The notes beneath the pieces were generated by a model. The model saw only the letters and a program-made list of their open reading frames with translations, was not told the DNA's origin and ran no database searches. The position numbers were made by a program, and so were the translations under genes. DNA of 64,000 nucleotides from NCBI GenBank assembly GCA_022447555.1, contig JAKVBF010000002.1, forward strand, positions 124,001 through 188,000, read 5' to 3'. Positions 1 to 64,000 of this stretch are shown piece by piece; the stretch's first letter is position 1, and each line of letters starts with the position of its first letter. This stretch comes from Mariniblastus sp. (GTDB taxonomy: Bacteria > Planctomycetota > Planctomycetia > Pirellulales > Pirellulaceae).

Positions 1-104
1 ACGATGATATTGGGCTGTTTTTTATTCCCGGTTTCCAATGCAACCACCGAGTTGCTGACGGCCAACATCAGACAAAAAACGGCCGTTAAAATGAATCGGT
101 ACAC
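1..104 (-). CDS. Secreted sulfatase, N-terminal fragment (cut by window edge)
   Basis: Only the first 34 codons are present, read on the minus strand from a GTG at 104. They give a hydrophobic signal peptide (residues 2-22, ending in SVVA) followed by KKQPNIIV. A basic stretch followed by PNIIV is how mature sulfatases usually begin, just before the Asp pair that binds calcium. A purine-rich AGGGAGA lies 7 bases upstream of the GTG, which favours this start over an in-frame TTG six bases earlier. The gene is divergent from the pectate-lyase-like gene at 309 and sits near another sulfatase at 1927, which supports the assignment. The catalytic CxPSR motif lies outside the window, so activity cannot be judged. 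Confidence 0.6.
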   Translation of the reverse strand, partial: MYRFILTAVFCLMLAVSNSVVALETGNKKQPNII

Positions 105-308
105 GAACAAATCTCCCTGGACAGAGTTAGATCAAATTTCAACCAATCTCGTATTTGCGAGGGTCCCACCCCATAGCACTCTTAGAATGCTATGAATGAT
201 AGTTTATTTCAACCACCAATTGTTACCGCCCATAGAAACAAACCGTTACAATAATAGTCGGGGAGCCCACGCTTTCAGTTGGGTCCCAAAATAACAGGAA
301 AATTGAAC

Positions 309-1829
309 GTGCACCGAATAAAGTTACGATTCATCATCTCCCTCGGCCTCCTCTTGCCCATCAGCCTTGTTTTTGGGCAGACTCACTCGGACTTGTGGGG
401 CGAAGGTGGTGAAAAGTGGTCTCCCCAAAGCCGGTTACCCGACTTTTCTTTCGCCGGTTACCGCTCGGGAGAGTCCCCTCTACCGACCGCTCTCGCGACT
501 CAGAGCGTCAGTCAGTTCGGAGCTGTGGGAGATGGAAAAACCGATTGCACCAAGGCGTTTATGCGAGCCATCAAAGCGACTCACCAAGGAGTCCTTGAGA
601 TTCCAGCGGGCCGATTCATGATTAACGACATCATTCCAATCGATCGACCTAACTTGGTGCTGCGAGGTGCTGGCCCAGGGAAAACGGTCATTATCTGCCC
701 AAGGGCATTGGAAGATGTGAAACCCAACATGAGTGAAAACACCGCGGGTCGACCTACCTCAAACTACTCTTGGTCCGGAGGCTTCTTATGGGTGAAAGGG
801 ACTATCAAACGTGACTTAGTCGCTCCTATTATTGCGGAGGCTAAGCGAGGTTCCAAAATATTAAAACTCAAAACACCGACAGGGCTGCTTCGCCAGGGTC
901 AACGCGTTACGATCGAATTGCACGATGATGCTGAGAAATCACTGGTCAAACACATTTACTCCGGGGACGCGGGGGATACTGCCAAACTTACACCGAACAA
1001 CACCGTTCGGCTTATTAATACCGTTGCTTCTCACACTGATACGAGCGTGACACTCCAACGCCCCTTGAGATTAGACCTCCGTAAATCTTGGTCACCCGTT
1101 CTCAAGACCTATGAGCCTACGGTCAGCGAGGTGGGGATCGAAAATCTCACCATTGAGTTTCCTAGAAAACCTTACGAGGGTCACTTCACCGAGCGGGGCA
1201 TGAACGGGATTGCAATGAATCAGGTCGCCGATTGCTGGATCCGAAATGTCCAAATATCTAACAGCGATAGTGGCATCTATCTGAAAGGCGATTTCTGCAC
1301 GGTCGACGGAGTGCTGCTCGACTCCCAAAGATTGCCCTGGGACGGTACAACGGGGCATCATGGTATTCTTTTGGGGCAAGATTGCCTTGTGCAAAACTTT
1401 CAGTTTAAAACGCATTTTATCCACGACATCACTCTACATCATTTCACGAGTGGCAACGTTGTCAAAAACGGTTCGGGTATCAATCTCTCTCTGGACCACC
1501 ATCGTAAGGGCCCTTTTGAGAATCTGTTTTGCAACATCGATGTTGGTCGGGGTGACGAGATTTGGCGAAGCGGGGGAGGCGGAGGACTAGGTAAGCATTC
1601 CGGTGGAAGAGGGACTTTCTGGCGCATTCAGTCAGAGGTTCCTATCGACTGGCCACCCTCATTATTTGGTCCCGATTCACTCAACATCATTGGGGTAAAG
1701 TCTCGTATGGAATCGATCAAAAAACCTTTCGGTAAATGGTACGAGGCGATCCCACCCGAACAGCTTCAACCTGCCGACCTCCACGCGGCGCAACTGTTCA
1801 AAAGATTAGAAAATCAAACCGATAGATAA
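309..1829 (+). CDS. Secreted pectate-lyase-like beta-helix protein
   Basis: The N-terminus is a signal peptide (basic RIKLR, a hydrophobic core, then VFGQ), so the product is exported. Residues 67-79 contain SQFGAVGDGKTD, the opening signature of the Pectate_lyase_3 family (right-handed parallel beta-helix). It is followed by a typical strand ladder with PAGRF, IPIDRPNLVLRGAG and repeated asparagine- and glycine-rich turns to about residue 420. Such proteins bind or cleave uronic-acid polysaccharides outside the cell; substrate and reaction type cannot be read from the sequence. An upstream TTG at 279 is possible. I prefer GTG at 309 because AGGAAA lies 8 bases before it and the signal peptide then starts directly. 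Two sulfatases and a DUF1080 gene flank it, suggesting a sulfated glycan as substrate. Confidence 0.75.
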   Translation: MHRIKLRFIISLGLLLPISLVFGQTHSDLWGEGGEKWSPQSRLPDFSFAGYRSGESPLPTALATQSVSQFGAVGDGKTDCTKAFMRAIKATHQGVLEIPAGRFMINDIIPIDRPNLVLRGAGPGKTVIICPRALEDVKPNMSENTAGRPTSNYSWSGGFLWVKGTIKRDLVAPIIAEAKRGSKILKLKTPTGLLRQGQRVTIELHDDAEKSLVKHIYSGDAGDTAKLTPNNTVRLINTVASHTDTSVTLQRPLRLDLRKSWSPVLKTYEPTVSEVGIENLTIEFPRKPYEGHFTERGMNGIAMNQVADCWIRNVQISNSDSGIYLKGDFCTVDGVLLDSQRLPWDGTTGHHGILLGQDCLVQNFQFKTHFIHDITLHHFTSGNVVKNGSGINLSLDHHRKGPFENLFCNIDVGRGDEIWRSGGGGGLGKHSGGRGTFWRIQSEVPIDWPPSLFGPDSLNIIGVKSRMESIKKPFGKWYEAIPPEQLQPADLHAAQLFKRLENQTDR

Positions 1830-1926
1830 ATTTGAATCATCAACCATAATGACAACACCGGGATCACCGGTAATTTCACGGGGCTCTCTTGATTGGGTGC
1901 CTTTCCAACGTTAACAGGCCTCCAGC

Positions 1927-3438
1927 ATGTCAACACCCATCCGCATCACGGTCATTACCATCCTACTTTCGATTTTAGTAATGGCGTCCAGTGGGACGGC
2001 ACAACCCAATGCCTCAAAGCTTGAGACCGATTCCATTCAATCGATGAACCTGATTGTGATCATGACCGATGAACACAATTTCCGAACACTTGGTTGTTAC
2101 CGAAAAACGATGGAAGGTCGTCAGGCCTACATGTGGGGACCCGACGTCGTGGAAACACCACACATTGACTCGCTCGCCGAGCAAGGTGCACTGTGCACCA
2201 GTTTCTATGCCACGACTCCCGTATGCAGCCCCTCCCGAGCCTGCCTAATATCCGGTTTATATCCGCAGAAAACACCTGTCACGAATAATAACATTCCGCT
2301 TAACGATAACGTCGTCAGTTTTGCAGAAATCCTCGCCAAGCATGGGTACGCCACCGGTTTCGCCGGTAAGTGGCATCTGGACGGAGCCGCCAAACCCGGC
2401 TGGGCACCTCAACGAAAATTTGGTTTTGCCGATAATCGATACATGTTTAACCGAGGACACTGGAAAAAATTAGAATTAGCCGGCGAGACAGCCCGAGTTG
2501 CCTCGCGAAAAAAAGGACAACCAACTTACGGTGTTGATGGCGCAACCCAAGAGTCTTTCACCACCGATTTCCTTATGGACCGCTTGATCGATTTTGTGAA
2601 TCAAAATAAATCGCGACCGTTTTGCTATATGGTCAGCCTACCCGACCCTCACGGCCCCGACACCGTTCGCGAGCCATATGCTTCGATGTATCAAAATCAT
2701 AAATATCTCAAACCGACCACGTTTGACAAATCAGAAGAAGGGCTTCCAACCTGGGGCAAAAAACAAAAGTCCGGTTTTGGCATGGCCAGTTACTACGGAA
2801 TGGTCAAATGTATTGACGACAATATTGGACGACTGTTAAACAAACTCAAGCAAGCTGGGATCCTAGCTAATACCGTGATTGTTTTCACCGCAGATCATGG
2901 AGACTTACGAGGGGAACACCATCGGCAAAATAAGGGGGTACCCTACGAGGGTTCCACTCGTGTCCCTTTTCTCATTCGGTTCCCCGGAAAAATAACGCCA
3001 GGAACTCAGATCGATCAAGCCTTAGGCAGTATTGATTTTGTCCCTACCATCCTTCCGATGCTGGACATCACAACGGACCAGCCTTTCGACGGACGAGATG
3101 CGACGCGCTTATTTCAATCCCAACCGGCTGAGGACTGGAAAGACATCAGCATTGTTCGCGGAACAGGTAAGGAGTGGGGCTGGCTCATGGCGGTCACCGA
3201 CCGCTATAAGATGGTTGTCTCCCCTTCTGACCCCCCGTGGCTTTTCGATCTCCAACGCGACCCCGACGAAGTCGCAAACGTTTTCACCCATCCCGGGTAT
3301 CGAGAAATCGCTCGAGAACTGGGTACCGCCCTGCGACAATATGGGGAAAAACATCAGGATCCATTCACCCAATCCCCGAAAGTCCGTGCGGATCTGACTT
3401 GGATCATGCGTGGTTCAGGGGAATATCCGGGCCGCTAA
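1927..3438 (+). CDS. Secreted type I sulfatase
   Basis: The protein has 503 residues with a signal peptide at 1-25 (cleavage near GTAQ). The sulfatase core starts at NLIVIMTDEHN (residues 41-51), where Asp48 is the calcium-site acid. Cys100-Ser-Pro-Ser-Arg104 is the CxPSR motif whose cysteine is oxidised to formylglycine, the catalytic residue. GKWHL and FTADHGDLRGEHH supply further active-site residues and are intact. Family knowledge says such enzymes hydrolyse sulfate esters, here most likely on algal or other marine polysaccharides, in the periplasm or outside. The formylglycine-generating enzyme is not in this window. The neighbouring beta-helix and DUF1080 proteins suggest a joint degradative role; the exact sugar is unknown. 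Confidence 0.92.
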   Translation: MSTPIRITVITILLSILVMASSGTAQPNASKLETDSIQSMNLIVIMTDEHNFRTLGCYRKTMEGRQAYMWGPDVVETPHIDSLAEQGALCTSFYATTPVCSPSRACLISGLYPQKTPVTNNNIPLNDNVVSFAEILAKHGYATGFAGKWHLDGAAKPGWAPQRKFGFADNRYMFNRGHWKKLELAGETARVASRKKGQPTYGVDGATQESFTTDFLMDRLIDFVNQNKSRPFCYMVSLPDPHGPDTVREPYASMYQNHKYLKPTTFDKSEEGLPTWGKKQKSGFGMASYYGMVKCIDDNIGRLLNKLKQAGILANTVIVFTADHGDLRGEHHRQNKGVPYEGSTRVPFLIRFPGKITPGTQIDQALGSIDFVPTILPMLDITTDQPFDGRDATRLFQSQPAEDWKDISIVRGTGKEWGWLMAVTDRYKMVVSPSDPPWLFDLQRDPDEVANVFTHPGYREIARELGTALRQYGEKHQDPFTQSPKVRADLTWIMRGSGEYPGR

Positions 3439-3577
3439 GCGATTGATGGTACCGTTTGAGACAAAAGTTATTACGGGTCCTTTGCTTGCCTGGCAAGCCA
3501 ACGATACACTAAGGAATTCAAAGGTACTCCGTATACCGGACTAGAATTGACAGGTCACTTTTTTAACGAAATCAATC

Positions 3578-4642
3578 ATGCTGCATCCCTTCAAGCTGTG
3601 TCTTGTACTGCTGTTTGCTTTTCAGTTCGTCACCAGTTTGGGGCGACTCCATGCCCAAACCACCAACGCTCAGAAAACAACTCGTGGCGTTAACGCGCCC
3701 AAAGTTGATGGAGATTTTGACTATCAGGGAGAGTACCTGGGGAACTTGAACCTCGATGGGACTCCCGGGCGATTCGGGCTCCAAGTCATCGCAATGGGCA
3801 AAGGAAATTTCAAAGCCTTTTTGTACCGTGGCGGATTACCCGGTGCCGGGAGCCCAGTTGGCCGGGAGCAAGTGGAGCGGACCGAATGGGATGCTCCTGG
3901 AAAATTTGAACCTCTGGGCAGCATCGACCCTTTCACGGGGCGTAAGGGACTCGTTCAATTCCAAGGTTCTAAACATGGTGATGGGGTCATTCAAGACAGA
4001 ACCTTCACCCTGATGAACCGAAGGGGAATGATTGCTGGAAAACTCCAAAAAGTCGACCGCAAAAGCCCCTCGCTAGGCGCTAAACCACCTGGCTCCGCGG
4101 TGATTCTATTTGATGGAAAATCGGCCGACGGCTGGAAGAATGGCAAAATCACAGACGACGGGCTTTTGATGCAAGGAACCACCAGCGAACGCCTGTTTGA
4201 TGACTTTCGCTTGCATCTGGAATTCCGTCTCCCTTACATGCCTGCCCAATCAGGGCAGGGTAGAGGTAACAGTGGTATCTATGTGCAGGGCCGCTGGGAA
4301 ATCCAGATGTTAGACTCGTTTGGACTTACCGGCGAGCAAAATGAATGTGGCGGCATCTACTCGGTTGGAAAACCGGACGTCAACATGTGTCTACCACCTC
4401 TCTCATGGCAAACCTATGACATCGACTTCACCTCGGCCAAATATGACACCGACAAGCAACTCAAATCGAACGCCCGGATGACCGTCTGGCACAACGGGGT
4501 CAAAATCCATGACAATTTAGAGCTACCGGATCGAAAAACGACCGCTGCTCCGGTCAATGTCGGTCCGACTCCAGGCCCAATTTTCCTACAAGATCATGGC
4601 AACCCGGTACGTTATCGAAATATCTGGCTCATCGAAAAATGA
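3578..4642 (+). CDS. Secreted DUF1080 (3-keto-disaccharide hydrolase-type) protein
   Basis: The protein has 354 residues with a signal peptide (about 1-26). Residues about 35-155 form a separate N-terminal module of unknown fold. The DUF1080 domain begins at VILFDGKSADGWKNG and includes the family hallmarks HLEFRLPY, RGNSGIYVQGRWEIQMLDS, NECGGIYS, and the C-terminal PIFLQDHGNPVRYRNIWLIE. This is a concanavalin-like beta-sandwich very common in planctomycetes. Some members hydrolyse 3-keto-glycosides, so glycan breakdown outside the cytoplasm is the likely role. It follows the sulfatase on the same strand after a gap of about 140 bases, so it may be a separate transcription unit. Domain assignment is firm; substrate is not. 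Confidence 0.9.
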   Translation: MLHPFKLCLVLLFAFQFVTSLGRLHAQTTNAQKTTRGVNAPKVDGDFDYQGEYLGNLNLDGTPGRFGLQVIAMGKGNFKAFLYRGGLPGAGSPVGREQVERTEWDAPGKFEPLGSIDPFTGRKGLVQFQGSKHGDGVIQDRTFTLMNRRGMIAGKLQKVDRKSPSLGAKPPGSAVILFDGKSADGWKNGKITDDGLLMQGTTSERLFDDFRLHLEFRLPYMPAQSGQGRGNSGIYVQGRWEIQMLDSFGLTGEQNECGGIYSVGKPDVNMCLPPLSWQTYDIDFTSAKYDTDKQLKSNARMTVWHNGVKIHDNLELPDRKTTAAPVNVGPTPGPIFLQDHGNPVRYRNIWLIEK

Positions 4643-4749
4643 TGTTACAGAAGAAGTTCGCAACCCGCTCTGCAAAAAATCTCTTGCGGGCAAGCAGCGA
4701 TGAAACCTACCTTTTTTAAAACCTATCTCCGACGGCCATTATCAAATCG

Positions 4750-5094
4750 ATGCGACTCTTTGAAGGCACCCCATTTGATCGCCCCCCTAAATGTGATCAA
4801 TGCGATCAGTTAACCGAGCAATGCGAATGCCTGCCGACGACGGGTGCCGAAGTACCACCAGAAAAACAGACCTTACGGATTGGCGTGGAAAAAAGAAAGA
4901 AGGGTAAAGTCGTTACGGTGATACGTGATCTAGCTCAAGACAACCAACACGCCAAACTCTTGACCGCATTGAAATCCTCATGCGGCGCAGGGGGAAACCT
5001 TTCAAATCCTACCACCATCGAAATTCAGGGCGACCACGCCGAAAGAATCCAAAGCCTGCTAATCGATCGCGGTTTCAAAATTCGAAAACGCTAG
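4750..5094 (+). CDS. SUI1/eIF1-family translation factor (YciH type)
   Basis: The protein has 114 residues. The C-terminal two thirds match the SUI1 fold: LRIGVEKRKKGKVVTVIRDL, KLLTALKSSCGAGG and IEIQGDHAERIQSLLIDRGFKIRKR are the usual conserved blocks of bacterial YciH and eukaryotic eIF1. Family members bind the small ribosomal subunit and influence start-codon choice. The first 35 residues carry CDQC and CEC, a cysteine pair arrangement that could bind a metal, as seen in some bacterial homologues. The gene is convergent with tex, with only 24 bases between the stop codons. Length is normal for the family. Confidence 0.9.
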   Translation: MRLFEGTPFDRPPKCDQCDQLTEQCECLPTTGAEVPPEKQTLRIGVEKRKKGKVVTVIRDLAQDNQHAKLLTALKSSCGAGGNLSNPTTIEIQGDHAERIQSLLIDRGFKIRKR

Positions 5095-5118
5095 AACGCT
5101 ATGTTACCGTAGCACCAA

Positions 5119-7308
5119 TCAACTTCCCACCTGTTTGAGCGACAAACCAATCCGCTTGCGATCGACGTCGATATCCAGCACTTTAACCTTCACGACATCA
5201 CCGACCGAGATGATTTCACTGGGATTGGAGATGAACTGGTTCGCCAATTCAGAAATGTGGACCAATCCATCTTGGTGAACGCCTAAATCGACGAAGGCTC
5301 CAAAATTCGTTACGTTCGTGACACTCCCCTCCAGCACTTGCCCCTCGCACAAATCTTTGATGGATTCAATACCCTTTTTAAATTGAACCTCTTTGAATTC
5401 CTTCCTAGGGTCGCGACCTGGCTTGGCCAGTTCCTCAAGGATGTCCTTAACCGTTGGCAGACCAGCTTCGTCCGTGACAAAGTCATCGGGATTCAATCTG
5501 GCTACCAAGGCCCTATTACCCACTAACTTTCCGCTGCCAACGCCCAAGGTGGTCGCCATCTGTTCGACCAGCCCGTACCTTTCAGGGTGGACAGCTGAGT
5601 CATCTAAGCGATTTCCGCCGCCGCGAATTCTCAGGAAAGCTGCCGCCTGCTCATACGCCTTGTGCCCCAATTTTTCAACACCCAACAAGTCTTGACGACG
5701 GTCGAAAGGCCCTTTCTTATCCCGATGTTCGACGATCCGATCGGCCAACTTAGGGCCGATACCGGCGACAAATGACAACAGTGAACGACTGGCGGTATTT
5801 ACATCCACACCCACCGAATTCACACAGGACTCGACCTCACGTGTCAGACTGCTTTTCAGCAAGACCTGATTCACATCATGCTGATATTGACCAACACCAA
5901 TCGACTTGGGATCAATTTTCACTAACTCGGCCAAGGGATCTTGTAACCGGTGAGCAATGCTAATCGCACCTCGAACCGTCAAATCGAGTTCCGGATACTC
6001 ACGCGCCGCCAACTCGCTTGCCGAATAAATGGAGGCCCCTGACTCACTCACCATGACCTTGGTCAACGACAACCCTTTGTTGACCAGAAATTCCGAAACA
6101 AACTGATCTGTCTCACGAGAAGCGGTTCCGTTGCCAATTGCAATCAGCTCAACGCCAAACCTTTTGATCAAGTCATGCAATTTGATCGATGCCCCAATGG
6201 TATCATTTTTTGGAGCTGTCGGAAAAATGGTATTATTCGCGAGGAACTTCCCGGTTTCATCGACCACGGCCACTTTACATCCCGTTCGAAATCCTGGATC
6301 GATGCCCATCGTTACTTTCGCACCGGCCGGTGGGGCTAAGAGCAGCTCACCAAGGTTCTTTGCAAAGACCTGACTAGCTTCTTTATCCGATTGTCCTTTC
6401 AGTCTTTGCATCACCGCCGTTTCGGTTGCAGGCAACAAAAGTCGTACGTAACAATCTTCAACAGTCGCCAACAGTGCGGTTCGGAATTCGAACTCGGAAG
6501 GGGGAACCCATTTGGATTTCAGACCTCGCAAAACTCGCGAATCATCAAGCCTCAACGAGACTTTCAAGAACCCTTCGGTCTCTCCTCGCTTCATACCTAG
6601 AAAACGATGGGAAGGAATCCGACGAATCGACTCCCTTCGGTCAAAATAGCTCTCAAACTTTTGACCCGTCTTTTTCTTACCCCGTTTAACACGAGAGACG
6701 ACCTGCCCAGACTGCATCGCATCGGCTAACAATTCAGCACGGATGTCCGGATCGTCAGCCCAAGCTTCTGCCACAATATCACAGGCACCTGCTAAAGCCG
6801 CGTCCGCATCGGGCACCCCCTTATCTGGATCGACAAAGCCATTGAGGATCGTTTTCCTACTTTGCCCCAATGGCTCCTGCTTCAACAACATATCGGCCAA
6901 CGGCTCCAAACCTCGCTCCCGAGCCGCCGTGGCGCGCGTTCTTCGTTTGGGTTTAAATGGAACATAAAGAAGTTCGAGCACTTGTCGATCGCCACATTGG
7001 ACAATCTTCTCAAACAACTCGTCAGTCAATCGCCCAATCGATTGGATCGTTTTCAGGATTGTGGTTTTTCGTTGGGCCAATTCGCGCAGGCGTTCCAGTA
7101 AATCTTCAATCGCCCGAATTTCTATTTCATCTAATCCTTTAGTCGCTTCTTTTCGGTAGCGAGCGATGAAAGGAATCGTGTTCCCTGAGTCCAACAAATC
7201 AACCGTGCTGTGAATTTGACGGCTTGTCAGATTCAGCTCTTTCGACATCTGAGCAACCGCTCGGGACAAATCAAAACATTCGAAAAGTGATGGAGACATT
7301 TTAGCCAT
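5119..7308 (-). CDS. tex: Tex, RNA-binding transcriptional accessory protein
   Basis: The protein has 729 residues, in the usual range for Tex. Visible regions in order: an N-terminal helical part with GNTIPFIARYRKEATKGLDE, which is highly conserved in Tex; a YqgF-like domain with TMGIDPGFRTGCKVAVVD; a helix-hairpin-helix part around SLLSFVAGIGPKLADRIVEHR; and a C-terminal S1 RNA-binding domain (GSVTNVTNFGAFVDLGVHQDGLVHISEL). Tex is a cytoplasmic nucleic-acid-binding protein linked to transcription and stress tolerance. The ATG at 7308 is used; a second in-frame ATG follows three codons later. The gene stands alone on the minus strand, convergent with the SUI1 gene. Confidence 0.95.
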   Translation of the reverse strand: MAKMSPSLFECFDLSRAVAQMSKELNLTSRQIHSTVDLLDSGNTIPFIARYRKEATKGLDEIEIRAIEDLLERLRELAQRKTTILKTIQSIGRLTDELFEKIVQCGDRQVLELLYVPFKPKRRTRATAARERGLEPLADMLLKQEPLGQSRKTILNGFVDPDKGVPDADAALAGACDIVAEAWADDPDIRAELLADAMQSGQVVSRVKRGKKKTGQKFESYFDRRESIRRIPSHRFLGMKRGETEGFLKVSLRLDDSRVLRGLKSKWVPPSEFEFRTALLATVEDCYVRLLLPATETAVMQRLKGQSDKEASQVFAKNLGELLLAPPAGAKVTMGIDPGFRTGCKVAVVDETGKFLANNTIFPTAPKNDTIGASIKLHDLIKRFGVELIAIGNGTASRETDQFVSEFLVNKGLSLTKVMVSESGASIYSASELAAREYPELDLTVRGAISIAHRLQDPLAELVKIDPKSIGVGQYQHDVNQVLLKSSLTREVESCVNSVGVDVNTASRSLLSFVAGIGPKLADRIVEHRDKKGPFDRRQDLLGVEKLGHKAYEQAAAFLRIRGGGNRLDDSAVHPERYGLVEQMATTLGVGSGKLVGNRALVARLNPDDFVTDEAGLPTVKDILEELAKPGRDPRKEFKEVQFKKGIESIKDLCEGQVLEGSVTNVTNFGAFVDLGVHQDGLVHISELANQFISNPSEIISVGDVVKVKVLDIDVDRKRIGLSLKQVGS

Positions 7309-7436
7309 ATGATCAAGGTATAACCGACATCCAAGAGTCCTCGATTATGCGACAATCCCAAAATTTGAATAGGGAGTGATTCCACCGCGAGCAGGCATGG
7401 AGACCGGATTAAAACATCTGGCATACCAAAGACAGC

Positions 7437-7913
7437 TCATGACAGCAGCAGAGGTCCTTTGATCTCGTGAAACGCCTGTGCTGCTCGAATCAAACTTCCG
7501 GCCGTTAATGGCCGCACTCCATACACTTCTGTTTGGACGCCAAAATTGGAGTGGACGCGTTGCAACGCCAAATCGAAATCTCCATCACCCGAGGCTAAGA
7601 CGACCGTATCTACTCGGTCGGCCCATTCAAGCAGGTCCAACGTGATTCCTACATCCCAATCCCCCTTGGCGCTGCCATCTTTTCGCTGGATGTAGGGCTT
7701 TAACTTAACATCAAATCCAATGTCTTTAAGGATTTGTTGAAAACCTTTCTGCTTGGCATCGCTCGGTTCAATCGCGTAAGCAAAGGCGACAACCAACTCG
7801 CGATTTTTGGTCACCTGCGACCAAAACTCTCTGTAGTTAAACTGTCGGTGAAATGCCTGACGCGTGGTGTAATAGATATTCTGTACATCCACAAAGATTG
7901 CGACTTTTTCCAT
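7437..7913 (-). CDS. NYN-domain (LabA/DUF88-type) protein, putative ribonuclease
   Basis: The protein has 158 residues and is a single NYN domain of PIN-like fold. KVAIFVDVQNIYY at the start holds the first conserved acid (Asp9) with the Asn of the NYN signature. DWDVGITLDLLEWADRVDTVVLASGDGDFDLAL holds the later acidic cluster, so the metal-binding site appears intact. Members of this family are predicted or shown to act as RNases. It lies between tex and a DUF3859-like gene, with no clear operon. The ATG start is unambiguous because the first strand begins at residue 3. Confidence 0.85.
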   Translation of the reverse strand: MEKVAIFVDVQNIYYTTRQAFHRQFNYREFWSQVTKNRELVVAFAYAIEPSDAKQKGFQQILKDIGFDVKLKPYIQRKDGSAKGDWDVGITLDLLEWADRVDTVVLASGDGDFDLALQRVHSNFGVQTEVYGVRPLTAGSLIRAAQAFHEIKGPLLLS

Positions 7914-8067
7914 TTTCTACCTGTCCTAAAAAATCCGCACCCGGGCCTTTGTTAATTTTGGTCGACCGGGTTACCTTGGTATCGTCAAAAAAATCGGGCG
8001 GATGTTTTTCGATGAAAAAATTCCCTTTGCTCTTCCTCACACGGCAATCATACAAAATTGGGACGAC

Positions 8068-8463
8068 ATGGCGAAACGCAAAACAGCCATTCGTATAAGA
8101 AGTTTTGGAATCTACACCCGCTGGGATTCCCGTTCCAAAGAGCTGCCCAAAATTCTTGAATTCACCACTGACATTCCCGCAGTGATTGATATTGAGTTCG
8201 GATTCATCGTCAATATTCAAGGAGCTAAAAACCAGCCCGTTGATTACTGCATTTATCACCCCGACATACCAGACGACACAGGTGCTGTCCGGCCACCCTT
8301 TGATGGCACCGTCTACGCTCAAACGAATGACTGGGATTTTTATCTGGGCGACACGATATGGGAACCCGTCAAAAATAAGCTCGGGCCTTGGCGAATGACG
8401 CTGGAATTGGAAGGTAAACTGATCGCCGACCAAACATTTTTTGTTCGGGTCTCGGAAGGTTGA
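8068..8463 (+). CDS. Small DUF3859-like protein
   Basis: The protein has 131 residues from the ATG at 8068. An in-frame start at 8002 would add 22 residues that read like non-coding sequence, while the text from MAKRKTAIRIRSFGIY onward looks like a compact beta-rich domain. The block GIYTRWDSRSKELPKILEFTT, then EFGFIVNIQGAKNQ and NDWDFYLGDTIWEP, resembles the DUF3859 family as I remember it. No signal peptide or membrane segment is visible, so it is probably cytoplasmic. No function is known to me for the family. It is divergent from the NYN gene and convergent with the ABC-F gene. Confidence 0.6.
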   Translation: MAKRKTAIRIRSFGIYTRWDSRSKELPKILEFTTDIPAVIDIEFGFIVNIQGAKNQPVDYCIYHPDIPDDTGAVRPPFDGTVYAQTNDWDFYLGDTIWEPVKNKLGPWRMTLELEGKLIADQTFFVRVSEG

Positions 8464-8535
8464 TATTCGCAGCGGCCGACAGACCTGTGCTGCTGGGATA
8501 AATAGAGGCCGCGGGAGCCATTCAGTTCCAGCGTC

Positions 8536-10302
8536 TTAACCCTCGGTCAGTTGGAGCCAGCGTTCTTCGAACCGTCCTAATTCGTCCGTGACCTCAGTGA
8601 ACCGAGCGTGCAGCTTAAGAGCTTCGCTGGCATCGGTCGTTTCAAGTAACTGCTTGTTCAACCTTTTTTTTTCTGTCTCAAGAGATGCAATCTTTTGCTC
8701 TACTTTCTTGATTTCACGCTGTTGCTTTCGATTTAATTTCTGAACTGCTTTCACGGGCTGAGCCGAAACAGGGTCCTTACCTTCCGCTCCTTTCTGTGGG
8801 GCGACGCGTTCACCCTGCTCAATCTCCTGATTCATGGAATAGAGATAGGCCTCGTAGTTGCCCATGTAATTCCGAGCGCAACCATCCCGTACTTCGATGA
8901 TATTGGTCGCTACACGACTCATAAAATGCCGATCATGACTGGTGAACAAAACCGTACCCTTGTACTCCAATAACGCCTGAGCCAGTGCTTCCACGGTTTC
9001 TACGTCGAGATGGTTTCCAGGTTCGTCCAACACCAGAATGTTGTAATCTCCCAGCAACAACCCGGCCATGCAGAGCCTCGCTCGCTCCCCCCCCGAAAGA
9101 ACGGATATTTTTTTACGGACGTGTGAATCTCGGAACAGCAGCGCGCCTGCCAATGCCAATATGTCTTGGTTGGTCGTACCCGGCATCGCCTGATACTCCA
9201 AATACTCGAGCACGGTTTTTGATTCAGGAAGGGTGGTGTAAACATGCTGAGCGTAGGTTCCCACCTCGCTGGCATGGCCCCATTTCAGCTCCCCACCCAA
9301 CCGATCAAGAGACCCTACAAGTGATCGAAGCAGCGTCGTCTTACCTTGGCCATTATCTCCAACAATCGCAGCCCTCTGCCCGTGCTCTATCTCAATGCTA
9401 ATATCCTTGGCAACCTGATGATCTGGGTAACCGATCGTCAAACCATTCGTCCGCAATACCGTCCCTTGCCGAGGCGACACACGGGGCGCTCGAATACAAG
9501 CCGTCCGCTCCAACCCGGCGATCTCCGTGGTCTGCAAACGATCCAGTTGTTTCTGTTTGGATCGAGCCTGACTGGCGGTATTAGCCCCCGCACGATTCTT
9601 CGCAATGAATCGTTGCAGCTGCTTTTGCTTGGTCGTAATGGCCTGATTCACACGCAGGTCATGCTCTACCCGTTCGGCTTGATATTCCAAAAACTGAGCT
9701 ATCTTTCCGGGATATAAAGTCAACTTGCCGCGAGTTAAATCAAGTGTTTGATCACAAGTCTCCTTCAAAAAAGCGCGGTCGTGAGAAACTACCAAGACGC
9801 CACCCTTAAAGCTTCGCAAAAAATTCCCCAGCAGAATCTGCGTACGCAAATCCAAAAAATTTGTTGGTTCGTCAAGCAACAAAAGATTGGGATCATGTAG
9901 CAATAATGCTGCCAATTTGACCCGGGTCTGCCAACCTCCAGACAGATTGGAAACGGGACCCAGTAAATAGTCTCCCTTCAATTCAAAACGACCAGCAACC
10001 TCGCCACATTTCCATTCCGCCTGACCGCTGTCACGTTCCAAAAAATCGAGGGCGGATTCTTCCGGGAGAAACGGATCGTGTTGACGCAAATAACCAATTC
10101 GCAGGCGGGGATGGGTGACCACCCTACCGGCATCCAATTCTTCTTCGCCTAAAATGATTCGTAACAACGTCGATTTTCCCGCTCCATTTCGACCGACGAA
10201 TCCCACCTTGGCTCCTTCAACAATCGACGCATCAGCGCCGTCTAACAGGACTTGGTCACCATAGTTCTTATGCGCGTTTTGGATCTGAATCAGGACAGCC
10301 AC
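8536..10302 (-). CDS. ABC-F family ATPase (translation-associated)
   Basis: The protein has 588 residues and two ABC domains with no membrane segment, the ABC-F arrangement. The first domain has Walker A GRNGAGKST (about residues 37-45), signature LSGGWQTRVKLA and Walker B LLLLDEPTNFLD. The second has GDNGQGKTT, signature LSGGERARLCMA and LVLDEPGNHLD. A linker rich in Lys, Arg and Gln joins them. The C-terminal part, EIKKVEQKIASLETEKKRLNKQL, is a predicted coiled coil as in Uup and YheS. Such proteins act on ribosomes or nucleic acid rather than transporting substrates. The start is GTG at 10302. I cannot assign the subfamily, so no gene symbol is given. Confidence 0.9.
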   Translation of the reverse strand: MAVLIQIQNAHKNYGDQVLLDGADASIVEGAKVGFVGRNGAGKSTLLRIILGEEELDAGRVVTHPRLRIGYLRQHDPFLPEESALDFLERDSGQAEWKCGEVAGRFELKGDYLLGPVSNLSGGWQTRVKLAALLLHDPNLLLLDEPTNFLDLRTQILLGNFLRSFKGGVLVVSHDRAFLKETCDQTLDLTRGKLTLYPGKIAQFLEYQAERVEHDLRVNQAITTKQKQLQRFIAKNRAGANTASQARSKQKQLDRLQTTEIAGLERTACIRAPRVSPRQGTVLRTNGLTIGYPDHQVAKDISIEIEHGQRAAIVGDNGQGKTTLLRSLVGSLDRLGGELKWGHASEVGTYAQHVYTTLPESKTVLEYLEYQAMPGTTNQDILALAGALLFRDSHVRKKISVLSGGERARLCMAGLLLGDYNILVLDEPGNHLDVETVEALAQALLEYKGTVLFTSHDRHFMSRVATNIIEVRDGCARNYMGNYEAYLYSMNQEIEQGERVAPQKGAEGKDPVSAQPVKAVQKLNRKQQREIKKVEQKIASLETEKKRLNKQLLETTDASEALKLHARFTEVTDELGRFEERWLQLTEG

Positions 10303-10545
10303 GGAATTTTATATCGAAAGAGGTTGTGGGAAAAAGACGATTAAAGTTGAAGATCCACCTGTCGTCAACAACTGTCGAAAACAATTAAATCCAAGAAACA
10401 ATTTCCAACGCTTTCACAATCCGCGGTCGGCTTGCTTCCATGCAAACCAGAAGGTCTCCGACACGCACATCATTGGAACTTTAACGACAAAAAATTGAGG
10501 GTTGGGCCACCTCCACCCTCTAACAGCCGGTCACGACCTCGGTCC

Positions 10546-11157
10546 TCAACCCCAAGACCCGACGCCATTAGAAGGGGCCCATTCGAAAACGAGTGCTAAG
10601 AGAATAATCAGAATAGCCAAACCGCCTCCGATCAACAAAAGCGTCCCCAACCAGCCTAGAGCGCTGGCCTTGACGGTCGCTACCCGCTGGCTCTCGTCGA
10701 TTTCTCCTGCGTCAATGGCCGACAAATCTCGACGCGATTGCACGCGTACATAGGGCGCTATAGGCCATAGTAATAATCCGAAGATTCCCATAATCAACAA
10801 ACTTGTTCCTCGCCTTGGAAATCGCCCCGTGGCCAGTGCCGGCCAGGTCGAATCTTCAACCAGCGCGAGCACCCCAACCATTTTACGAATGCCCATAAAG
10901 AGGCAAAACCAGGCGGGAACACCACCGAAAAGGCCAATGAGAGCAAGCACCTCTGGGTAAACCATGCGCAGTCCAGACAGGGTCAAACCGTTTATCAAAA
11001 TACTCCAAATCAAAATACCCATTCCAATCAAGAACCAATTACGCCCCGCAGCCTTGGGCAATTGGCAAGCCATCACCCAAACGCCGACCATGAAACCGAA
11101 TTCTAATATTTTAAAGCCAAACAAATACATTAGAAAAACGTAATAAACCGCACTCAT
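10546..11157 (-). CDS. Multi-pass membrane protein of unknown function
   Basis: The protein has 203 residues from the ATG at 11157, which has AGAGAGA about 8 bases upstream; an earlier GTG or TTG-type start would add 8 residues. I count five to six hydrophobic segments: YYVFLMYLFGFKILEFGFMV, WFLIGMGILIWSILINGL, VLALIGLFGGVPAWFCLFM, LLIMGIFGLLLWPIAPYV and LGWLGTLLLIGGGLAIL with a following stretch. A short polar cytoplasmic or periplasmic loop (RVQSRRDLSAIDAGEIDES) lies before the last pair. I do not recognise the family. It lies between the ABC-F gene and metH on the same strand, but gaps of about 230 bases on each side argue against an operon. Confidence 0.6.
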   Translation of the reverse strand: MSAVYYVFLMYLFGFKILEFGFMVGVWVMACQLPKAAGRNWFLIGMGILIWSILINGLTLSGLRMVYPEVLALIGLFGGVPAWFCLFMGIRKMVGVLALVEDSTWPALATGRFPRRGTSLLIMGIFGLLLWPIAPYVRVQSRRDLSAIDAGEIDESQRVATVKASALGWLGTLLLIGGGLAILIILLALVFEWAPSNGVGSWG

Positions 11158-11384
11158 AGCATCGTCTCTCTGAAGGTTCACCTGTGATTGAAAGAGGCGT
11201 TTACATAACGTTATCTTCTGGGATCACCACCGAGAAGAACACCCCTCATTCCGATGACTTACCCACCCGGCATCGCGTCTCGTATTGAAAGACAATCCAC
11301 GCATTCCTTTCGCATGGGAACATTTTTTCAATGAAATCCGGAGCGGTTATCGTTAGGGCAGAGACCGACCTTGATTCATCATGG

Positions 11385-14300
11385 CTAATAGCCTAGGACC
11401 GGCGACAACCAACGCTCTACTTCTTGTAGGGCGACCCCTTTGACTTTGGCATACCGTTCCGCCTGATCTTTCGTGATCTTATTGACGGAAAAGTACCGAG
11501 AGTCCGGGTGGCTAAAATAGAGCCCACTGACCGCCGCTCCCGGCCACATCGCATACGACTCTGTCAATCGGATACCGGTAACCGCTTCGACATCCATCAA
11601 TCTCCAAAGCGTTTCTTTTTCTGTATGATCCGGACAGGCTGGGTAACCGGCAGCCGGTCGGATACCCCGATATTTCTCATTGACAAGGTCTTCTTGATTT
11701 AAATCTTCTGTCATCCCAAAGCCCCATTCCCGTCGCGCTCGTTGATGAAGCATTTCGGCGAACGCCTCGGCTAATCGATCCGCCAAAGCAGCCACCATGA
11801 TTGCGTTATAATCATCGTGGTCCTCTCGAAAAGTAGCAGCTAATTCGTCGCAACCATGACCGGTGGTCACTGCGAAACCACCCAAGTAATCCGCACGCCC
11901 ACTCTCGATAGGTGCCACATAATCGGCGAGAGATCGAAAATGTGCGATACCACGCCGCTGCCATTGTTGTCGCAACATATGAAAACGAACCATCTCCTGC
12001 TGACGTTCCTCGTCACCATAAACAATGATCGAGTCCTGTTCAGAATTCGCCGGCCAAAAACCAAAAATACCGCGTGCTTCGAGTAGCCGTTCATCGATGA
12101 TTCGTTGCAACATCTGAAGAGCATCGTTATAGAGCTTTTGCGCTTCACTGCCGACGACCTCGTCGGTCAGAATTTTCGGGAACTTTCCATGCAACTCCCA
12201 GGACATAAAAAACGGCGTCCAGTCGATGAATTCGGCGATTTCCTCTAAATCAATCCACTCGTCCGGTTGGGGTAACCCACTGCACCGCACTGAGGAAGGG
12301 GTTCCCAGCAATCGAGTCCCACTAAAGGAAGGCTTCGCGATATCGACCGTTTCCCAGTCTGTTTGAAAACGTTTCTCAAAGGCTTCTTCGTATGGCACCA
12401 ACGTCATTTGCCGTTCTTCATAACCGGCCACCAGCTTGGCCTGTGTCACCGAATTATTGGCAATGAACTCGTTTTTAGAATCCGGATTGATTAACCGATC
12501 CACAACGCCGACGCTTCGCGACGCGTCCAAAACGTGCACCACACCATGTTGATACTGGGGCGCGATTTTTACTGCCGTATGTTTATCGCTGGTTGTGGCA
12601 CCGCCAATCAATAACGGTACGTTCATCTTGGTCCGTTGCATTTCTTTGGCGACATAAACCATTTCATCGAGACTCGGCGTGATCAGCCCCGACAAACCGA
12701 TAATGTCAACACCGTGCTTCACGGCAGCTTCCAGAATTTTTTCACAGGACACCATGACGCCCAAATCAATCACTTCGTAATTGTTACAACCCAAAACCAC
12801 ACCCACGATATTTTTACCGATATCGTGAACGTCCCCCTTAACGGTCGCCAAGAGAATCTTCCCGCGGTAGCTCATGCTCTCGTGTCCCGCCTCCATTTTC
12901 TCCTGTTCCATATAGGGCATCAGATAGGCCACCGCCTTCTTCATCACGCGAGCTGATTTTACCACTTGCGGTAAAAACATCTTACCGCTGCCGAACAGGT
13001 CACCCACCACGGCCATCCCGTCCATCATGGGGCCTTCAATAACCTGCAAACATCGATCGTATTTCTGTCGAGCTTCTTCAGTATCCTCAACAACATATTT
13101 ATCGATCCCCTTTACCAGAGCGTGTGAAAGGCGATCTTCAACCGAAGCCTCTCGCCATTCTAAGTTTTCAGTCCGACCCTGCTTTTTGGTATCTTTAACG
13201 GTCTCGGCAAATTCAAGCAACCGATCCGTCGCGTCGGACCTACGATTCAAAAGGACGTCTTCGACGTACTCAAGTAGATCCTTGGGAATCTCTTCATAGA
13301 TTTCAAGCTGACCCGCATTCACAATCCCCATGTCCAAACCGGCATCAATCGCGTGGTATAGAAATGCCGCATTGATCGCCTCGCGAACGGTATTGTTACC
13401 TCGGAAACTGAAGCTTACATTGGAAACGCCACCCGAAATTTTTGCGCCCGGACAAATGGTTTTTATCTGCCGCGTCGCCTCAAAGAAGTTCACCGCATAG
13501 TTGTCATGCTCCTCCATTCCTGTTGCGATGGTCAGGATATTGGGGTCGAAAATAATATCCTCGGGAGGGAATCCTGCTTCTGAAATCAGCAAGTCATAGG
13601 CGCGTTTGCAAATCCGAACCTTATCGTCGGTTTCAACCGCCTGCCCCTGCTCGTCAAACGCCATCACGACCGCCGCCGCACCATAACGACGAATCAGTCT
13701 CGCTTTTTCAAGAAACTCGGCTTCCCCCTCCTTGAGGCTGATGGAATTGACTATGGCTTTTCCTTGCACCGCTTTCAAACCAGCCTCGATCACGGACCAC
13801 CGCGAACTGTCAATCATCACAGGAACCGCACTGATGTCCGATTCACCCGCAATCAAACGGAGGTACTTCGTCATGGCGGCTTCGCCGTCTAGCAACGCAT
13901 CATCCATATTGATATCGATGATGGCAGCCCCACCTTGGACTTGATCGCGAGCAACCTCAATCGCTTCTTCAAACAGCTCTTCTCGAATCAAGCGGGCAAA
14001 TTTACGTGACCCGGTCACATTCGTCCGTTCACCCACCATTAAGAAATTTGCGTCTTCACGCATTGTAAGCGGTAGAGAACCAGAAAGCCGTGTCAGCGGC
14101 ACAATGGCATTTTTCTGGTGGGGCTTTACGCTTTGAACCGCTTCGGAAATAGCAGCAATGTGTTCTGGTGTGGTCCCGCAGCAGCCACCCACAATGTTCA
14201 ACCAACCATTCTCCGCCCACTCTTTAAGAGTCGACGCCATAGGTCCTGGCTTAAGATCAAACTGCCCCATCTCATTGGGCGTTCCGGCATTGGGATGGCA

Positions 14301-15128
14301 ACTGATAAAGGGGCTCGAAATGCTCGATAACTCTTCAAGATGAGGACGCATGACATCCGGACCCAAGGCACAATTCATTCCAATACTAAGCATCGGGAAA
14401 TGGGATAGACTATTCCAGAACGCCTCCACCACTTGGCCCGATACAAACGTGGCTCCGGACTCCGCAAAGGTCCCAGAAACCATCACCGGCACACGCCGTC
14501 CTGATTCTTCAAAGTATCGGGCGATCGCGAACAAACAAGCTTTGAGATTGAGCGTATCAATCACGGTTTCGGGAAATAAAAGATCCACTCCACCTTCCAC
14601 CAGCGCTTTGGCCTGAAGGTAGTAAGAACGCTCCATCTCTTCGAAGGTAATGCCGCGAAAAGCAGGGTCTTCGACCTTGGTGGAAATCGCCGTCTGCTGA
14701 GCGGTAGGTCCAATCGAGCCAGCGACGAATCTGGGTTTAAGCGGGGTCTTCGCAGTGTACTCATCGGCGGCCCGACGCGCATTTGCGGCAGCCGCGTGAT
14801 TAATCTCGGTAACGATTTCCGTTGAAAAACCGAAATCCGCCAAACCAACTGGACTCGCATTGAAAGTGTTGGTTTCAATGATATCCGCTCCGGCTGCAAG
14901 ATACTTCCGGTGGATATCCACAATCGAATCCGGGTTGGTTAGGCCCATGATGTCTGTGCAGTTCTTTAGATCGACCGGCCAGTCGGCAAATCGCTCCCCC
15001 CGAACCGCCGCCTCATCAAGACCGAGAGCGTAGATCATGGAGCCCATTGCGCCATCAAGAACGAGAATCTCGCGGTCAAGTCGCTCCAAAATGAGCTGTT
15101 CAGTATTGGTTTTGGAAGCGACAGACAA
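11385..15128 (-). CDS. metH: Cobalamin-dependent methionine synthase
   Basis: The protein has 1247 residues, with all four MetH modules. The homocysteine-binding barrel carries its zinc cysteines at Cys253 (GMNCALGPD) and Cys316-Cys317 ([10 protein letters not shown]). The methyl-folate-binding domain starts near [13 protein letters not shown] (about 365). The B12 domain carries GDVHDIG with the cobalt-ligating His768. The C-terminal reactivation domain includes [15 protein letters not shown], which binds S-adenosylmethionine. The enzyme transfers a methyl group from 5-methyltetrahydrofolate to homocysteine. The start is TTG at 15128, preceded by GAAGG about 10 bases away; no nearby ATG would keep the full barrel. 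I found no cobalamin or SAM riboswitch in the 200 bases upstream. It is divergent from the ATPase gene at 15332. Confidence 0.96.
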
Positions 15129-15331
15129 AGTTCAAACGCCTTCAGGATATCTTTGGTTCGGGAGTGAGTGACCACCCTCCGAAAGGTCTTATGTAAAAGG
15201 TTGACGATTAATCGGATTAAGCGTCGTTGCAATCCTTCTAATTTATCTACTGTTCAAGCCATCCACAATGCGGACCGATCATTTTATCTACGGACTTTTA
15301 AATTCTCGAATGTGATCAATGGATTGAACGC

Positions 15332-16459
15332 ATGAACTCTTCTTTTTCCGCTTTTACCCATCAATACACAACGAACGACGTACCGATGCCGGTTATCACA
15401 AGTTCTGGCGGAACCGTACCCCTTGAAAACCGTTCATCGGCCTCAGAGATCACACCAAACCTTAGCAATTCAACGGCGCCACTGCAGACCCATACCGATT
15501 GGCTTTCGGCGCAAGACCAAAAACACACCGACAATCATTTCCACGGAATCCCGCTCGATTCTTTTTTCACTCATCCGTTGGCAGAAACCGACTCCACCCG
15601 GCCTCCTACTCGAATCATCTCGGAATCCCTGGGCTTCGATCACCAAACTCCTCTTTCTTCGATTCCTTCACTCCCATCCCGATCGTATTTCGATCTAGGT
15701 ATCCATCTTCCAAGTGTCGCAAAGGGATTGACTCCACCAACCTCGGCCGTCCACGCCACACGAGACATCGCCTTTTCCAATCACTCAGAGCCAAACCCAT
15801 CCTTCCAATGGCCTGCAGCGGTAGAAGAAATGAACCACCATGCCGCGGAGTCCGTTGATTCATTAGGGCGAACGCTGCTTAGCATGCTGGGTCGAGGAGA
15901 AAACCGGATTGGTATTACCTCGACACGCTTTGGAGAAGGATGCTCAACGATCACCATGACGCTAGCTCAATGGGCCTCTCATCTTGGACGCTCTGTTTTA
16001 CTCGTCGACGGACACCCGAATCGCCCAGATCTTTCAAATCAACTCAACGTCGAAACAGATAATTCTTGGATCCAACGCGTTGAGGAAACAAACTCCCTTG
16101 AGACCACTATCGTTTCACTGGTCGAACATACAGTAGACTTCCTTCCATTAAAAACCGAGGCGCCAACCATCCAATGGCCGCGACACGTGTTTGACATTCT
16201 GGGTAGTATGCTACAGACCGTCACCCATCGCTATGACCTAGTGCTGATTGACATTGGACCTGCCTTTCAGTTGATGACTGAATTGCAACGGGCAAGCAAT
16301 CTGGTCGATATCGCGGTGCTCACCACGGCGGTTGACCGCACAACAATCGCTGAGCGTTCCCGGTCGCAAAAGCAACTGGCCAATCTCGGGTTTCAACGCG
16401 TGTTGGTTGCTGAAAACTTTGCGCCTCAGCACACTCTTGAACCAGGCTTAACGGGTTAA
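15332..16459 (+). CDS. CpsD/ParA-like P-loop protein with degenerate Walker A
   Basis: The protein has 375 residues. The first 175 are low-complexity, rich in Ser, Thr and Pro. From about 190 the fold of a bacterial tyrosine-kinase or MinD/ParA-type ATPase appears: RIGITSTRFGEGCSTITMTLA stands where GEGKST is expected, SVLLVDGHPNRPDLS is the Walker A-prime region, and YDLVLIDIGP is Walker B. The Walker A lysine is replaced by cysteine, so normal nucleotide hydrolysis is doubtful. No C-terminal tyrosine cluster is visible. Homologues regulate exopolysaccharide chain length, and the membrane glycosyltransferase downstream would fit, but this is inference. The product looks cytoplasmic. Confidence 0.65.
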   Translation: MNSSFSAFTHQYTTNDVPMPVITSSGGTVPLENRSSASEITPNLSNSTAPLQTHTDWLSAQDQKHTDNHFHGIPLDSFFTHPLAETDSTRPPTRIISESLGFDHQTPLSSIPSLPSRSYFDLGIHLPSVAKGLTPPTSAVHATRDIAFSNHSEPNPSFQWPAAVEEMNHHAAESVDSLGRTLLSMLGRGENRIGITSTRFGEGCSTITMTLAQWASHLGRSVLLVDGHPNRPDLSNQLNVETDNSWIQRVEETNSLETTIVSLVEHTVDFLPLKTEAPTIQWPRHVFDILGSMLQTVTHRYDLVLIDIGPAFQLMTELQRASNLVDIAVLTTAVDRTTIAERSRSQKQLANLGFQRVLVAENFAPQHTLEPGLTG

Positions 16460-16630
16460 GCGTCTCCCGAGTTAATCGGATTGGTGTAAGATGTTCTCTA
16501 GCAACCGATCCAAGTCCCGTTCCACTCGACAGCTAAATCATCCACTTTCTGCAGTGAATTACCCCACGGGGTATTGGCTCGCTTTGGCAGTCCGGTAGTC
16601 TGGCCAGAAACAAGAGGACGAGGAGTGATA

Positions 16631-16891
16631 ATGCTTGAAACGGAAATGATAATGATTGCAACATTAACACAATTTTCCGGTTGGCTTGCCGTCATCCATA
16701 GCACGCTACTGTCATTATCGGCGGTAGCCATCACACTGGGTGGAGAGGCTGCGACCAAAATCCGTCAAAGATTGTTCAGATCAGACGAACAGTGCCTAAA
16801 GCCAACTTACTTTCGGTATCTCTCCCAGCTCAAGATTTTAAGAACCTTCTTTTCGATTGTGCCCTATCTCGCCATGAAAATGATGGGATGA
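16631..16891 (+). CDS. Candidate small membrane protein
   Basis: This 86-residue reading frame starts at an ATG preceded by GAGGAG at a 5-base spacing, one of the better ribosome-binding sites in the window. One hydrophobic stretch (WLAVIHSTLLSLSAVAITLGG, about residues 16-36) could span the membrane, followed by a basic segment (KIRQRLFR). It ends 26 bases before the start of the glycosyltransferase gene and would be in the same transcript. I do not recognise a family, and the second half has no obvious pattern, so it may not be real. An alternative view is that the region is the leader of the glycosyltransferase gene. Confidence 0.35.
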   Translation: MLETEMIMIATLTQFSGWLAVIHSTLLSLSAVAITLGGEAATKIRQRLFRSDEQCLKPTYFRYLSQLKILRTFFSIVPYLAMKMMG

Positions 16892-16917
16892 TGGTCTTCG
16901 GTGCGGAGAACCCTATC

Positions 16918-18495
16918 ATGAGAAGCGATCGACCCTTGCTCCATCCCATTGTCTTGATGGGGACCTTGCTGCTAATCGCGGGTTCAGCCCTCTTCCTGCG
17001 ACTGGGCGTCGCTATCAGCGAACCCCTTTGGCTTGATGAATTGCATACGGCCTGGTGTGTCGACGGTCCGTTCCACATCGTCTGGAACCGTGCGGGACAA
17101 GGGAATCAAAGCCCCTTTTATTTCTGGATCGAGTGGCTCGTTTGCCAGCCGTTTGGATTAACGGAATTCTGGCTCCGTCTGCCGTCTGTGGTCTACGGAA
17201 GCCTGGCCGCGATTGCAGCGAGTCTATTTGTTTGGTCCTTTAAACGTTCTTTTGTGGCTGCGTCGTTAACGGGTTTGCTAGTGGCTATCGATCCCCAATT
17301 CATATTTTATGGAAGTGAAGCTCGGCCGTACGCACTGGTACAACTGCTTAGTGTAATACAGGTTTTTATTTTTTCTAGGGAAACTCGAGTTCAGACGTTC
17401 AGTGGAACAACCACTTCAACATCTTCGATCAATCTGGGGTTGGCTATCACGACCGCTCTACTTTTATTTACTCACCTAACCGCCGTTTCTCTAATCATCG
17501 CCGAAGCGGTTTTCCTGATCTTATTCTTTCGGCAAAAACCGATTCGTCGTGTCATCATCTCGTTGTTGTTAGGCAGCATGGCATTCTTCCCTCTGGCTTT
17601 GTTAACCCAACGTGTTTTTTCTCAGCGAACCGATTGGCAAACGATTTCCGACTCCGCCCAATTACTTGCAGAATTACAGCCCACCATTCTGGTTTATGTC
17701 GTCGCGCCGTTGATTGTCTGCATGCCGGCTTGGTGTTGGCAAAGATTACGTGTTGCACCCCACGTCGCGCCTGAGAATCACCTACTGACTTGGACGGGAC
17801 TGGCGGTCATATGGGGCCTGACTCCGATTATTTTGCTGTGGGTCGCCGATCTATCCGGACTCGCTCCCGTCGCACTCAACCGATACGCGCAAGTCGGCGC
17901 CATTGCCTGGCCTGTTTTGTGCGGGCTTTTATTATCGAGCGTCTCGTCCCGATCGTTTAAGACTATCGCAGCCGCTCTGATATGGCTCAATGCAATCAGT
18001 TTTAGCACGCTTCCGAACCCATTTTCGGACGAAAACAAACCGGCTCGGTATCGAACCGAAAACTGGGCGGCTGCGATCGAATTGATCAATTCCGAAAACT
18101 CGGAAGCCACCGTTTTCTTGTTTTCCAATTTATTAGAGGACCACGTCTCGCTACTGACTCTAGAGACGGGACGATTCCAATCAGATCCTCAACACCTGAA
18201 CTACCTATCCTTTCCCGCAAGTGGTATTTATAAAATCAAGCCCCAAACAATAGTTACCCCGCGCCCAACATGCCAAGTCGGGCGGTTCACCGATGACGAC
18301 CTGCAAGCATTCAGAGAACAGGGCGAAGCCTGGTTCTTGATACGAGGCCCGCAATGGATGAACGCGATCACACGAGAATTTGAGCAGCGGCTCGCTTTGC
18401 CGTCGTCTCAAACGTTAGACTGGGACATACGAGAATTACCGGGCAGTATTGTGTACGTGGTGAAATTAACGATCAACACATCCCTTGATGACTGA
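16918..18495 (+). CDS. Membrane glycosyltransferase, GT39/ArnT-like
   Basis: The protein has 525 residues from the ATG at 16918, which has GGAGA 8 bases upstream. An open frame runs further up to 16792, but that extension lacks a ribosome-binding site and does not resemble a membrane N-terminus. About ten hydrophobic segments are visible. The first periplasmic loop begins EPLWLDELHTAW, with the acidic residues after the first helix that are typical of PMT/ArnT/GT-C enzymes, followed by NQSPFYFWIEWL and LRLPSVVYG. RPYALVQLLSV is another family-like block. Such enzymes transfer a sugar from a lipid-phosphate carrier to a protein or lipid at the outer face of the inner membrane. A soluble C-terminal part follows (residues about 380-525). 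The acceptor is unknown. Confidence 0.8.
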   Translation: MRSDRPLLHPIVLMGTLLLIAGSALFLRLGVAISEPLWLDELHTAWCVDGPFHIVWNRAGQGNQSPFYFWIEWLVCQPFGLTEFWLRLPSVVYGSLAAIAASLFVWSFKRSFVAASLTGLLVAIDPQFIFYGSEARPYALVQLLSVIQVFIFSRETRVQTFSGTTTSTSSINLGLAITTALLLFTHLTAVSLIIAEAVFLILFFRQKPIRRVIISLLLGSMAFFPLALLTQRVFSQRTDWQTISDSAQLLAELQPTILVYVVAPLIVCMPAWCWQRLRVAPHVAPENHLLTWTGLAVIWGLTPIILLWVADLSGLAPVALNRYAQVGAIAWPVLCGLLLSSVSSRSFKTIAAALIWLNAISFSTLPNPFSDENKPARYRTENWAAAIELINSENSEATVFLFSNLLEDHVSLLTLETGRFQSDPQHLNYLSFPASGIYKIKPQTIVTPRPTCQVGRFTDDDLQAFREQGEAWFLIRGPQWMNAITREFEQRLALPSSQTLDWDIRELPGSIVYVVKLTINTSLDD

Positions 18496-18513
18496 CCACG
18501 AGCCCAACAATGA

Positions 18514-19632
18514 TCAGACCCCGAACTCGGGCACCCGAGAGGGTGCAAAAACGGCCATCTCCACAGTGGGCGTTTGCGTCTCGATCAGTTCAGCCATCAA
18601 GACAGCCGTTCCCGTGGATTGTTGCAAACCAACTTTAAAATGACCCGTTGCGACAAATCCATTTTCCCAATTGGGTATCTTTCCTAAATAAGGAAAACCA
18701 TCGTAGGTCGCCGGACGTAAACCGGCCCATGAATTGAGCAACCGTTCCGAAGTCAATTTGGGAATCAGACGCTCAGCAAACTCCTTCAACTCACGGATTC
18801 CCTCTGCTGTGGTCAGACTTTGAAAGCCCGCTTCTTCAGTGGTGGAACCCACCAACAAATGGCCATCCTGACGGGGGACGATATAACGGGAACCCTCATT
18901 CAGGATCGTTTTTAGTACGAATCGCGATGACTGATACAAAAGCATCTGACCGCGGACAGGAATCATCGGCAATTGGATCCCCAGTGGCGATAAGACTTGC
19001 GAGCTCCAAGCGCCCGCGGCAACGCAGAAAACATCTGCGGTGATCCGACGCTCACCTAACCGGATCGCCACCAACTCATTCCCCTGAGTTTCAAATACAA
19101 CCTCTTCCGCATGGCTCACTAAATCCACCCCGCGCAATTGGCAGACCGACTCCAATGCTAGTAGGTGAAGCGGGTTCCGAATCTGAGCTTCTTCCGGAAC
19201 CGACATAGCGGCTCGAATTTGAGAGGTCTCAATAAAGTTGTAACGCTTTGCCAACTCCTTACTTGACATTGGGCAATACTTAATTTGACACTCATCCCAA
19301 AATGACTGTAGCCCCGCTAAGGCTGCTTGCTCCCCAGCACTGCGAGCGAGATAGACCCCTCCACAAACTTGGTAACCATTATCGATGCCGGTTTCGGAAC
19401 GAAGCTCAGCAGACCATTCGGCATGCAATCGATTACTCAGAGCCGTCAACTGTTCTAGCGGATGGACAGCCGTCTGCTCGTTTGCCGGCAGTAAAATTCC
19501 AGCGCCAGCCCACGAAGCCTGTCGTCCAATCCGTCCACGCTCAACCACCGTCACCCGGTGACCGCGCTTGACCAACTCCCAGGCAATCGATAGTCCCACG
19601 ACGCCAGCACCCACGACGATCGAATGGGTCAT
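18514..19632 (-). CDS. thiO: Glycine oxidase ThiO-type FAD-dependent oxidase
   Basis: The protein has 372 residues. The N-terminal SIVVGAGVVGLSIAWELVKRGHRVTVVERG is the dinucleotide-binding GxGxxG motif of the DAO family, and GRQASWAGAGILLP is the FAD-contacting block usual in ThiO. The C-terminal RLLNSWAGLRPATYDGFPYLGKIP, then GFVATGHFKVGLQQSTGTA, closes the FAD site. ThiO oxidises glycine to iminoacetate for the thiazole of thiamine. Its ATG overlaps the stop of the upstream glycosyltransferase by four bases (ATGA), so the two are translationally coupled. thiG and thiS are not nearby, so other D-amino-acid-type substrates remain possible. Confidence 0.85.
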   Translation of the reverse strand: MTHSIVVGAGVVGLSIAWELVKRGHRVTVVERGRIGRQASWAGAGILLPANEQTAVHPLEQLTALSNRLHAEWSAELRSETGIDNGYQVCGGVYLARSAGEQAALAGLQSFWDECQIKYCPMSSKELAKRYNFIETSQIRAAMSVPEEAQIRNPLHLLALESVCQLRGVDLVSHAEEVVFETQGNELVAIRLGERRITADVFCVAAGAWSSQVLSPLGIQLPMIPVRGQMLLYQSSRFVLKTILNEGSRYIVPRQDGHLLVGSTTEEAGFQSLTTAEGIRELKEFAERLIPKLTSERLLNSWAGLRPATYDGFPYLGKIPNWENGFVATGHFKVGLQQSTGTAVLMAELIETQTPTVEMAVFAPSRVPEFGV

Positions 19633-20327
19633 TCAGAGACCTCTAAAAAAGAAGGATCTGGTAAATAGATTTGGATCCGCTCCATCAACCGAAGGTCAGT
19701 AGGATTCCGAGTTGCTTTCAAAGAACGCATTAAATCACGAAGGTCTGTCAAATCGTCTACGTCACACATCGTCGGCAGCTGATCATATGGAACTTGGGCA
19801 GTCTCTAAACGTCGCACGGTTTCTTTTAAAACGCCTTGAGTGCTCCACGGTATCTTATCGAAAAGATCGACTTCGTTCGCCGACAAATGAGTATTTCTGC
19901 CAATCAGGTAATAACCTCCGTCCTCGCTAGGTCCCAGAACAACGGGGGAATGGTCAAGCCTTTTGGATGCCTGAAGAATCATATCAGGCCTCAGGTTGGG
20001 CGTGTCAGATCCAATCACGATCAATTTCCCATCAGCTGGAGTATTTTTGGGACAAGAAAAAAATTGGGATAAACGAGTTCCCAAACCACCTTCGACTTGA
20101 GCCACGTAATTCCAAGCATCTCCAAATTGCTTGACAAATGCATCACGATGCTGATCCGGGGAGTAAACTAACGTTCGCCGGTCACAGCAGTCCATCAAAG
20201 AGGCCGTTAAATGCTCTAAGAAAATCAGATAGAGCTCCGCGGCCGGCTGGTTCCCCAGTCCAGCGGCCAAACGGGTCTTAACCCGCCCGGCCTGCCAGTA
20301 TTTCGCGAAGATACCCAAGTGAGCCAA
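19629..20327 (-). CDS. TIGR04282/DUF2064-type glycosyltransferase
   Basis: The protein has 232 residues of the GT-A nucleotidyl/glycosyl-transferase fold. LGIFAKYWQAGRVKTRLA is the family opening (usually KxPxxGxVKTRL; here YWQAG replaces the proline motif). GDAWNYVAQVEGGLGTRLSQFF, LIVIGSDTPNLRPDMI and VLGPSEDGGYYLIG are the other conserved blocks and include the acidic metal-binding residues. Some members are named for arsenosugar synthesis, but most are uncharacterised. The start is TTG at 20327 with GGAGAGAG about 6 bases upstream. The stop overlaps the thiO start by four bases, which suggests a two-gene operon. Confidence 0.85.
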   Translation of the reverse strand: MAHLGIFAKYWQAGRVKTRLAAGLGNQPAAELYLIFLEHLTASLMDCCDRRTLVYSPDQHRDAFVKQFGDAWNYVAQVEGGLGTRLSQFFSCPKNTPADGKLIVIGSDTPNLRPDMILQASKRLDHSPVVLGPSEDGGYYLIGRNTHLSANEVDLFDKIPWSTQGVLKETVRRLETAQVPYDQLPTMCDVDDLTDLRDLMRSLKATRNPTDLRLMERIQIYLPDPSFLEVSE

Positions 20328-20590
20328 AGAACTCTCTCCAAAACACTAATTTCGTTCAGTAACGAACCGAATTAAACCAATTTGATTTGCTAAATTCGCC
20401 ACAACCGCAAGAATGATAACAGCAGGACTCAAAATGCCGCTTGAAACTTGTCACCCGTTAGCCGGCTGAGGCCCCGACGTCAACTTAGAAGTAGAATAAC
20501 ATTGTCAAAGGAACTTTCGCAGTCCTATTCACTCTATCTTACCGGTCCGTTCCATTTCATTTTCCACCAACAAGTTAAGGTAAATCGCTC

Positions 20591-22657
20591 ATGGCGGAAT
20601 CCAGCGCCAAAACTTTCTTAGGATTGCTTGAACGAAGCGGTATTGCTGCTCCAGAGAAACTCGGTTCAGTGCTGGAGGAACTCGAGAAACAAGCCGATGG
20701 TCAACCGCTGGAACTGGACCAACTGACGCGTCACTTGATCGAAGCCGGAATCATTACCGAATGGCATCGGGACAAACTTGCCGCTGGGAAATACAAAGGG
20801 TTTTTTCTCGGCAAGTATAAACTTCTACGGCATTTGGGAAGTGGCGGAATGAGTACCGTTTATCTCGCAGAAAATAAAATCACTGGACAGAAACGGGCAA
20901 TCAAGGTTCTCCCTCGAAAAAAAGTAAGCGATAAAAGTTTTCTGGATCGCTTTTATCGTGAAGCGAGAGCTGCCGCCGCTCTCGATCACCCCAATATTGT
21001 GCGAGTTTATGACATCTCCAATGTTGACAACACTCACTACATGGTGATGGAGTACGTCGAAGGAGTTGATCTCTACGAGCGCGTTAAGCAAGGTGGACCA
21101 CTACGGCACGAAGCGGCACTGGAGAACGTGCGACAAGCTGCCGTCGGGTTGAATCACGCCCACAATCGCCAATTAATCCATCGCGATATCAAGCCCGCTA
21201 ATCTTTTGCTGACCGATGGAGGAACGGTTAAAATACTTGACCTCGGACTGGCGTTACTTACTGCCGATGATGAAGAGTCACTGACGATCCTGCACAATGA
21301 ACGTGTTATGGGTACGGCCGACTACCTCTCACCCGAACAGGCCGTCAACAGTCACGAGGTGGACCAACGTGCCGACATTTACAGCCTGGGATGCACCCTT
21401 TACTTCCTGTTAACGGGTCAACCGCCTTTTCCCGGCGGGACATTGGCACAACGAATCGCCATGCATCAAACGCAAGAGCCTCAAGAAATCTGCGAGATTC
21501 AAAAAGACTGTCCCCCCGAGGTCAGCCAGTTCTGCGACAGGATGATGAAGAAAAAACCTGGTGATCGCTTCCCCGATGCCAGCACAATCGTCTCCGAAAT
21601 CGAGAGCTACGTAAAAACGGGGGCATTCACAGCAACAAGCTCGCCACGCGGCCAATTCGATTTTGATGTGCCTTCCATCTCGACAAGATCGGCAGCGTCC
21701 GTTGTCTTGACGACAAACTCCGAAAAAGACAGAAACACCACGACACCGAAAACCCAACGCACCGGTGAAAACAAAGTCTCTTCTGCGAAACCGCGCCCCC
21801 AGCGCGCCGGACTCTGGATTTCAATGGGTTCATTGGGCCTATTGTGTACCGTGATTATCATCCTGATTGCCATCCGATTTTCGGGCAACTCTGAACCGAC
21901 ACCATCCGAAATAAATTCAGCCTCGGGCGATCCTATCTCGGGAGTTCCTCTATCAGCAGCCGAGAATCAAACCACGAACGTCGTTGCGGGCTCGTCCGAT
22001 CGCCCCCAAGGACTCTTGTCTAATAACGCTAAACCCAGACTGACCATTGAAGACTTGCGCGCTAAAGAACGGTCAAAACCAGGCAACAAACCAGGCAACA
22101 AACCAGGCAACAAACCAGGCAACAAACCAGCCAACAAACCAGCCAACAAATCAGGCCAGACGGCCGTGATGAACATTGGCTTCGAGGCTGAGTACTTTTT
22201 TAAACCACAAAAAATCTGGGATCTCTATAACAAAAACAAAAAATATGGAACTTTGGGATGCTTTGGCGAAGCCGAGGCGACCAAAGAACCCGGTGCTGCT
22301 CAAAAAGGTCAAGCGGGTCTTCATCTTTACGGCGCCTCCCAACGAGTCGAGTTCCGCCCGGTGAATCAAAACCAAAGGCTGGTCGGGCTCGAGTTTTGGG
22401 TTCGTCTGGAAAACGAGAGTCCCATGACTCAATTTAAGGTGCAGGTGAAATCTTTTAAAAAAGAAGAACGCTGGAAAACCGTATTTACCTATTCACCTGA
22501 CAGCACCCCATCACTCAATACGACTGATTTTACTTTTGTAAAAATTAGCTCGGAGGTTCTCACTAGCAAAAACGCACAAAAAATTCGTTTCAAACTGGAC
22601 GGTCCAGTTCAAAACGGCGCTTTCATTGACAACTTAAAAGTTAGCCTGAAGCAATGA
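20591..22657 (+). CDS. Membrane-anchored Ser/Thr protein kinase
   Basis: The protein has 688 residues. Residues 1-70 are a helical segment of unknown role that runs straight into the kinase domain. The kinase has the glycine loop GSGGMSTV (83-90), Lys105, the catalytic loop HRDIKPAN (197-204, Asp199) and SPEQ (247-250). The magnesium motif is DLG (217-219) rather than DFG. A single membrane segment lies at about 408-430. Outside it is a repeat stalk of KPGN and KPAN units (about 497-521) and a beta-rich C-terminal domain of about 160 residues that I do not recognise. The kinase probably senses an envelope signal and phosphorylates cytoplasmic targets. Its stop overlaps the next gene by four bases (ATGA). 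Confidence 0.92.
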   Translation: MAESSAKTFLGLLERSGIAAPEKLGSVLEELEKQADGQPLELDQLTRHLIEAGIITEWHRDKLAAGKYKGFFLGKYKLLRHLGSGGMSTVYLAENKITGQKRAIKVLPRKKVSDKSFLDRFYREARAAAALDHPNIVRVYDISNVDNTHYMVMEYVEGVDLYERVKQGGPLRHEAALENVRQAAVGLNHAHNRQLIHRDIKPANLLLTDGGTVKILDLGLALLTADDEESLTILHNERVMGTADYLSPEQAVNSHEVDQRADIYSLGCTLYFLLTGQPPFPGGTLAQRIAMHQTQEPQEICEIQKDCPPEVSQFCDRMMKKKPGDRFPDASTIVSEIESYVKTGAFTATSSPRGQFDFDVPSISTRSAASVVLTTNSEKDRNTTTPKTQRTGENKVSSAKPRPQRAGLWISMGSLGLLCTVIIILIAIRFSGNSEPTPSEINSASGDPISGVPLSAAENQTTNVVAGSSDRPQGLLSNNAKPRLTIEDLRAKERSKPGNKPGNKPGNKPGNKPANKPANKSGQTAVMNIGFEAEYFFKPQKIWDLYNKNKKYGTLGCFGEAEATKEPGAAQKGQAGLHLYGASQRVEFRPVNQNQRLVGLEFWVRLENESPMTQFKVQVKSFKKEERWKTVFTYSPDSTPSLNTTDFTFVKISSEVLTSKNAQKIRFKLDGPVQNGAFIDNLKVSLKQ
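22081..22152 (+). repeat. Six 12-bp in-frame tandem repeats in the kinase gene
   Basis: The unit aggcaacaaacc is repeated four times exactly, followed by two units with one or two changes (agcc for aggc, and a final aatc). It encodes the alternating GNKP / ANKP stalk outside the membrane segment of the kinase. Because the unit is a multiple of three and almost identical, copy number could change by slippage without breaking the frame. Confidence 0.95.
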
Positions 22658-24495
22658 CTCTTAAACCATTACCCACAGCTCTAGTTCTCATAGGTTGTTC
22701 CCTTCTTTACCAAGCGGGTCTATCGGACGAACCGACGGCAAAAGAAAAACGGCAGATTAAGACCATTGCCTCCATTCTCGACCGCGCTGGAAGACTGTAC
22801 CAATCGAAAAATTTTGGGGCCTGTAAAGAGAAAGTTTATCAAGCCCAGGCGCAGCTTGAACAACTATCAAAATCAGCGGATGTCGAGCTACTGGAATTGC
22901 TGTCGCCCGAGCACGAACGTCTTGAAATGGCTCATCAATTACTAAAGCAACAAGGGCTTGAGATGCAGGAACTCAAACCACTACCTCGCGCAATGTCTGC
23001 CGATGGAGAGGCCGTCAGCTTTGTAGATTCCGTTGCGCCAATACTCGTGAAACAGTGCGGCCGATGTCATGTTCGCGGGAATCGTGGGGATTTCAGTGCA
23101 GCCAGTTACAACGCGTTAATGCAGAGTACACACATCGCCTCAGGTCTAGCAGATGAAAGTCGACTGATCGAAGTCATTGTCGATGGTGATATGCCCCCGG
23201 GTGGCAATTTCCCCGAAAAAGACTTGGAAATACTCAAAAACTGGATCGCGCAGGGGGCTCGCTACGATGGCGACATGCCGAATCAAAACATCTCTATGCT
23301 CACCTCTGATCCTCCCGAAATGGATCAAGAGCGACTCCAGGTGACTCGATCAACCGGTAAGGAAACCATTTCATTCGGCCTTCACGTCGCACCCGTGCTA
23401 ATTGAGAAATGTGGGCAATGTCACATTGACACCAACAACGTTCGTGGGAATTTCAACATGGCCAACTTTCAACAGTTCCTGCGGGGTGGCGATTCCGGAA
23501 ACCCGTTTGTCCCGGGCAAGTCGAAAGACAGTAACCTGATCAAGCGTTTACGAGGCATCGATTCAGAAGTCATGCCACCCTCCGGGAAACTGGACGACAA
23601 AACCATCGCCCAAATCGCAAAATGGATAGACGAAGGAGCTAAGTTTGATGGTGGTGACAATCCCGATCTAGCGATTCGAACGGTGGCCGCCACCGCTAGA
23701 GCTGGCAAGCAGTCTCACGCAGAATTAATGTCCGAGCGAAATACGCTCACGCGGAAAAATTGGAAGTTGATCATGTCGGACGTGTCTGCTACGGAGAATA
23801 TGACCGAGAACTTCCGAGTGGTTGGAGCGACTCTTCCAGACCGTCTTGAGATCTTTGGCGAACTGGCTGAAAAAATGGCGCCGAAAATCCGGGCAACGTT
23901 CAAAGCTAAATCAGATCGCCCCTTCATAAAAGGTAATACGACGATCTATATCTTTGAGAGACGATATGATTTCAACGAACTCGGTGTGATGCTAACGGGC
24001 CGTGATCTACCCAATCAACTTAGGGGCTATTGGAATTTCAACACCATCGATGCCTATGCGGCTTTGCTGACGGCTCGCAACCGGGACCCAAAAGAGTTTC
24101 AAGCAAATCTGGCACAGCAATTAGGGGCCTTGTACATTTCAAACCTAGCACCCGACATACCGCGCTGGTTCGCTGACGGCGCTGGCTACTGGGCAGCCGC
24201 AAAGCTCTATCCCCGTGACGATGTCGTCAGTCAATGGGACGAACAGGCGGAAGCTGCCGTGGCCAAGATGCAGGAACCAAGTGATTTTGCCACCGGTAAG
24301 CTACCGGAACATGAAGCGGCGCTGGCCGGTTACCTGTTTGTGACCCAGTTGCGAACTGACGCCAGTCGTTTCGCAAAACTGTTTAAGTTCTTGGAATCAA
24401 ACTATTCGTTTGAACGAGCCTTTACCGAAACATTTGGTCAACCGCCCGCTGAATACTTTGGCAAGGGGAACCAACGCCGCAATCGCCGAAACTAG
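22654..24495 (+). CDS. Planctomycete-type cytochrome c lipoprotein with degenerate peptidase-like C-terminus
   Basis: The protein has 613 residues. LVLIGC at 10-15 is a lipobox-like signal. A helical region (28-105) precedes two planctomycete cytochrome c modules: Cys135-GRC-His139 with DMPPGG later, and Cys253-GQC-His257 with VMPPSG later. The methionines are the likely second heme ligands. From about 360 the text resembles the DUF1570-type gluzincin domain (ERRYDFNELG and later IPRWFADGAGYWAA), but LAQQLGALY stands where a HExxH motif is expected, so no zinc protease is likely. It overlaps the upstream kinase gene by four bases, so the two are coupled and may share a function. Role: probably electron transfer or scaffolding in the periplasm. 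Confidence 0.85.
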   Translation: MTLKPLPTALVLIGCSLLYQAGLSDEPTAKEKRQIKTIASILDRAGRLYQSKNFGACKEKVYQAQAQLEQLSKSADVELLELLSPEHERLEMAHQLLKQQGLEMQELKPLPRAMSADGEAVSFVDSVAPILVKQCGRCHVRGNRGDFSAASYNALMQSTHIASGLADESRLIEVIVDGDMPPGGNFPEKDLEILKNWIAQGARYDGDMPNQNISMLTSDPPEMDQERLQVTRSTGKETISFGLHVAPVLIEKCGQCHIDTNNVRGNFNMANFQQFLRGGDSGNPFVPGKSKDSNLIKRLRGIDSEVMPPSGKLDDKTIAQIAKWIDEGAKFDGGDNPDLAIRTVAATARAGKQSHAELMSERNTLTRKNWKLIMSDVSATENMTENFRVVGATLPDRLEIFGELAEKMAPKIRATFKAKSDRPFIKGNTTIYIFERRYDFNELGVMLTGRDLPNQLRGYWNFNTIDAYAALLTARNRDPKEFQANLAQQLGALYISNLAPDIPRWFADGAGYWAAAKLYPRDDVVSQWDEQAEAAVAKMQEPSDFATGKLPEHEAALAGYLFVTQLRTDASRFAKLFKFLESNYSFERAFTETFGQPPAEYFGKGNQRRNRRN

Positions 24496-24512
24496 TCGCG
24501 AGGTGTTCCAAC

Positions 24513-27035
24513 TCATTTCCGCCTAGACTTCTTGGACGCCGAACCACTCTTCGACTTGATGGTTCGCCCAGTCTTTGCAGATCCTTTGGCATGTCGTTTT
24601 TTAGAAGATCCAGTTTTTTTCTTTTTTGCTTTCGCATTGGATTTAAACTTTTTACTTTTCGACTTCCGCGTCATCCCCGACTTTGCTTTTTTACCGGACT
24701 TAGACTTTTTAGAATCCTCGTGTCGCGTTCCATTTCTATCTGAAGATCCCCTATTTCGTTTTTTTCCACCTCTGCCTTTGTTTTGGGCTGCCCGGGGGGT
24801 ACTGTCAGTCACTTTCACCAATTGAAATTCGAGCTGTCGACTGTTCGTGTCAACCATCGCAACACTCACCAAAACTCGGTCGCCTAATCGATATTGGTTT
24901 TCAGAATGGTAGCCTGAAAGCGTCCGTGCCGAACGTTCGAAGCTGTAGGAGTCATCCGGAAGGTTGGCCAATGGAATCAACCCCTCCACCGGAATTTCAA
25001 CTCCCTGAGCAAAAAGGCCAAAAGGCTCAACTCCCGTCAGCACAGCTTCCATCTGGTCGCCAATCCGGTCGGCGAAATAATTAAGAAGCTTTAATTTTTT
25101 CAAAGATCGTTCGGCCTGTTCCGCGCGCTGTTCCCTTTCGCTGCAATGATTTCCCAAAGCCGCCAGTCGATCAAAGCTATGTTTCGGTTTTTCACCGGCA
25201 ATTAGCGCAGACAACATCCGGTGAATGACTAGATCGGGGTAGCGCCGAATTGGCGATGTGAAATGGCAATAGGCATCACTGGCAAGGGCGTAGTGGCCAA
25301 TCTCGCGAGGGCTATAGACCGCCTTCTGCATGCTTCGCAAAACTGAGAAGTGAATCGCTTTCCCTTCAGGTAAATCCCGAGCCAACTCCACCACCCGTTT
25401 GATTTCAAATCGACTTTCCAAACTCTCGCATTCGATTCCCATCTGTTGAATAAAGGTGGTCAACTCTTTCAGTTTGACTGGCGACGGGGATTCGTGCACC
25501 CTTCGCATCAAATACAATTCTTGATCCGTAAATTTCTTTGCCACCGCTTCGTTAGCTGCCAACATAAATTCTTCAATGATCTGATGACTTTCGGTATTTT
25601 CCTCTACGTGGGCGCCGGTCACCTTACCGTCATCATCCAAATCAATTTTGATATCGGGCAAAAACAACTCGATCGCTCCATTTTCGAGCCGTCGCTTTCG
25701 CAAGATCATGGCCAGCGTGTGCATCTCACGGACCAAGTTAAAAACGGGTTCTTTGAGCCGTGATTTCCAAGGACGATCGTTACTCAAATAGTCATCGATT
25801 TCAGCGTAGTTAAAACGATGTGCACTTCTGATGGCTCCGTGATGCAAGTCAGTGGCAATCGGAACACCGGTGGCATCGAACTCGATGACCGCCGTCATGG
25901 TATATCGAACCCGGTCCGGCTGAAGACTCGCCAGGTTGTTCGAAATGACCTCTGGTAGCATGGGAATCACTCGGTCCGGCAGATAGACACTGGTTGCTCG
26001 AGCGTAAGCTTCCGTATCCAAATCAGACCGCTCAGGAACAAAATGGGAGACATCAGCAATATGGACCCCCAATCGCCAATGCCCGTTTTCAATACGCTCT
26101 AAGGAAATCGCATCATCAAAATCACGAGCCGTTTTGGGATCGATCGTGATGACCGTCGTCCCCGTAAAATCGGTCCGTTCAACAGGTATCGACTCGTCGA
26201 ACCGCTCCGCTTGCTGCCGAGCGTTCTCGAGGGCAGACTCGGGGAACTCTTCGGGTAAATCAAATTCACGGATGATCGTCAGCGTGTCGACACCGGGCTG
26301 GCCACGTTTTCCCAACACCTCTACAACGACGCCCTCCCCATCTTCGCGCTTCGAGGGAAACTGAACCACCTCGATCACGACTTTATCACCGACTTTACAG
26401 TTCTTAGCACCGGCGTCACCGACCAATACACCTGATTCAAACACCCCGTTGTCCACGTTCACGAAACCGTGTCGGCCATGCTCGACATAGGTTCCAACAA
26501 ACCGGTGAGTGCGTCGTTGGACCACTTCGATAATTCGTCCGCTGACACGAACCTCAGCTCCCTGACGACGACGGGAAACACGCACACGAACGCTGTCTCC
26601 GTCAGCAGCATCTTCCGTTTTTTGTTTTGGGATATAGATATCTTCCGAGCGGTCAGTCACCGTCGATCCCGCCGGAGTCACAAAACCGAACCCAGCGATG
26701 GCTCGGCGAAAGACTCCGACCACCTCATCCGATTTTTGTCTTTTGGGTTTTTGTCTTTTGGGTTTTATCGATTCTCCATCCGCTTGACCAACGCCTTCTC
26801 CGACATCCGCTTCTTGAAGCTCCTCCTGCTTTTGCGGGGACTTCACGATCAAGTGCTTCTCACCCCAAGCAATCCGCCCCTGCTTGATCAACTCCTTGAT
26901 GGCCCGTTTTAAATCCCGCTCACCTAATGCATCGAGCTTTAACCTCCGCGCAATAACCTTCGGCTTAACCGGTTGGTATCCGTCGGCGTTGACCAACGCG
27001 AGGATTTTCAATTCCATTTCTTTTTTTGATTTCAT
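24513..27035 (-). CDS. rnr: Ribonuclease R
   Basis: The protein has 840 residues. Order: an N-terminal winged-helix-like region (about 1-65), cold-shock-type OB domains (about 105-240), the RNB catalytic domain from about 285, an S1 domain near 690-760, and a very basic tail. The catalytic acids are in DPKTARDFDDA (Asp299, 305, 307, 308), matching the RNase II/R active site. FTSPIRRYPDLVIHRML is the conserved RNB C-terminal block. The enzyme degrades structured RNA from the 3' end. The last 80 or so residues are almost entirely Lys, Ser, Arg and Gly, longer than usual, and may add RNA or ribosome binding. It is convergent with the cytochrome gene, 17 bases apart. Confidence 0.95.
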   Translation of the reverse strand: MKSKKEMELKILALVNADGYQPVKPKVIARRLKLDALGERDLKRAIKELIKQGRIAWGEKHLIVKSPQKQEELQEADVGEGVGQADGESIKPKRQKPKRQKSDEVVGVFRRAIAGFGFVTPAGSTVTDRSEDIYIPKQKTEDAADGDSVRVRVSRRRQGAEVRVSGRIIEVVQRRTHRFVGTYVEHGRHGFVNVDNGVFESGVLVGDAGAKNCKVGDKVVIEVVQFPSKREDGEGVVVEVLGKRGQPGVDTLTIIREFDLPEEFPESALENARQQAERFDESIPVERTDFTGTTVITIDPKTARDFDDAISLERIENGHWRLGVHIADVSHFVPERSDLDTEAYARATSVYLPDRVIPMLPEVISNNLASLQPDRVRYTMTAVIEFDATGVPIATDLHHGAIRSAHRFNYAEIDDYLSNDRPWKSRLKEPVFNLVREMHTLAMILRKRRLENGAIELFLPDIKIDLDDDGKVTGAHVEENTESHQIIEEFMLAANEAVAKKFTDQELYLMRRVHESPSPVKLKELTTFIQQMGIECESLESRFEIKRVVELARDLPEGKAIHFSVLRSMQKAVYSPREIGHYALASDAYCHFTSPIRRYPDLVIHRMLSALIAGEKPKHSFDRLAALGNHCSEREQRAEQAERSLKKLKLLNYFADRIGDQMEAVLTGVEPFGLFAQGVEIPVEGLIPLANLPDDSYSFERSARTLSGYHSENQYRLGDRVLVSVAMVDTNSRQLEFQLVKVTDSTPRAAQNKGRGGKKRNRGSSDRNGTRHEDSKKSKSGKKAKSGMTRKSKSKKFKSNAKAKKKKTGSSKKRHAKGSAKTGRTIKSKSGSASKKSRRK

Positions 27036-27296
27036 AACGAGAGTTTAGATGAGGTTGTTACCACTTACCACTCCGGGCAAGACAGGTCCGAAACGACTTC
27101 GGCCGGGACGCTCTGTTTGCTTGATCGCCCCCTACGTTCCGATACCCGCACGGGACCTTGCAATTTGCTTTTAAAAGCGATGATAGATCATAGAAAATAA
27201 ATCCGCATGTCTGTATATTCAAATATAATCAACCGCTTTTATACATGTTCTTGATTAGCACTTTGTTCACCCTCGTTCTGTGACGGTTTTCGGGCC

Positions 27297-28793
27297 ATGT
27301 TAAAAATCTGTTTCGTCACACCCGAACTAGCACCCTTGGCCAAAGTTGGTGGATTAGCGGATGTGTCGCAATCTCTCCCAGCAGCATTGGCTGAGCTAGG
27401 TCATGATGTTCGTGTGATCCTCCCTCGCTATCGGGATCTCCATCAAGAGAGAGGACGAACCTTCACCAAAATTGACAACAACGTCGAACTCAAATTTGGT
27501 GAATCGATTCACACCTTCAATATCTTCGAGACCGAGTATCCTCGAACTAAGCGCGAGTGCCGAGCACCTCGACTTTATCTGATCGATTGCCCCGAGCTTT
27601 ACGATAGGCCTGAAATCTATGGGGACGCACCCGATGAACACCTTCGGTTTCTACTTCTCAGTCAAGGCGCCATTGAGATTTGCCAACGCCTTCAATGGGC
27701 CCCCAACGTATTTCATATCAATGACTGGGTAACCGCAATCCTGCCGTTGCTATTAAAAACCGTTTACGGTTGGGATAACTTGTTCCGAGCTTCTCGAACC
27801 GTTTTGACCATTCACAACATTGGCCATCAAGGGATCTTCCCGCCAGAGATTTTGGAATCTCTAAACTTAGGGGCTGCCGCAACACTCTTAGCCCGTCAAG
27901 GCGCATCAGACCCCTCAATAAACTTACTCAAAACGGGCGTCCTTTACTCGGATTTGATGACCGCCGTCAGCCCCACCTACGCGCGGGAAATACAGACGGA
28001 TGAATACGGAATGGGGCTTCAACATTTACTGAGAGCGAGACGTGACTCTCTGTTCGGAATCGTCAATGGCATCGACACAAATGCGTGGAATCCCGCCACC
28101 GACTCATTGATACCGGCTCGGTTTAACGCCGATGACCCTTCTGGAAAAAAATGCAACCGTTCCGTTTTATTGGAAACACTCGGCCTATCTCCTTCACCAA
28201 CCGCACCGGTGATTGGAGTGGTGAGTCGTCTGACACACCAAAAAGGCTTTGAAACGCTCTATGATTCGATGCCGATCCTTCTGTCCGAAAATGACATACG
28301 CCTTGCCGTATTAGGAAATGGACAACCTGAATACCTCGAATTTTTCGAAAACCTTGAAGCAAAATTTCCGGATCAAGTTGCCTTTGAAAACAGCTTCGAT
28401 AACAAACTCGCTCACTTAGTTGAGGCCGGAAGCGACATTTTTCTCATGCCATCGCTTTACGAACCCTGCGGCCTGAATCAAATGTACAGTCAAATATACG
28501 GGACCATTCCCATCGTCCGCAAAACCGGTGGGCTCGCAGACACAGTCACCATGTATGATCCGGCTTCCGGCAAGGGAACGGGAATTGTGTTTGAAGCGTT
28601 CAGCAACAAAGCCGTTTTGAAGGCCATACGACAAGCGATCGCGTGGTTTCACCAACCGGAACACTGGAATCAAATGATCACCAATGCCATGCGGAGGGAT
28701 TTCTCTTGGAATAAAAGCGCCCGCCAATACGCGGCTATTTTCCAACAACTCACCAACCTAGCTCATTTAAAATGCGAGCAATCGACGGATTAG
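27297..28793 (+). CDS. glgA: Glycogen/starch synthase
   Basis: The protein has 498 residues, normal for GlgA. The N-terminal ICFVTPELAPLAKVGGLADV carries the KxGGL motif that contacts ADP-glucose. HINDWVTAILPLLLK, TIHNIGHQGIFP, GIVNGIDTNAWNPATD, GVVSRLTHQKGFE and the C-terminal FLMPSLYEPCGLNQMYSQIYGTIPIVRKTGGLADTV are all GT5-family blocks; the EPCGLNQ glutamate site is intact. It extends alpha-1,4-glucan chains in the cytoplasm. No other glycogen gene lies nearby. The gap of about 260 bases to the divergent rnr gene holds the promoters of both. Confidence 0.95.
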   Translation: MLKICFVTPELAPLAKVGGLADVSQSLPAALAELGHDVRVILPRYRDLHQERGRTFTKIDNNVELKFGESIHTFNIFETEYPRTKRECRAPRLYLIDCPELYDRPEIYGDAPDEHLRFLLLSQGAIEICQRLQWAPNVFHINDWVTAILPLLLKTVYGWDNLFRASRTVLTIHNIGHQGIFPPEILESLNLGAAATLLARQGASDPSINLLKTGVLYSDLMTAVSPTYAREIQTDEYGMGLQHLLRARRDSLFGIVNGIDTNAWNPATDSLIPARFNADDPSGKKCNRSVLLETLGLSPSPTAPVIGVVSRLTHQKGFETLYDSMPILLSENDIRLAVLGNGQPEYLEFFENLEAKFPDQVAFENSFDNKLAHLVEAGSDIFLMPSLYEPCGLNQMYSQIYGTIPIVRKTGGLADTVTMYDPASGKGTGIVFEAFSNKAVLKAIRQAIAWFHQPEHWNQMITNAMRRDFSWNKSARQYAAIFQQLTNLAHLKCEQSTD

Positions 28794-28871
28794 AGGCAAT
28801 GCATAGGAAGCCAATTTGGATTCAACAGCATCTTGTCGTGAACTAAAGAGGTGTCTCTCCCAAGAACAAGC

Positions 28872-29831
28872 TTAACCTTTATAAATTTTTCGGCCGATCG
28901 ATGGGTTGTAAATTGTCCACTGACTGTCCGTATTTACATCTTCCTCGATCATCTGCTGCGCACAGTGCATCCGGGCATCCATATTGTCTAAATGATGCAA
29001 GGCGATCGCTTCCAATGTCATCGGTAATTTGGGACTACCAAATTCATATTGACCATGATGGGAAACAATCATGTGCTTTAAACGCACACTCAAGTTCGCA
29101 GGAAAAGCTTCACCCGACTGCTTGGTTGTGGATTGGATTTTCTCATCCAACATATCCACACCCTGGATAAGATGCCCAAGAAGTTGTCCGGAATCACTGT
29201 ATCCCAGGTCTGGCTCGTAGGTCAGCTCTTTCGTCTTACCCATATCATGTAAAAACGCGCCCATCAGAAGAAGATCCGGATCAAGGCCTGGGTAGTGGGG
29301 AGCAACCACCGTTGCCACTTCCATCAATGATAGCGTGTGCTCAAGCAGACCACCACGATAAGCATGGTGGTTCTTGATTCCGGCCGGCGCCGATCGAAAC
29401 TGTCGCATGAACTCATCGTCTACCAGAAAGCACTCTGCCAGATTCTGCAGATGGATATTTCGCATCGACCGTAGTAATTCGGCGATCCGTGATGTCATCT
29501 TCTCCAAAGTAGAATTCGAAAGAGTCGTGAATTCGGTCTCGTCTATATTATCCGCTGCAACTTTGGTGATTCCTTTGGCAAGGACTTGCATCCCTCCGTT
29601 GTACAACTGGCTTGCCCCTTTGACTTGAATGAAATCGCCATTCTCAAATCCGTCATATTGTTTTTGCGAAGCATTCCACATCATGGCCGTGATGGAGCCC
29701 GTTTTGTCGCTCAGCCTGACCTGCAAATACAAATTCCCCTGCCGATTAGGACGCAACTGTTTTTCCGATGCCAAAAAAATCTGGTCCACAGTTTCACCAT
29801 CCGACAATTCATTTACGTATCGGCGACTCAT
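28872..29831 (-). CDS. YhaM-like 3'-5' exoribonuclease (OB-fold plus HD domain)
   Basis: The protein has 319 residues from the ATG at 29831; an open frame continues 18 codons further up without a good start. The N-terminal half is an OB-fold (YLQVRLSDKTGSITAMMWNAS, IQVKGASQLYNGGMQVLA). The second half is an HD domain: HHAYRGGLLEHTLSL supplies the first metal His, GAFLHDMGKTKEL supplies the HD pair, and SHHGQYEFGSPKLPMTLEAIALHHLDNMDA is the C-terminal metal block found in YhaM. Known members degrade single-stranded RNA or DNA from the 3' end. It lies between glgA and the NIPSNAP gene; no operon is evident. Confidence 0.85.
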   Translation of the reverse strand: MSRRYVNELSDGETVDQIFLASEKQLRPNRQGNLYLQVRLSDKTGSITAMMWNASQKQYDGFENGDFIQVKGASQLYNGGMQVLAKGITKVAADNIDETEFTTLSNSTLEKMTSRIAELLRSMRNIHLQNLAECFLVDDEFMRQFRSAPAGIKNHHAYRGGLLEHTLSLMEVATVVAPHYPGLDPDLLLMGAFLHDMGKTKELTYEPDLGYSDSGQLLGHLIQGVDMLDEKIQSTTKQSGEAFPANLSVRLKHMIVSHHGQYEFGSPKLPMTLEAIALHHLDNMDARMHCAQQMIEEDVNTDSQWTIYNPSIGRKIYKG

Positions 29832-29962
29832 AGCACACTCACGATGTTGAAGATAAATCAAAGGCCAAAATTCTAGAGTCGGCACCGAGCGGATTCAATG
29901 ACGGGGGTACGAACCCGCCAGAATGATTGCAGTGAGCCTACCCAATCACGAAACAGCCAAGG

Positions 29963-30724
29963 TCAAAGATCCGAATAATCCGTTGGGACAAGGATCCAGT
30001 TCTGAATTTTAGAGACGGTGTCCTCGTACTTTTTAAGATTCTTCATCCGATCCCACTCAGGATGCTCCAAGAATGCCTTCCAATGCTTTCCGTGCTCGCC
30101 TGAATTGGCCGCACTGAGCATGTAGACAAGATTGGGCGCGTCGGAACCCGCCAACGTTTCCGCAAAAAAAACAGGGCCCATTTGAACATCTCTCATCAAC
30201 TGGATTTCACCATTATCAAACATTTCAACCTTGCGTCGAGCGTGGTCCTCGGTGTGGCTTTCATAAAGACGGAGCTCGAAAATACGTGGTTTTTTTTCGC
30301 GGGACAAGGCGGTCGTTTCGATTTTCGGCATGCCCGAAAAGGCTTTCAGGAAACGGCTGTCAATTCGCTTGAAAGCAGGATTCCTTAAAGGCTGGTCGAA
30401 GTAACCTTTGGCCGATGCCTGATAGGCGGAATCGCTTTCTAGCTTGGTCCGTAGATTGACAAAGTCGTTAGGGTTTTCAAAAGGCAGCAGGACGAACATC
30501 GAAAAATCGTCGGCATTCATCGGTTTGAAAACACCGACCTGCTTCATCCCTGTTCGGTGAAGGGCTGGCATCAGAGCCGTTTTGAGATAGTTGTTAACCA
30601 ATGCTTGCTTTTCAGCTGAATCATTTAAGTAGACTCGCAGTTCGTACAGTTCTGTTTGCTGTCCCAGCGCCATCGATTGCTGAAATGCCAAACAGCAGGC
30701 CAAAATAAAAACGCATCTTCTCAT
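29963..30724 (-). CDS. Secreted NIPSNAP-family protein
   Basis: The protein has 253 residues with a signal peptide (1-21, ending MALGQ). Two NIPSNAP-like repeats follow: ELYELRVYLNDSAEKQALVNNYL with ALHRTGMKQVGVFKP, and IFELRLYESHTEDHARRKVEMFDNGEIQLMRDVQMGPVFFAETLAG. This is a dimeric alpha-beta barrel fold abundant in planctomycetes; no enzyme role is established. A DUF-type C-terminal NWILVPTDYSDL ends the second repeat. It is on the same strand as the M14 gene upstream, but the 136-base gap suggests its own promoter. Confidence 0.85.
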   Translation of the reverse strand: MRRCVFILACCLAFQQSMALGQQTELYELRVYLNDSAEKQALVNNYLKTALMPALHRTGMKQVGVFKPMNADDFSMFVLLPFENPNDFVNLRTKLESDSAYQASAKGYFDQPLRNPAFKRIDSRFLKAFSGMPKIETTALSREKKPRIFELRLYESHTEDHARRKVEMFDNGEIQLMRDVQMGPVFFAETLAGSDAPNLVYMLSAANSGEHGKHWKAFLEHPEWDRMKNLKKYEDTVSKIQNWILVPTDYSDL

Positions 30725-30860
30725 TGGTCACCTCTAAAGAGTTCAATCTTGCAATATCGGGATATTCAAACCCCAAATCCAAGCTGCGTCCAGACGTGAC
30801 AAGCAGGGATTACCGATTCTCTCGGTGAACAACAGCAAAAAGCCCTTTGAAACGAGTGGC

Positions 30861-33488
30861 TCAGGGGTTCATGATGTGACCAAAATAAATCGCATTCAGA
30901 AATACGCGACTTGTCCCGTGCCAAAAAGCTCGGAAATTTGGGTTGTCGGCAATCACGACAACGCGGCCATCCCCCAACGGATAAATCACCGCTGCGGCCG
31001 ACTGCTCGACCTTCGCGAGATTCTCATCCGAGCAATAACCTGCCAAATGCGGCGATTCCGAATCGTATATCATCGGGTTACAGTAGGGGTTTTCAGAGGG
31101 AGTCAAAAAAGTGGTGTGATCCCGAAAGACAGGCATGGTTTTACGGCTGAAACCGTATAACAGCGGATGCGTCAAATCCACTTTTGCTTTTAAGATGGCG
31201 CCACTGATTAATTGCAATGCTCGCGTTTTCGCTGCCGAATCAAAAGGTAACTGATTCGGGCCGGCTGGATTGGATATTTCTACCTGCCCCGATTCTGCAT
31301 CCGCCGTCCAATTGCCTGAAATGGCATTCGCGATCGCCTTGCCAGACGCACCGACGGCCACCACCGTCCCTCCGTCTTCGACCCATTCTCGAATCGTTTG
31401 CCAACGCTCGCTGGAAACCGACTTATACCGTCCCGAAGGAAAAAGCAGGGTAGTGTATCTGGACAAATCAGAGGTCTCAAAGCGATCCGATTTCAACATG
31501 GCAACGGCCGCACCAACGCGAGTGTCCAGCAGATGCCAGATTTCACCGGCACCGTAAGCCGAAACACCGCCGGCCACCGGCATCGCGATCTTGGGGTGCG
31601 GAATCGTAGCAAAACTGCTGCTTCCCATATCGATCCCTTGAGAGGTCAGTCCAGACTTTGTTGAACTGATTAAGACTCCTCGCTCGGCCCCTGCTGCGAG
31701 CACTTCTTCGATGGACGCACGTTTTTCCGGCTGGATACCCAATGATATCTGTAACGTCCCCATCGGATAGGATGTGACCGTCGATTGGGCATCCACGACA
31801 AAACTCTGTTTTGCCACTTTCACATTTATATTCTTTTTAAGCAACTGATTAAGAACCCAGACCGAGTCATCATCTCGCCAATCGACGAGATACGAAACAG
31901 CCTCTGGTTCGGGCTTGAAGTCTAATGATCTTCGCTCGTGTAATTTGGCTCGGCGCATCTGAGAAACATCAACCGTTTCCAAAATACTGGTTTGATTCAA
32001 GTCATATGCCAACGGCAAAGTCCAGCTGGAGACATCATAAAATACATTCTCTTTAAATGATTTCCGCCGCATCAGAAGTGACTTTATAAATCGAAATTCT
32101 GGCTGGGCAGCCGGGATGATCAAGGTTGAATCTTTGGCAAAAGAGCGATCGCCAACTACTAATGTTTCCTCGGGCCAATAACACCGGATATCGTGTCGGC
32201 AAAGTACGTCGGCAAAATTTTCAAGGCGAGTGCGATTTCCAGGACTACTGAAAACGAACGTCTTGATCTTGCTCGCTTTGGCCTGAGCCGCTGCCCGAGC
32301 ATAAAAATCTCGTTTGAAGTCGTTCAATTCAGACCGCATATCGGCCGTTGCTCGAAGGCTCGACAGGGAAGTGGTGAATTGGTTGGCGATCGTCTCATGA
32401 AATCGCAAGAATCCGTTCTCGTTCCTCTGTACATGCCCCCGGGAACTGGCCTGCTCGAAAAGAATTCCCACGGCCCCATGCAAATCAGGATAGGTCGAAC
32501 CTTTCCCCATATAGAAATCATCAAAACGCTCTTGGGTAAAGTACAAACTCCCCCGTTTGTCGAGGTCTTTCGCGTGATACGCGGCAAAACGATTGGTGAA
32601 TTCAACATTCTTAAAAGGAGTTAAGGGATTGGTGCGTTGCGGAATACCAGGTTGAAAAAAGTAAGTCGACTTTGTCCCCATTTCATGGAAATCTAAAACC
32701 ACGTTCGGCTTCCAGTAATGGTATTGCTTTAATCGCCCACGACTCTCGGGATGCTCAACAGGCAACCAATCACGGTTCAGGTCAAACCAGTAATAATTCA
32801 CCCGGCCCGGAGGCCAGTTCTGATTGTGTTCCGCATGTTGCCCATCGGCGTTTGGCACGCGGCCACGATAGTCGTTGGTCCAATTTGCAAACCGATTGAA
32901 TCCGTCTGGGTTCAAACTGGGGTCCAACAGAATAACGCAACTTTCAAGAATCCGATCGATCTCTTCTCCCTTTGCGGCCGCCAAGTAGTGCGCCACTAGG
33001 GGTGCGCAGTTCGTTGCGCTGGACTCGTCACCATGAACCCCATACCCCATATTGATCACCGCTGGTAAATCGCCGATATCCACCTCGCTTGATCGGTTTG
33101 GCTTAGTAAGTTGTTTGTGCTGGCGACGAATAGCATCTAACTGCTGGCGATTTTTTTCCGAAGTAATCGTTAGCATCAACAAGGGTCGCTGCCCATGGGT
33201 GCGCCCATACTGCTCGATCGTGACTCGGTCAGATTGCTCGGCCAACGCTTGGAGGTACCGCACCACTTGAGCATGATTGAGATGCCGGTGACCAATCTCA
33301 AACCCAAGAACGTCCTTGGGGGAAGGAATCGCTGGATCAAAATCAACTTCTTCAGGCCAATAGCGTGTCGGGAGCTCTTTTTGCTGCCAATTTTGAATTT
33401 GCAAAGCCCCTAACGGGGGGCAAAGCAATCCAAAACCAACCAGAAACGCGAGCAAGTAGATGTTTCGAGGCAACAGAATTTGGCTCAT
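30861..33488 (-). CDS. Secreted M14-type zinc carboxypeptidase with GATase-like C-terminus
   Basis: The protein has 875 residues from the ATG at 33488, which begins directly with a signal peptide (LLAFLVGFGLLCPPLGALQ); starting at 33533 would place 15 polar residues ahead of it. Zinc ligands are in GVHGDESS (His152 and Glu155), with the third histidine in DFHEMGTKS. ILFEQASSRG carries the likely catalytic glutamate. Residues about 400-650 form a linker region, and a class I amidotransferase-like domain follows (MPVAGGVSAYGAGEIWHLLD and GGTVVAVGASGKAIA), as in related long M14 proteins. The protein probably digests peptides in the periplasm or outside. Size is at the high end for M14. Confidence 0.88.
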   Translation of the reverse strand: MSQILLPRNIYLLAFLVGFGLLCPPLGALQIQNWQQKELPTRYWPEEVDFDPAIPSPKDVLGFEIGHRHLNHAQVVRYLQALAEQSDRVTIEQYGRTHGQRPLLMLTITSEKNRQQLDAIRRQHKQLTKPNRSSEVDIGDLPAVINMGYGVHGDESSATNCAPLVAHYLAAAKGEEIDRILESCVILLDPSLNPDGFNRFANWTNDYRGRVPNADGQHAEHNQNWPPGRVNYYWFDLNRDWLPVEHPESRGRLKQYHYWKPNVVLDFHEMGTKSTYFFQPGIPQRTNPLTPFKNVEFTNRFAAYHAKDLDKRGSLYFTQERFDDFYMGKGSTYPDLHGAVGILFEQASSRGHVQRNENGFLRFHETIANQFTTSLSSLRATADMRSELNDFKRDFYARAAAQAKASKIKTFVFSSPGNRTRLENFADVLCRHDIRCYWPEETLVVGDRSFAKDSTLIIPAAQPEFRFIKSLLMRRKSFKENVFYDVSSWTLPLAYDLNQTSILETVDVSQMRRAKLHERRSLDFKPEPEAVSYLVDWRDDDSVWVLNQLLKKNINVKVAKQSFVVDAQSTVTSYPMGTLQISLGIQPEKRASIEEVLAAGAERGVLISSTKSGLTSQGIDMGSSSFATIPHPKIAMPVAGGVSAYGAGEIWHLLDTRVGAAVAMLKSDRFETSDLSRYTTLLFPSGRYKSVSSERWQTIREWVEDGGTVVAVGASGKAIANAISGNWTADAESGQVEISNPAGPNQLPFDSAAKTRALQLISGAILKAKVDLTHPLLYGFSRKTMPVFRDHTTFLTPSENPYCNPMIYDSESPHLAGYCSDENLAKVEQSAAAVIYPLGDGRVVVIADNPNFRAFWHGTSRVFLNAIYFGHIMNP

Positions 33489-33750
33489 GGCAAAAACTCT
33501 ACAAGGTAACAAATTCATCAAACCGTCATTCAAGAAAGTCCATTATAGCTGGCCGAATGGCCTACCACCTGTTCCAATCCTGTAAGTATCTGAAGGTCTC
33601 CGGTTACGGAATGACATAACCCCACTAAAAAACGTTCGATCCCTTAAAATAAAAGTCCGTCCGCTATGGCAATTGCCGCGGATCACTAAAATAAATGCGT
33701 TGATGTAACAGGTTTCCTCGCCCCCTCGACTTAACCAAGTAATTAGAAGA

Positions 33751-35256
33751 ATGGCCAAAACCGGAATCACGCCGACTCGCGAACAAGACTATCCCGAATG
33801 GTACCAGCAGGTAATCAAAGCGGCCGATATGGCCGAAAACTCTGATGTTCGGGGTTGCATGGTAATCAAACCCTGGGGTTACGGAATTTGGGAAAACATG
33901 CAAAGCGTGCTAGACCGACGGTTCAAACAAACGGGTCATGAAAACGCCTACTTTCCATTATTCATTCCCAAACATTTCCTTGAAAAAGAAGCCGAACATG
34001 TAGAAGGATTCGCCAAGGAATGTGCGGTCGTCACCCACCATCGTTTGGAGCCGGGACCCGAGGGTGGTCTGGTACCAGCCGGTGAACTGGAAGAACCGCT
34101 CATCGTGCGCCCGACCAGTGAGACGATCATTGGTAGCATGTTTGCCAAGTGGATTCAGTCCTACCGCGATTTGCCTCTAAAAATCAATCAGTGGTGTAAC
34201 GTAGTTCGATGGGAAATGAGGCCGAGAATTTTTCTGAGAACAGCTGAATTTCTATGGCAAGAGGGTCATACGGCCCACGCCACTCAGGAAGAGGCGATGG
34301 ACGAAACAAAAATGATGTTGGATGTCTACGCAGATTTTGCTGAAAACCATATGGCCCTACCCGTTGTTCGTGGCGAAAAAACCGCGGGCGAACGATTCCC
34401 AGGGGCCGACATGACCTTGACCATCGAAGCCATGATGCAAGACCGAAAGGCCCTGCAAGCCGGCACATCTCATTTCCTCGGCCAAAACTTCTCCAAAGCC
34501 CAAGAGATAAAATTCCACGATCAGGACGGAACCGAATCGCACGCCTGGACAACGTCCTGGGGGCTATCCACCCGCATGGTTGGCGCGCTCATCATGGCCC
34601 ATGGCGATGATGACGGGTTAATCGTACCGCCCCGACTCGCTCCCAAACATATCGTCATTCTACCCATTTATCGAAACGATGAAGAACGATCCAAGGTCTT
34701 GGATTATTGCAATTCTTTGAAATCTGAATTGGACCAACTGGAGTACTCCAGACGAGAGTTACAGGTGCTATTAGACGATCGTGATCTAAGGGGTGGAGAG
34801 AAAAAATGGCATCACATCAAAAAGGGAGTACCGATTCGTGTCGAAGTCGGCCCTCGTGACCTTGAGTCGGGTAGTGTTTTCGTCGGTCGCCGAGACCAAG
34901 CTAAATCTAGCAGTGTCAGCCGAGACGAATTCGTTGGCACGGTCCTCCAAATATTGGATGAGATTCAGCAGACGCTATTCGACCGCGCGTTGAAATTGCG
35001 CGAAGACAATACCCATTCCTTCACAACACTGGATGAATTCAAAGAATTTTTTACGCCCGTTAATCCTTCTAAACCTGAGATTCACGGGGGCTTTGCGGTG
35101 TGTCATTTCGTTGACACCCCCGAGGTTGAAGAGATGCTAAAACCACTCAAGGTAACCGCCCGCTGCATGCCGCTCGAGGACAACGAGGAAAAAGGAACGT
35201 GTATCTTCACCGGTCAACCGGCAGATCGTAAAGCCATTTTTGCGAAGGCTTATTAA
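33751..35256 (+). CDS. proS: Prolyl-tRNA synthetase, short archaeal/eukaryotic type
   Basis: The protein has 501 residues and lacks the editing insertion of the long bacterial form. Class II motifs are visible: motif 1 region with ENMQSVLDRRFKQTGHENAYFPLFIP; RPTSETIIGSMFAKWIQSYRDLPLKINQWCNVVRWE as motif 2; and GLSTRMVGALIMAHGDDDGLIVPPRLAP as motif 3. An anticodon-binding domain follows (VVILPIY-like region, then VDTPEVEEMLKPLKVTARCMP). It charges tRNA-Pro in the cytoplasm. This short form is found in archaea, eukaryotes and some bacteria including planctomycetes. It stands alone on the plus strand. Confidence 0.95.
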   Translation: MAKTGITPTREQDYPEWYQQVIKAADMAENSDVRGCMVIKPWGYGIWENMQSVLDRRFKQTGHENAYFPLFIPKHFLEKEAEHVEGFAKECAVVTHHRLEPGPEGGLVPAGELEEPLIVRPTSETIIGSMFAKWIQSYRDLPLKINQWCNVVRWEMRPRIFLRTAEFLWQEGHTAHATQEEAMDETKMMLDVYADFAENHMALPVVRGEKTAGERFPGADMTLTIEAMMQDRKALQAGTSHFLGQNFSKAQEIKFHDQDGTESHAWTTSWGLSTRMVGALIMAHGDDDGLIVPPRLAPKHIVILPIYRNDEERSKVLDYCNSLKSELDQLEYSRRELQVLLDDRDLRGGEKKWHHIKKGVPIRVEVGPRDLESGSVFVGRRDQAKSSSVSRDEFVGTVLQILDEIQQTLFDRALKLREDNTHSFTTLDEFKEFFTPVNPSKPEIHGGFAVCHFVDTPEVEEMLKPLKVTARCMPLEDNEEKGTCIFTGQPADRKAIFAKAY

Positions 35257-35627
35257 CACTCATTGCCCAATTGCCCCTTGTGGCTGGCTAAAGTCGTCTC
35301 CTCGCCCCACCCATACGGAAAAACTTATCGATTCGAACTTTCTATTCCGATCGACCCGATTTCAAAAAACGGCCGCGCTCATCGTCTTGTAATATTTTGC
35401 CTCCAACGGATAACGCGTAAGGCACGCGATTAGGAATCCACCGTGAGAAAATGAGAGATTTGGGTGACATTCCAAAGGCCACGAATCTCCAGAATCGATT
35501 TTTGGTTGAAAACAATGTTTCGCCTGTTTTTGCGATCCGAATCTGGACGCTCCAAACGACCGATGTAATAATGATTCAAAGCTTTTCCCCTCCAGTTACG
35601 ATCTAAAATTTGGATGCGCACTCCCCA
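35257..35627. other. Gene-free stretch before the SnoaL-like gene
   Basis: No convincing gene is seen in these 371 bases. A minus-strand frame of 63 codons (35430-35621) exists, but its GTG start overlaps its only purine-rich site and it matches nothing I know. The proS terminator and the promoter of the next gene should be here, though I see no clear hairpin with a T-run. Confidence 0.4.
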
Positions 35628-36533
35628 ATGAAAATTTTCGCCCGAACCATTGGCTTAGTCTTCTTTGTATCTGCGGTTCCCTTTGTACACGGTCAAGCGG
35701 TTGACCACACTCAAGATGAACAGATGATTCGCAAAAGCACGGTTGCTTATCAAAATGCTTTTAATCAAGGTGACGCTGTAGCCTTAGCTGCACTTTGGGC
35801 GCCCGACGGCGAATACATTGATCAAACAGCCACTTTGATCAACGGACGTGAAGAGATCCAACAAGCCTTCACCTCGTTTTTCGTGAATAACAAAGGCCAA
35901 AAGATTAATATCAACATTGACAAGATAGGCTTTCCGCTAGACGAGCTTGCATTTGAATTAGGTTCTACCGTTGTGACCGGACCTGATGGTCAATCACGAA
36001 CCACGAACTATTCTGCAAACTATGCAAAAAGAAATGGAGTGTGGATGCTGCTCAGCGTCCATGAGCTACCACCAAAGGCACCCTCTAATTACGGTAAGTT
36101 GAAAGATCTTGACTGGCTGCAAGGAAACTGGACCACCCGAGACCCTACCAGCGGCAAACCTGACGCAACGGTCATTGCAGTCAGCTGCTATTGGTCTGCC
36201 AATCAAAACTTTCTGATTCGAGAATTTTCTTGCGTCACCGACGGAAAAATCTCCAACCTAGGAACTCAGAGAATCGGTTGGCACGCACCATCGAAATCGA
36301 TTCGTTCATGGTCTTTTGACTTCAAAGGTGGAGTCGTAACGGGTAGCTGGAAGCCGAATGGCAAGGATTGGATCATCAACACTCGAGAGGCCTTGAACAA
36401 CGGCCAAGAGCTAACGGCAGTAGAACGTTTGTCCATTGGTAAGCAAGGGGAACAAATCTGGGAATTAACCGATCAGATGATTGGCGACCAAGCCTTCCCT
36501 AACAAAACATACACTTTCCGGCAGCAAAATTAG
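35628..36533 (+). CDS. Secreted SnoaL-like (DUF4440/YybH-type) protein
   Basis: The protein has 301 residues from the ATG at 35628; the six codons before it follow only a TTG and precede the signal peptide (IFARTIGLVFFVSAVPFVHGQ). The first domain (about 28-150) is a SnoaL/NTF2-like fold: IRKSTVAYQNAFNQGDAVALAALWAPDGEYID and INGREEIQQAFTSFF are family blocks, ending in WMLLSVHE. The second domain (about 160-300, GKLKDLDWLQGNWTTRDP onward) resembles the lipocalin-like DUF1579-type region of similar planctomycete proteins. It is probably periplasmic; no catalytic residues can be claimed. A strong AAGGA-containing region leads into the next gene about 70 bases downstream. Confidence 0.75.
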   Translation: MKIFARTIGLVFFVSAVPFVHGQAVDHTQDEQMIRKSTVAYQNAFNQGDAVALAALWAPDGEYIDQTATLINGREEIQQAFTSFFVNNKGQKININIDKIGFPLDELAFELGSTVVTGPDGQSRTTNYSANYAKRNGVWMLLSVHELPPKAPSNYGKLKDLDWLQGNWTTRDPTSGKPDATVIAVSCYWSANQNFLIREFSCVTDGKISNLGTQRIGWHAPSKSIRSWSFDFKGGVVTGSWKPNGKDWIINTREALNNGQELTAVERLSIGKQGEQIWELTDQMIGDQAFPNKTYTFRQQN

Positions 36534-36601
36534 AATCCGTCTCCATATTTCCGGACCGCGATTCCCTTACAACGAAAACTTCAACAACAAGGAATTAATT
36601 A

Positions 36602-37204
36602 ATGAACAGTAAGTCCCTTTTGACATTGGCTGCGGCAATGGTGGCCTTTGCTGTCATACTCTCCACTTCTTCAACGGTTTTTGCACAGGGCGGCATCGGT
36701 GGATCCCACGGCGGTGCTGCGGGCGTTCACCCCAACCACGCCAATGCTTCCGGCTTTCATAAAGATGATTCGTGGCACGTTCACGAAGGTGGCAACCATG
36801 GCTACCAGTACCACTACAATCCCAGCGTTGGCTACTACAGACCTTATGTTGCTCAAGGCTATTACGGGGGGTACGGCTATCGCAACAATTGGAATCTTGG
36901 TGGCTACGCTCGATCCACGTCACCAGCCTTGGCAGCTTATTCAAACATGCGAAATGGGGCCTACAATTACAATGGTGGCTACGCTCGATCCACGTCACCA
37001 GCCTTAGCAGCTTATTCGAATATGCGAAACGGTTCCTACGGCTACAATTATGGCTACCCGTATCAATACGGACCAGCGGTGCCTCAACGGCCCTACTTCC
37101 CACCGGATCCTTTTGGCAATCCTGCCACCAGCGTCGGTGCGGATCCGAACAGTCGCGGTGCGGCTCAGGAACGGCTGAACCAAGAACTTAACAAAGAAGA
37201 ATAG
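36602..37204 (+). CDS. Secreted Tyr/Gly/Asn-rich repeat protein
   Basis: The protein has 200 residues with a signal peptide (1-29, ending TVFAQ). The mature part is rich in Gly, Tyr, Asn and His: HVHEGGNHGYQYHYN, then GGYGYRNNW. Residues 100-149 are two near-identical 25-residue units, each GGYARSTSPALAAYSNMRNG plus a short tyrosine-rich end. The C-terminal 35 residues turn proline-rich and then charged (QERLNQELNKEE). No cysteines occur in the mature part. This composition suggests an extracellular, flexible or self-associating structural protein; no family is recognised. AAGGA lies about 8 bases before the ATG, and a clear terminator follows 40 bases after the stop. Confidence 0.8.
   Translation: MNSKSLLTLAAAMVAFAVILSTSSTVFAQGGIGGSHGGAAGVHPNHANASGFHKDDSWHVHEGGNHGYQYHYNPSVGYYRPYVAQGYYGGYGYRNNWNLGGYARSTSPALAAYSNMRNGAYNYNGGYARSTSPALAAYSNMRNGSYGYNYGYPYQYGPAVPQRPYFPPDPFGNPATSVGADPNSRGAAQERLNQELNKEE
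36899..37048 (+). repeat. 75-bp tandem duplication in the Tyr/Gly-rich gene
   Basis: Two adjacent 75-base units start at 36899 and 36974. The first 57 or so bases differ at only a few third-codon positions (ttggca/ttagca, tcaaac/tcgaat), and the last bases differ more. Each unit encodes 25 residues in the same frame. The small number of silent changes indicates a fairly recent duplication. Confidence 0.95.
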
Positions 37205-37244
37205 AAATAACCTGTTCGATTTCACCATTATGTTTAACGAACAC

Positions 37245-37282
37245 AAATAAACCCCGGGCCGACGCGCGGGGTTTATTTTTTT
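37245..37282 (+). terminator. Rho-independent terminator
   Basis: The arms aaataaaccccg (37245-37256) and cggggtttattt (37267-37278) pair over 12 bases with a 10-base GC-rich loop, and the 3' arm runs into further T residues to 37282. It lies 40 bases after the stop of the Tyr/Gly-rich gene and is the clearest terminator on the plus strand. Confidence 0.9.
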
Positions 37283-37376
37283 AAATACAATCTACGTTAA
37301 CAAACAACCATCTGACCCCAGTGCGACAATCCGCAGCGGATCGATGGTCGAGCACTTCCATTTCAAGGTAACGCCG

Positions 37377-37925
37377 ATGGGCCAACTCAACCCCCACTAC
37401 CCGGTTCTCCTCATTGCCGCCGTGACAAGTCGTTATGAATCGGCGATCCAATGGGCCATTGCTCAAGCTGCCAAACAATGGGGTGAGGTTCAACTCGAAA
37501 GTGCCCTTTTTGACTTTACCGAAACAGGATTTTACACCAAAACGATGGGGGCCGATTTGCAAAAGCAACTGGTCGCGTTTCAATTCACGAATCCGGCCGA
37601 TTTGCCCGATTTCAAGATCACTTCAAATCAGTGGGAGAAAGAGTACGCCACATTTCATCCGCACCCGGAAACAAGACCTTTAAACATCGACCCGGGTTAT
37701 ATCACCGAAGCCAAGTTAGTCTTAGCGACCACCAAGGATCGGGATCATCGTGTCTACCTTCGGGATGGAATTTACGCAGAAGTCACTCTGCATTACCAAC
37801 AACACAAATGGAACAAGTCGCGGTGGACCTATCCCGATTACCAACGAGATGCCTTTCAATCCTTCTTCACCAAATGCCGCAATCTTGTAAGGGACCGAAA
37901 CAAGACTGATTCGACCTCAACTTAA
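37377..37925 (+). CDS. DUF4416-family protein
   Basis: The protein has 182 residues from the ATG at 37377, which follows AAGGTAA at 6 bases; a longer frame from 37344 lacks such a site. Blocks typical of DUF4416 are visible: PVLLIAAVTSRYESAIQWA, FDFTETGFYTKTMGADLQKQ, LNIDPGYITEAKLVLATTKDRDHRVYLRDGIYAEVTLHY and WTYPDYQRDAFQSFF. No signal peptide is seen, so it is likely cytoplasmic. The family's function is not known to me. It follows the terminator at 37282 and so starts its own transcript. Confidence 0.88.
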   Translation: MGQLNPHYPVLLIAAVTSRYESAIQWAIAQAAKQWGEVQLESALFDFTETGFYTKTMGADLQKQLVAFQFTNPADLPDFKITSNQWEKEYATFHPHPETRPLNIDPGYITEAKLVLATTKDRDHRVYLRDGIYAEVTLHYQQHKWNKSRWTYPDYQRDAFQSFFTKCRNLVRDRNKTDSTST

Positions 37926-38042
37926 TTAAGACGATCTTCACCTCGTTGACGCGAGAACGGGAACTGTTACAACGAAATGGCCGCTAACTTCCAATAAAGC
38001 ATTCCCGTGAGAAACATCCGTCATTTTGAAAGTAATGGAAAT

Positions 38043-40193
38043 ATGAGCGAACCATTAGAAAAGCTAAGAGCCATTGTCGTATGTTGTTGCCTGCTACCGC
38101 TATCGGCGAATGCTGATGAGGGCATGTATCCCGTCAGTGAAATTGAACAGTTAAACCTGCCCGCAAAAGGCCTCGTCATGTCGCCTGGGGACATTTTCAA
38201 TCCCGACCAAGTGTGTCTGATCGACGGCATTTGCAAGGTCAATGGCTGCACCGGTTCATTTGTCTCTCCAAATGGATTGATCATCACGAACCATCACTGC
38301 GCCTATCGCGCTATCCAGAGTGCCAGCTCCACCGAGCACGACTACTTGGCGAACGGATTTCAGGCTAAAACAGGAGCCGCTGAAATCCCGGCCAAAGGAT
38401 ATACGGTCAGAATCACCGAAGCCTTCAGTGACGTTTCTGACAAAGTCCTTTCCGTGGTCGACGATGGAATGGAAGCGACTCAGCGGACAAAAGCCATCGA
38501 CCAACGTCGCAAGGAACTGGAAAAATCTGCCGAACAGCAAAACGCTGGCATGCGAGCCGAAGTTGCGGAAATGTTTGCTGGTAAAACGTATGTCCTATTT
38601 CTTTACACTTACATCACGGATGTTCGATTAGTATTTGCGCCGCCCGCTTCGGTCGGTGAATTTGGTGGGGACACCGATAACTGGGAGTGGCCACGACACA
38701 CGGGAGACTTTTCATTCCTACGCGCCTACGTAGCACCCGACGGTTCCACCGCCAACTACTCAAAAGAGAATATCCCTTACCAACCCAAACGCTTCATTCA
38801 AGTCGATCCGAACGGAGTGGATGAAGGTGATTTCGTTATGCTGATTGGCTATCCTGGCCGCACAGCCCGTCATAAAACGGCTAGCTTTTTGAGCTACGAG
38901 CAGTCGGTCCGACTCCCCTTCATCGTTGACCTCTACGACTGGCAAATTCAACAAATGGAAGCTGCTGGAAAAGACAATCGAGCCGTCGCCCTCAAACACA
39001 CTTCCCGAATCAAATCCTTGGCCAATGTCGAAAAACGCTCCCGAGGTCAGCTAAAGGGCCTAAGAAGGGCTAAAATCGCCGCACATCGAGCAGCTCAGGA
39101 GGCCAAACTCCAAGCTTATATCGATTCGGATCCGGATCGCAAAAAACAATCCGGACGGCTCCTCGCCGACATTAACCAAGTGTATGCAGAGATGGGAGAA
39201 GCCGCACCGCTAGAACTTAACCTGCAGAACTTGATATCGGCATCCCGGATGATGAATTTGGCGTTCACTATGTATGACAGCTCGGTCGAACGGCAGAAAC
39301 CGGATCTCCAACGTGAATCTCCTTACATGGACCGGAATTTCGAATTAACGAAAAAGCGTCAATTACTAACACAACAAGATTTGGATCCGGGCACCGATAA
39401 GGTCCTGCTCTCGGGGATGCTTGACCGACTCAACGCAATTCCCGAGGCAAAGCAAATTGACGCGTTACGAGTGGCAGCGTTGACAGACGAACTGCGTCGC
39501 AACTACTTAGATTCCATGTACCGGCAATCTTGGCTCATCGACAAAGCATATGTCGAAAAAGGATTTGAAAAATCACCGGCTGAACTCAAAGAGCTCGACG
39601 ACCCATTTCTTAACTGGGCCATCGAGTTGTATCCTCACTACCTCGAGCTTCGTGAGAAGGGCAAAGAACGGAATGGGCGATTGGACCAACTTTATGGAGA
39701 GTTGGTCTCCGTCAAACAGGAATTTCAAAATGCCAATTTTGTGCCAGATGCAAATGCGACATTGCGACTCACGTTTGGCCGAGTTAAGGGCTATTCTCCC
39801 GAAGATGCGGTATACAAGTCTCCGATCACCTCACTTCAAGGCGTGGTCGATAAGACAACCGGTGAAACCCCGTTTATCACGCCACAGAAAATCCTCGACA
39901 TGCACGCAAAAAAAGAATTCGGACGTTTCAAAAACGAGAAACTGGGAGATGTTCCCGTGGCCATCCTCTACGACACCGATACTACGGGCGGCAATTCAGG
40001 TAGTCCCATCCTGAACGCCGAGGGTGAATTGGTCGGTGTTAATTTTGATCGAGCGTTCGAGGCTACAATCAATGATTTCGCTTGGAACGCGTCCTACAGT
40101 CGATCGATTGGCGTGGACATTCGATACGTCCTTTGGATTACGGGTAACGTATTCGGAGCTCGCGAACTCCTTAACGAGATGGGCGTGAATTAA
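38043..40193 (+). CDS. Secreted S46-family dipeptidyl-peptidase
   Basis: The protein has 716 residues from the ATG at 38043, which begins shortly before a signal peptide (LRAIVVCCCLLPLSANA); a GTG at 38007 would add 12 polar residues. The S46 signature is clear: GMYPVSEI and CTGSFVSPNGLIITNHHCAY contain the catalytic histidine (His84 or His85), DTDNWEWPRHTGDFSFLR holds the aspartate region, and TTGGNSGSPILN holds the nucleophile Ser652. The C-terminal SRSIGVDIRYVLWI is also conserved. S46 enzymes such as DPP7 and DPP11 release dipeptides from peptides in the periplasm. Size matches the family. It is alone on its strand, convergent with the YihY gene. Confidence 0.93.
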   Translation: MSEPLEKLRAIVVCCCLLPLSANADEGMYPVSEIEQLNLPAKGLVMSPGDIFNPDQVCLIDGICKVNGCTGSFVSPNGLIITNHHCAYRAIQSASSTEHDYLANGFQAKTGAAEIPAKGYTVRITEAFSDVSDKVLSVVDDGMEATQRTKAIDQRRKELEKSAEQQNAGMRAEVAEMFAGKTYVLFLYTYITDVRLVFAPPASVGEFGGDTDNWEWPRHTGDFSFLRAYVAPDGSTANYSKENIPYQPKRFIQVDPNGVDEGDFVMLIGYPGRTARHKTASFLSYEQSVRLPFIVDLYDWQIQQMEAAGKDNRAVALKHTSRIKSLANVEKRSRGQLKGLRRAKIAAHRAAQEAKLQAYIDSDPDRKKQSGRLLADINQVYAEMGEAAPLELNLQNLISASRMMNLAFTMYDSSVERQKPDLQRESPYMDRNFELTKKRQLLTQQDLDPGTDKVLLSGMLDRLNAIPEAKQIDALRVAALTDELRRNYLDSMYRQSWLIDKAYVEKGFEKSPAELKELDDPFLNWAIELYPHYLELREKGKERNGRLDQLYGELVSVKQEFQNANFVPDANATLRLTFGRVKGYSPEDAVYKSPITSLQGVVDKTTGETPFITPQKILDMHAKKEFGRFKNEKLGDVPVAILYDTDTTGGNSGSPILNAEGELVGVNFDRAFEATINDFAWNASYSRSIGVDIRYVLWITGNVFGARELLNEMGVN

Positions 40194-40287
40194 TCATCCG
40201 AACACGTTGAAACCATAGCCTAAAGGCTCCCTCTCGGCCGTGCGCCCTCAATCCTTTAGGTCCTCAGTCGCCGGTGTGGGAAGCCAT

Positions 40288-41163
40288 CTAATCGGCTGGA
40301 CTGGCCCCGGCTTTCGACAGATCATCAGCGCGCAAAGACCCAAATGTCTCGGTCCAAGAGCGACTAAACGCGGCGCCGTAAAAAACAACCAGCCCATTAA
40401 TGTAAACCCAAATCAACATGACTACCAAGGAACCCGCTGCGCCATAGACTTCACTGGTGGTGGAAAATTTCAAATACATTTCGATCGCGTTACGACTCAC
40501 ATTCACCATCACAGAGGTTAACAATGCAGCCGGTACAACATCCGTCCAGCGTATCTTTGCCATGGGTACCAACCAGAATAAGAGGGACAGTACCAAAGGG
40601 ACCAAAAGGTACATGACACTTCGATCCGCAAAATGCAGCCACGATAAAGCACCCGGGTAATCGGTTCCCATGTAACCACTGACGGTGGTCAACATCGTCT
40701 TCAAGACTAACGAGGCCAAAAGAGAGAGACCCACGCAAAAAACCATTGCCACCCCAAACAAACGCATCTGCAACGAATTTAAAAACTTATGTCGCGGTGA
40801 AACCTCCCATATCGCATTCAAAGTAAACTGCAGCTGGGTGAACACGGCTGAGGCCGCAAAAAATAGAACGACCAAACTGAGACTACTTGCAACCAAGCCA
40901 CTAGAAGGGCGTTTCGCATTCTGAATCAAACCTGCGACCGTCTTCGCGATCTCAGGCGTCGTAAAAATAGCAACTTGATTCACGACCTGTTTTTCAGCAA
41001 GCTGGTCATCGAACACATAGCCCGCAATAGCAATCGCAATCAGAACCAGAGGCGCTACTGAGAGCATCGTGAAGTAGGCCAAGGCGGCGGACATTCGAGA
41101 TGCGTGAGCCGCCGACCAAATCTGTAAAGAGTAACGAAATAAACGCCAAAATCGTGAGAACAT
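40288..41163 (-). CDS. YihY/BrkB-family inner membrane protein
   Basis: The protein has 291 residues with six hydrophobic segments. RMSAALAYFTMLSVAPLVLIAIAIAGYVF is the hallmark first helix of the YihY/virulence factor BrkB family, and SLSLVVLFFAASAVFTQLQFTLNAIWEV is its second conserved block. WTDVVPAALLTSVMVNVSRNAIEMYLKF and YGAAGSLVVMLIWVYINGLVVFYGAAF match the final helices. It is an integral inner membrane protein; transport or envelope roles have been suggested, but function is unsettled. Start ATG at 41163. About 300 bases of gene-free sequence separate it from the divergent DUF1573 gene. Confidence 0.9.
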   Translation of the reverse strand: MFSRFWRLFRYSLQIWSAAHASRMSAALAYFTMLSVAPLVLIAIAIAGYVFDDQLAEKQVVNQVAIFTTPEIAKTVAGLIQNAKRPSSGLVASSLSLVVLFFAASAVFTQLQFTLNAIWEVSPRHKFLNSLQMRLFGVAMVFCVGLSLLASLVLKTMLTTVSGYMGTDYPGALSWLHFADRSVMYLLVPLVLSLLFWLVPMAKIRWTDVVPAALLTSVMVNVSRNAIEMYLKFSTTSEVYGAAGSLVVMLIWVYINGLVVFYGAAFSRSWTETFGSLRADDLSKAGASPAD

Positions 41164-41462
41164 ACAGCCTGTCTACCGACCTGTAGTAGATGAACGTCAA
41201 CTAGCTAATCATCAAGGTAAATCTTCCGTTCGTCTAGAACCCGTTCAGTCATTTGAAATGATTGTACCTGTTTTTCTCGCTGCCAATCAGGAAACAACTC
41301 CCACGAGCTCAATGCGGTGCAATTCGAATCCCAACCATTTCTTTATTTCTCAAACAAAGTCGGCATGACAGCCCGGCCCAAAACACTTAAAATCCTCAGT
41401 AATCCAACCCACGTCCAGTGTGGCCACATGAGCTCCGCCAATTGAATTGAAAGAAGGCAATC

Positions 41463-41954
41463 GTGAAATCGGCTATTGCGTACCTTGTCCTGTCTCTTGC
41501 TGCCATCTTTTTGGGCACCCTCGCCGGTACTGGGTGGAGCTGGTTCGAATACTCAAATACCGAGGAACATTTCTTTGAAAACCAATGGAATCGAGTCGAC
41601 CCCACCTCAGTTAAGCCTGAATTCGACCTCTCGGGTACAGCCCCGCAACAACAGTTCGATGGAGTGGTAGGGCAACCCGCTAGTCACGATTTCATTATCA
41701 AGAATTCCGGCAGCTCTGATCTTGAACTCACACTGGCTGAACACTCCGAAAATATTGAGGTGAATCTACCGGAGACTCAGACTGTTTTACCGGGCCGAAC
41801 CTTCCCGATCACACTCACACTGAGCGACACCGGCGAGCCGGGAGAATTTGAAGGTTTTGCTGTAATCACTACAAATGACCCCTCTGAAGAACGAAAACAA
41901 ATCCGTTTTTCGATTCGCGTCAAGATCGTGGAATCCCCTAAAAATGGCTCTTAG
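41463..41954 (+). CDS. DUF1573 domain protein, membrane-anchored
   Basis: The protein has 163 residues starting at GTG 41463, with GAAGG about 6 bases upstream. An N-terminal hydrophobic helix (YLVLSLAAIFLGTLAGTGW) acts as a signal anchor. The rest is one immunoglobulin-like DUF1573 domain: GVVGQPASHDFIIKNSGSSDLELTLAE, LPGRTFPITLTLSDTGEPGEFEGFAVITTNDPSEERKQIRFSIRVKI. Planctomycetes have many such proteins on the periplasmic side; their role is unknown. The tetraheme lipoprotein gene follows 227 bases later on the same strand, and similar pairs suggest a shared electron-transfer or cell-surface role, which is inference. Confidence 0.85.
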   Translation: MKSAIAYLVLSLAAIFLGTLAGTGWSWFEYSNTEEHFFENQWNRVDPTSVKPEFDLSGTAPQQQFDGVVGQPASHDFIIKNSGSSDLELTLAEHSENIEVNLPETQTVLPGRTFPITLTLSDTGEPGEFEGFAVITTNDPSEERKQIRFSIRVKIVESPKNGS

Positions 41955-42181
41955 ACCGCTACTCCGTCAGTGATGGCACCCCTGTCTCATCCAACGTTGC
42001 CATTTACCTAAATTTGTTCGAACTGTATTCTTTCATAAGGCTTATCGTTAGGGGTAAAGACCGTCTATAAAATATTCCAGGTCAATTCCACCCTCGTCAA
42101 CATTGAGGCCAAACCGGGGTTCGCAAAGAAGATATCAGGCAGACGGCCACTTGTCGTAGCCGTCCCAATGAGAGGTTACTC

Positions 42182-43819
42182 ATGACAAGCATTGGCAACG
42201 TTCAAAGGGCAATGATTTTTTGCGGCGCGGTGATATGCGTGGCGACGCTCCTGATTTCGATTGGGTGCAATCAAAATACGGAATTCATTGGCCTCACCAT
42301 CCCTAGCGTCTTACCATTGAACGGATTCCGACAAGATGATGAGGACCCTGCCTTGGATCCAAGCGAATCTGGCACAGCCGAAGAACTATTAAAGGATTGG
42401 CCAAAACCTGATTTCGCATTGTTTGTCTCAGGTCGTCAGCATGGCTATTTGGAGCCCTGCGGGTGCATCACGTTAGCCCTTCAAAAGGGTGGAATGTTGC
42501 GTCGGCATACGGTGCAAAAAATTCTGCTCAAACGTGGTTGGGATCTCGTTTCCATCGATGCGGGAAACCAAGTCAAACGGTTTGGGCAACAACCGGTTAT
42601 CAAATTACGCCACACCTATCAGGCGCTATGCCAGGCCATGAACTATCAGGCCATTGGATTGGGCGTCGACGATCTTAAACTGCCGACGATTGATTTGATT
42701 CAAGTGATGGCAGATTCAACCGGCACGGACAATCCATTCGTTTGTGCCAACGTTGATATCATGCAAGCCGGTATGCAGAGCCCTTTCATCGTTGTCGAAA
42801 TCAACGGTAAAAAAATTGGGATCACCCAAATATTAGGTGACGAACATATTGCCGAGCTCAAAGACAATTCAGAACTCACTCTCTTATCGGTAAAACAAGG
42901 ACTCGACCAAACGGTTACCAAATTGCTTTCGGAAAAATGCGACGTCAATGTTTTGGTAGCTCAGACCGGTCTCGATGAATGTCGTGAACTAGCAAAACAA
43001 TATCCTGTGTTTGACGTCCTGATTACGGCAGGTGGGGCAGGGGACCCAACCATGTTACCCGAGTACATCGAAACCAACCCGGTCGACAACGGTTTCAAGT
43101 CTTCTCAAGTCAAACGGACGGCCATGATCCAAGTTGGTGTGAAAGGGATGTACGCCGGAATCGTTGCTTTCTATGAAGAGGATGGACAATTAAAACCTCG
43201 ATATAAACGGGTGCCGTTGGACGCCCGCTATCAAGATTCCGACCAAATTAAAAGTATCTTTTTGAATTACCAAAACGAATTGAAACAGCTTTACCTGAAT
43301 GGCCAATTAACGGACATCAAGCCACGACAACATCCAACGGGGCATCAATTTGTCGGATCCGAAACCTGTATGGATTGCCACGATGAGGAATTTGAAATTT
43401 GGGAAGAGGGCACCAATGGAGAAGGCGGACCCCATTTCCGAGCGACTTTGGACCTGACCGATCCCGGAGAACGGACTTGGGTGAAACGCAACTACGATCC
43501 TGAATGCTTAAGCTGCCACGTAACAGGCTGGAATCCCCAGAAATACTATCCCTACGAAAGCGGTTTCATCAGTTTGGCCAAAGACCCTCACCTTTCCGGT
43601 AACGGTTGTGAGAATTGCCATGGCCCTGGCTCAGCGCACGTCGAAGCTGAAAACGACGGCGCCGACGAAGCGGTCTTGGAAAGACTACGCCTACAGATGC
43701 GACTCACTCTTGATGAAGCTAGAGAAAGCGCCTGCATGGAGTGCCATGACCATGACAACAGCCCACCCTTTTTTAAAGAGGGCGCCTTCGAGCGGTATTG
43801 GAAAAAGATTGAGCACTAA
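42182..43819 (+). CDS. UshA-like and tetraheme cytochrome c fusion, putative lipoprotein
   Basis: The protein has 545 residues. The N-terminal hydrophobic segment ends at Cys29 (SIGC), a weak lipobox. Residues 78-370 resemble the metallophosphatase fold of UshA-like 5'-nucleotidases: GYLEPCGC (93-95 CGC), KGGMLRRHT, SIDAGNQVK and YQAIGLGVDDL; the usual metal-binding Asp-His pairs are only partly kept. The C-terminal part carries four CxxCH heme motifs: CMDCH, CLSCH, CENCH and CMECH, with extra histidines nearby as second ligands, like cytochrome c554-type domains. It should act in the periplasm or at the outer membrane in electron transfer. GAGAGG precedes the ATG. It may be cotranscribed with the following unknown gene. 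Confidence 0.85.
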   Translation: MTSIGNVQRAMIFCGAVICVATLLISIGCNQNTEFIGLTIPSVLPLNGFRQDDEDPALDPSESGTAEELLKDWPKPDFALFVSGRQHGYLEPCGCITLALQKGGMLRRHTVQKILLKRGWDLVSIDAGNQVKRFGQQPVIKLRHTYQALCQAMNYQAIGLGVDDLKLPTIDLIQVMADSTGTDNPFVCANVDIMQAGMQSPFIVVEINGKKIGITQILGDEHIAELKDNSELTLLSVKQGLDQTVTKLLSEKCDVNVLVAQTGLDECRELAKQYPVFDVLITAGGAGDPTMLPEYIETNPVDNGFKSSQVKRTAMIQVGVKGMYAGIVAFYEEDGQLKPRYKRVPLDARYQDSDQIKSIFLNYQNELKQLYLNGQLTDIKPRQHPTGHQFVGSETCMDCHDEEFEIWEEGTNGEGGPHFRATLDLTDPGERTWVKRNYDPECLSCHVTGWNPQKYYPYESGFISLAKDPHLSGNGCENCHGPGSAHVEAENDGADEAVLERLRLQMRLTLDEARESACMECHDHDNSPPFFKEGAFERYWKKIEH

Positions 43820-44051
43820 AGTTTCCAAAATCACCCGCCGCTCTAACTGCTAGCTTGTTGGCTCCGTTAGTACGAGATCAGACGAGCAGTCTCTACCATC
43901 GTTTGGCCATTGTTTGCTAGACAGTTGACTTAATGAAACTACTTCCTATTATTTGGAGCGTTCGAATGAACCCTTACCGATCAGGTTGCGTAATTTCACG
44001 TAGCTTCTTAACCGCATCAACGCACTCCACGACGGAGGCCCGTAAAGTGTT

Positions 44052-44079
44052 GACTCGGGAAACAGGATGTTTCCGAGTT
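44052..44079. other. Imperfect inverted repeat before the unknown secreted-protein gene
   Basis: The arms gactcgggaaac (44052-44063) and gtttccgagtt (44069-44079) pair apart from one unpaired G, with a 5-base loop. It lies 31 bases upstream of the GTG at 44111 and has no T-run, so it is more likely a leader structure or operator than a terminator. Confidence 0.4.
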
Positions 44080-44110
44080 GATTCGTACCGTCAACAGCCG
44101 GAGAGTGTTT

Positions 44111-45112
44111 GTGACACGCGAAATTTCCTATCTCTTTCAATGGACTTTTTGGTTTTCCTGTAGCAATTTCCTTATTCCAAGCGGCATCACCTCAGCCCAC
44201 GAGCAGGTAGATTTTGACGTGCCGGCTACCTGCTCAGCAGTCGTAAAGCAGCTTCATTCTGATGGGCAAAAAACGGTCAACATTATCATTCCAGTTTCTC
44301 TTAATCTAGAAGCGGAATCAAAATCAACCATTCAAGAATTCCAAATAGAAGTCATGTGGCATCACGGCGCATTCCAAATCACGGATTACCAACCTCGCAC
44401 GGAGATGCAATCTTCCATTGTCGGTACGATTAAAGTTGAGGATCGCAAGGACTCCAGTACAACACTGGGACTAGATCTCTCCAGTGGTTATTTCGACGCC
44501 GTGGGAGCGAAAGCGGGATTTCAAGCCGGACAACAAAACGGCAAACTACGGCGTTACGAAGAGACGCCGGAACATGCGGTTTTAGTCACCAGCGGCACCA
44601 TCCAACGCGGCACTGGGGTAAATTTCTGTTTCAAGCCATCCCGAATCTCCACACTTCGGGGGAGTCGAGAACTATCGATTACATGTCGCGTCCCTGGGAA
44701 TTGGCGAGGCGGGGTTTTGATGGTGAAATGCCGCGCAACCGGAACTAGAAAATTCCTAGGAGCGTTTGATGATGGCTTTCGCCACGGAGCTGCCTTTGTC
44801 GTTCCTGTTTTTATTAGCGGCGATGCACAGGCCCGTGATGTCGCCTCAGAATTTGTTCGAACAGAGCAGCGTCTACGTTCTGATTGGCGACACTACCAAC
44901 AAACGGCTCACTCCAGTAGTATTGGACGGCACTGGAGTGCCGTCGCAGGACGTCCTACGCAAAGGCCGCCTGAAATCTGGGTGCACCAGTTGATCCAAGC
45001 AGGTAATGACGATTGGCTAGAGAAATATCGGCAACAGCTACCTGCCTACATCACATCTTCGGCCACCAAGTATGTGGAGGCCAGACGGGAATTGGTTAAC
45101 ATCGGGCGATAG
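44111..45112 (+). CDS. Secreted protein of unknown function
   Basis: The protein has 333 residues from GTG 44111, which has GGAG 9 bases upstream (44098-44101); the frame stays open to a TTG at 44078. The N-terminus (ISYLFQWTFWFSCSNFLIPSGITSAHEQ) looks like a signal peptide. The mature region is beta-rich with STIQEFQIEVMWHHGAFQITDYQPRTEM, an adhesin or domain-like LVTSGTIQRGTGVNFCFKPS, and SITCRVPGNWRGGVLMVKCRATG. The C-terminus is helical (ASEFVRTEQRLRSDWRHYQQTA). I do not recognise a family. Its position after the tetraheme lipoprotein on the same strand, and convergence with leuB, are the only context. Confidence 0.65.
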   Translation: MTREISYLFQWTFWFSCSNFLIPSGITSAHEQVDFDVPATCSAVVKQLHSDGQKTVNIIIPVSLNLEAESKSTIQEFQIEVMWHHGAFQITDYQPRTEMQSSIVGTIKVEDRKDSSTTLGLDLSSGYFDAVGAKAGFQAGQQNGKLRRYEETPEHAVLVTSGTIQRGTGVNFCFKPSRISTLRGSRELSITCRVPGNWRGGVLMVKCRATGTRKFLGAFDDGFRHGAAFVVPVFISGDAQARDVASEFVRTEQRLRSDWRHYQQTAHSSSIGRHWSAVAGRPTQRPPEIWVHQLIQAGNDDWLEKYRQQLPAYITSSATKYVEARRELVNIGR

Positions 45113-45152
45113 CCTCCAGCATGATAAACCCTCATCTAAATCCGTGCCTTTT

Positions 45153-46211
45153 CTAAAGCGCCTCGCAAACAAGATCTCCTATTTCGGTGGTTGAAAAGCC
45201 CATCTTACCAGCCGATTGGCTCTTCATCTTGTTGCCCGTCACCGACTGAATGGCATTAAGAACCCGTTTGCCGGCAGCAGGCTTTCCCGAATGCTCCAAA
45301 AGCATCCCCATGGCTCCGATGGCAGCGATCGGGTTGATCACATCTTGTCCCGTGTACTTTGGAGCACTCCCCCCCATCGGTTCATACATACTCGTTCCAC
45401 CCGGATCCGGATTGATGTTGCCTCCCGCCGCAACCCCCATCCCACCTTGGATCATTGCGCCAAGATCCGTAATGATGTCACCGAACATATTGGTCGTGGC
45501 GATAACATCATAATATTCGGGATTTTTTACAAACCACATGCAACATGCGTCGACATGATTGTAATCTGCTTCGACGTCAGGATAGTCATCAGCGATTTCC
45601 TGAAACGTTCTCCAAATAAGATCATGACCAAACGTCAAAACGTTTGTTTTACCAACTAAAGTAAGGCGTTTCCCTTTGGGATTGTTGCGCTTTTGCGTGT
45701 ACTCAAAAGCCCAACGCAGCCAGCGCTCACAACCCTTGCGAGAATAAATTGCCGTTTGGGTTGCCACCTCGTCAGCCGTTCCCTTTTTTAAAAAACCACC
45801 GATTCCCGCATACAGATCTTCCGTATTTTCGCGAACCACGACAAAGTCAATATCTTCTGGACCTTTACCCGCTAAGGGTGTTTCGACGCCCGGATAAAGC
45901 TTCACTGGACGCAGATTGATGTACTGGTCAAGCTGGAACCTCAACGTCAGCAAAAGACCTTTTTCAATGACACCTGGTGCAACATCTGGATGCCCGACCG
46001 CGCCGAGATAGATCGAATCGTGCAATCTTAGCGTCTCAATCCCACCTTCGGGAATAATTTCCCCAGTCTCAAGATAACGTTCCCCACCCCAATCGAGATC
46101 GGTCAATTCGTAGGTGAAAGACTCATCCTGAGCGACAGCCGCTAAGACTTTCAACGCTTCGCGAGTCACTTCTGGACCCGTCCCGTCACCACCAATTACC
46201 GCGATTTTCAT
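45153..46211 (-). CDS. leuB: Isopropylmalate/isocitrate dehydrogenase family, probably LeuB
   Basis: The protein has 352 residues from the ATG at 46211; the 20 codons before it lack a start with a binding site, and MKIAVIGGDGTGPEV is the normal N-terminus of the family. Blocks include YLGAVGHPDVAPGVIEKGLLLTLRFQLDQYINLRPV, DFVVVRENTEDLYAGIGG, LVGKTNVLTFGHDLIWRTF, VDACCMWFVKNPEYYDVIATTNMFGDIITDLGAMIQGGMG and GGSAPKYTGQDVINPIAAIGAMGMLLEH. These hold the substrate arginines, metal aspartates and NAD site. The usual reaction is oxidative decarboxylation of 3-isopropylmalate in leucine synthesis. leuC and leuD are not nearby, so a homoisocitrate- or tartrate-type role cannot be excluded. Confidence 0.85.
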   Translation of the reverse strand: MKIAVIGGDGTGPEVTREALKVLAAVAQDESFTYELTDLDWGGERYLETGEIIPEGGIETLRLHDSIYLGAVGHPDVAPGVIEKGLLLTLRFQLDQYINLRPVKLYPGVETPLAGKGPEDIDFVVVRENTEDLYAGIGGFLKKGTADEVATQTAIYSRKGCERWLRWAFEYTQKRNNPKGKRLTLVGKTNVLTFGHDLIWRTFQEIADDYPDVEADYNHVDACCMWFVKNPEYYDVIATTNMFGDIITDLGAMIQGGMGVAAGGNINPDPGGTSMYEPMGGSAPKYTGQDVINPIAAIGAMGMLLEHSGKPAAGKRVLNAIQSVTGNKMKSQSAGKMGFSTTEIGDLVCEAL

Positions 46212-46780
46212 GGTATCTCGTTGTACATAATTTGTTGTTACCAAGTCAGATCCAATGAATAGGATACCCAACCTAAGAGGGCCGATTCTATCAATCGGAA
46301 TTTCGCATCACAAGCCGAGGAGTGCGACTCAATCGAATCAAGATGAGCAACGACGAAGCCGCTCTCTCTAACCTCACCACATCACGAAACGTTACCGCCG
46401 AATGATGCACCTAAACAGACTCACTAAGTCTTGGCACTACCAATCCGGTTAACCACATTCGTGCGTCAAATCACACAATCCACAGCATCCCATGCAGCTC
46501 AATTCCTAAAGCATGATCTAAGCAATGTTTCAGTGGTAACAGGGACACGGAGAAATATCGGCTTCAACCAAGTTGCTTCAGCAGGATCGGCGGTGACCGA
46601 AAAGAAGCCGTCCTGCCCTGGTAGCAACGCTTAAACCTCGAACGCACCCGAGCAAGAGCATATCTTCTCGTTACGGGCAACCGCTCTCTTTTACCTCACG
46701 AACGGTGTGATTCATTATCTTCCCTCCCAGAGTCAACGTTGCCAGACGTCCGTCGGCCAATTTGTCATCCGTATTTCAGG
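46212..46780. other. Gene-free stretch between leuB and the CotH gene
   Basis: No gene can be supported in these 569 bases. The longest frame, 46431-46634 on the plus strand, starts without a ribosome-binding site and reads like non-coding sequence. No tRNA-like cloverleaf or clear terminator is visible. The leuB promoter should lie near 46215-46320. Confidence 0.4.
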
Positions 46781-48172
46781 CTACTTTCGCCGCCCCAACG
46801 CACTCCCATCACTCTCCCCTGAAAGCTGTGTTTCGATCGACTGAATACGTCTTGAAACGAAGGGCTTGATACTAAGTATTTTCCTTCCGACGGCCTGGTT
46901 GAAACCCTCCGAGTCGCCTTCGATTCCCATAAGGAAGCCATCTAAATGTTCTGCCGGTTTGTGTCTCAGTGTCTCCCCATTCAACCAGAAGATCTTGTCG
47001 GATTTAGCCACGTAGGACGAGAGAACTTTTTTGAACTCTGCGATGCGGCCGAAGATCAGTTCTTCGGTGAACGCCTGCTGCATTAATTCTGCAAGCGCGG
47101 CCCGATAGAGTTTCGGAAAATCCTCCGTGCGGAAAAGTCGTTCCAACAGCTGACGGCGTCCCACCCACGGACGGTCAATGTCCCATCGAGCAAGAGTCTC
47201 AGCACCGCCAAACATGGTAAAGGTACCAAAGGCCTCGTTGACGTCCCAGGGTAGGATTCGCATCCTGCCATCCGCCTTGTCCATCACCAGATAGTAGTTA
47301 TGCGGCATCCCTACGAAGCTGTCGAGATTGGCCAAAATGGAGGTAGCTGCGAGATAACCCGCAAACTGCTTCAAGTCCATCCGCTCACCAATCTCTCTCT
47401 CGAACGCGGTTTCCGACCCGTTTTCAATCAACTTGAGCAGACTCGCGAACGCCCTCAGTTGCTCTATATTCTCTTCACCCGACTTGATGTTGTAGCTGTG
47501 ATAGGAATTCGGGTCGTCGTCGATGTAATATAAGTCTTCCACCTCTGGCTTCATCAACAAGCTATCTTTGGAATCCTTCCCGAGGTTATTTGCAAGGAAA
47601 CGCCGATCAACCTGTTCAACCAGAACGTAAATACCCAAAGGTATCGGCTCAGCGACGCCGCCAAGATTCAGAGTCACGTTGGCCCAGCCGACACCCGGGG
47701 TCGGCAGGCCCGCAGCGCGATACAACTCGTAACCAAGCTTCTCCTTCATAAAAGAAGGGTCCAAAAAGGAATTCGAGAGGTTTAACTTGGTTCGGCCGTG
47801 CAGCTTCTGGCCCTTGGTGAATCGATTGAGGTCAATTTTGAACGGCTTTTTTAAACGAGGTCCTGAGCCACGAAATGACGAATTGCCTTTGAAGCGAAGA
47901 CCAGCGTCTTCAAATGGCTGGCCATCGATCGTGATCTTCGCCCGACTGTAGCTGTAACGATTTTCATTACGTTGGTCACGTTCTCGCGATGGTTGCATGC
48001 CGTCCCACGCTTCGCGACTGACGTCGATCCGAATGTCCAGTACGTGATTATCGGAGAATACCGATTTCCAGAAAGGCGCGTCTAAAGAATCTTGAGCCGA
48101 GACATCAGAAACCGTATGAATGAGGGTACTGAGAACCATCATGCAAAACAAAGGCCCGGAGCTTTTCATCAT
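46781..48172 (-). CDS. Secreted CotH-kinase family protein
   Basis: The protein has 463 residues; the start is one of three consecutive start codons (GTG 48175, ATG 48172, ATG 48169), and GAGAT lies about 6 bases before the second. A signal peptide follows (LFCMMVLSTLIHTVSDVSAQ). The CotH fold is clear: ITIDGQPFEDAGLRFKGNSSFRGSG, KKPFKIDLNRF, KLNLSNSFLDPSFMKEKLGYELYRAAGLPTPGVGWANVTLN, IPLGIYVLVEQVDRRFL, and the metal-site blocks YLAATSILANLDSFVGMPHNYYLV and RMRILPWDVNEAFG. Known CotH kinases phosphorylate spore-coat proteins; secreted planctomycete members are uncharacterised. The leader in front of it (48176-48400) is gene-free. Confidence 0.92.
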   Translation of the reverse strand: MMKSSGPLFCMMVLSTLIHTVSDVSAQDSLDAPFWKSVFSDNHVLDIRIDVSREAWDGMQPSRERDQRNENRYSYSRAKITIDGQPFEDAGLRFKGNSSFRGSGPRLKKPFKIDLNRFTKGQKLHGRTKLNLSNSFLDPSFMKEKLGYELYRAAGLPTPGVGWANVTLNLGGVAEPIPLGIYVLVEQVDRRFLANNLGKDSKDSLLMKPEVEDLYYIDDDPNSYHSYNIKSGEENIEQLRAFASLLKLIENGSETAFEREIGERMDLKQFAGYLAATSILANLDSFVGMPHNYYLVMDKADGRMRILPWDVNEAFGTFTMFGGAETLARWDIDRPWVGRRQLLERLFRTEDFPKLYRAALAELMQQAFTEELIFGRIAEFKKVLSSYVAKSDKIFWLNGETLRHKPAEHLDGFLMGIEGDSEGFNQAVGRKILSIKPFVSRRIQSIETQLSGESDGSALGRRK

Positions 48173-48400
48173 CACTGTATCTCACTTCTTTTCGTCTAGG
48201 GTTGGCGGATTGGGTAACCATTTCCAGGTCGATACGGGCGGCATGCGATCCGATTTCTAAAATTCTATATATAAAAACGGCAGGATATTTCGCGAAAATC
48301 AAACCATCTGCACAGCGAAATCAAAAATTGGCTAACAACCAGCACAAGACCAAAGATTCCAAGAGAACCGTCTCATTACCGTGTTTCGCAGCCGATTTTT

Positions 48401-48700
48401 CTAGTTATCACTGAAGTCAAAGCTGACCTGAGCATCCATTGCCAGCGGGTTCTTTTTGTATTCCTGATAACAGCTTTGGCATAAATCAAAGCGACGATTT
48501 TGGTAGACATCCTCGCCTAATTCTTGGCAATCAGCATCTTCAAGACACTCTAGAACTTCTTCGATCTCCATCAAATGGTCGCCGTCATCATCTGGATCTA
48601 CCGAATCAATGGTTGCCTGAACCTCGATCCGTACAATATAGCGAATGTCTTCCTTTGAATCGATCCTTCGCTGACACCGATCGCAAGAATAATGAATCAT
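48401..48700 (-). CDS. Small cysteine-rich putative zinc-binding protein
   Basis: The protein has 99 residues from the ATG at 48700, with AAGGA 6 bases upstream; another ATG two codons earlier directly abuts that site. CDRCQRR near the start and CQSCYQEYKKNP near the end form two CxxC pairs that could bind one zinc ion. Between them is a long acidic segment (IDSVDPDDDGDHLMEIEEVLECLEDADCQELGED). No signal peptide is present, so it is probably cytoplasmic. I recall similar short proteins in planctomycetes but no function. It is divergent from the HNH gene at 49152. Confidence 0.7.
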   Translation of the reverse strand: MIHYSCDRCQRRIDSKEDIRYIVRIEVQATIDSVDPDDDGDHLMEIEEVLECLEDADCQELGEDVYQNRRFDLCQSCYQEYKKNPLAMDAQVSFDFSDN

Positions 48701-48706
48701 GGTCAT

Positions 48707-49151
48707 TCCTTAATCCATGGTTACATCGTTCATTTCGTTCAACCCAAACAAAATGTTGCCGTTATGGTAGTAGTTGCCAAGCTCGATGCAACCAAAAAAC
48801 CACGGATTTTATAAATTGCCTCGCGACAATTTATATGCCGTCAGCAGGTGGCAAAGATATGCCAACACACCAGACTTAATGAATAAGAAGTAAAGAGCGG
48901 TGAACTCCAAAACGCGAATCATTTTCGAATCGGTTTAATAACTAACGATTATCTCAGATAAGCCTTACCGTATTTTCATTCAGGGGATGGTCGACCAACG
49001 GATGGTTCGGTTAAAATTAAAAACGGTCGTAAGAATCTGTTAAACTCGGGATTCACACGTTTGCCAGACCTGACACCTCGCTCGAGTGCCCGGTAATCTG
49101 CCAAGCGTTCACTGGGGGCCGTCTCAATCGGTTCTGATGGAGAGACTTTGA
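48707..49151. other. Gene-free stretch with a 9-bp inverted repeat
   Basis: No gene can be supported here. The arms tataaattg (48810-48818) and caatttata (48827-48835) pair perfectly across an 8-base loop; no T-run follows on either strand, so its role is open. Frames seen in this region on either strand have no convincing start. The promoters for the minus-strand zinc-binding gene and the HNH gene should lie here. Confidence 0.45.
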
Positions 49152-49793
49152 ATGGAGCAAAGTCGGACACAATCAAGTTTGGATGGAAGTGTCCTTGTTC
49201 TGAATCGCTCTTATATGGCGGTGCACGTAATTTCAGTGCGCCGTGCCATGGTGCAGCTCTATCGGGACATCGCCGAAGTCATCCACGTCGAAGACGGGCA
49301 TTATTACAACTACGACTTTGAGGCGTGGTTGGAAATGAGTGAATTCTTAGCTGCTGATGAGGAACAGACGCAACCTCATGAAGAATGGATTCAGAGTGTC
49401 AACTTTTCGATCCTCGTACCGCGTATCATCCGGTTGAATTCATACAACCAAGTTCCCAGATTGACCTTGCGATTTAATCGTCGCAATCTCTTTGCACGCG
49501 ACCAAAACACATGTCAATATTGCGGTCGGCAATTGACAGCCCGAGAGCTCAGCTTCGACCACGTGATCCCCCGCTGCCGTGACGGAAAAACGACGTGGGA
49601 AAACGTCGTCTGCTGCTGCCTGAATTGCAACAGCAAGAAAGGTGACCAACTCTTGGCCGATGCGGGAATGCGCCTCATCCAGAAGCCCAAACGCCCCCAG
49701 CAGAGCCCTATTCTGAAGGTCAAACTGGACAACCCGAAATACGAAGTCTGGCGGACTTTTTTGAAAGGTCGCTCGTTAAGCCTGGATGCTTGA
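49152..49793 (+). CDS. HNH endonuclease family protein
   Basis: The protein has 213 residues. The N-terminal half (VLVLNRSYMAVHVISVRRAMVQLYRD, then EVIHVEDGHYYNYDFEAWLEMSEF) is the extra domain seen in many bacterial housekeeping-type HNH proteins. The C-terminal HNH domain has CQYCGRQL, the metal and catalytic block SFDHVIPRCRDGKTTWENVVCCCLNCNSKKGD, so the His, Asn and both CxxC pairs are intact. Such proteins cut or process DNA, but the cellular role of this group is unclear. Start ATG at 49152 with GAGAG about 6 bases before it. It is convergent with fdxA. Confidence 0.9.
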   Translation: MEQSRTQSSLDGSVLVLNRSYMAVHVISVRRAMVQLYRDIAEVIHVEDGHYYNYDFEAWLEMSEFLAADEEQTQPHEEWIQSVNFSILVPRIIRLNSYNQVPRLTLRFNRRNLFARDQNTCQYCGRQLTARELSFDHVIPRCRDGKTTWENVVCCCLNCNSKKGDQLLADAGMRLIQKPKRPQQSPILKVKLDNPKYEVWRTFLKGRSLSLDA

Positions 49794-49878
49794 GATTGGA
49801 TACTTTACCGCCAGTTCCTTCTCCCTCGTGTCAGACCGCTCATTCATGGCCGCTCTCTACACCGCCACGTTTCCAATC

Positions 49879-49912
49879 GCGCAAAAATAAAGCCACCTTC
49901 AAAGGTGGCTTT
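49879..49912 (-). terminator. Rho-independent terminator for fdxA
   Basis: The arms aaagccacct (49889-49898) and aggtggcttt (49903-49912) pair over 10 bases with a tcaa loop. Read on the minus strand the hairpin is followed by TTATTTTT (49881-49888), the U-run expected for a gene ending at 49947. The plus strand has no T-run, so it should end only the minus-strand transcript. Confidence 0.85.
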
Positions 49913-49946
49913 CAGTTAATCATCGGCAGAGCCGGAGGCAATCCAT

Positions 49947-50228
49947 CTAGCTCTCGTCAACCAGAGGATCTTTACGTTCCGATATATTTTCCAGTTCCGG
50001 AGCCTTATCTGCATTGAGCTGAATGAAGCTCTGCCATTCTTCCGGAACGTCATCTTCGTGAAAGATCGCCTCGACGGGACACTCCGGCACGCAGGCTTCG
50101 CAATCGATGCATTCGTCGGGGTTGATATACAACATCTTTTCCCCTTCGTAAAAACACTCTACAGGGCATACGACTACACAATCCGTGTAACGACAACCAT
50201 CACATGGCTTGGTTACAACATGCGTCAT
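49947..50228 (-). CDS. fdxA: Seven-iron type ferredoxin
   Basis: The protein has 93 residues. Two iron-sulfur clusters are encoded by [18 protein letters not shown] (a 3Fe-4S type spacing with its remote proline) and [16 protein letters not shown] (4Fe-4S). The tail from [29 protein letters not shown] is the normal C-terminus of FdxA. GGAGG lies 7 bases before the ATG, a strong binding site that suggests high expression. It carries electrons in the cytoplasm. A terminator follows at 49879-49912. No redox partner gene is adjacent. Confidence 0.95.
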
Positions 50229-50482
50229 TTCAAATCCTCCTATCGACGGATAATCGAGGGCTGCCAGCCCATCGTAAAATTTCTATCTTCTTATCGGCTT
50301 TTCGTCCTCGAATCATTGAGGAAAAGCTTGAAACCCGATGTTTAGAATAGTAGTGACGGAACATTTTGTGTCAAGTAAAACGGCATTAATCAGTCCGAAC
50401 GGCAGACCTGAATCGGCGGGATCGTTGATGAGATCAATTTTCACAACAAAACATGTGACAATCAAAACCTCCTAAAAAACAG

Positions 50483-51574
50483 CTATCTTAGATAGCGAGC
50501 TGTCGGATCCATCTGGTCCACGTACCAACTCTGAGAGGAACTACGCCCAGGATCGCGCGCGGTTCCAACCTCGGGAACCAATTGACGCGTGGACAGGTCG
50601 GTTGAAACGCCCCCAACCTCTGCCAGATTGATCGCGGAAACATCACCGGGGCTGGGCATCAACCACAACCGAGAACGATCGCCATAAATTGAATTCACTC
50701 GGTAACTATTAGCATTGATCACCAACTTTGTCGTTTCACCGCTCGATTGTCTGACATACAACTCAATCCGCTTCGGCAAGCTGACCCCGGAGTCGGAATC
50801 GTATTCCTGATTTTTAGAATTCACATAAGCAATCAACTGATTTGACTTATCGTAAAACGCCTGTTGCGTGACAAAACCTCGAGTCGAATCAATCACACAA
50901 ACCCGCTTGGTGGGCCCTTGCGGAGTCATGATCGTTGAGCGGATTTCGATTTGCTTGTCGGGGCGAACGAACGGTTCGGCGTGTTGATCGGTGGGAGAAA
51001 ATTCTACAAAGCCCAGTGCGTCAATGATCCACTGAGGCTCCAAGGGTAACATTTGTCTCATTTTGCTTGATTGGTATTCTGAATGGCGAGCAAAATAAAT
51101 CGCGCTCGGATTATTTGGGGTAGCCACTTTGGACCAAACCCAAAACACCTCCGTATTACTACCCACGTCAATTCCCATATCGGTCATGCCCATTACGCCC
51201 GCCTTCAGTCTCAAACTGTCGGGACGCTCAATCGCCAAGGTCCCTCGCAAGCTCGGCATTCCATCCATCGAAACCTTCACATCTGCCTCAATCTGCGTGG
51301 CTCGATCGGACTGGGTTTGCAAGTGTTGCATCAAGTCAAATTTATTGGGAGCCGTTTGAAATGCAACGGGAACAGAAGTAGGAGCTCGAAATCGCTGAAA
51401 TACCTGACAGCCCGATTGGGAGAGAAAGAAGGCAGCGCATCCTATCAACAAACAGCATCGAAAGTGTCTTGCCCGCACCTCCGAATTAGACGGTTTGAGT
51501 ACATCGAGCGAATTCGCATAGCGCTCTGGAGCGTGGGATTCAGACTTTTGATGAAGGAAGCTTCGACTCATCAT
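50483..51574 (-). CDS. LolA-like / DUF4292-type outer membrane lipoprotein
   Basis: The protein has 363 residues. A long N-terminal part leads into a signal with LIGCAAFFLSQSGC; the final cysteine (about residue 56) is a lipobox position, so it should be lipid-anchored. The mature region (NKFDLMQHLQTQSDRATQIEADVKVSMDG, then LRGTLAIERPDSLRLKAGVMGMTDMGIDVGSN) resembles the incomplete beta-barrel of LolA/LolB and DUF4292 proteins that handle lipids or lipoproteins. The C-terminus (VDQMDPTARYLR) is polar. Its ATG overlaps the stop of the upstream gene by four bases, so the two are translationally coupled. The unusually long segment before the lipobox suggests that the true start may be internal. 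Confidence 0.75.
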   Translation of the reverse strand: MMSRSFLHQKSESHAPERYANSLDVLKPSNSEVRARHFRCCLLIGCAAFFLSQSGCQVFQRFRAPTSVPVAFQTAPNKFDLMQHLQTQSDRATQIEADVKVSMDGMPSLRGTLAIERPDSLRLKAGVMGMTDMGIDVGSNTEVFWVWSKVATPNNPSAIYFARHSEYQSSKMRQMLPLEPQWIIDALGFVEFSPTDQHAEPFVRPDKQIEIRSTIMTPQGPTKRVCVIDSTRGFVTQQAFYDKSNQLIAYVNSKNQEYDSDSGVSLPKRIELYVRQSSGETTKLVINANSYRVNSIYGDRSRLWLMPSPGDVSAINLAEVGGVSTDLSTRQLVPEVGTARDPGRSSSQSWYVDQMDPTARYLR

Positions 51575-52083
51575 TCGTCCCCTCCATCGACGTCCACTTG
51601 CCGATGATCCGTAAACAGTTTCTGCTCCAGCTCGCCCTGAATGATCAATAATTGTTCGGACGTCAAATCTGGCACCCCAATTTCGTAGTTCTTTTTTTGC
51701 GCAGAATCAATCAGCACCATCCGTGGACCTTGATCTCCTTCAGTATTATCAACCAATCTTAAAATTCTTTTCCTGACCAACAATAAACCCATTACGTATT
51801 GCATATCGCCTGATGCTGGCTGTTCCATCAAATGCTCAAAGTAAGCAAGTAGAACATTGCGGGGCGCCCAATAGACACGCCCTTTATCTAAATCGGGAAC
51901 TCGTGACTTCCACCAACCTACACACTCTTCCGGTGGCTCATTCCATTCCTCGAGACCAAAATCGAGCCGCTCGAGGTCATCCTCACGCTGAAGTAACGCG
52001 GAAACGTATTCCTCACCTGTTACAAAATCACGTCCCGTGACGGAACATTTTCGGTTTGACTTTTTGAAATCAAAGCTGGACAA
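51571..52083 (-). CDS. Cytoplasmic protein of unknown function, coupled to the lipoprotein
   Basis: The protein has 170 residues starting at TTG 52083 with no strong binding site. The N-terminus KKSNRKCSVTGRDFVTGEEYVSALLQ has one CxxxG-type pattern but only a single cysteine, so no zinc finger. EWNEPPEECVGWWKSRVPD and QYVMGLLLVRKRILRLVDN are the most structured parts; the rest is charged. No signal peptide or membrane helix is seen. It overlaps the LolA-like lipoprotein gene by four bases; the pair is probably always made together. I recall similar pairs in planctomycetes but no function. Confidence 0.65.
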   Translation of the reverse strand: MSSFDFKKSNRKCSVTGRDFVTGEEYVSALLQREDDLERLDFGLEEWNEPPEECVGWWKSRVPDLDKGRVYWAPRNVLLAYFEHLMEQPASGDMQYVMGLLLVRKRILRLVDNTEGDQGPRMVLIDSAQKKNYEIGVPDLTSEQLLIIQGELEQKLFTDHRQVDVDGGDE

Positions 52084-52614
52084 GTAACTGGCTCAAATGG
52101 AGCATGGAACGGGAAAAAGATGGCGGGGAATACTAGAGCATCAGCGGGTGAGCTTCAAGGCGGAATTAAGCGTTAACAAGCGGCCCGCTCAGAAGAAGAG
52201 TGCTAGCCCCTGAGCGGTCGTTGGCGATGGCATGGTAATTGAGTGGTAAACCTTTAGTTCGACTAAAAAACAGATCTATCCACGTTAAAACGTGCATAAA
52301 AAGCCGCACCACCAAACTCAAGAAGGACGGATCTATGGTCGATTCCCAGATCATTCCAGCTTCCGCCGGTCTCAAAACACTGGTAACCCGATAGGCAGCC
52401 TGTTCCCATTGCCAGCCACGCCGAAGGCCTCCGTTTAAGCCAATCTGTCAGAAATTCAATATCCACCGATTTTCTGGCCGAACATCTGTTACGAGCGTAA
52501 CCCCTCTTTGGTGGAAACGGGCCGTTTCCTTCTTGAGACTGAGCGATCGGTTTTGACAATGCCGATTTTCATTAAGAGTGTATTTACGATAACCACACCC
52601 ACAAAGTTCCTCCC
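52084..52614. other. Gene-free stretch before the SecA-like gene
   Basis: No gene is supported in these 531 bases; minus-strand frames at 52166-52375 and 52263-52559 have no recognisable protein pattern. Two dyads are visible: ccgctcag (52185-52192) with ctgagcgg (52210-52217) across 17 bases, and cacgttaaaacgtg (52281-52294), a 6+6 palindrome with a 2-base centre. The second has the form of a protein-binding operator and lies about 320 bases before the SecA-like start. Confidence 0.45.
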
Positions 52615-54498
52615 GTGAATCTAAACACTTTTCTCAGCGACGTCGAACGTCATGCAACCGGCTACCGAGCCTTGGAGAATCCCGAGTTGCGAAAAATGGC
52701 ATTGGAGTTGTCATACGAGGCGAAACAGACTGAGACCCAATCGTCGCATTTCATGGCAAAATCGTTTGCACTTGTCAAAGCGACGGCCGAGCGATTTTTA
52801 GAAATGAGCCACTACCCGGTTCAACTGCAGGGCGGACGTGCCATGTGCCAGGGGCATGTCGCAGAAATGCGGACCGGTGAGGGTAAAACATTAACAGCTA
52901 CGCTTCCTCTTTTTTTCCACGCCTTAAAGGGAAAAGGCGCGCTGTTGGCAACCGCCAATGATTATTTGGCCAAGCGCGATGCCCAATGGATGCAACCGGT
53001 TTACGAATCACTCGGCTTGACCACCGGTGTAGTGCAATCAGAAATGTCACGGTCCCAACGTCGAGCGGCCTATCGATGCGACATCACTTATGGAACCATG
53101 AAGGAGTTCGGTTTCGACTTCCTCCGCGACCATTCCTTTGAACGCGAGCGAAAACAAAATCAACTATATTTCGGCTCCGGGCAGGCAGGCGGCACCCAAC
53201 CGTCGGCTGAGCATCAACCCGTTCATCGCACTCCCCATTTCCTGCTCATTGACGAAGCTGACAGCATCTTAATCGACGATGCCCGAACGCCGCTCATTAT
53301 CAGCTCTGCTGAGGATGATGTGACCCATGATCAACAGCGAATGCTCTATCAATGGTCAGCGAAAAGTGTCTCTCATTTTGAAGAAGATCAAGAATACTGG
53401 TATGACAAAGAGCGTAAAAAAGTTGATCTAACACCCGATGGCACCGCTCGGGTCAGAGAATTAGCCAAACCCCAAATTCTCGATGGCGTCGGGCTACCGG
53501 AAATGTATGACTTTGTGGAACGTGCCATTCAGGTTGCACGAGACTATCAACGGAATCGAGACTACGTTGTTCGAGACGGTGAAATTGTGATTGTCGATGA
53601 GTCGACGGGAAGGATTTCTGAAGGCCGTCGTTGGAGTCGTGGAATCCATCAAGCCATTGAAGCCGCAGAAACCGTAGACATCACGATGGACACGAATACC
53701 TCTGCAAAAATCACGGTCCAGTCGTTCGTGAGTCGCTACCCCCTGATTGCAGGCATGACGGGAACGGCCGCCAGCGCCACAAAGGAATTCAAAAAAATCT
53801 ACCAAATGCCTGTCACCATCATTCCACCGAACAGGCCGAGTCAAAAAATTGAGTTGCCGGTCATTTACCGAAAAACAGAAGATGAGAAATGGGCGGCGGT
53901 CGTGGAAGAGATCATCGAAATTCATACGACCCAGCGGCCGATTCTGGTCGGCACTCGGTCCATTGCAAAATCCGAGGTGCTTTCGGAGCTGCTTCATCGA
54001 GCAGGCGTTACGCATGCTGTCCTCAATGCGCGCCAAATTGAACGAGAGGCGGAGATCATCTCATCGGCTGGAGAACATGGTCGTGTGACCGTCGCCACTA
54101 ATATGGCGGGGCGCGGAACGGACATAAAAATTGACGAGCGTGTTAAGGCATCCGGTGGCTTGCACGTCATTTGCACCGAGATGCACGAGTCTGCCCGTGT
54201 GGACCTACAACTCTTTGGTCGTTGTGGCAGGCAAGGAGATCCGGGTTCATTCAGGCAATATGTCTCGGGAGAAGATTCATTACTGGATTCAGCGTACGGC
54301 CGAAAACCGGCGGAAAGATACCGCACAATCGGAAAAATCCGTTCAGACCGATGGTGGATTGAACTGTTCCGAAAAGCTCAGAAAAAGCTTGAGAATCAGC
54401 ATTATCGGGCGCGCAAAATACTCATGTACAACGAGAAGCAACTCGCCAAGTCTCACATCGAGATGGGACTTGATCCAATCTTAGACGTCTACGACTAA
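52615..54498 (+). CDS. SecA-like ATPase lacking the C-terminal third
   Basis: The protein has 627 residues, against roughly 830-1000 for standard SecA. The start is GTG 52615. Both motor domains are present: MRTGEGKT (85-92), the DEAD box LIDEADS (Asp213-Asp216), the preprotein-crosslinking region from about 217, PLIAGMTGTA (377-386), TNMAGRGTDI (495-504) and GRCGRQGDPG (535-544). It ends 80 residues later within the first helix of the helical scaffold (KAQKKLENQHYRARK), so the helical wing, the rest of the scaffold and the zinc-binding tail are absent. No remains of them are visible after the stop. It is followed by two HlyD-type membrane genes on the same strand, suggesting a special export role. 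It could also be a SecA2-type protein. Confidence 0.88.
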   Translation: MNLNTFLSDVERHATGYRALENPELRKMALELSYEAKQTETQSSHFMAKSFALVKATAERFLEMSHYPVQLQGGRAMCQGHVAEMRTGEGKTLTATLPLFFHALKGKGALLATANDYLAKRDAQWMQPVYESLGLTTGVVQSEMSRSQRRAAYRCDITYGTMKEFGFDFLRDHSFERERKQNQLYFGSGQAGGTQPSAEHQPVHRTPHFLLIDEADSILIDDARTPLIISSAEDDVTHDQQRMLYQWSAKSVSHFEEDQEYWYDKERKKVDLTPDGTARVRELAKPQILDGVGLPEMYDFVERAIQVARDYQRNRDYVVRDGEIVIVDESTGRISEGRRWSRGIHQAIEAAETVDITMDTNTSAKITVQSFVSRYPLIAGMTGTAASATKEFKKIYQMPVTIIPPNRPSQKIELPVIYRKTEDEKWAAVVEEIIEIHTTQRPILVGTRSIAKSEVLSELLHRAGVTHAVLNARQIEREAEIISSAGEHGRVTVATNMAGRGTDIKIDERVKASGGLHVICTEMHESARVDLQLFGRCGRQGDPGSFRQYVSGEDSLLDSAYGRKPAERYRTIGKIRSDRWWIELFRKAQKKLENQHYRARKILMYNEKQLAKSHIEMGLDPILDVYD

Positions 54499-54544
54499 CC
54501 ACTCTTATTCGGCTGTTGCTTGTCAGAGCCGTTGAAGAACCTAA

Positions 54545-54570
54545 ACTTGCCTAGAGCACTTGCCTAGAGC
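54545..54570. repeat. 13-bp tandem duplication
   Basis: The sequence acttgcctagagc occurs twice in direct succession in the gap between the SecA-like gene and the GAF-HlyD gene, and is followed by a run of seven A. It is non-coding and may be a simple duplication. Confidence 0.9.
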
Positions 54571-54694
54571 AAAAAAACTATTCCACCTCGTGATTTTCAA
54601 CATGTCGCCGAACGCGCCCCACTTCAGGGTGTCATCTCGCGCGGAATTTTCGTCTTTCAGCCCTATCCGTCCAACTTTTAACCTGTCGTGAATC

Positions 54695-56725
54695 ATGTCA
54701 ACTGGTGAATCCAAACAAACCTATACAGCGGACGAAGTCAAAGCGGAAGTTCGTCAAACGATTGGTCAATTGAGCGAACTATCGCGGTCGGATGTTTCTT
54801 TTGATGAATTCTGTCAAACCGTGCTGACCAAAATTGTAAAGTTAACCGGAGGTCATGCCGCGTTACTCTGGCAGTCGTCTGGAAATAACGACTCTCGAAT
54901 CACTCACAAGGCGGGGCGCCCTGACCTAAATTTACCGCCTGAAAATCTATCTCACGCGGCCGTCATGAACCGCGTCATCGAAGCCAAACAACCGATGGCC
55001 GTTTCGTCGGAAGCCTTGTCACATGACATCAATCCGTTGCAAAATGGCGACGCCTATTTGATCTTGGCGGCTCCCGTTTACAACAGAAAAAAAATATGTT
55101 GTGGCGCGTTAGAACTTCTACAACGCAAGGACATTTCAGAATCTGCTCAACAGGGCTATCTTAAGTTCCTGGCTCGCATTGCAGAACTGTTCCCCCGTTG
55201 GCATGAAAATCAGGAACTTTCTCGACTGAATCAAAACGCCGAGAGCATCTCGTCGACACTCGATTTCGTGACGGAAATTCATCGGTCGATTGACCTCGAT
55301 GAAACCGCATTTGCTATCGCCAATGAAGCTCGTCGGGTCCTTGCTTCTGACCGCGTCAGCATCGCTCGCTGGAACGGCAGCCAATGCAAGATCGTCGCCG
55401 TAAGTAGCCAAGACCGTTTTGATAACCGAGCCAATGTAATCAGGAAATTGGCCGATGTTGCCACCTCCAGTGTAAGCATCGAAACCCCGTTTTGGATCAC
55501 CGGCGAAACCGACGATCTGGCTCCTCGGATTGCGAACCGAATCAACGAGTACATGGATGAATCTCATTGCCGCACACTAGCGGTGATCCCATTGCTTCTC
55601 AAGCCCGAAGAGAATCCAGAACAACAATTCAAGCCGGGGAGCCGCCTCAAGGCTAGGAAGCTTGGAGCCTTGATCATCGAATTCTTCGATGCCGATGTGA
55701 AACAAGAGAGTATTGCCGAACCCTGCAAACTGGTCACCGAGCATTCGGAATTGGCTTTGGCCAACGCAACTCAACACAGCGACATCATCTTGCTCCCTGT
55801 ATGGACGCGACTGGGCAGACTTCAGAAGTTCCTTCTCCGCGATCACTTTACGAAAACGATGACCGGATTGGGTGTCTTTTGTTTCATCCTGCTACTACTC
55901 GCTTTCTATCCGAAAGAACTTCAGATGCGAGTCAATGGCGTGATGCAGCCCCAATTGAGAAAGAATCTGTTTGCCCAAACCGAGGGGATCATACGAGAGG
56001 TATATGTTGACCACGGGTCGGTCGTCAAAAAAGGCGAATTATTGATTGTGATGGAAAACCAAGACCTCGATATGCAGATTTCGCAGGAAGAGTTTCAACT
56101 GGATACGATTCAAGAAGAAATCAAAATGACCAACGTCATGTTGGCTCGACAGACCGATCTGCCTCTAGAAGACTCGATTGCGTTGGGCAATAAGCTAACA
56201 ACGCTCGAAAAGCAAAAGCACAATAAAGAGCGACAACTTGAGCTAATGCTGAAAAAGCGATCTCTACAAAAACTCTACAGTCCTATTGATGGAACGGTCG
56301 TCTTGTGGGAGGCGCGAAAGCGTTTGGAAGATCTCCCGGTCAACGCCAATCAATACGTCTTAGAAATTGCAGCCCTTCAAGGCGGCTGGCAATTGGAGCT
56401 GGACATCCCGCAAAATAAAATCGGCTATGTGAGCGAAGCTCTGAGCCACAGTGGGGATCATCAACTCAATACGGAATTCCGCGTTGCAACCAACCCCAAT
56501 TTACCGCTTGAAGGTGAATTGGTCCGCGTCGCCGATCGAGCAGAGCTTTCAGCAGCCACGGGGACACCCCATTTTCGTGCCGTAGTTGACGCCAACGTGA
56601 AAGAATTATCTGGGTTACGCCCGGGCTCGGGCGTGACAGCGCGAATCAATTGTGGCAAACGATCACTGGGATTCGTGTGGTTTTATCAGGTGATCGACTT
56701 TTTCCGTACGCAAGTGTTCTTTTAA
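54695..56725 (+). CDS. GAF-domain and HlyD-type adaptor fusion protein
   Basis: The protein has 676 residues. Residues about 30-170 and 195-360 look like two GAF-type sensor domains (helical start, then VSIARWNGSQCKIVAVSS, CRTLAVIPLLL and KLGALIIEFF). A single membrane helix follows (about 390-405, VFCFILLLLAF). Outside it is a membrane-fusion adaptor: the lipoyl half LRKNLFAQTEGIIREVYVDHGSVVKKGELL, a coiled coil (about 462-528), the second lipoyl half SPIDGTVVLWEA, and a beta-barrel to the end. Normal HlyD proteins have no large cytoplasmic part, so this one may sense a ligand inside and act in export outside. The next gene starts 26 bases on, so they are probably one operon. Confidence 0.85.
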   Translation: MSTGESKQTYTADEVKAEVRQTIGQLSELSRSDVSFDEFCQTVLTKIVKLTGGHAALLWQSSGNNDSRITHKAGRPDLNLPPENLSHAAVMNRVIEAKQPMAVSSEALSHDINPLQNGDAYLILAAPVYNRKKICCGALELLQRKDISESAQQGYLKFLARIAELFPRWHENQELSRLNQNAESISSTLDFVTEIHRSIDLDETAFAIANEARRVLASDRVSIARWNGSQCKIVAVSSQDRFDNRANVIRKLADVATSSVSIETPFWITGETDDLAPRIANRINEYMDESHCRTLAVIPLLLKPEENPEQQFKPGSRLKARKLGALIIEFFDADVKQESIAEPCKLVTEHSELALANATQHSDIILLPVWTRLGRLQKFLLRDHFTKTMTGLGVFCFILLLLAFYPKELQMRVNGVMQPQLRKNLFAQTEGIIREVYVDHGSVVKKGELLIVMENQDLDMQISQEEFQLDTIQEEIKMTNVMLARQTDLPLEDSIALGNKLTTLEKQKHNKERQLELMLKKRSLQKLYSPIDGTVVLWEARKRLEDLPVNANQYVLEIAALQGGWQLELDIPQNKIGYVSEALSHSGDHQLNTEFRVATNPNLPLEGELVRVADRAELSAATGTPHFRAVVDANVKELSGLRPGSGVTARINCGKRSLGFVWFYQVIDFFRTQVFF

Positions 56726-56751
56726 TCAAACCCTCTCAATAGCTAATTACC

Positions 56752-59004
56752 GTGTCCGTATCCCCACCTCCTGGCCAGCGAAATTCAGGTCCTGTCGTAC
56801 GCATGAAAATGCGTTCCGATTTGACCTGCGATTCCATGACCTATCAGGGGGTCGAGTACTGGGTGGTTAAAGAACCGCTAGGCCAGAAATACTATCAGTT
56901 TCCGCCTCACGTGTTTCATATTCTGCAGCAACTTGATGGCACCAAATCGATTGATGATTTGATCGACAATTTCCACAGCGAAAATGCCCCCAAACGAATC
57001 TCTCGAAGCGAATTGCAGCAACTCTTAACCCGCTTCCACAAAGACGGTTTGGTCATTTCAGATGTGAACGGCCAAGGGATCGAGCTGCTTCGGCGAGGCC
57101 GTAAAAACCTGATCATGGAACGGTTGACGGCCTGTTCTAATATCTTGGCCATACGCTATCGCGGGTTTGATCCGGAGCGGATTTTAAACTGGTTAAATCG
57201 TTGGGTTTGGTGGTTATTCACTCCGACGGCGGTGATTGCGTGGCTTGCTCTAGGGATCATTGCGTTGATGTCCGTGCTCGTAAATTTCGCCGAATTCCAA
57301 GCTCGAATGCCTGGTTTCGAACAGTTTTTTGATGTCAATAAATGGTACATGTTCGTTGGCGTCCTTGCGGTCACCAAAATGCTCCACGAGTTTGGACACG
57401 GACTGGCTTGTAAACGATTGGGGGGAGAGTGCCACGAAATTGGATTCATGCTGCTGGTCCTCACTCCCTGCCTTTACTGTAATGTCTCAGATAGCTGGCG
57501 ACTGCCTAACAAATGGCACCGCGCAGCGATCGGCGCGGCCGGAATGTATGTCGAGCTAATATTAGCGACCATCGCAACCTTCATTTGGTGGTTCGTACAA
57601 CCCGGACTGGTTCAGGATATCTGTCTGCAAATCATGTTGGTCTGCTCCATCAGCACGGTCCTCTTCAACGGCAACCCATTGCTCCGATTTGACGGCTATT
57701 ACATTCTCAGTGATATCCTTGAAATACCCAACATGTATCAAAAATCGACCAAGGCACTCACAACATTGCTAGGTCGTCATTGGCTGGGACTGGAAATCCC
57801 AGACGATCAATTGATGCCAACCAATCGCCCTTGGGCGTTTGCCTCTTACACGGTGGCCGCGTTTTGTTATCGCTGGTTCATCCTATTTTCGATTGTCTGG
57901 TTCCTGATGATTTGGCTGGAACCGTATGGATTAGAGTCGTTAGGCAAGGGAATTGCCATTTTCTCGATGTTTGGAATGTTATTCTGGCCATCATTCAAGT
58001 TATATCGTTACATGGCGGTACCAGGTCGCATGCATCAAATTGAAAAAACTCGTTTCACACTCGGTTTGGCAATCATCGCTGCGGTGTTGTCATCGCTTCT
58101 ACTCATTCCGATCCCCCACTACCTAAGGTGTTCCCTGATTGTTGTACCCGACAAACTGGAAACGATTTATGTGCAGGAACAAGGCATGTTGACAGACTGC
58201 GAAGTCGAAAATGGTGACGTCGTCAAAGAGGGCGACACAATCGCTAAATTGCAAAATCTAGATCTGGAATTAGCTTATCAGGAAGCTGCTGGAAAACTCG
58301 CTTTTAAAATCGGCGAACGAAAGGGACTCGTTCTAAACGGTTCGGCCATCAGCGGCTCTAACAACCTAGAGGAGCTCTCAACGATTGACAGTGAGATCCG
58401 ACAACTGTCGCAAATGGCCAACGATCTCCAACACCGAATAGAACAACTGGAAATCAAAAGCCCTATTTCAGGCACCGTTCTGGCGACGCCTTATCAGCAC
58501 TCGTCTAACGGAGGCCACAACCTTGAAATCATCGATCAACAACCGTTTTTAACCGGCCGTAATGACAACGTATTTGCCACACGAGGTCAACGATTGTGCG
58601 AAGTAGCTAACTTAACCTCATGGTATGCCATCGTGCTACTAGACGAGCAACAGGTCAATTTTGCCGCCGATAATTTACTCACCAAAATCAAGCTATACTC
58701 ACGACCCAATCAAGTCATTGAATCCAAAGTGCAATCGCTTGGCGTTGCCGATCAGTCATTGTTACGGGAAAAGAAAAACAACTTTGACCCAACAGAATTA
58801 AGACGATCGAGTCTGCCCGATCTGGTGACGGAAATGGTTGCGGCCCACCAACATGGCCATATCCAATATTTTGCCCGCGTCCCCATCGATTCGGATGGCA
58901 CACCTTTGAAAATTGGCCTCAGTGGTCAGGCACGCATTTTCACCGGCTATCGCTCGATAGGCTCGCGCCTTTGGTGGTGGATCAACCACAACTTCCTCAG
59001 CTGA
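56752..59004 (+). CDS. M50-type membrane metalloprotease with PqqD-like N-terminus and HlyD-type C-terminus
   Basis: The protein has 750 residues. Residues about 30-105 (YQFPPHVFHILQQLDGTKSIDDLID, then LQQLLTRFHKDGLVI) have the pattern of a PqqD-like winged helix, which in peptide-maturation systems binds leader peptides. Membrane helices follow, with the zinc motif HEFGH (212-216) and a distal NGNPLLRFDGYY (Asp314) as third ligand, as in site-2 proteases. After more helices to about 460, a lipoyl domain (DCEVENGDVVKEGD and SPISGTVLATPYQ) flanks a coiled coil (about 540-565), as in HlyD. The layout recalls YydH-type peptide metalloproteases. The start GTG 56752 has no strong binding site, which suggests coupling to the gene before. 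Confidence 0.87.
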   Translation: MSVSPPPGQRNSGPVVRMKMRSDLTCDSMTYQGVEYWVVKEPLGQKYYQFPPHVFHILQQLDGTKSIDDLIDNFHSENAPKRISRSELQQLLTRFHKDGLVISDVNGQGIELLRRGRKNLIMERLTACSNILAIRYRGFDPERILNWLNRWVWWLFTPTAVIAWLALGIIALMSVLVNFAEFQARMPGFEQFFDVNKWYMFVGVLAVTKMLHEFGHGLACKRLGGECHEIGFMLLVLTPCLYCNVSDSWRLPNKWHRAAIGAAGMYVELILATIATFIWWFVQPGLVQDICLQIMLVCSISTVLFNGNPLLRFDGYYILSDILEIPNMYQKSTKALTTLLGRHWLGLEIPDDQLMPTNRPWAFASYTVAAFCYRWFILFSIVWFLMIWLEPYGLESLGKGIAIFSMFGMLFWPSFKLYRYMAVPGRMHQIEKTRFTLGLAIIAAVLSSLLLIPIPHYLRCSLIVVPDKLETIYVQEQGMLTDCEVENGDVVKEGDTIAKLQNLDLELAYQEAAGKLAFKIGERKGLVLNGSAISGSNNLEELSTIDSEIRQLSQMANDLQHRIEQLEIKSPISGTVLATPYQHSSNGGHNLEIIDQQPFLTGRNDNVFATRGQRLCEVANLTSWYAIVLLDEQQVNFAADNLLTKIKLYSRPNQVIESKVQSLGVADQSLLREKKNNFDPTELRRSSLPDLVTEMVAAHQHGHIQYFARVPIDSDGTPLKIGLSGQARIFTGYRSIGSRLWWWINHNFLS

Positions 59005-59006
59005 TT

Positions 59007-60593
59007 TCAGGACCGGCTGAGAAAGCTATTGGCCGAGTGGACAAAAACTTGACTCGCACCGTATAGCTTCTTCATCTCAATGATTCGCGGCCCAAGAATT
59101 TCATTCAATTTACTGATGTCCTCATCATTGATTGCATCTAATTCGATTTTCACCTTCCTGGTTTCGAGTTGATTTTCAAAGATGATCGCAAGTCCGGCGT
59201 GGCCAACAATATTAAGACGTTCGCTCTCATTGGATTGGGCAAAGGTTTCATAGATCGGCAATGCGCGTTCCCAATCCTGATTCTGAATATGAATTTCGCC
59301 AATGCGCTCAAGTGCAAAGTTGCGGAATAAAATTGTCGTAAAAACCTGGTCAGAGGGAGCTGCCTCGACCGAGAAATAATCCAAAACAGATTCGAAATTC
59401 TCAATGGTTGGGCGGGCGTGAGCAAAACGATATTGTTCCTTGACCGTCGTTCGGCGCGGGATTTTCGGCATATTGTCGACTGCTAACTGTAGTGGATCCT
59501 GTGTCACATTCTGACTGGCCAACCAATTCCCAAGAAGACCGCCGAATAAGGCTAAAGCCAAAAAAATCGTCAATGTAACAGGTCGGGTCCACCAATTTTG
59601 AACATTGCCTTTCATGACCGATTGCAACTGACGAGTCACGGCCAACTTTGATTCGGTGAGCGAAACACCTGCCAACTCGCTTTCAGCACTGGCCAATTTC
59701 TCTATCAACTGCCCCCAATCCTCGTCGAGATCGATACGAATTTTTCGTAGTTCTTTGATCAACACATTACCCGAGCGAGGGCGGTCGTCGGGCAACTTGG
59801 CCATCATCTGGCTTACCACTCCGACCAACTCGATCGGGATATCGGGTCTCACATCCTGCAATGGCTCCGCCTGTTTTTTAATATGTTGCAAGGCGATGGC
59901 CAACGCATTTTCACCATCAAACGGAGGCTCACCCGCCAACATGTGATACGCCGTCACACCCAATGAGTAGATATCGCTTCGAGGATCAACCGGCTTCCCC
60001 TCCACTTGCTCGGGACTCATGTAAAGAGGTGTCCCCATCGTAATGCCGATTTGAGTCAAACCCTGCTGGGTCTGTTCATCGTTAACACGTGCCAGACCAA
60101 AATCGGTAACCTTCACTTCGCCTTTGGTCGAGAGCATTATATTTTCAGGTTTGATGTCCCGATGAATGACATTCATTTCACCTGCCTTTTGCAGGGCCAG
60201 CGCGACCTGCCGCAAAACATTCACCGCCATCACTGGCTCAACGGCCCCGTAGCGTCCGAGGTATTGCCGCAAGTTTCGTCCAGCCACATATTCCTGCGCA
60301 ATGAAATGGTGCCCATCGACTTCACCCACCTCATAAATCTGAACAATATTAGCTTGTACCAACGCAGCCGCTGACTGAGCCTCTCGGTGGAATCGTTGTA
60401 TGTAAGACTGATCCTTGGCCAGTTCTGCATGCAGGATCTTGAGAGCCACATTTCGTTTTAGCGAGACCTGCTCTGCCAAATAAACTTCCGCCATACCGCC
60501 TCGCCCGAGACGTCGAATCACGCGATAGTCCCCCAAAGTCAGACCAGTCAAGTCCTGACTGGGAAAATCGGATTGGCTGCGTTCTGAATTCAT
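59007..60593 (-). CDS. Membrane-anchored Ser/Thr protein kinase
   Basis: The protein has 528 residues from ATG 60593; a TTG at 60644 would add 17 residues without a clear binding site. The kinase core is complete: GRGGMAEV (30-37), Lys52, HRDIKPEN with Asp146, DFG (164-166) and SPEQ. A single membrane helix is at about 338-359. The outer part (about 360-528) is helical, with a TPR-like stretch (RIGEIHIQNQDWERALPIYETFAQSNE). It probably senses an outside or envelope signal. It converges on the M50-HlyD gene with two bases between the stop codons, so it could regulate the export cluster, but this is only position-based. Confidence 0.93.
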   Translation of the reverse strand: MNSERSQSDFPSQDLTGLTLGDYRVIRRLGRGGMAEVYLAEQVSLKRNVALKILHAELAKDQSYIQRFHREAQSAAALVQANIVQIYEVGEVDGHHFIAQEYVAGRNLRQYLGRYGAVEPVMAVNVLRQVALALQKAGEMNVIHRDIKPENIMLSTKGEVKVTDFGLARVNDEQTQQGLTQIGITMGTPLYMSPEQVEGKPVDPRSDIYSLGVTAYHMLAGEPPFDGENALAIALQHIKKQAEPLQDVRPDIPIELVGVVSQMMAKLPDDRPRSGNVLIKELRKIRIDLDEDWGQLIEKLASAESELAGVSLTESKLAVTRQLQSVMKGNVQNWWTRPVTLTIFLALALFGGLLGNWLASQNVTQDPLQLAVDNMPKIPRRTTVKEQYRFAHARPTIENFESVLDYFSVEAAPSDQVFTTILFRNFALERIGEIHIQNQDWERALPIYETFAQSNESERLNIVGHAGLAIIFENQLETRKVKIELDAINDEDISKLNEILGPRIIEMKKLYGASQVFVHSANSFLSRS

Positions 60594-60835
60594 AAACGAA
60601 ACTTTGACATTTTCTGGGTTAGCCAAGGGCGCAGAGTTGGTCAAAAATGCGACGCCTTTACTGACAACAGGATGAATGCGGCGGTTTCAACCTTTTGGTC
60701 ATTTTTGAAAATCTCTTAAGGAAAGATCCCTCTCTTTTCCCTAGCCAGAACCTAGACCGGCCTAATCTGGTATTATACCAGCTTATAAACTAACGTAACC
60801 GTTATAACATCTTTTGCCGAAAACCCATTCCACCT

Positions 60836-61777
60836 ATGTCAAATCGCATTTCCCCAACAACCACGCGTAGAAAATTCATTCAAACCGCAACTCAGATCAC
60901 CACCGCGACGAGTCTAGTTACGTTGGCACCGAATCCTTTGTTCGGAACCGTTTTCAAATCGAACGATTTTTTGCAGGATGAGCATCCTCCTGTCAATAGA
61001 GGGCGTATTTTCAAATCGGTCAAATGGGGAATGATTAACCAAGGTGACTCGATACTGGAAAAATTTCAGCTCAGTAAGGAACTGGGCTATGATGGAATGG
61101 AACTCATCAGCCCATCCAATCTAAACGTAGAGGAAGTCCTTGCAGCCTCTCGGCAAACCGGCCTACCGGTGCATGGTCTCGTGAATCAAAAACACTGGGG
61201 CATCCGATTGTCATCTCCCGATGCATCTCAACGCGACCAGGGCCAAAAAATCTTGGAACAATGCCTGCTTGATGCCAAGGCATTCGGTGGGGATTCGGTC
61301 TTATTGGTTCCGGGTCGAGTTGCCGGACCACAAGAAACCCATGATGACGTCTGGCAACGATCGATTATTGAAATCCGAAAAACAATACCGCTGGCTTGCC
61401 GGCTGGGTGTTCGGATACTGATCGAAAATGTATGGAACGGTTTTTGTGAAACACCCGAACAGCTAAAAAATTATTTGGATGAAATCAACAGCCCATGGGT
61501 CGGCGCCTATTTCGATATCGGCAACGTACAAAAATTCAGCCCACCCGAAACCTGGATTCCAGTACTTGGTAACCGAATCATCAAGCTGGACGTAAAAGAT
61601 TGGGGTAAGGAAAACGGTTTTTGTAAAATTGGCGACGGGGATGTCAACTGGGATGCCGTTCGGCAGGCCCTGTCGGACATCCAATTCAGTGGCTGGTGCA
61701 CCGCTGAGGTTGGCGGAGGGAAGAAAGAAAGGCTGGCTGATATCGCGAGCCGCATGGATCACTGCTTGGCTCTTTGA
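60836..61777 (+). CDS. Tat-exported TIM-barrel sugar isomerase/epimerase-like protein
   Basis: The protein has 313 residues. TTRRKFIQTATQ near the N-terminus is a twin-arginine signal (RRKFIQ) followed by a hydrophobic run, so a folded, cofactor- or metal-binding enzyme is exported. The mature part is the AP-endonuclease-2-type barrel seen in hydroxypyruvate and xylose isomerases: SKELGYDGMELISPSN, SVLLVPGRVAG, GVRILIENVWNGFCETPEQL with its metal glutamate, VGAYFDIGNVQKF, IIKLDVKDWGKENGFCKIGDGDVNWDAV and GWCTAEVGGG with the last metal acids. Substrate unknown. It is convergent with mtnC. Confidence 0.88.
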   Translation: MSNRISPTTTRRKFIQTATQITTATSLVTLAPNPLFGTVFKSNDFLQDEHPPVNRGRIFKSVKWGMINQGDSILEKFQLSKELGYDGMELISPSNLNVEEVLAASRQTGLPVHGLVNQKHWGIRLSSPDASQRDQGQKILEQCLLDAKAFGGDSVLLVPGRVAGPQETHDDVWQRSIIEIRKTIPLACRLGVRILIENVWNGFCETPEQLKNYLDEINSPWVGAYFDIGNVQKFSPPETWIPVLGNRIIKLDVKDWGKENGFCKIGDGDVNWDAVRQALSDIQFSGWCTAEVGGGKKERLADIASRMDHCLAL

Positions 61778-61844
61778 GCAAACCAAAGACCGTATAGAAC
61801 GTAGGTTCTTCAACAAAGATCCCGTCGGTCATACAGCACGCAAT

Positions 61845-62591
61845 TCAGTCTGTTTGGGATAATACCAAATTCAACTGAGAAAAACCGGTGACCGATGTAA
61901 AATCACTTTGCTCCACCGAAGCGTTCCCGGGTCTGATACTAAGGCAAGCTTGCATCCCTGCCGTCTTGGCCGCTACCAATTCCTCCACAACATCACTTAG
62001 AAATAGAATACGCTCAGGTGCCATGCCGATATCGGCGGCGATCTTTTGATAACTGCCGAACTCCCGTTTACCACCGACCTGGGTATCGTAGTGCCCACTG
62101 AGCAACGGAAGCAAATCGCCCTCGACGGTGTTGCCAAAAAACATAATCTGAGACGCAACACTTCCCGAGGAATAAATCCGAAGTTCAATCCCTTGCTCCT
62201 GCCACCGCCTCAAGGCGTCAGCCACATCGTCGTAGAGATGAGCCACCAGTTCACCCGATTCAAATCCATTCTTCCAAACCAACCCCTGCAACTGCTTGAG
62301 ACCGGTGGCTTTTACATCGGCATCCATCAAAGCGATCACTGAATCGTACACCCGGCGCTGCTGCTGCTTAAGGTCACCCTCCAGCCAATCCTCTATCGAT
62401 GCTCGCCCGAGATCAGAGGCCAACAAAGGCAAACACTCCTGAACCGATCGATCGTTCCAACTGGTTTCCAAGAACCCCTGAACATTTCCCCGCACGAAAG
62501 GAAACATAACTTCGTAGACGAAGCTGATTGACGACGTTGTGCCTTCGATATCAAGCAAGACACAGTCGCAATGGAATTCTATCCCGTTCAT
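61845..62591 (-). CDS. mtnC: Enolase-phosphatase E1 (acireductone synthase)
   Basis: The protein has 248 residues of the HAD superfamily. LLDIEGTTSSISFVYEVMFPF holds the nucleophile Asp14 and the general acid Glu16, an exchange of the usual DxD typical for MtnC. YSSGSVASQIMFF is motif II and GSYQKIAADIGMAPERILFLSDVVEEL holds motifs III and IV. It converts 2,3-diketo-5-methylthiopentyl-1-phosphate into the acireductone in methionine salvage. It is 17 bases downstream of mtnD and about 750 bases from mtnB on the same strand, so mtnB-mtnD-mtnC form one operon. Confidence 0.94.
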   Translation of the reverse strand: MNGIEFHCDCVLLDIEGTTSSISFVYEVMFPFVRGNVQGFLETSWNDRSVQECLPLLASDLGRASIEDWLEGDLKQQQRRVYDSVIALMDADVKATGLKQLQGLVWKNGFESGELVAHLYDDVADALRRWQEQGIELRIYSSGSVASQIMFFGNTVEGDLLPLLSGHYDTQVGGKREFGSYQKIAADIGMAPERILFLSDVVEELVAAKTAGMQACLSIRPGNASVEQSDFTSVTGFSQLNLVLSQTD

Positions 62592-62608
62592 TTAAATTCT
62601 GGTTGAAC

Positions 62609-63196
62609 CTAGAGTTTTACAACCGGATCAAACTGACCGTCCCGATCGTCGTGCAGGTAGCCTGGACCCATGCAAAGTGGCTGATGCTTTTCATGCACTG
62701 CTTCTTCCTTGTAGTGAGGTGCCCAACCGGACACATCCTCAAACAGCCGAATGCAGCGAATTGTGCGATCCCCACACAGATTAAACCAATGGCGGGTCCC
62801 ATTGGGAACGCTAATCAGATCACCCGACTCAACCGTTACGCTGAAAACCGGCGCGGTTTCAGGGTTGATGTGAAACAGACCCGTTCCTTTGACCGTAAAA
62901 CGGACTTCATCCTCTGTATGGAAATGCTCTTTATCAAATTTAGCAAGCATTTCATCAAGACCCGGAGTCTCAGGCGTCACATTGATCACGTCCGCCGTTA
63001 CAAAACCACCCGCCGCTTTAAGGCGTTCAATCTCGGGCGAATATGCTTCTAAAATCTCTTCATTGGTCGCTTCGGGACCAATCCGGCCTTCGACGTCCCA
63101 TTTTTCGTAATCAATTCCATAAGGCTTTAGGAAATCGGCAATCTCTTGTGGATCGTTGATACGCTGATCGGTATCGGGTACGTAAACACTGGCCAC
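62609..63196 (-). CDS. mtnD: Acireductone dioxygenase
   Basis: The protein has 195 residues of the cupin fold. His91-Phe-His93-Thr-Glu-Asp-Glu97 and the later His136 (GTRHWFNL) are the four metal ligands. The enzyme oxidises the acireductone to the keto acid precursor of methionine with Fe(II), or by a different route with Ni(II); the metal here cannot be told. The start is GTG 63196 with GAGTGA nearby. It precedes mtnC and follows mtnB with an 87-base gap; all three are on the minus strand. Confidence 0.94.
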
Positions 63197-63283
63197 GCTA
63201 TCACTCCAAACTTTGCTGAATTTTCCTGAGCTTTCTACAGACTTTCGGTCTCATTGTATCGAAAACCGCTAGAAGGTTGAGGC

Positions 63284-63973
63284 CTATTTTAGAGGCAAGC
63301 TCATTTTTCTAGCGACACATTCAAACAGAAATTCAAATATTTCGACATGCCGTCGAGCAGCGAACACATCATTCCCCCAAGTATAAAGTCCGTGATTTCG
63401 AATTAAAAATCCGTGCTGCAACGGATCCGTTTCATCGCCCAAGGCTTCGCGAACCTGTGACGCCAACTTCGGTATATCTTGCGTGTTGTCAAAAACTGGA
63501 ACCCATTGCCGGTGTTGATGTGTGTGGATCCCTTCAAGGCCTTTTAACATCTCGTAACCTTCAATTTCAAAGCCGCGTTCCGAATAAAAGTAATCGGATA
63601 ACAGCGTCCCCCAAACGCTGTGCGTGTGCAAAATCGCCCCCGTTTCCGGCATCTCCGCAAGAATCACGTGCAGCATCGTTTCCGCAGACGAACGCGGTTG
63701 ATTTTCAAACGACGGTTTTCCATCACCGCCAACCCGCACGAAGTCATTGCGTTCCAAGCGGCCCTTGTCCATGCCACTCGCCGTCACGATGAGGTCCACC
63801 GGTTCATTGCCGAGCACGACACTGTAATTACTACTAGTCCCGACCGACCAGCCACGAGAGTGAAACAGACGACCGCATTCCCGCAAAGCGTCAATCAAAT
63901 CCTCGTGGCCAGCCAACGGATGCCCCAATGGGATAGGCAAATCTCGCGGTGAATCATCTGATGATGGGTTCAT
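63284..63973 (-). CDS. mtnB: Methylthioribulose-1-phosphate dehydratase
   Basis: The protein has 229 residues of the class II aldolase fold. Zinc ligands are His116 and His118 (ILHTHSVWG) and a third His in FLIRNHGLYTWG. Glu98 (SSAETMLH) is near the active site. The VTASGMDKGRLERNDFV and QHGFLIRNHG blocks are typical for MtnB rather than fuculose aldolase. It dehydrates methylthioribulose-1-phosphate. It is the first gene of the mtnB-mtnD-mtnC operon; only 27 bases remain upstream in the window, so the promoter and any riboswitch are not seen. Confidence 0.92.
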   Translation of the reverse strand: MNPSSDDSPRDLPIPLGHPLAGHEDLIDALRECGRLFHSRGWSVGTSSNYSVVLGNEPVDLIVTASGMDKGRLERNDFVRVGGDGKPSFENQPRSSAETMLHVILAEMPETGAILHTHSVWGTLLSDYFYSERGFEIEGYEMLKGLEGIHTHQHRQWVPVFDNTQDIPKLASQVREALGDETDPLQHGFLIRNHGLYTWGNDVFAARRHVEIFEFLFECVARKMSLPLK

Positions 63974-64000
63974 AAAACTAAAACACTTATCTTGAACGAA

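Follow-up and report, generated by a model that had tools for sequence, protein, structure and literature searches.

Several described systems resemble parts of the locus studied here. The closest is the arrangement reported by Kamneva, Poudel and Ward (2015, PMC4452313), in which secondary SecA_DEAD proteins without the wing-scaffold domain are encoded beside GAF-HlyD, Peptidase_M50-HlyD and further HlyD proteins, sometimes together with an OEP-family protein. These authors proposed SecA as the ATPase and the M50 protein as the pore, termed the broader role of the locus "completely unknown," and mention neighbors of >1,000 amino acids in the legend of their Fig. 3; they also name an operon of Methylobacterium extorquens AM1. 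Because the same arrangement was reported there, the locus type is not new, and the description "undescribed" in our initial annotation has to be withdrawn. In the accessible part of that article, the words "Studholme," "LEPR," "giant," and "cargo" do not occur in the main text, nor is PqqD mentioned; the cargo link, the PqqD-like domain, and the tests against controls presented here appear to be new.

A planctomycete export motif (PF07595, LEPR-XLL) has been on record since 2004 (Studholme 2004, as cited in PMC8567305), was termed a novel export signal (PMC8567305), and has been noted in a Vibrio giant of ~8,000 amino acids (PMC10868602). Known until now as a signal, it is the leader of the cargo that we propose; no exporter for the LExRxLL/LEPR-XLL motif is named in the accessible portions of the literature searched, which held few subscription papers and no preprints.

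Type I secretion (HlyB-HlyD-TolC) shares with this locus the HlyD-type adaptors and, in the scheme proposed below, would also share a TolC-type channel and very large repeat-protein cargo. Type I signals are C-terminal as a rule, whereas the leader here is N-terminal, and the place of the ABC transporter is held by a SecA-type ATPase and an M50 protein. Accessory SecA2 systems likewise have a second SecA alongside the housekeeping one, but solved SecA2 chains extend ~175 residues past the end of the match, a part that the short SecA lacks, and the partners here are HlyD and M50 proteins. Lastly, the daptide and YydH/LiaK proteases (NF041824 and NF058609) have a related M50 membrane protease part with HExxH and DG-type motifs; unlike them, the protein studied here scores below both cutoffs, is fused to an HlyD adaptor, and is linked to giant proteins.

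The three-gene locus of Mariniblastus

The DNA analyzed was a 64,000-nt window of Mariniblastus sp. (GCA_022447555.1, contig JAKVBF010000002.1, positions 124,001 to 188,000). Coordinates and domain matches confirm the annotated side-by-side placement of a truncated SecA, a GAF-HlyD protein, and an M50-HlyD protein (the last with a probable PqqD-like domain), encoded by three adjacent plus-strand genes at positions 52615 to 59004 (Table 1), and the annotated lack of an ABC transporter holds among the ten window proteins scanned.

Table 1. Features of the locus, in positions of the window
Feature	Position	Strand	Remark
Short SecA (mini-SecA), 627 aa	52615..54498	+	Motor domains and preprotein cross-linking domain present
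Walker A (TGEGKT) of short SecA	52873..52890	+	Invariant in A1
DEAD box of short SecA	53251..53262	+	Invariant in A1
SecA preprotein cross-linking domain (PF01043)	53335..53661	+	Profile match
GAF-HlyD, 676 aa	54695..56725	+	GAF region, hydrophobic segment, then adaptor domain
(PqqD-like)-M50-HlyD, 750 aa	56752..59004	+	Starts 26 bases past GAF-HlyD
PqqD-like domain (probable RiPP recognition element), residues ~15-105	56794..57066	+	Model; PF05402 in relatives
HEFGH (HExxH) metalloprotease motif of M50 protein	57385..57399	+	68/68 family members
RFDGY, second M50 motif	57685..57699	+	DG-type motif in 65/68
HlyD/MacA-type adaptor domain of M50 protein	58117..58956	+	Structure comparison

(i) Short SecA. 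This second SecA_DEAD protein, devoid of the wing-scaffold region, runs through the second motor domain and ends close to where the long scaffold helix begins; it therefore lacks the scaffold/wing, the two-helix finger, and the C-tail. The region past the second motor domain is absent in all 68 short SecAs, the DE-x-D pattern is present in all of them, and Walker A is kept in 66, the exceptions being L161 (a fragment) and L176; the shared end point and the intact motifs rule out a degraded SecA gene. A single branch (support, 100/100) separates 12 full from 51 short SecAs in an unrooted tree, which makes the short SecA a lineage separate from the housekeeping SecA. Its nearest solved structures are SecA2 and SecA.

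(ii) HlyD proteins. The GAF-HlyD protein has a single hydrophobic segment (residues 384 to 407) between the GAF region and the adaptor domain, and the membrane sidedness of its domains is a prediction. The two structure models obtained are both weak (mean pLDDT, 56.8 and 65.0). In the one of the M50-HlyD protein, the PqqD-like block consists of strands followed by three helices, an arrangement that suits a PqqD-type element, with a pLDDT of 65 to 83 over most of it. Pfam did not call PF05402 (PqqD) in the Mariniblastus protein; it was called in relatives, namely in 7 of 10 proteins scanned, two of them above the cutoff, and also in L157. The Foldseek and VIA matches shown are confined to the HlyD part of the M50 protein, which resembles MacA, EmrA, and MexA. 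The M50 protein also matches NF041824 (2.2e-50; 171.9 bits, below the 300-bit cutoff) and NF058609 (1.2e-10, below the cutoff).

(iii) Neighboring genes. A Ser/Thr kinase gene follows at 59007 to 60644 and was rejected as a member of the system, being on the opposite strand and variably present: it lies near the locus in L003, L004, L008, L009, L011, and L013 and is absent downstream in L006, L007, and L012 (the flanks of L006 and L007 are short). OEP-family genes occur elsewhere in the Mariniblastus genome, where they would be only candidates for use by the locus, and within the gene run on two plasmids.

Conservation of the locus and linkage to leader-bearing proteins

The initial annotation had made the idea of a system depend on the three genes occurring together in relatives, and they do: 10 of the 11 loci from Pirellulaceae have the genes in this order, and the remaining one is cut off, which upholds the view of one conserved export-type locus. 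Related loci exist elsewhere in Planctomycetota and on alphaproteobacterial plasmids. A short SecA was found in 77 of 101 M50-HlyD-positive genomes; 42 of the 77 belong to the same class (Planctomycetia), as judged by frame length, and outside it the count is 35 of 51, with three long frames checked and with an M50-HlyD match 519 to 1131 bases away in 29 of the 35. The 59-genome short-SecA search included 8 genomes picked because the in-class count had suggested that they lack it. Among the 193 M50-HlyD-negative genomes, none of the 62 examined, hand-picked as one or a few per family (the other 131 are not itemized), had a short SecA (P = 1.8e-25, kinship disregarded). M50-HlyD matches were also obtained in 82 of 72,556 plasmid records, 40 of which are listed. 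Many of the genomes and plasmids that show the linkage are closely related to one another, and three plasmid pairs look alike. Chance clustering of the locus genes is rejected by the co-occurrence in genomes and by the random-window controls below.

The candidate cargo is a set of large proteins with an N-terminal leader, a basic stretch followed by LExRxLL(A/S), which corresponds to the Rhodopirellula baltica export motif. At least seven leader-bearing proteins are encoded in the Mariniblastus genome, none of them adjoining the locus in the window, and the cargo is therefore not visible from the window alone. Of 52 windows around a short SecA, near-copies included (L117, L119, L121, and L122, three of one genus), 14 contain leader open reading frames (ORFs), under a rule set after examples had been seen, versus 0 of 38 random windows from the same contigs (40 drawn, 2 left out for overlap). 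On matched contigs, the counts are 10/20 and 0/38 (P = 3.5e-6). The other 38 short-SecA windows have no leader gene.

PF07595 alone detected the leader poorly: it had no match above the cutoff in Mariniblastus, and 8 of the 14 control genomes gave matches when E values of up to 10 were allowed. A profile of our own (A4) took its place. The best A4 match per genome was read by eye in 29 other genomes, at an E value of <0.05 only; 20 were kept as N-terminal leaders (that of G160 has S in place of E) and 9 were discarded because they were internal or lay in very small frames, 2 of these from M50-HlyD-positive genomes. All 20 genomes with a leader judged genuine code for both M50-HlyD and the short SecA, and their 9 families all fall within the 22 of 68 families in which a short SecA was seen (P = 1e-5). 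Conversely, 57 of the 77 short-SecA genomes had no match judged genuine at this threshold. When the same 72,556 plasmid records were searched with the leader only, 9 non-self records were recovered, 8 of them carrying M50-HlyD; a control search with the reversed leader hit three unrelated places (E values of 7 to 8).

Five annotated alphaproteobacterial plasmids have a giant gene (4,033 to 12,918 amino acids) just before the HlyD and M50-HlyD genes, with at most two small genes in between and with the short SecA in the same run in four. All five giants have LEPR-x-LL, which a sixth N terminus, from Variovorax (no short SecA), does not have. Thalassospira combines a leader giant, HlyD, M50-HlyD, and TolC with no short SecA within the 41 kb read, Variovorax codes for M50-HlyD and a different leader with no short SecA within 35 kb, and Terrarubrum has a leader giant and no M50 gene within 47 kb. 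Given Thalassospira, Variovorax, and the 24 of 101 M50-HlyD-positive genomes without a short SecA, this protein is either dispensable in some cases or provided from elsewhere. The linkage in relatives agrees with the annotated proposal of large secreted proteins as cargo, and the locus probably exports leader-bearing large surface proteins.

A proposed dedicated exporter and its alternatives

We consider, with a probability of roughly 0.7, that the three genes encode the core parts, in the inner membrane and the periplasm, of an exporter dedicated to large surface proteins whose short leader replaces a hydrophobic Sec signal. The observations are that the genes are linked, that they co-occur with leader proteins, that the active-site motifs are intact, and that the truncation is conserved. 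The most likely form is a type-I-like exporter with a SecA-derived motor and a PqqD-like domain that reads the leader, the mechanism itself being a proposal. Binding of the leader in the cytoplasm would fall to the PqqD-like domain of M50-HlyD, the cross-linking domain of the short SecA would grip the unfolded chain and push it using ATP, and the M50 membrane part, instead of SecYEG, would provide the path, with the leader possibly cut at the M50 site. The chain would then leave by way of the HlyD domains of GAF-HlyD and M50-HlyD, an additional small adaptor, and a TolC-type channel whose gene lies elsewhere, and the GAF domains may act as regulators.

The best-surviving alternative is a hybrid route, in which the short SecA and M50-HlyD pass leader proteins to SecYEG in the manner of an accessory SecA2, the M50 site trims the leader, and HlyD and TolC act second. 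SecA2 works with SecYEG, and the retained motor and cross-linking domains, together with SecA2 and SecA as nearest solved structures, fit such a route; nevertheless, the stretch of SecA that engages SecY lies beyond the second motor domain and is the very one missing from every short SecA. The leaders also have no hydrophobic core, since the top 12-residue mean hydropathy of 17 leaders is 1.3, compared with 2.2 and 2.7 for two window proteins whose N termini look like signals and 1.1 for another with no clear signal. We regard this route as unlikely, though worth keeping in mind.

Far less probable is an efflux complex that handles small molecules or stress and uses a repurposed SecA; the leader link would then be indirect, both the locus and the leaders being widespread among large genomes of planctomycetes. 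The likeness of the HlyD part to MacA, EmrA, and MexA and the frequency of locus and leaders in one class would suit it, but plasmids from a second phylum show the same linkage, with the giant in a same-strand gene run, and random windows from the same contigs yielded no leader ORF. Marginally weaker still is the export of small ribosomally made peptides, suggested by the resemblance of the M50 and PqqD-like parts to daptide and epipeptide maturation proteases (the subcutoff NF041824 and NF058609 matches), against which giant leader genes repeatedly adjoin the locus and the annotations of the plasmid neighborhoods name neither a radical SAM nor a YcaO gene. ORFs were considered down to ~70 to 90 amino acids.

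The dedicated exporter would join two open questions, that of the planctomycete N-terminal export motif (2004) and that of the secondary SecA locus (2015). If the link is true, an exporter is at hand for several of the largest proteins that bacteria make, and SecA has been rebuilt into a different machine. A bolder version, to which we give slightly less than even odds, is a SecYEG-independent secretion system common to two phyla, with a motor-and-clamp SecA and an M50-HlyD conduit for proteins of up to ~13,000 residues, their LExRxLL leader read by a PqqD-like domain taken from peptide-maturation enzymes; if so, the export signal described in planctomycetes in 2004 would have found the exporter that it has lacked.

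The three-gene locus and its short SecA

The initial annotation had described three plus-strand genes, and all three were found where it placed them (see the table). The first codes for a SecA of 627 amino acids that retains the cross-linking domain along with both motor domains and stops where the scaffold helix begins; a full-length SecA is encoded separately in the same genome. The second is a GAF-HlyD protein with a single hydrophobic segment, and the third, which starts 26 bases after it, has an M50 membrane protease in the middle, an HlyD region at the end, and an N-terminus that is probably PqqD-like. The closest named relatives are Mariniblastus MAGs, with SecA identities of 81% and 83%.

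Features of the locus and of related plasmids and loci
Feature	Source	Coordinates	Strand
Weakly LolA-like gene and 170-aa gene of unassigned family, divergent, upstream of SecA	window	50483-52083	-
Short SecA	window	52615-54498	+
GAF-HlyD	window	54695-56725	+
M50-HlyD, probably PqqD-like N-terminus	window	56752-59004	+
PEP-CTERM protein immediately 3' of locus (Pirellulaceae)	L007	7380-8510	
PEP-CTERM protein immediately 3' of locus (Pirellulaceae)	L009	16625-17629	
Consecutive LEPR-XLL giant, DUF3467, HlyD, M50-HlyD, small adaptor, TolC	L160, Thalassospira plasmid NZ_CP024200.1	5492-24457	
Short SecA broken into two overlapping frames	L161, Rhizobium johnstonii plasmid	3429-5413	
48.7-kb giant gene, leader ...LEARYMFDAA (N-terminus in L170)	L165, Variovorax plasmid CP063167.1	1-29683	
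Second LEPR-type leader protein, annotated as putative Ig domain-containing, distant from exporter genes	plasmid NZ_CP085155.1	43722-43823	

Conservation was followed in a scan of 84,980 species genomes, with sensitivity limited to close relatives. The three-gene order, whose recurrence the initial annotation had proposed as a check, is kept in 10 of 11 short-SecA loci, the contig of the eleventh stopping within SecA; the divergent minus-strand pair in the table is also upstream in nine of the 11, the remaining two loci ending before that region. M50-HlyD was matched in 101 of 294 planctomycete genomes, many of which have two or three paralogues. Short SecA, called by frame length, occurs in 42 of the 52 genomes from Planctomycetia, the class of the window's genome; outside this class it was present in 35 of 51 M50-positive genomes (three of these 35 had long open frames, with ends nonetheless like the rest). 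Of the 101 M50-HlyD genomes, 24 lack short SecA. It was found in none of the 62 M50-negative genomes examined, out of 193 (60 outside the class and two inside). The M50-HlyD and SecA matches lie 519 to 1131 bases apart in 29 of the 35 out-of-class genomes and not so in the other six, and within the class they are frequently separated.

Only 0 to 56 residues follow the profile match in 68 short SecAs of Planctomycetota and Alphaproteobacteria, versus 179 to 506 in 12 full SecAs. Walker A is present in 66 of the 68, a DEAD-type box in all, and, when matched strictly, motif VI in 64. One branch (100/100) separates full from short proteins in a tree of 63 SecAs, where the eight alphaproteobacterial short SecAs form a single group; a similar conclusion on SecA was reached in 2015 (PMC4452313, section 15).

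Leader-bearing proteins as candidate cargo

We propose that this locus exports giant surface proteins bearing a basic N-terminal leader. Immediately upstream of SecA, four loci from other genomes (L008, L009, L011, and L013) code for repeat proteins of 754 to 833 aa whose N-termini carry a basic stretch followed by LE(E/D)(R/K)xxLA, a start resembling the Rhodopirellula baltica export motif RRLxxExLExRxLLA. Section 19 of PMC8567305 reports a related motif in 52 genes of Tuwongella immobilis; of the 10 longest proteins of that species, 8 have it, and the section does not name an exporter for it. The window's genome has at least seven large leader ORFs (629 to 1718 aa), one subtilase-like and one like RTX repeat proteins; none lies within the window, and no locus genes were found in the three leader ORF neighborhoods read.

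We found a leader ORF in 14 of 52 short-SecA windows, each spanning at most 19.5 kb, versus 0 of 38 random windows taken from the same contigs (10 of 20 versus 0 of 38 for matched contigs only). A leader profile matched 29 genomes other than the window's at an E value of <0.05, and 20 matches were judged N-terminal leaders; all 20 genomes, from nine families, carry M50-HlyD and short SecA, while none of the 86 examined genomes without short SecA had such a match (P = 6.9e-8, kinship ignored). Against the proposal, the majority of short-SecA windows have no leader gene, and no leader match was judged genuine in 57 of the 77 genomes with short SecA.

Alphaproteobacterial plasmids

On alphaproteobacterial plasmids the order is a giant gene, HlyD, PqqD-M50-HlyD, and short SecA, frequently accompanied by DUF3467, a small adaptor, or TolC, and the HlyD protein of the one plasmid tested (L157) contains a GAF domain. 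LEPR-x-LL occurs in five of six giant N-termini read, three of the five being annotated "LEPR-XLL domain-containing." The sixth, from Variovorax, has a different leader, and downstream of its gene lie TolC, two adaptors, M50-HlyD, and then type II secretion-like genes; short SecA is absent from the 35 kb read, and this is perhaps a sister system driven by another motor. Short SecA is likewise absent from the 41 kb read of the Thalassospira plasmid. A small DUF3467 protein, possibly a cargo chaperone, lies between the giant and exporter genes in L155 to L157, L159, L160, and L253; L154 lacks it there, and its M50-HlyD and SecA genes are separated by one of the SapC family.

Four 36-residue leaders searched against 72,556 plasmid records matched 13, including the four query sources. 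Eight of the other nine were among the M50-HlyD matches listed, with the leader upstream on the same strand, at most about 37 kb away (three span the record start); one leader frame is unbroken over 9,022 aa as far as an HlyD of the GAF-HlyD type. The ninth, from Terrarubrum, has a giant gene, DUF3467, and HlyD, but none of the genes named over the 47 kb read is an M50 gene. A reversed leader matched three unrelated places (E values of 7 to 8).

Proposed mechanism and relation to earlier work

The leaders are strongly basic, and all 17 tested lack a hydrophobic core; in the hydropathy comparison, one of three control proteins was no higher than the leaders. PqqD-like domains bind leaders in many peptide maturation enzymes, and for most of the relatives scanned, a PqqD-like domain was called at the N-terminus of the M50 protein. 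HExxH is conserved in 68 of 68 M50 proteins, and the HlyD end matches MacA. L117, a locus from another genome, has a third, small adaptor gene between the other two; a homolog of it (30% identity, 7e-40) and OEP family proteins are encoded in the window's genome, so the components for an envelope-crossing path exist. As part of SecA is missing, we infer that the chain would bypass SecYEG. Weak structure models count against the proposal.

The locus had been put forward as possibly undescribed, but its type already appears in PMC4452313, which proposed SecA as the ATPase and M50 as the pore and called the broader role "completely unknown." The words LEPR, giant, cargo, and Studholme are absent from its main text, although a figure legend mentions neighbors of >1,000 aa. 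A literature search, with preprints and most subscription papers outside its reach, found no publication connecting locus and leader; assigning this cargo to the locus thus seems to be new. The Thalassospira plasmid, the 24 of 101 genomes, the windows and genomes in which no leader was recognized, and the weak models argue more against SecA as the motor in every case than against the link between M50-HlyD loci and leader proteins.
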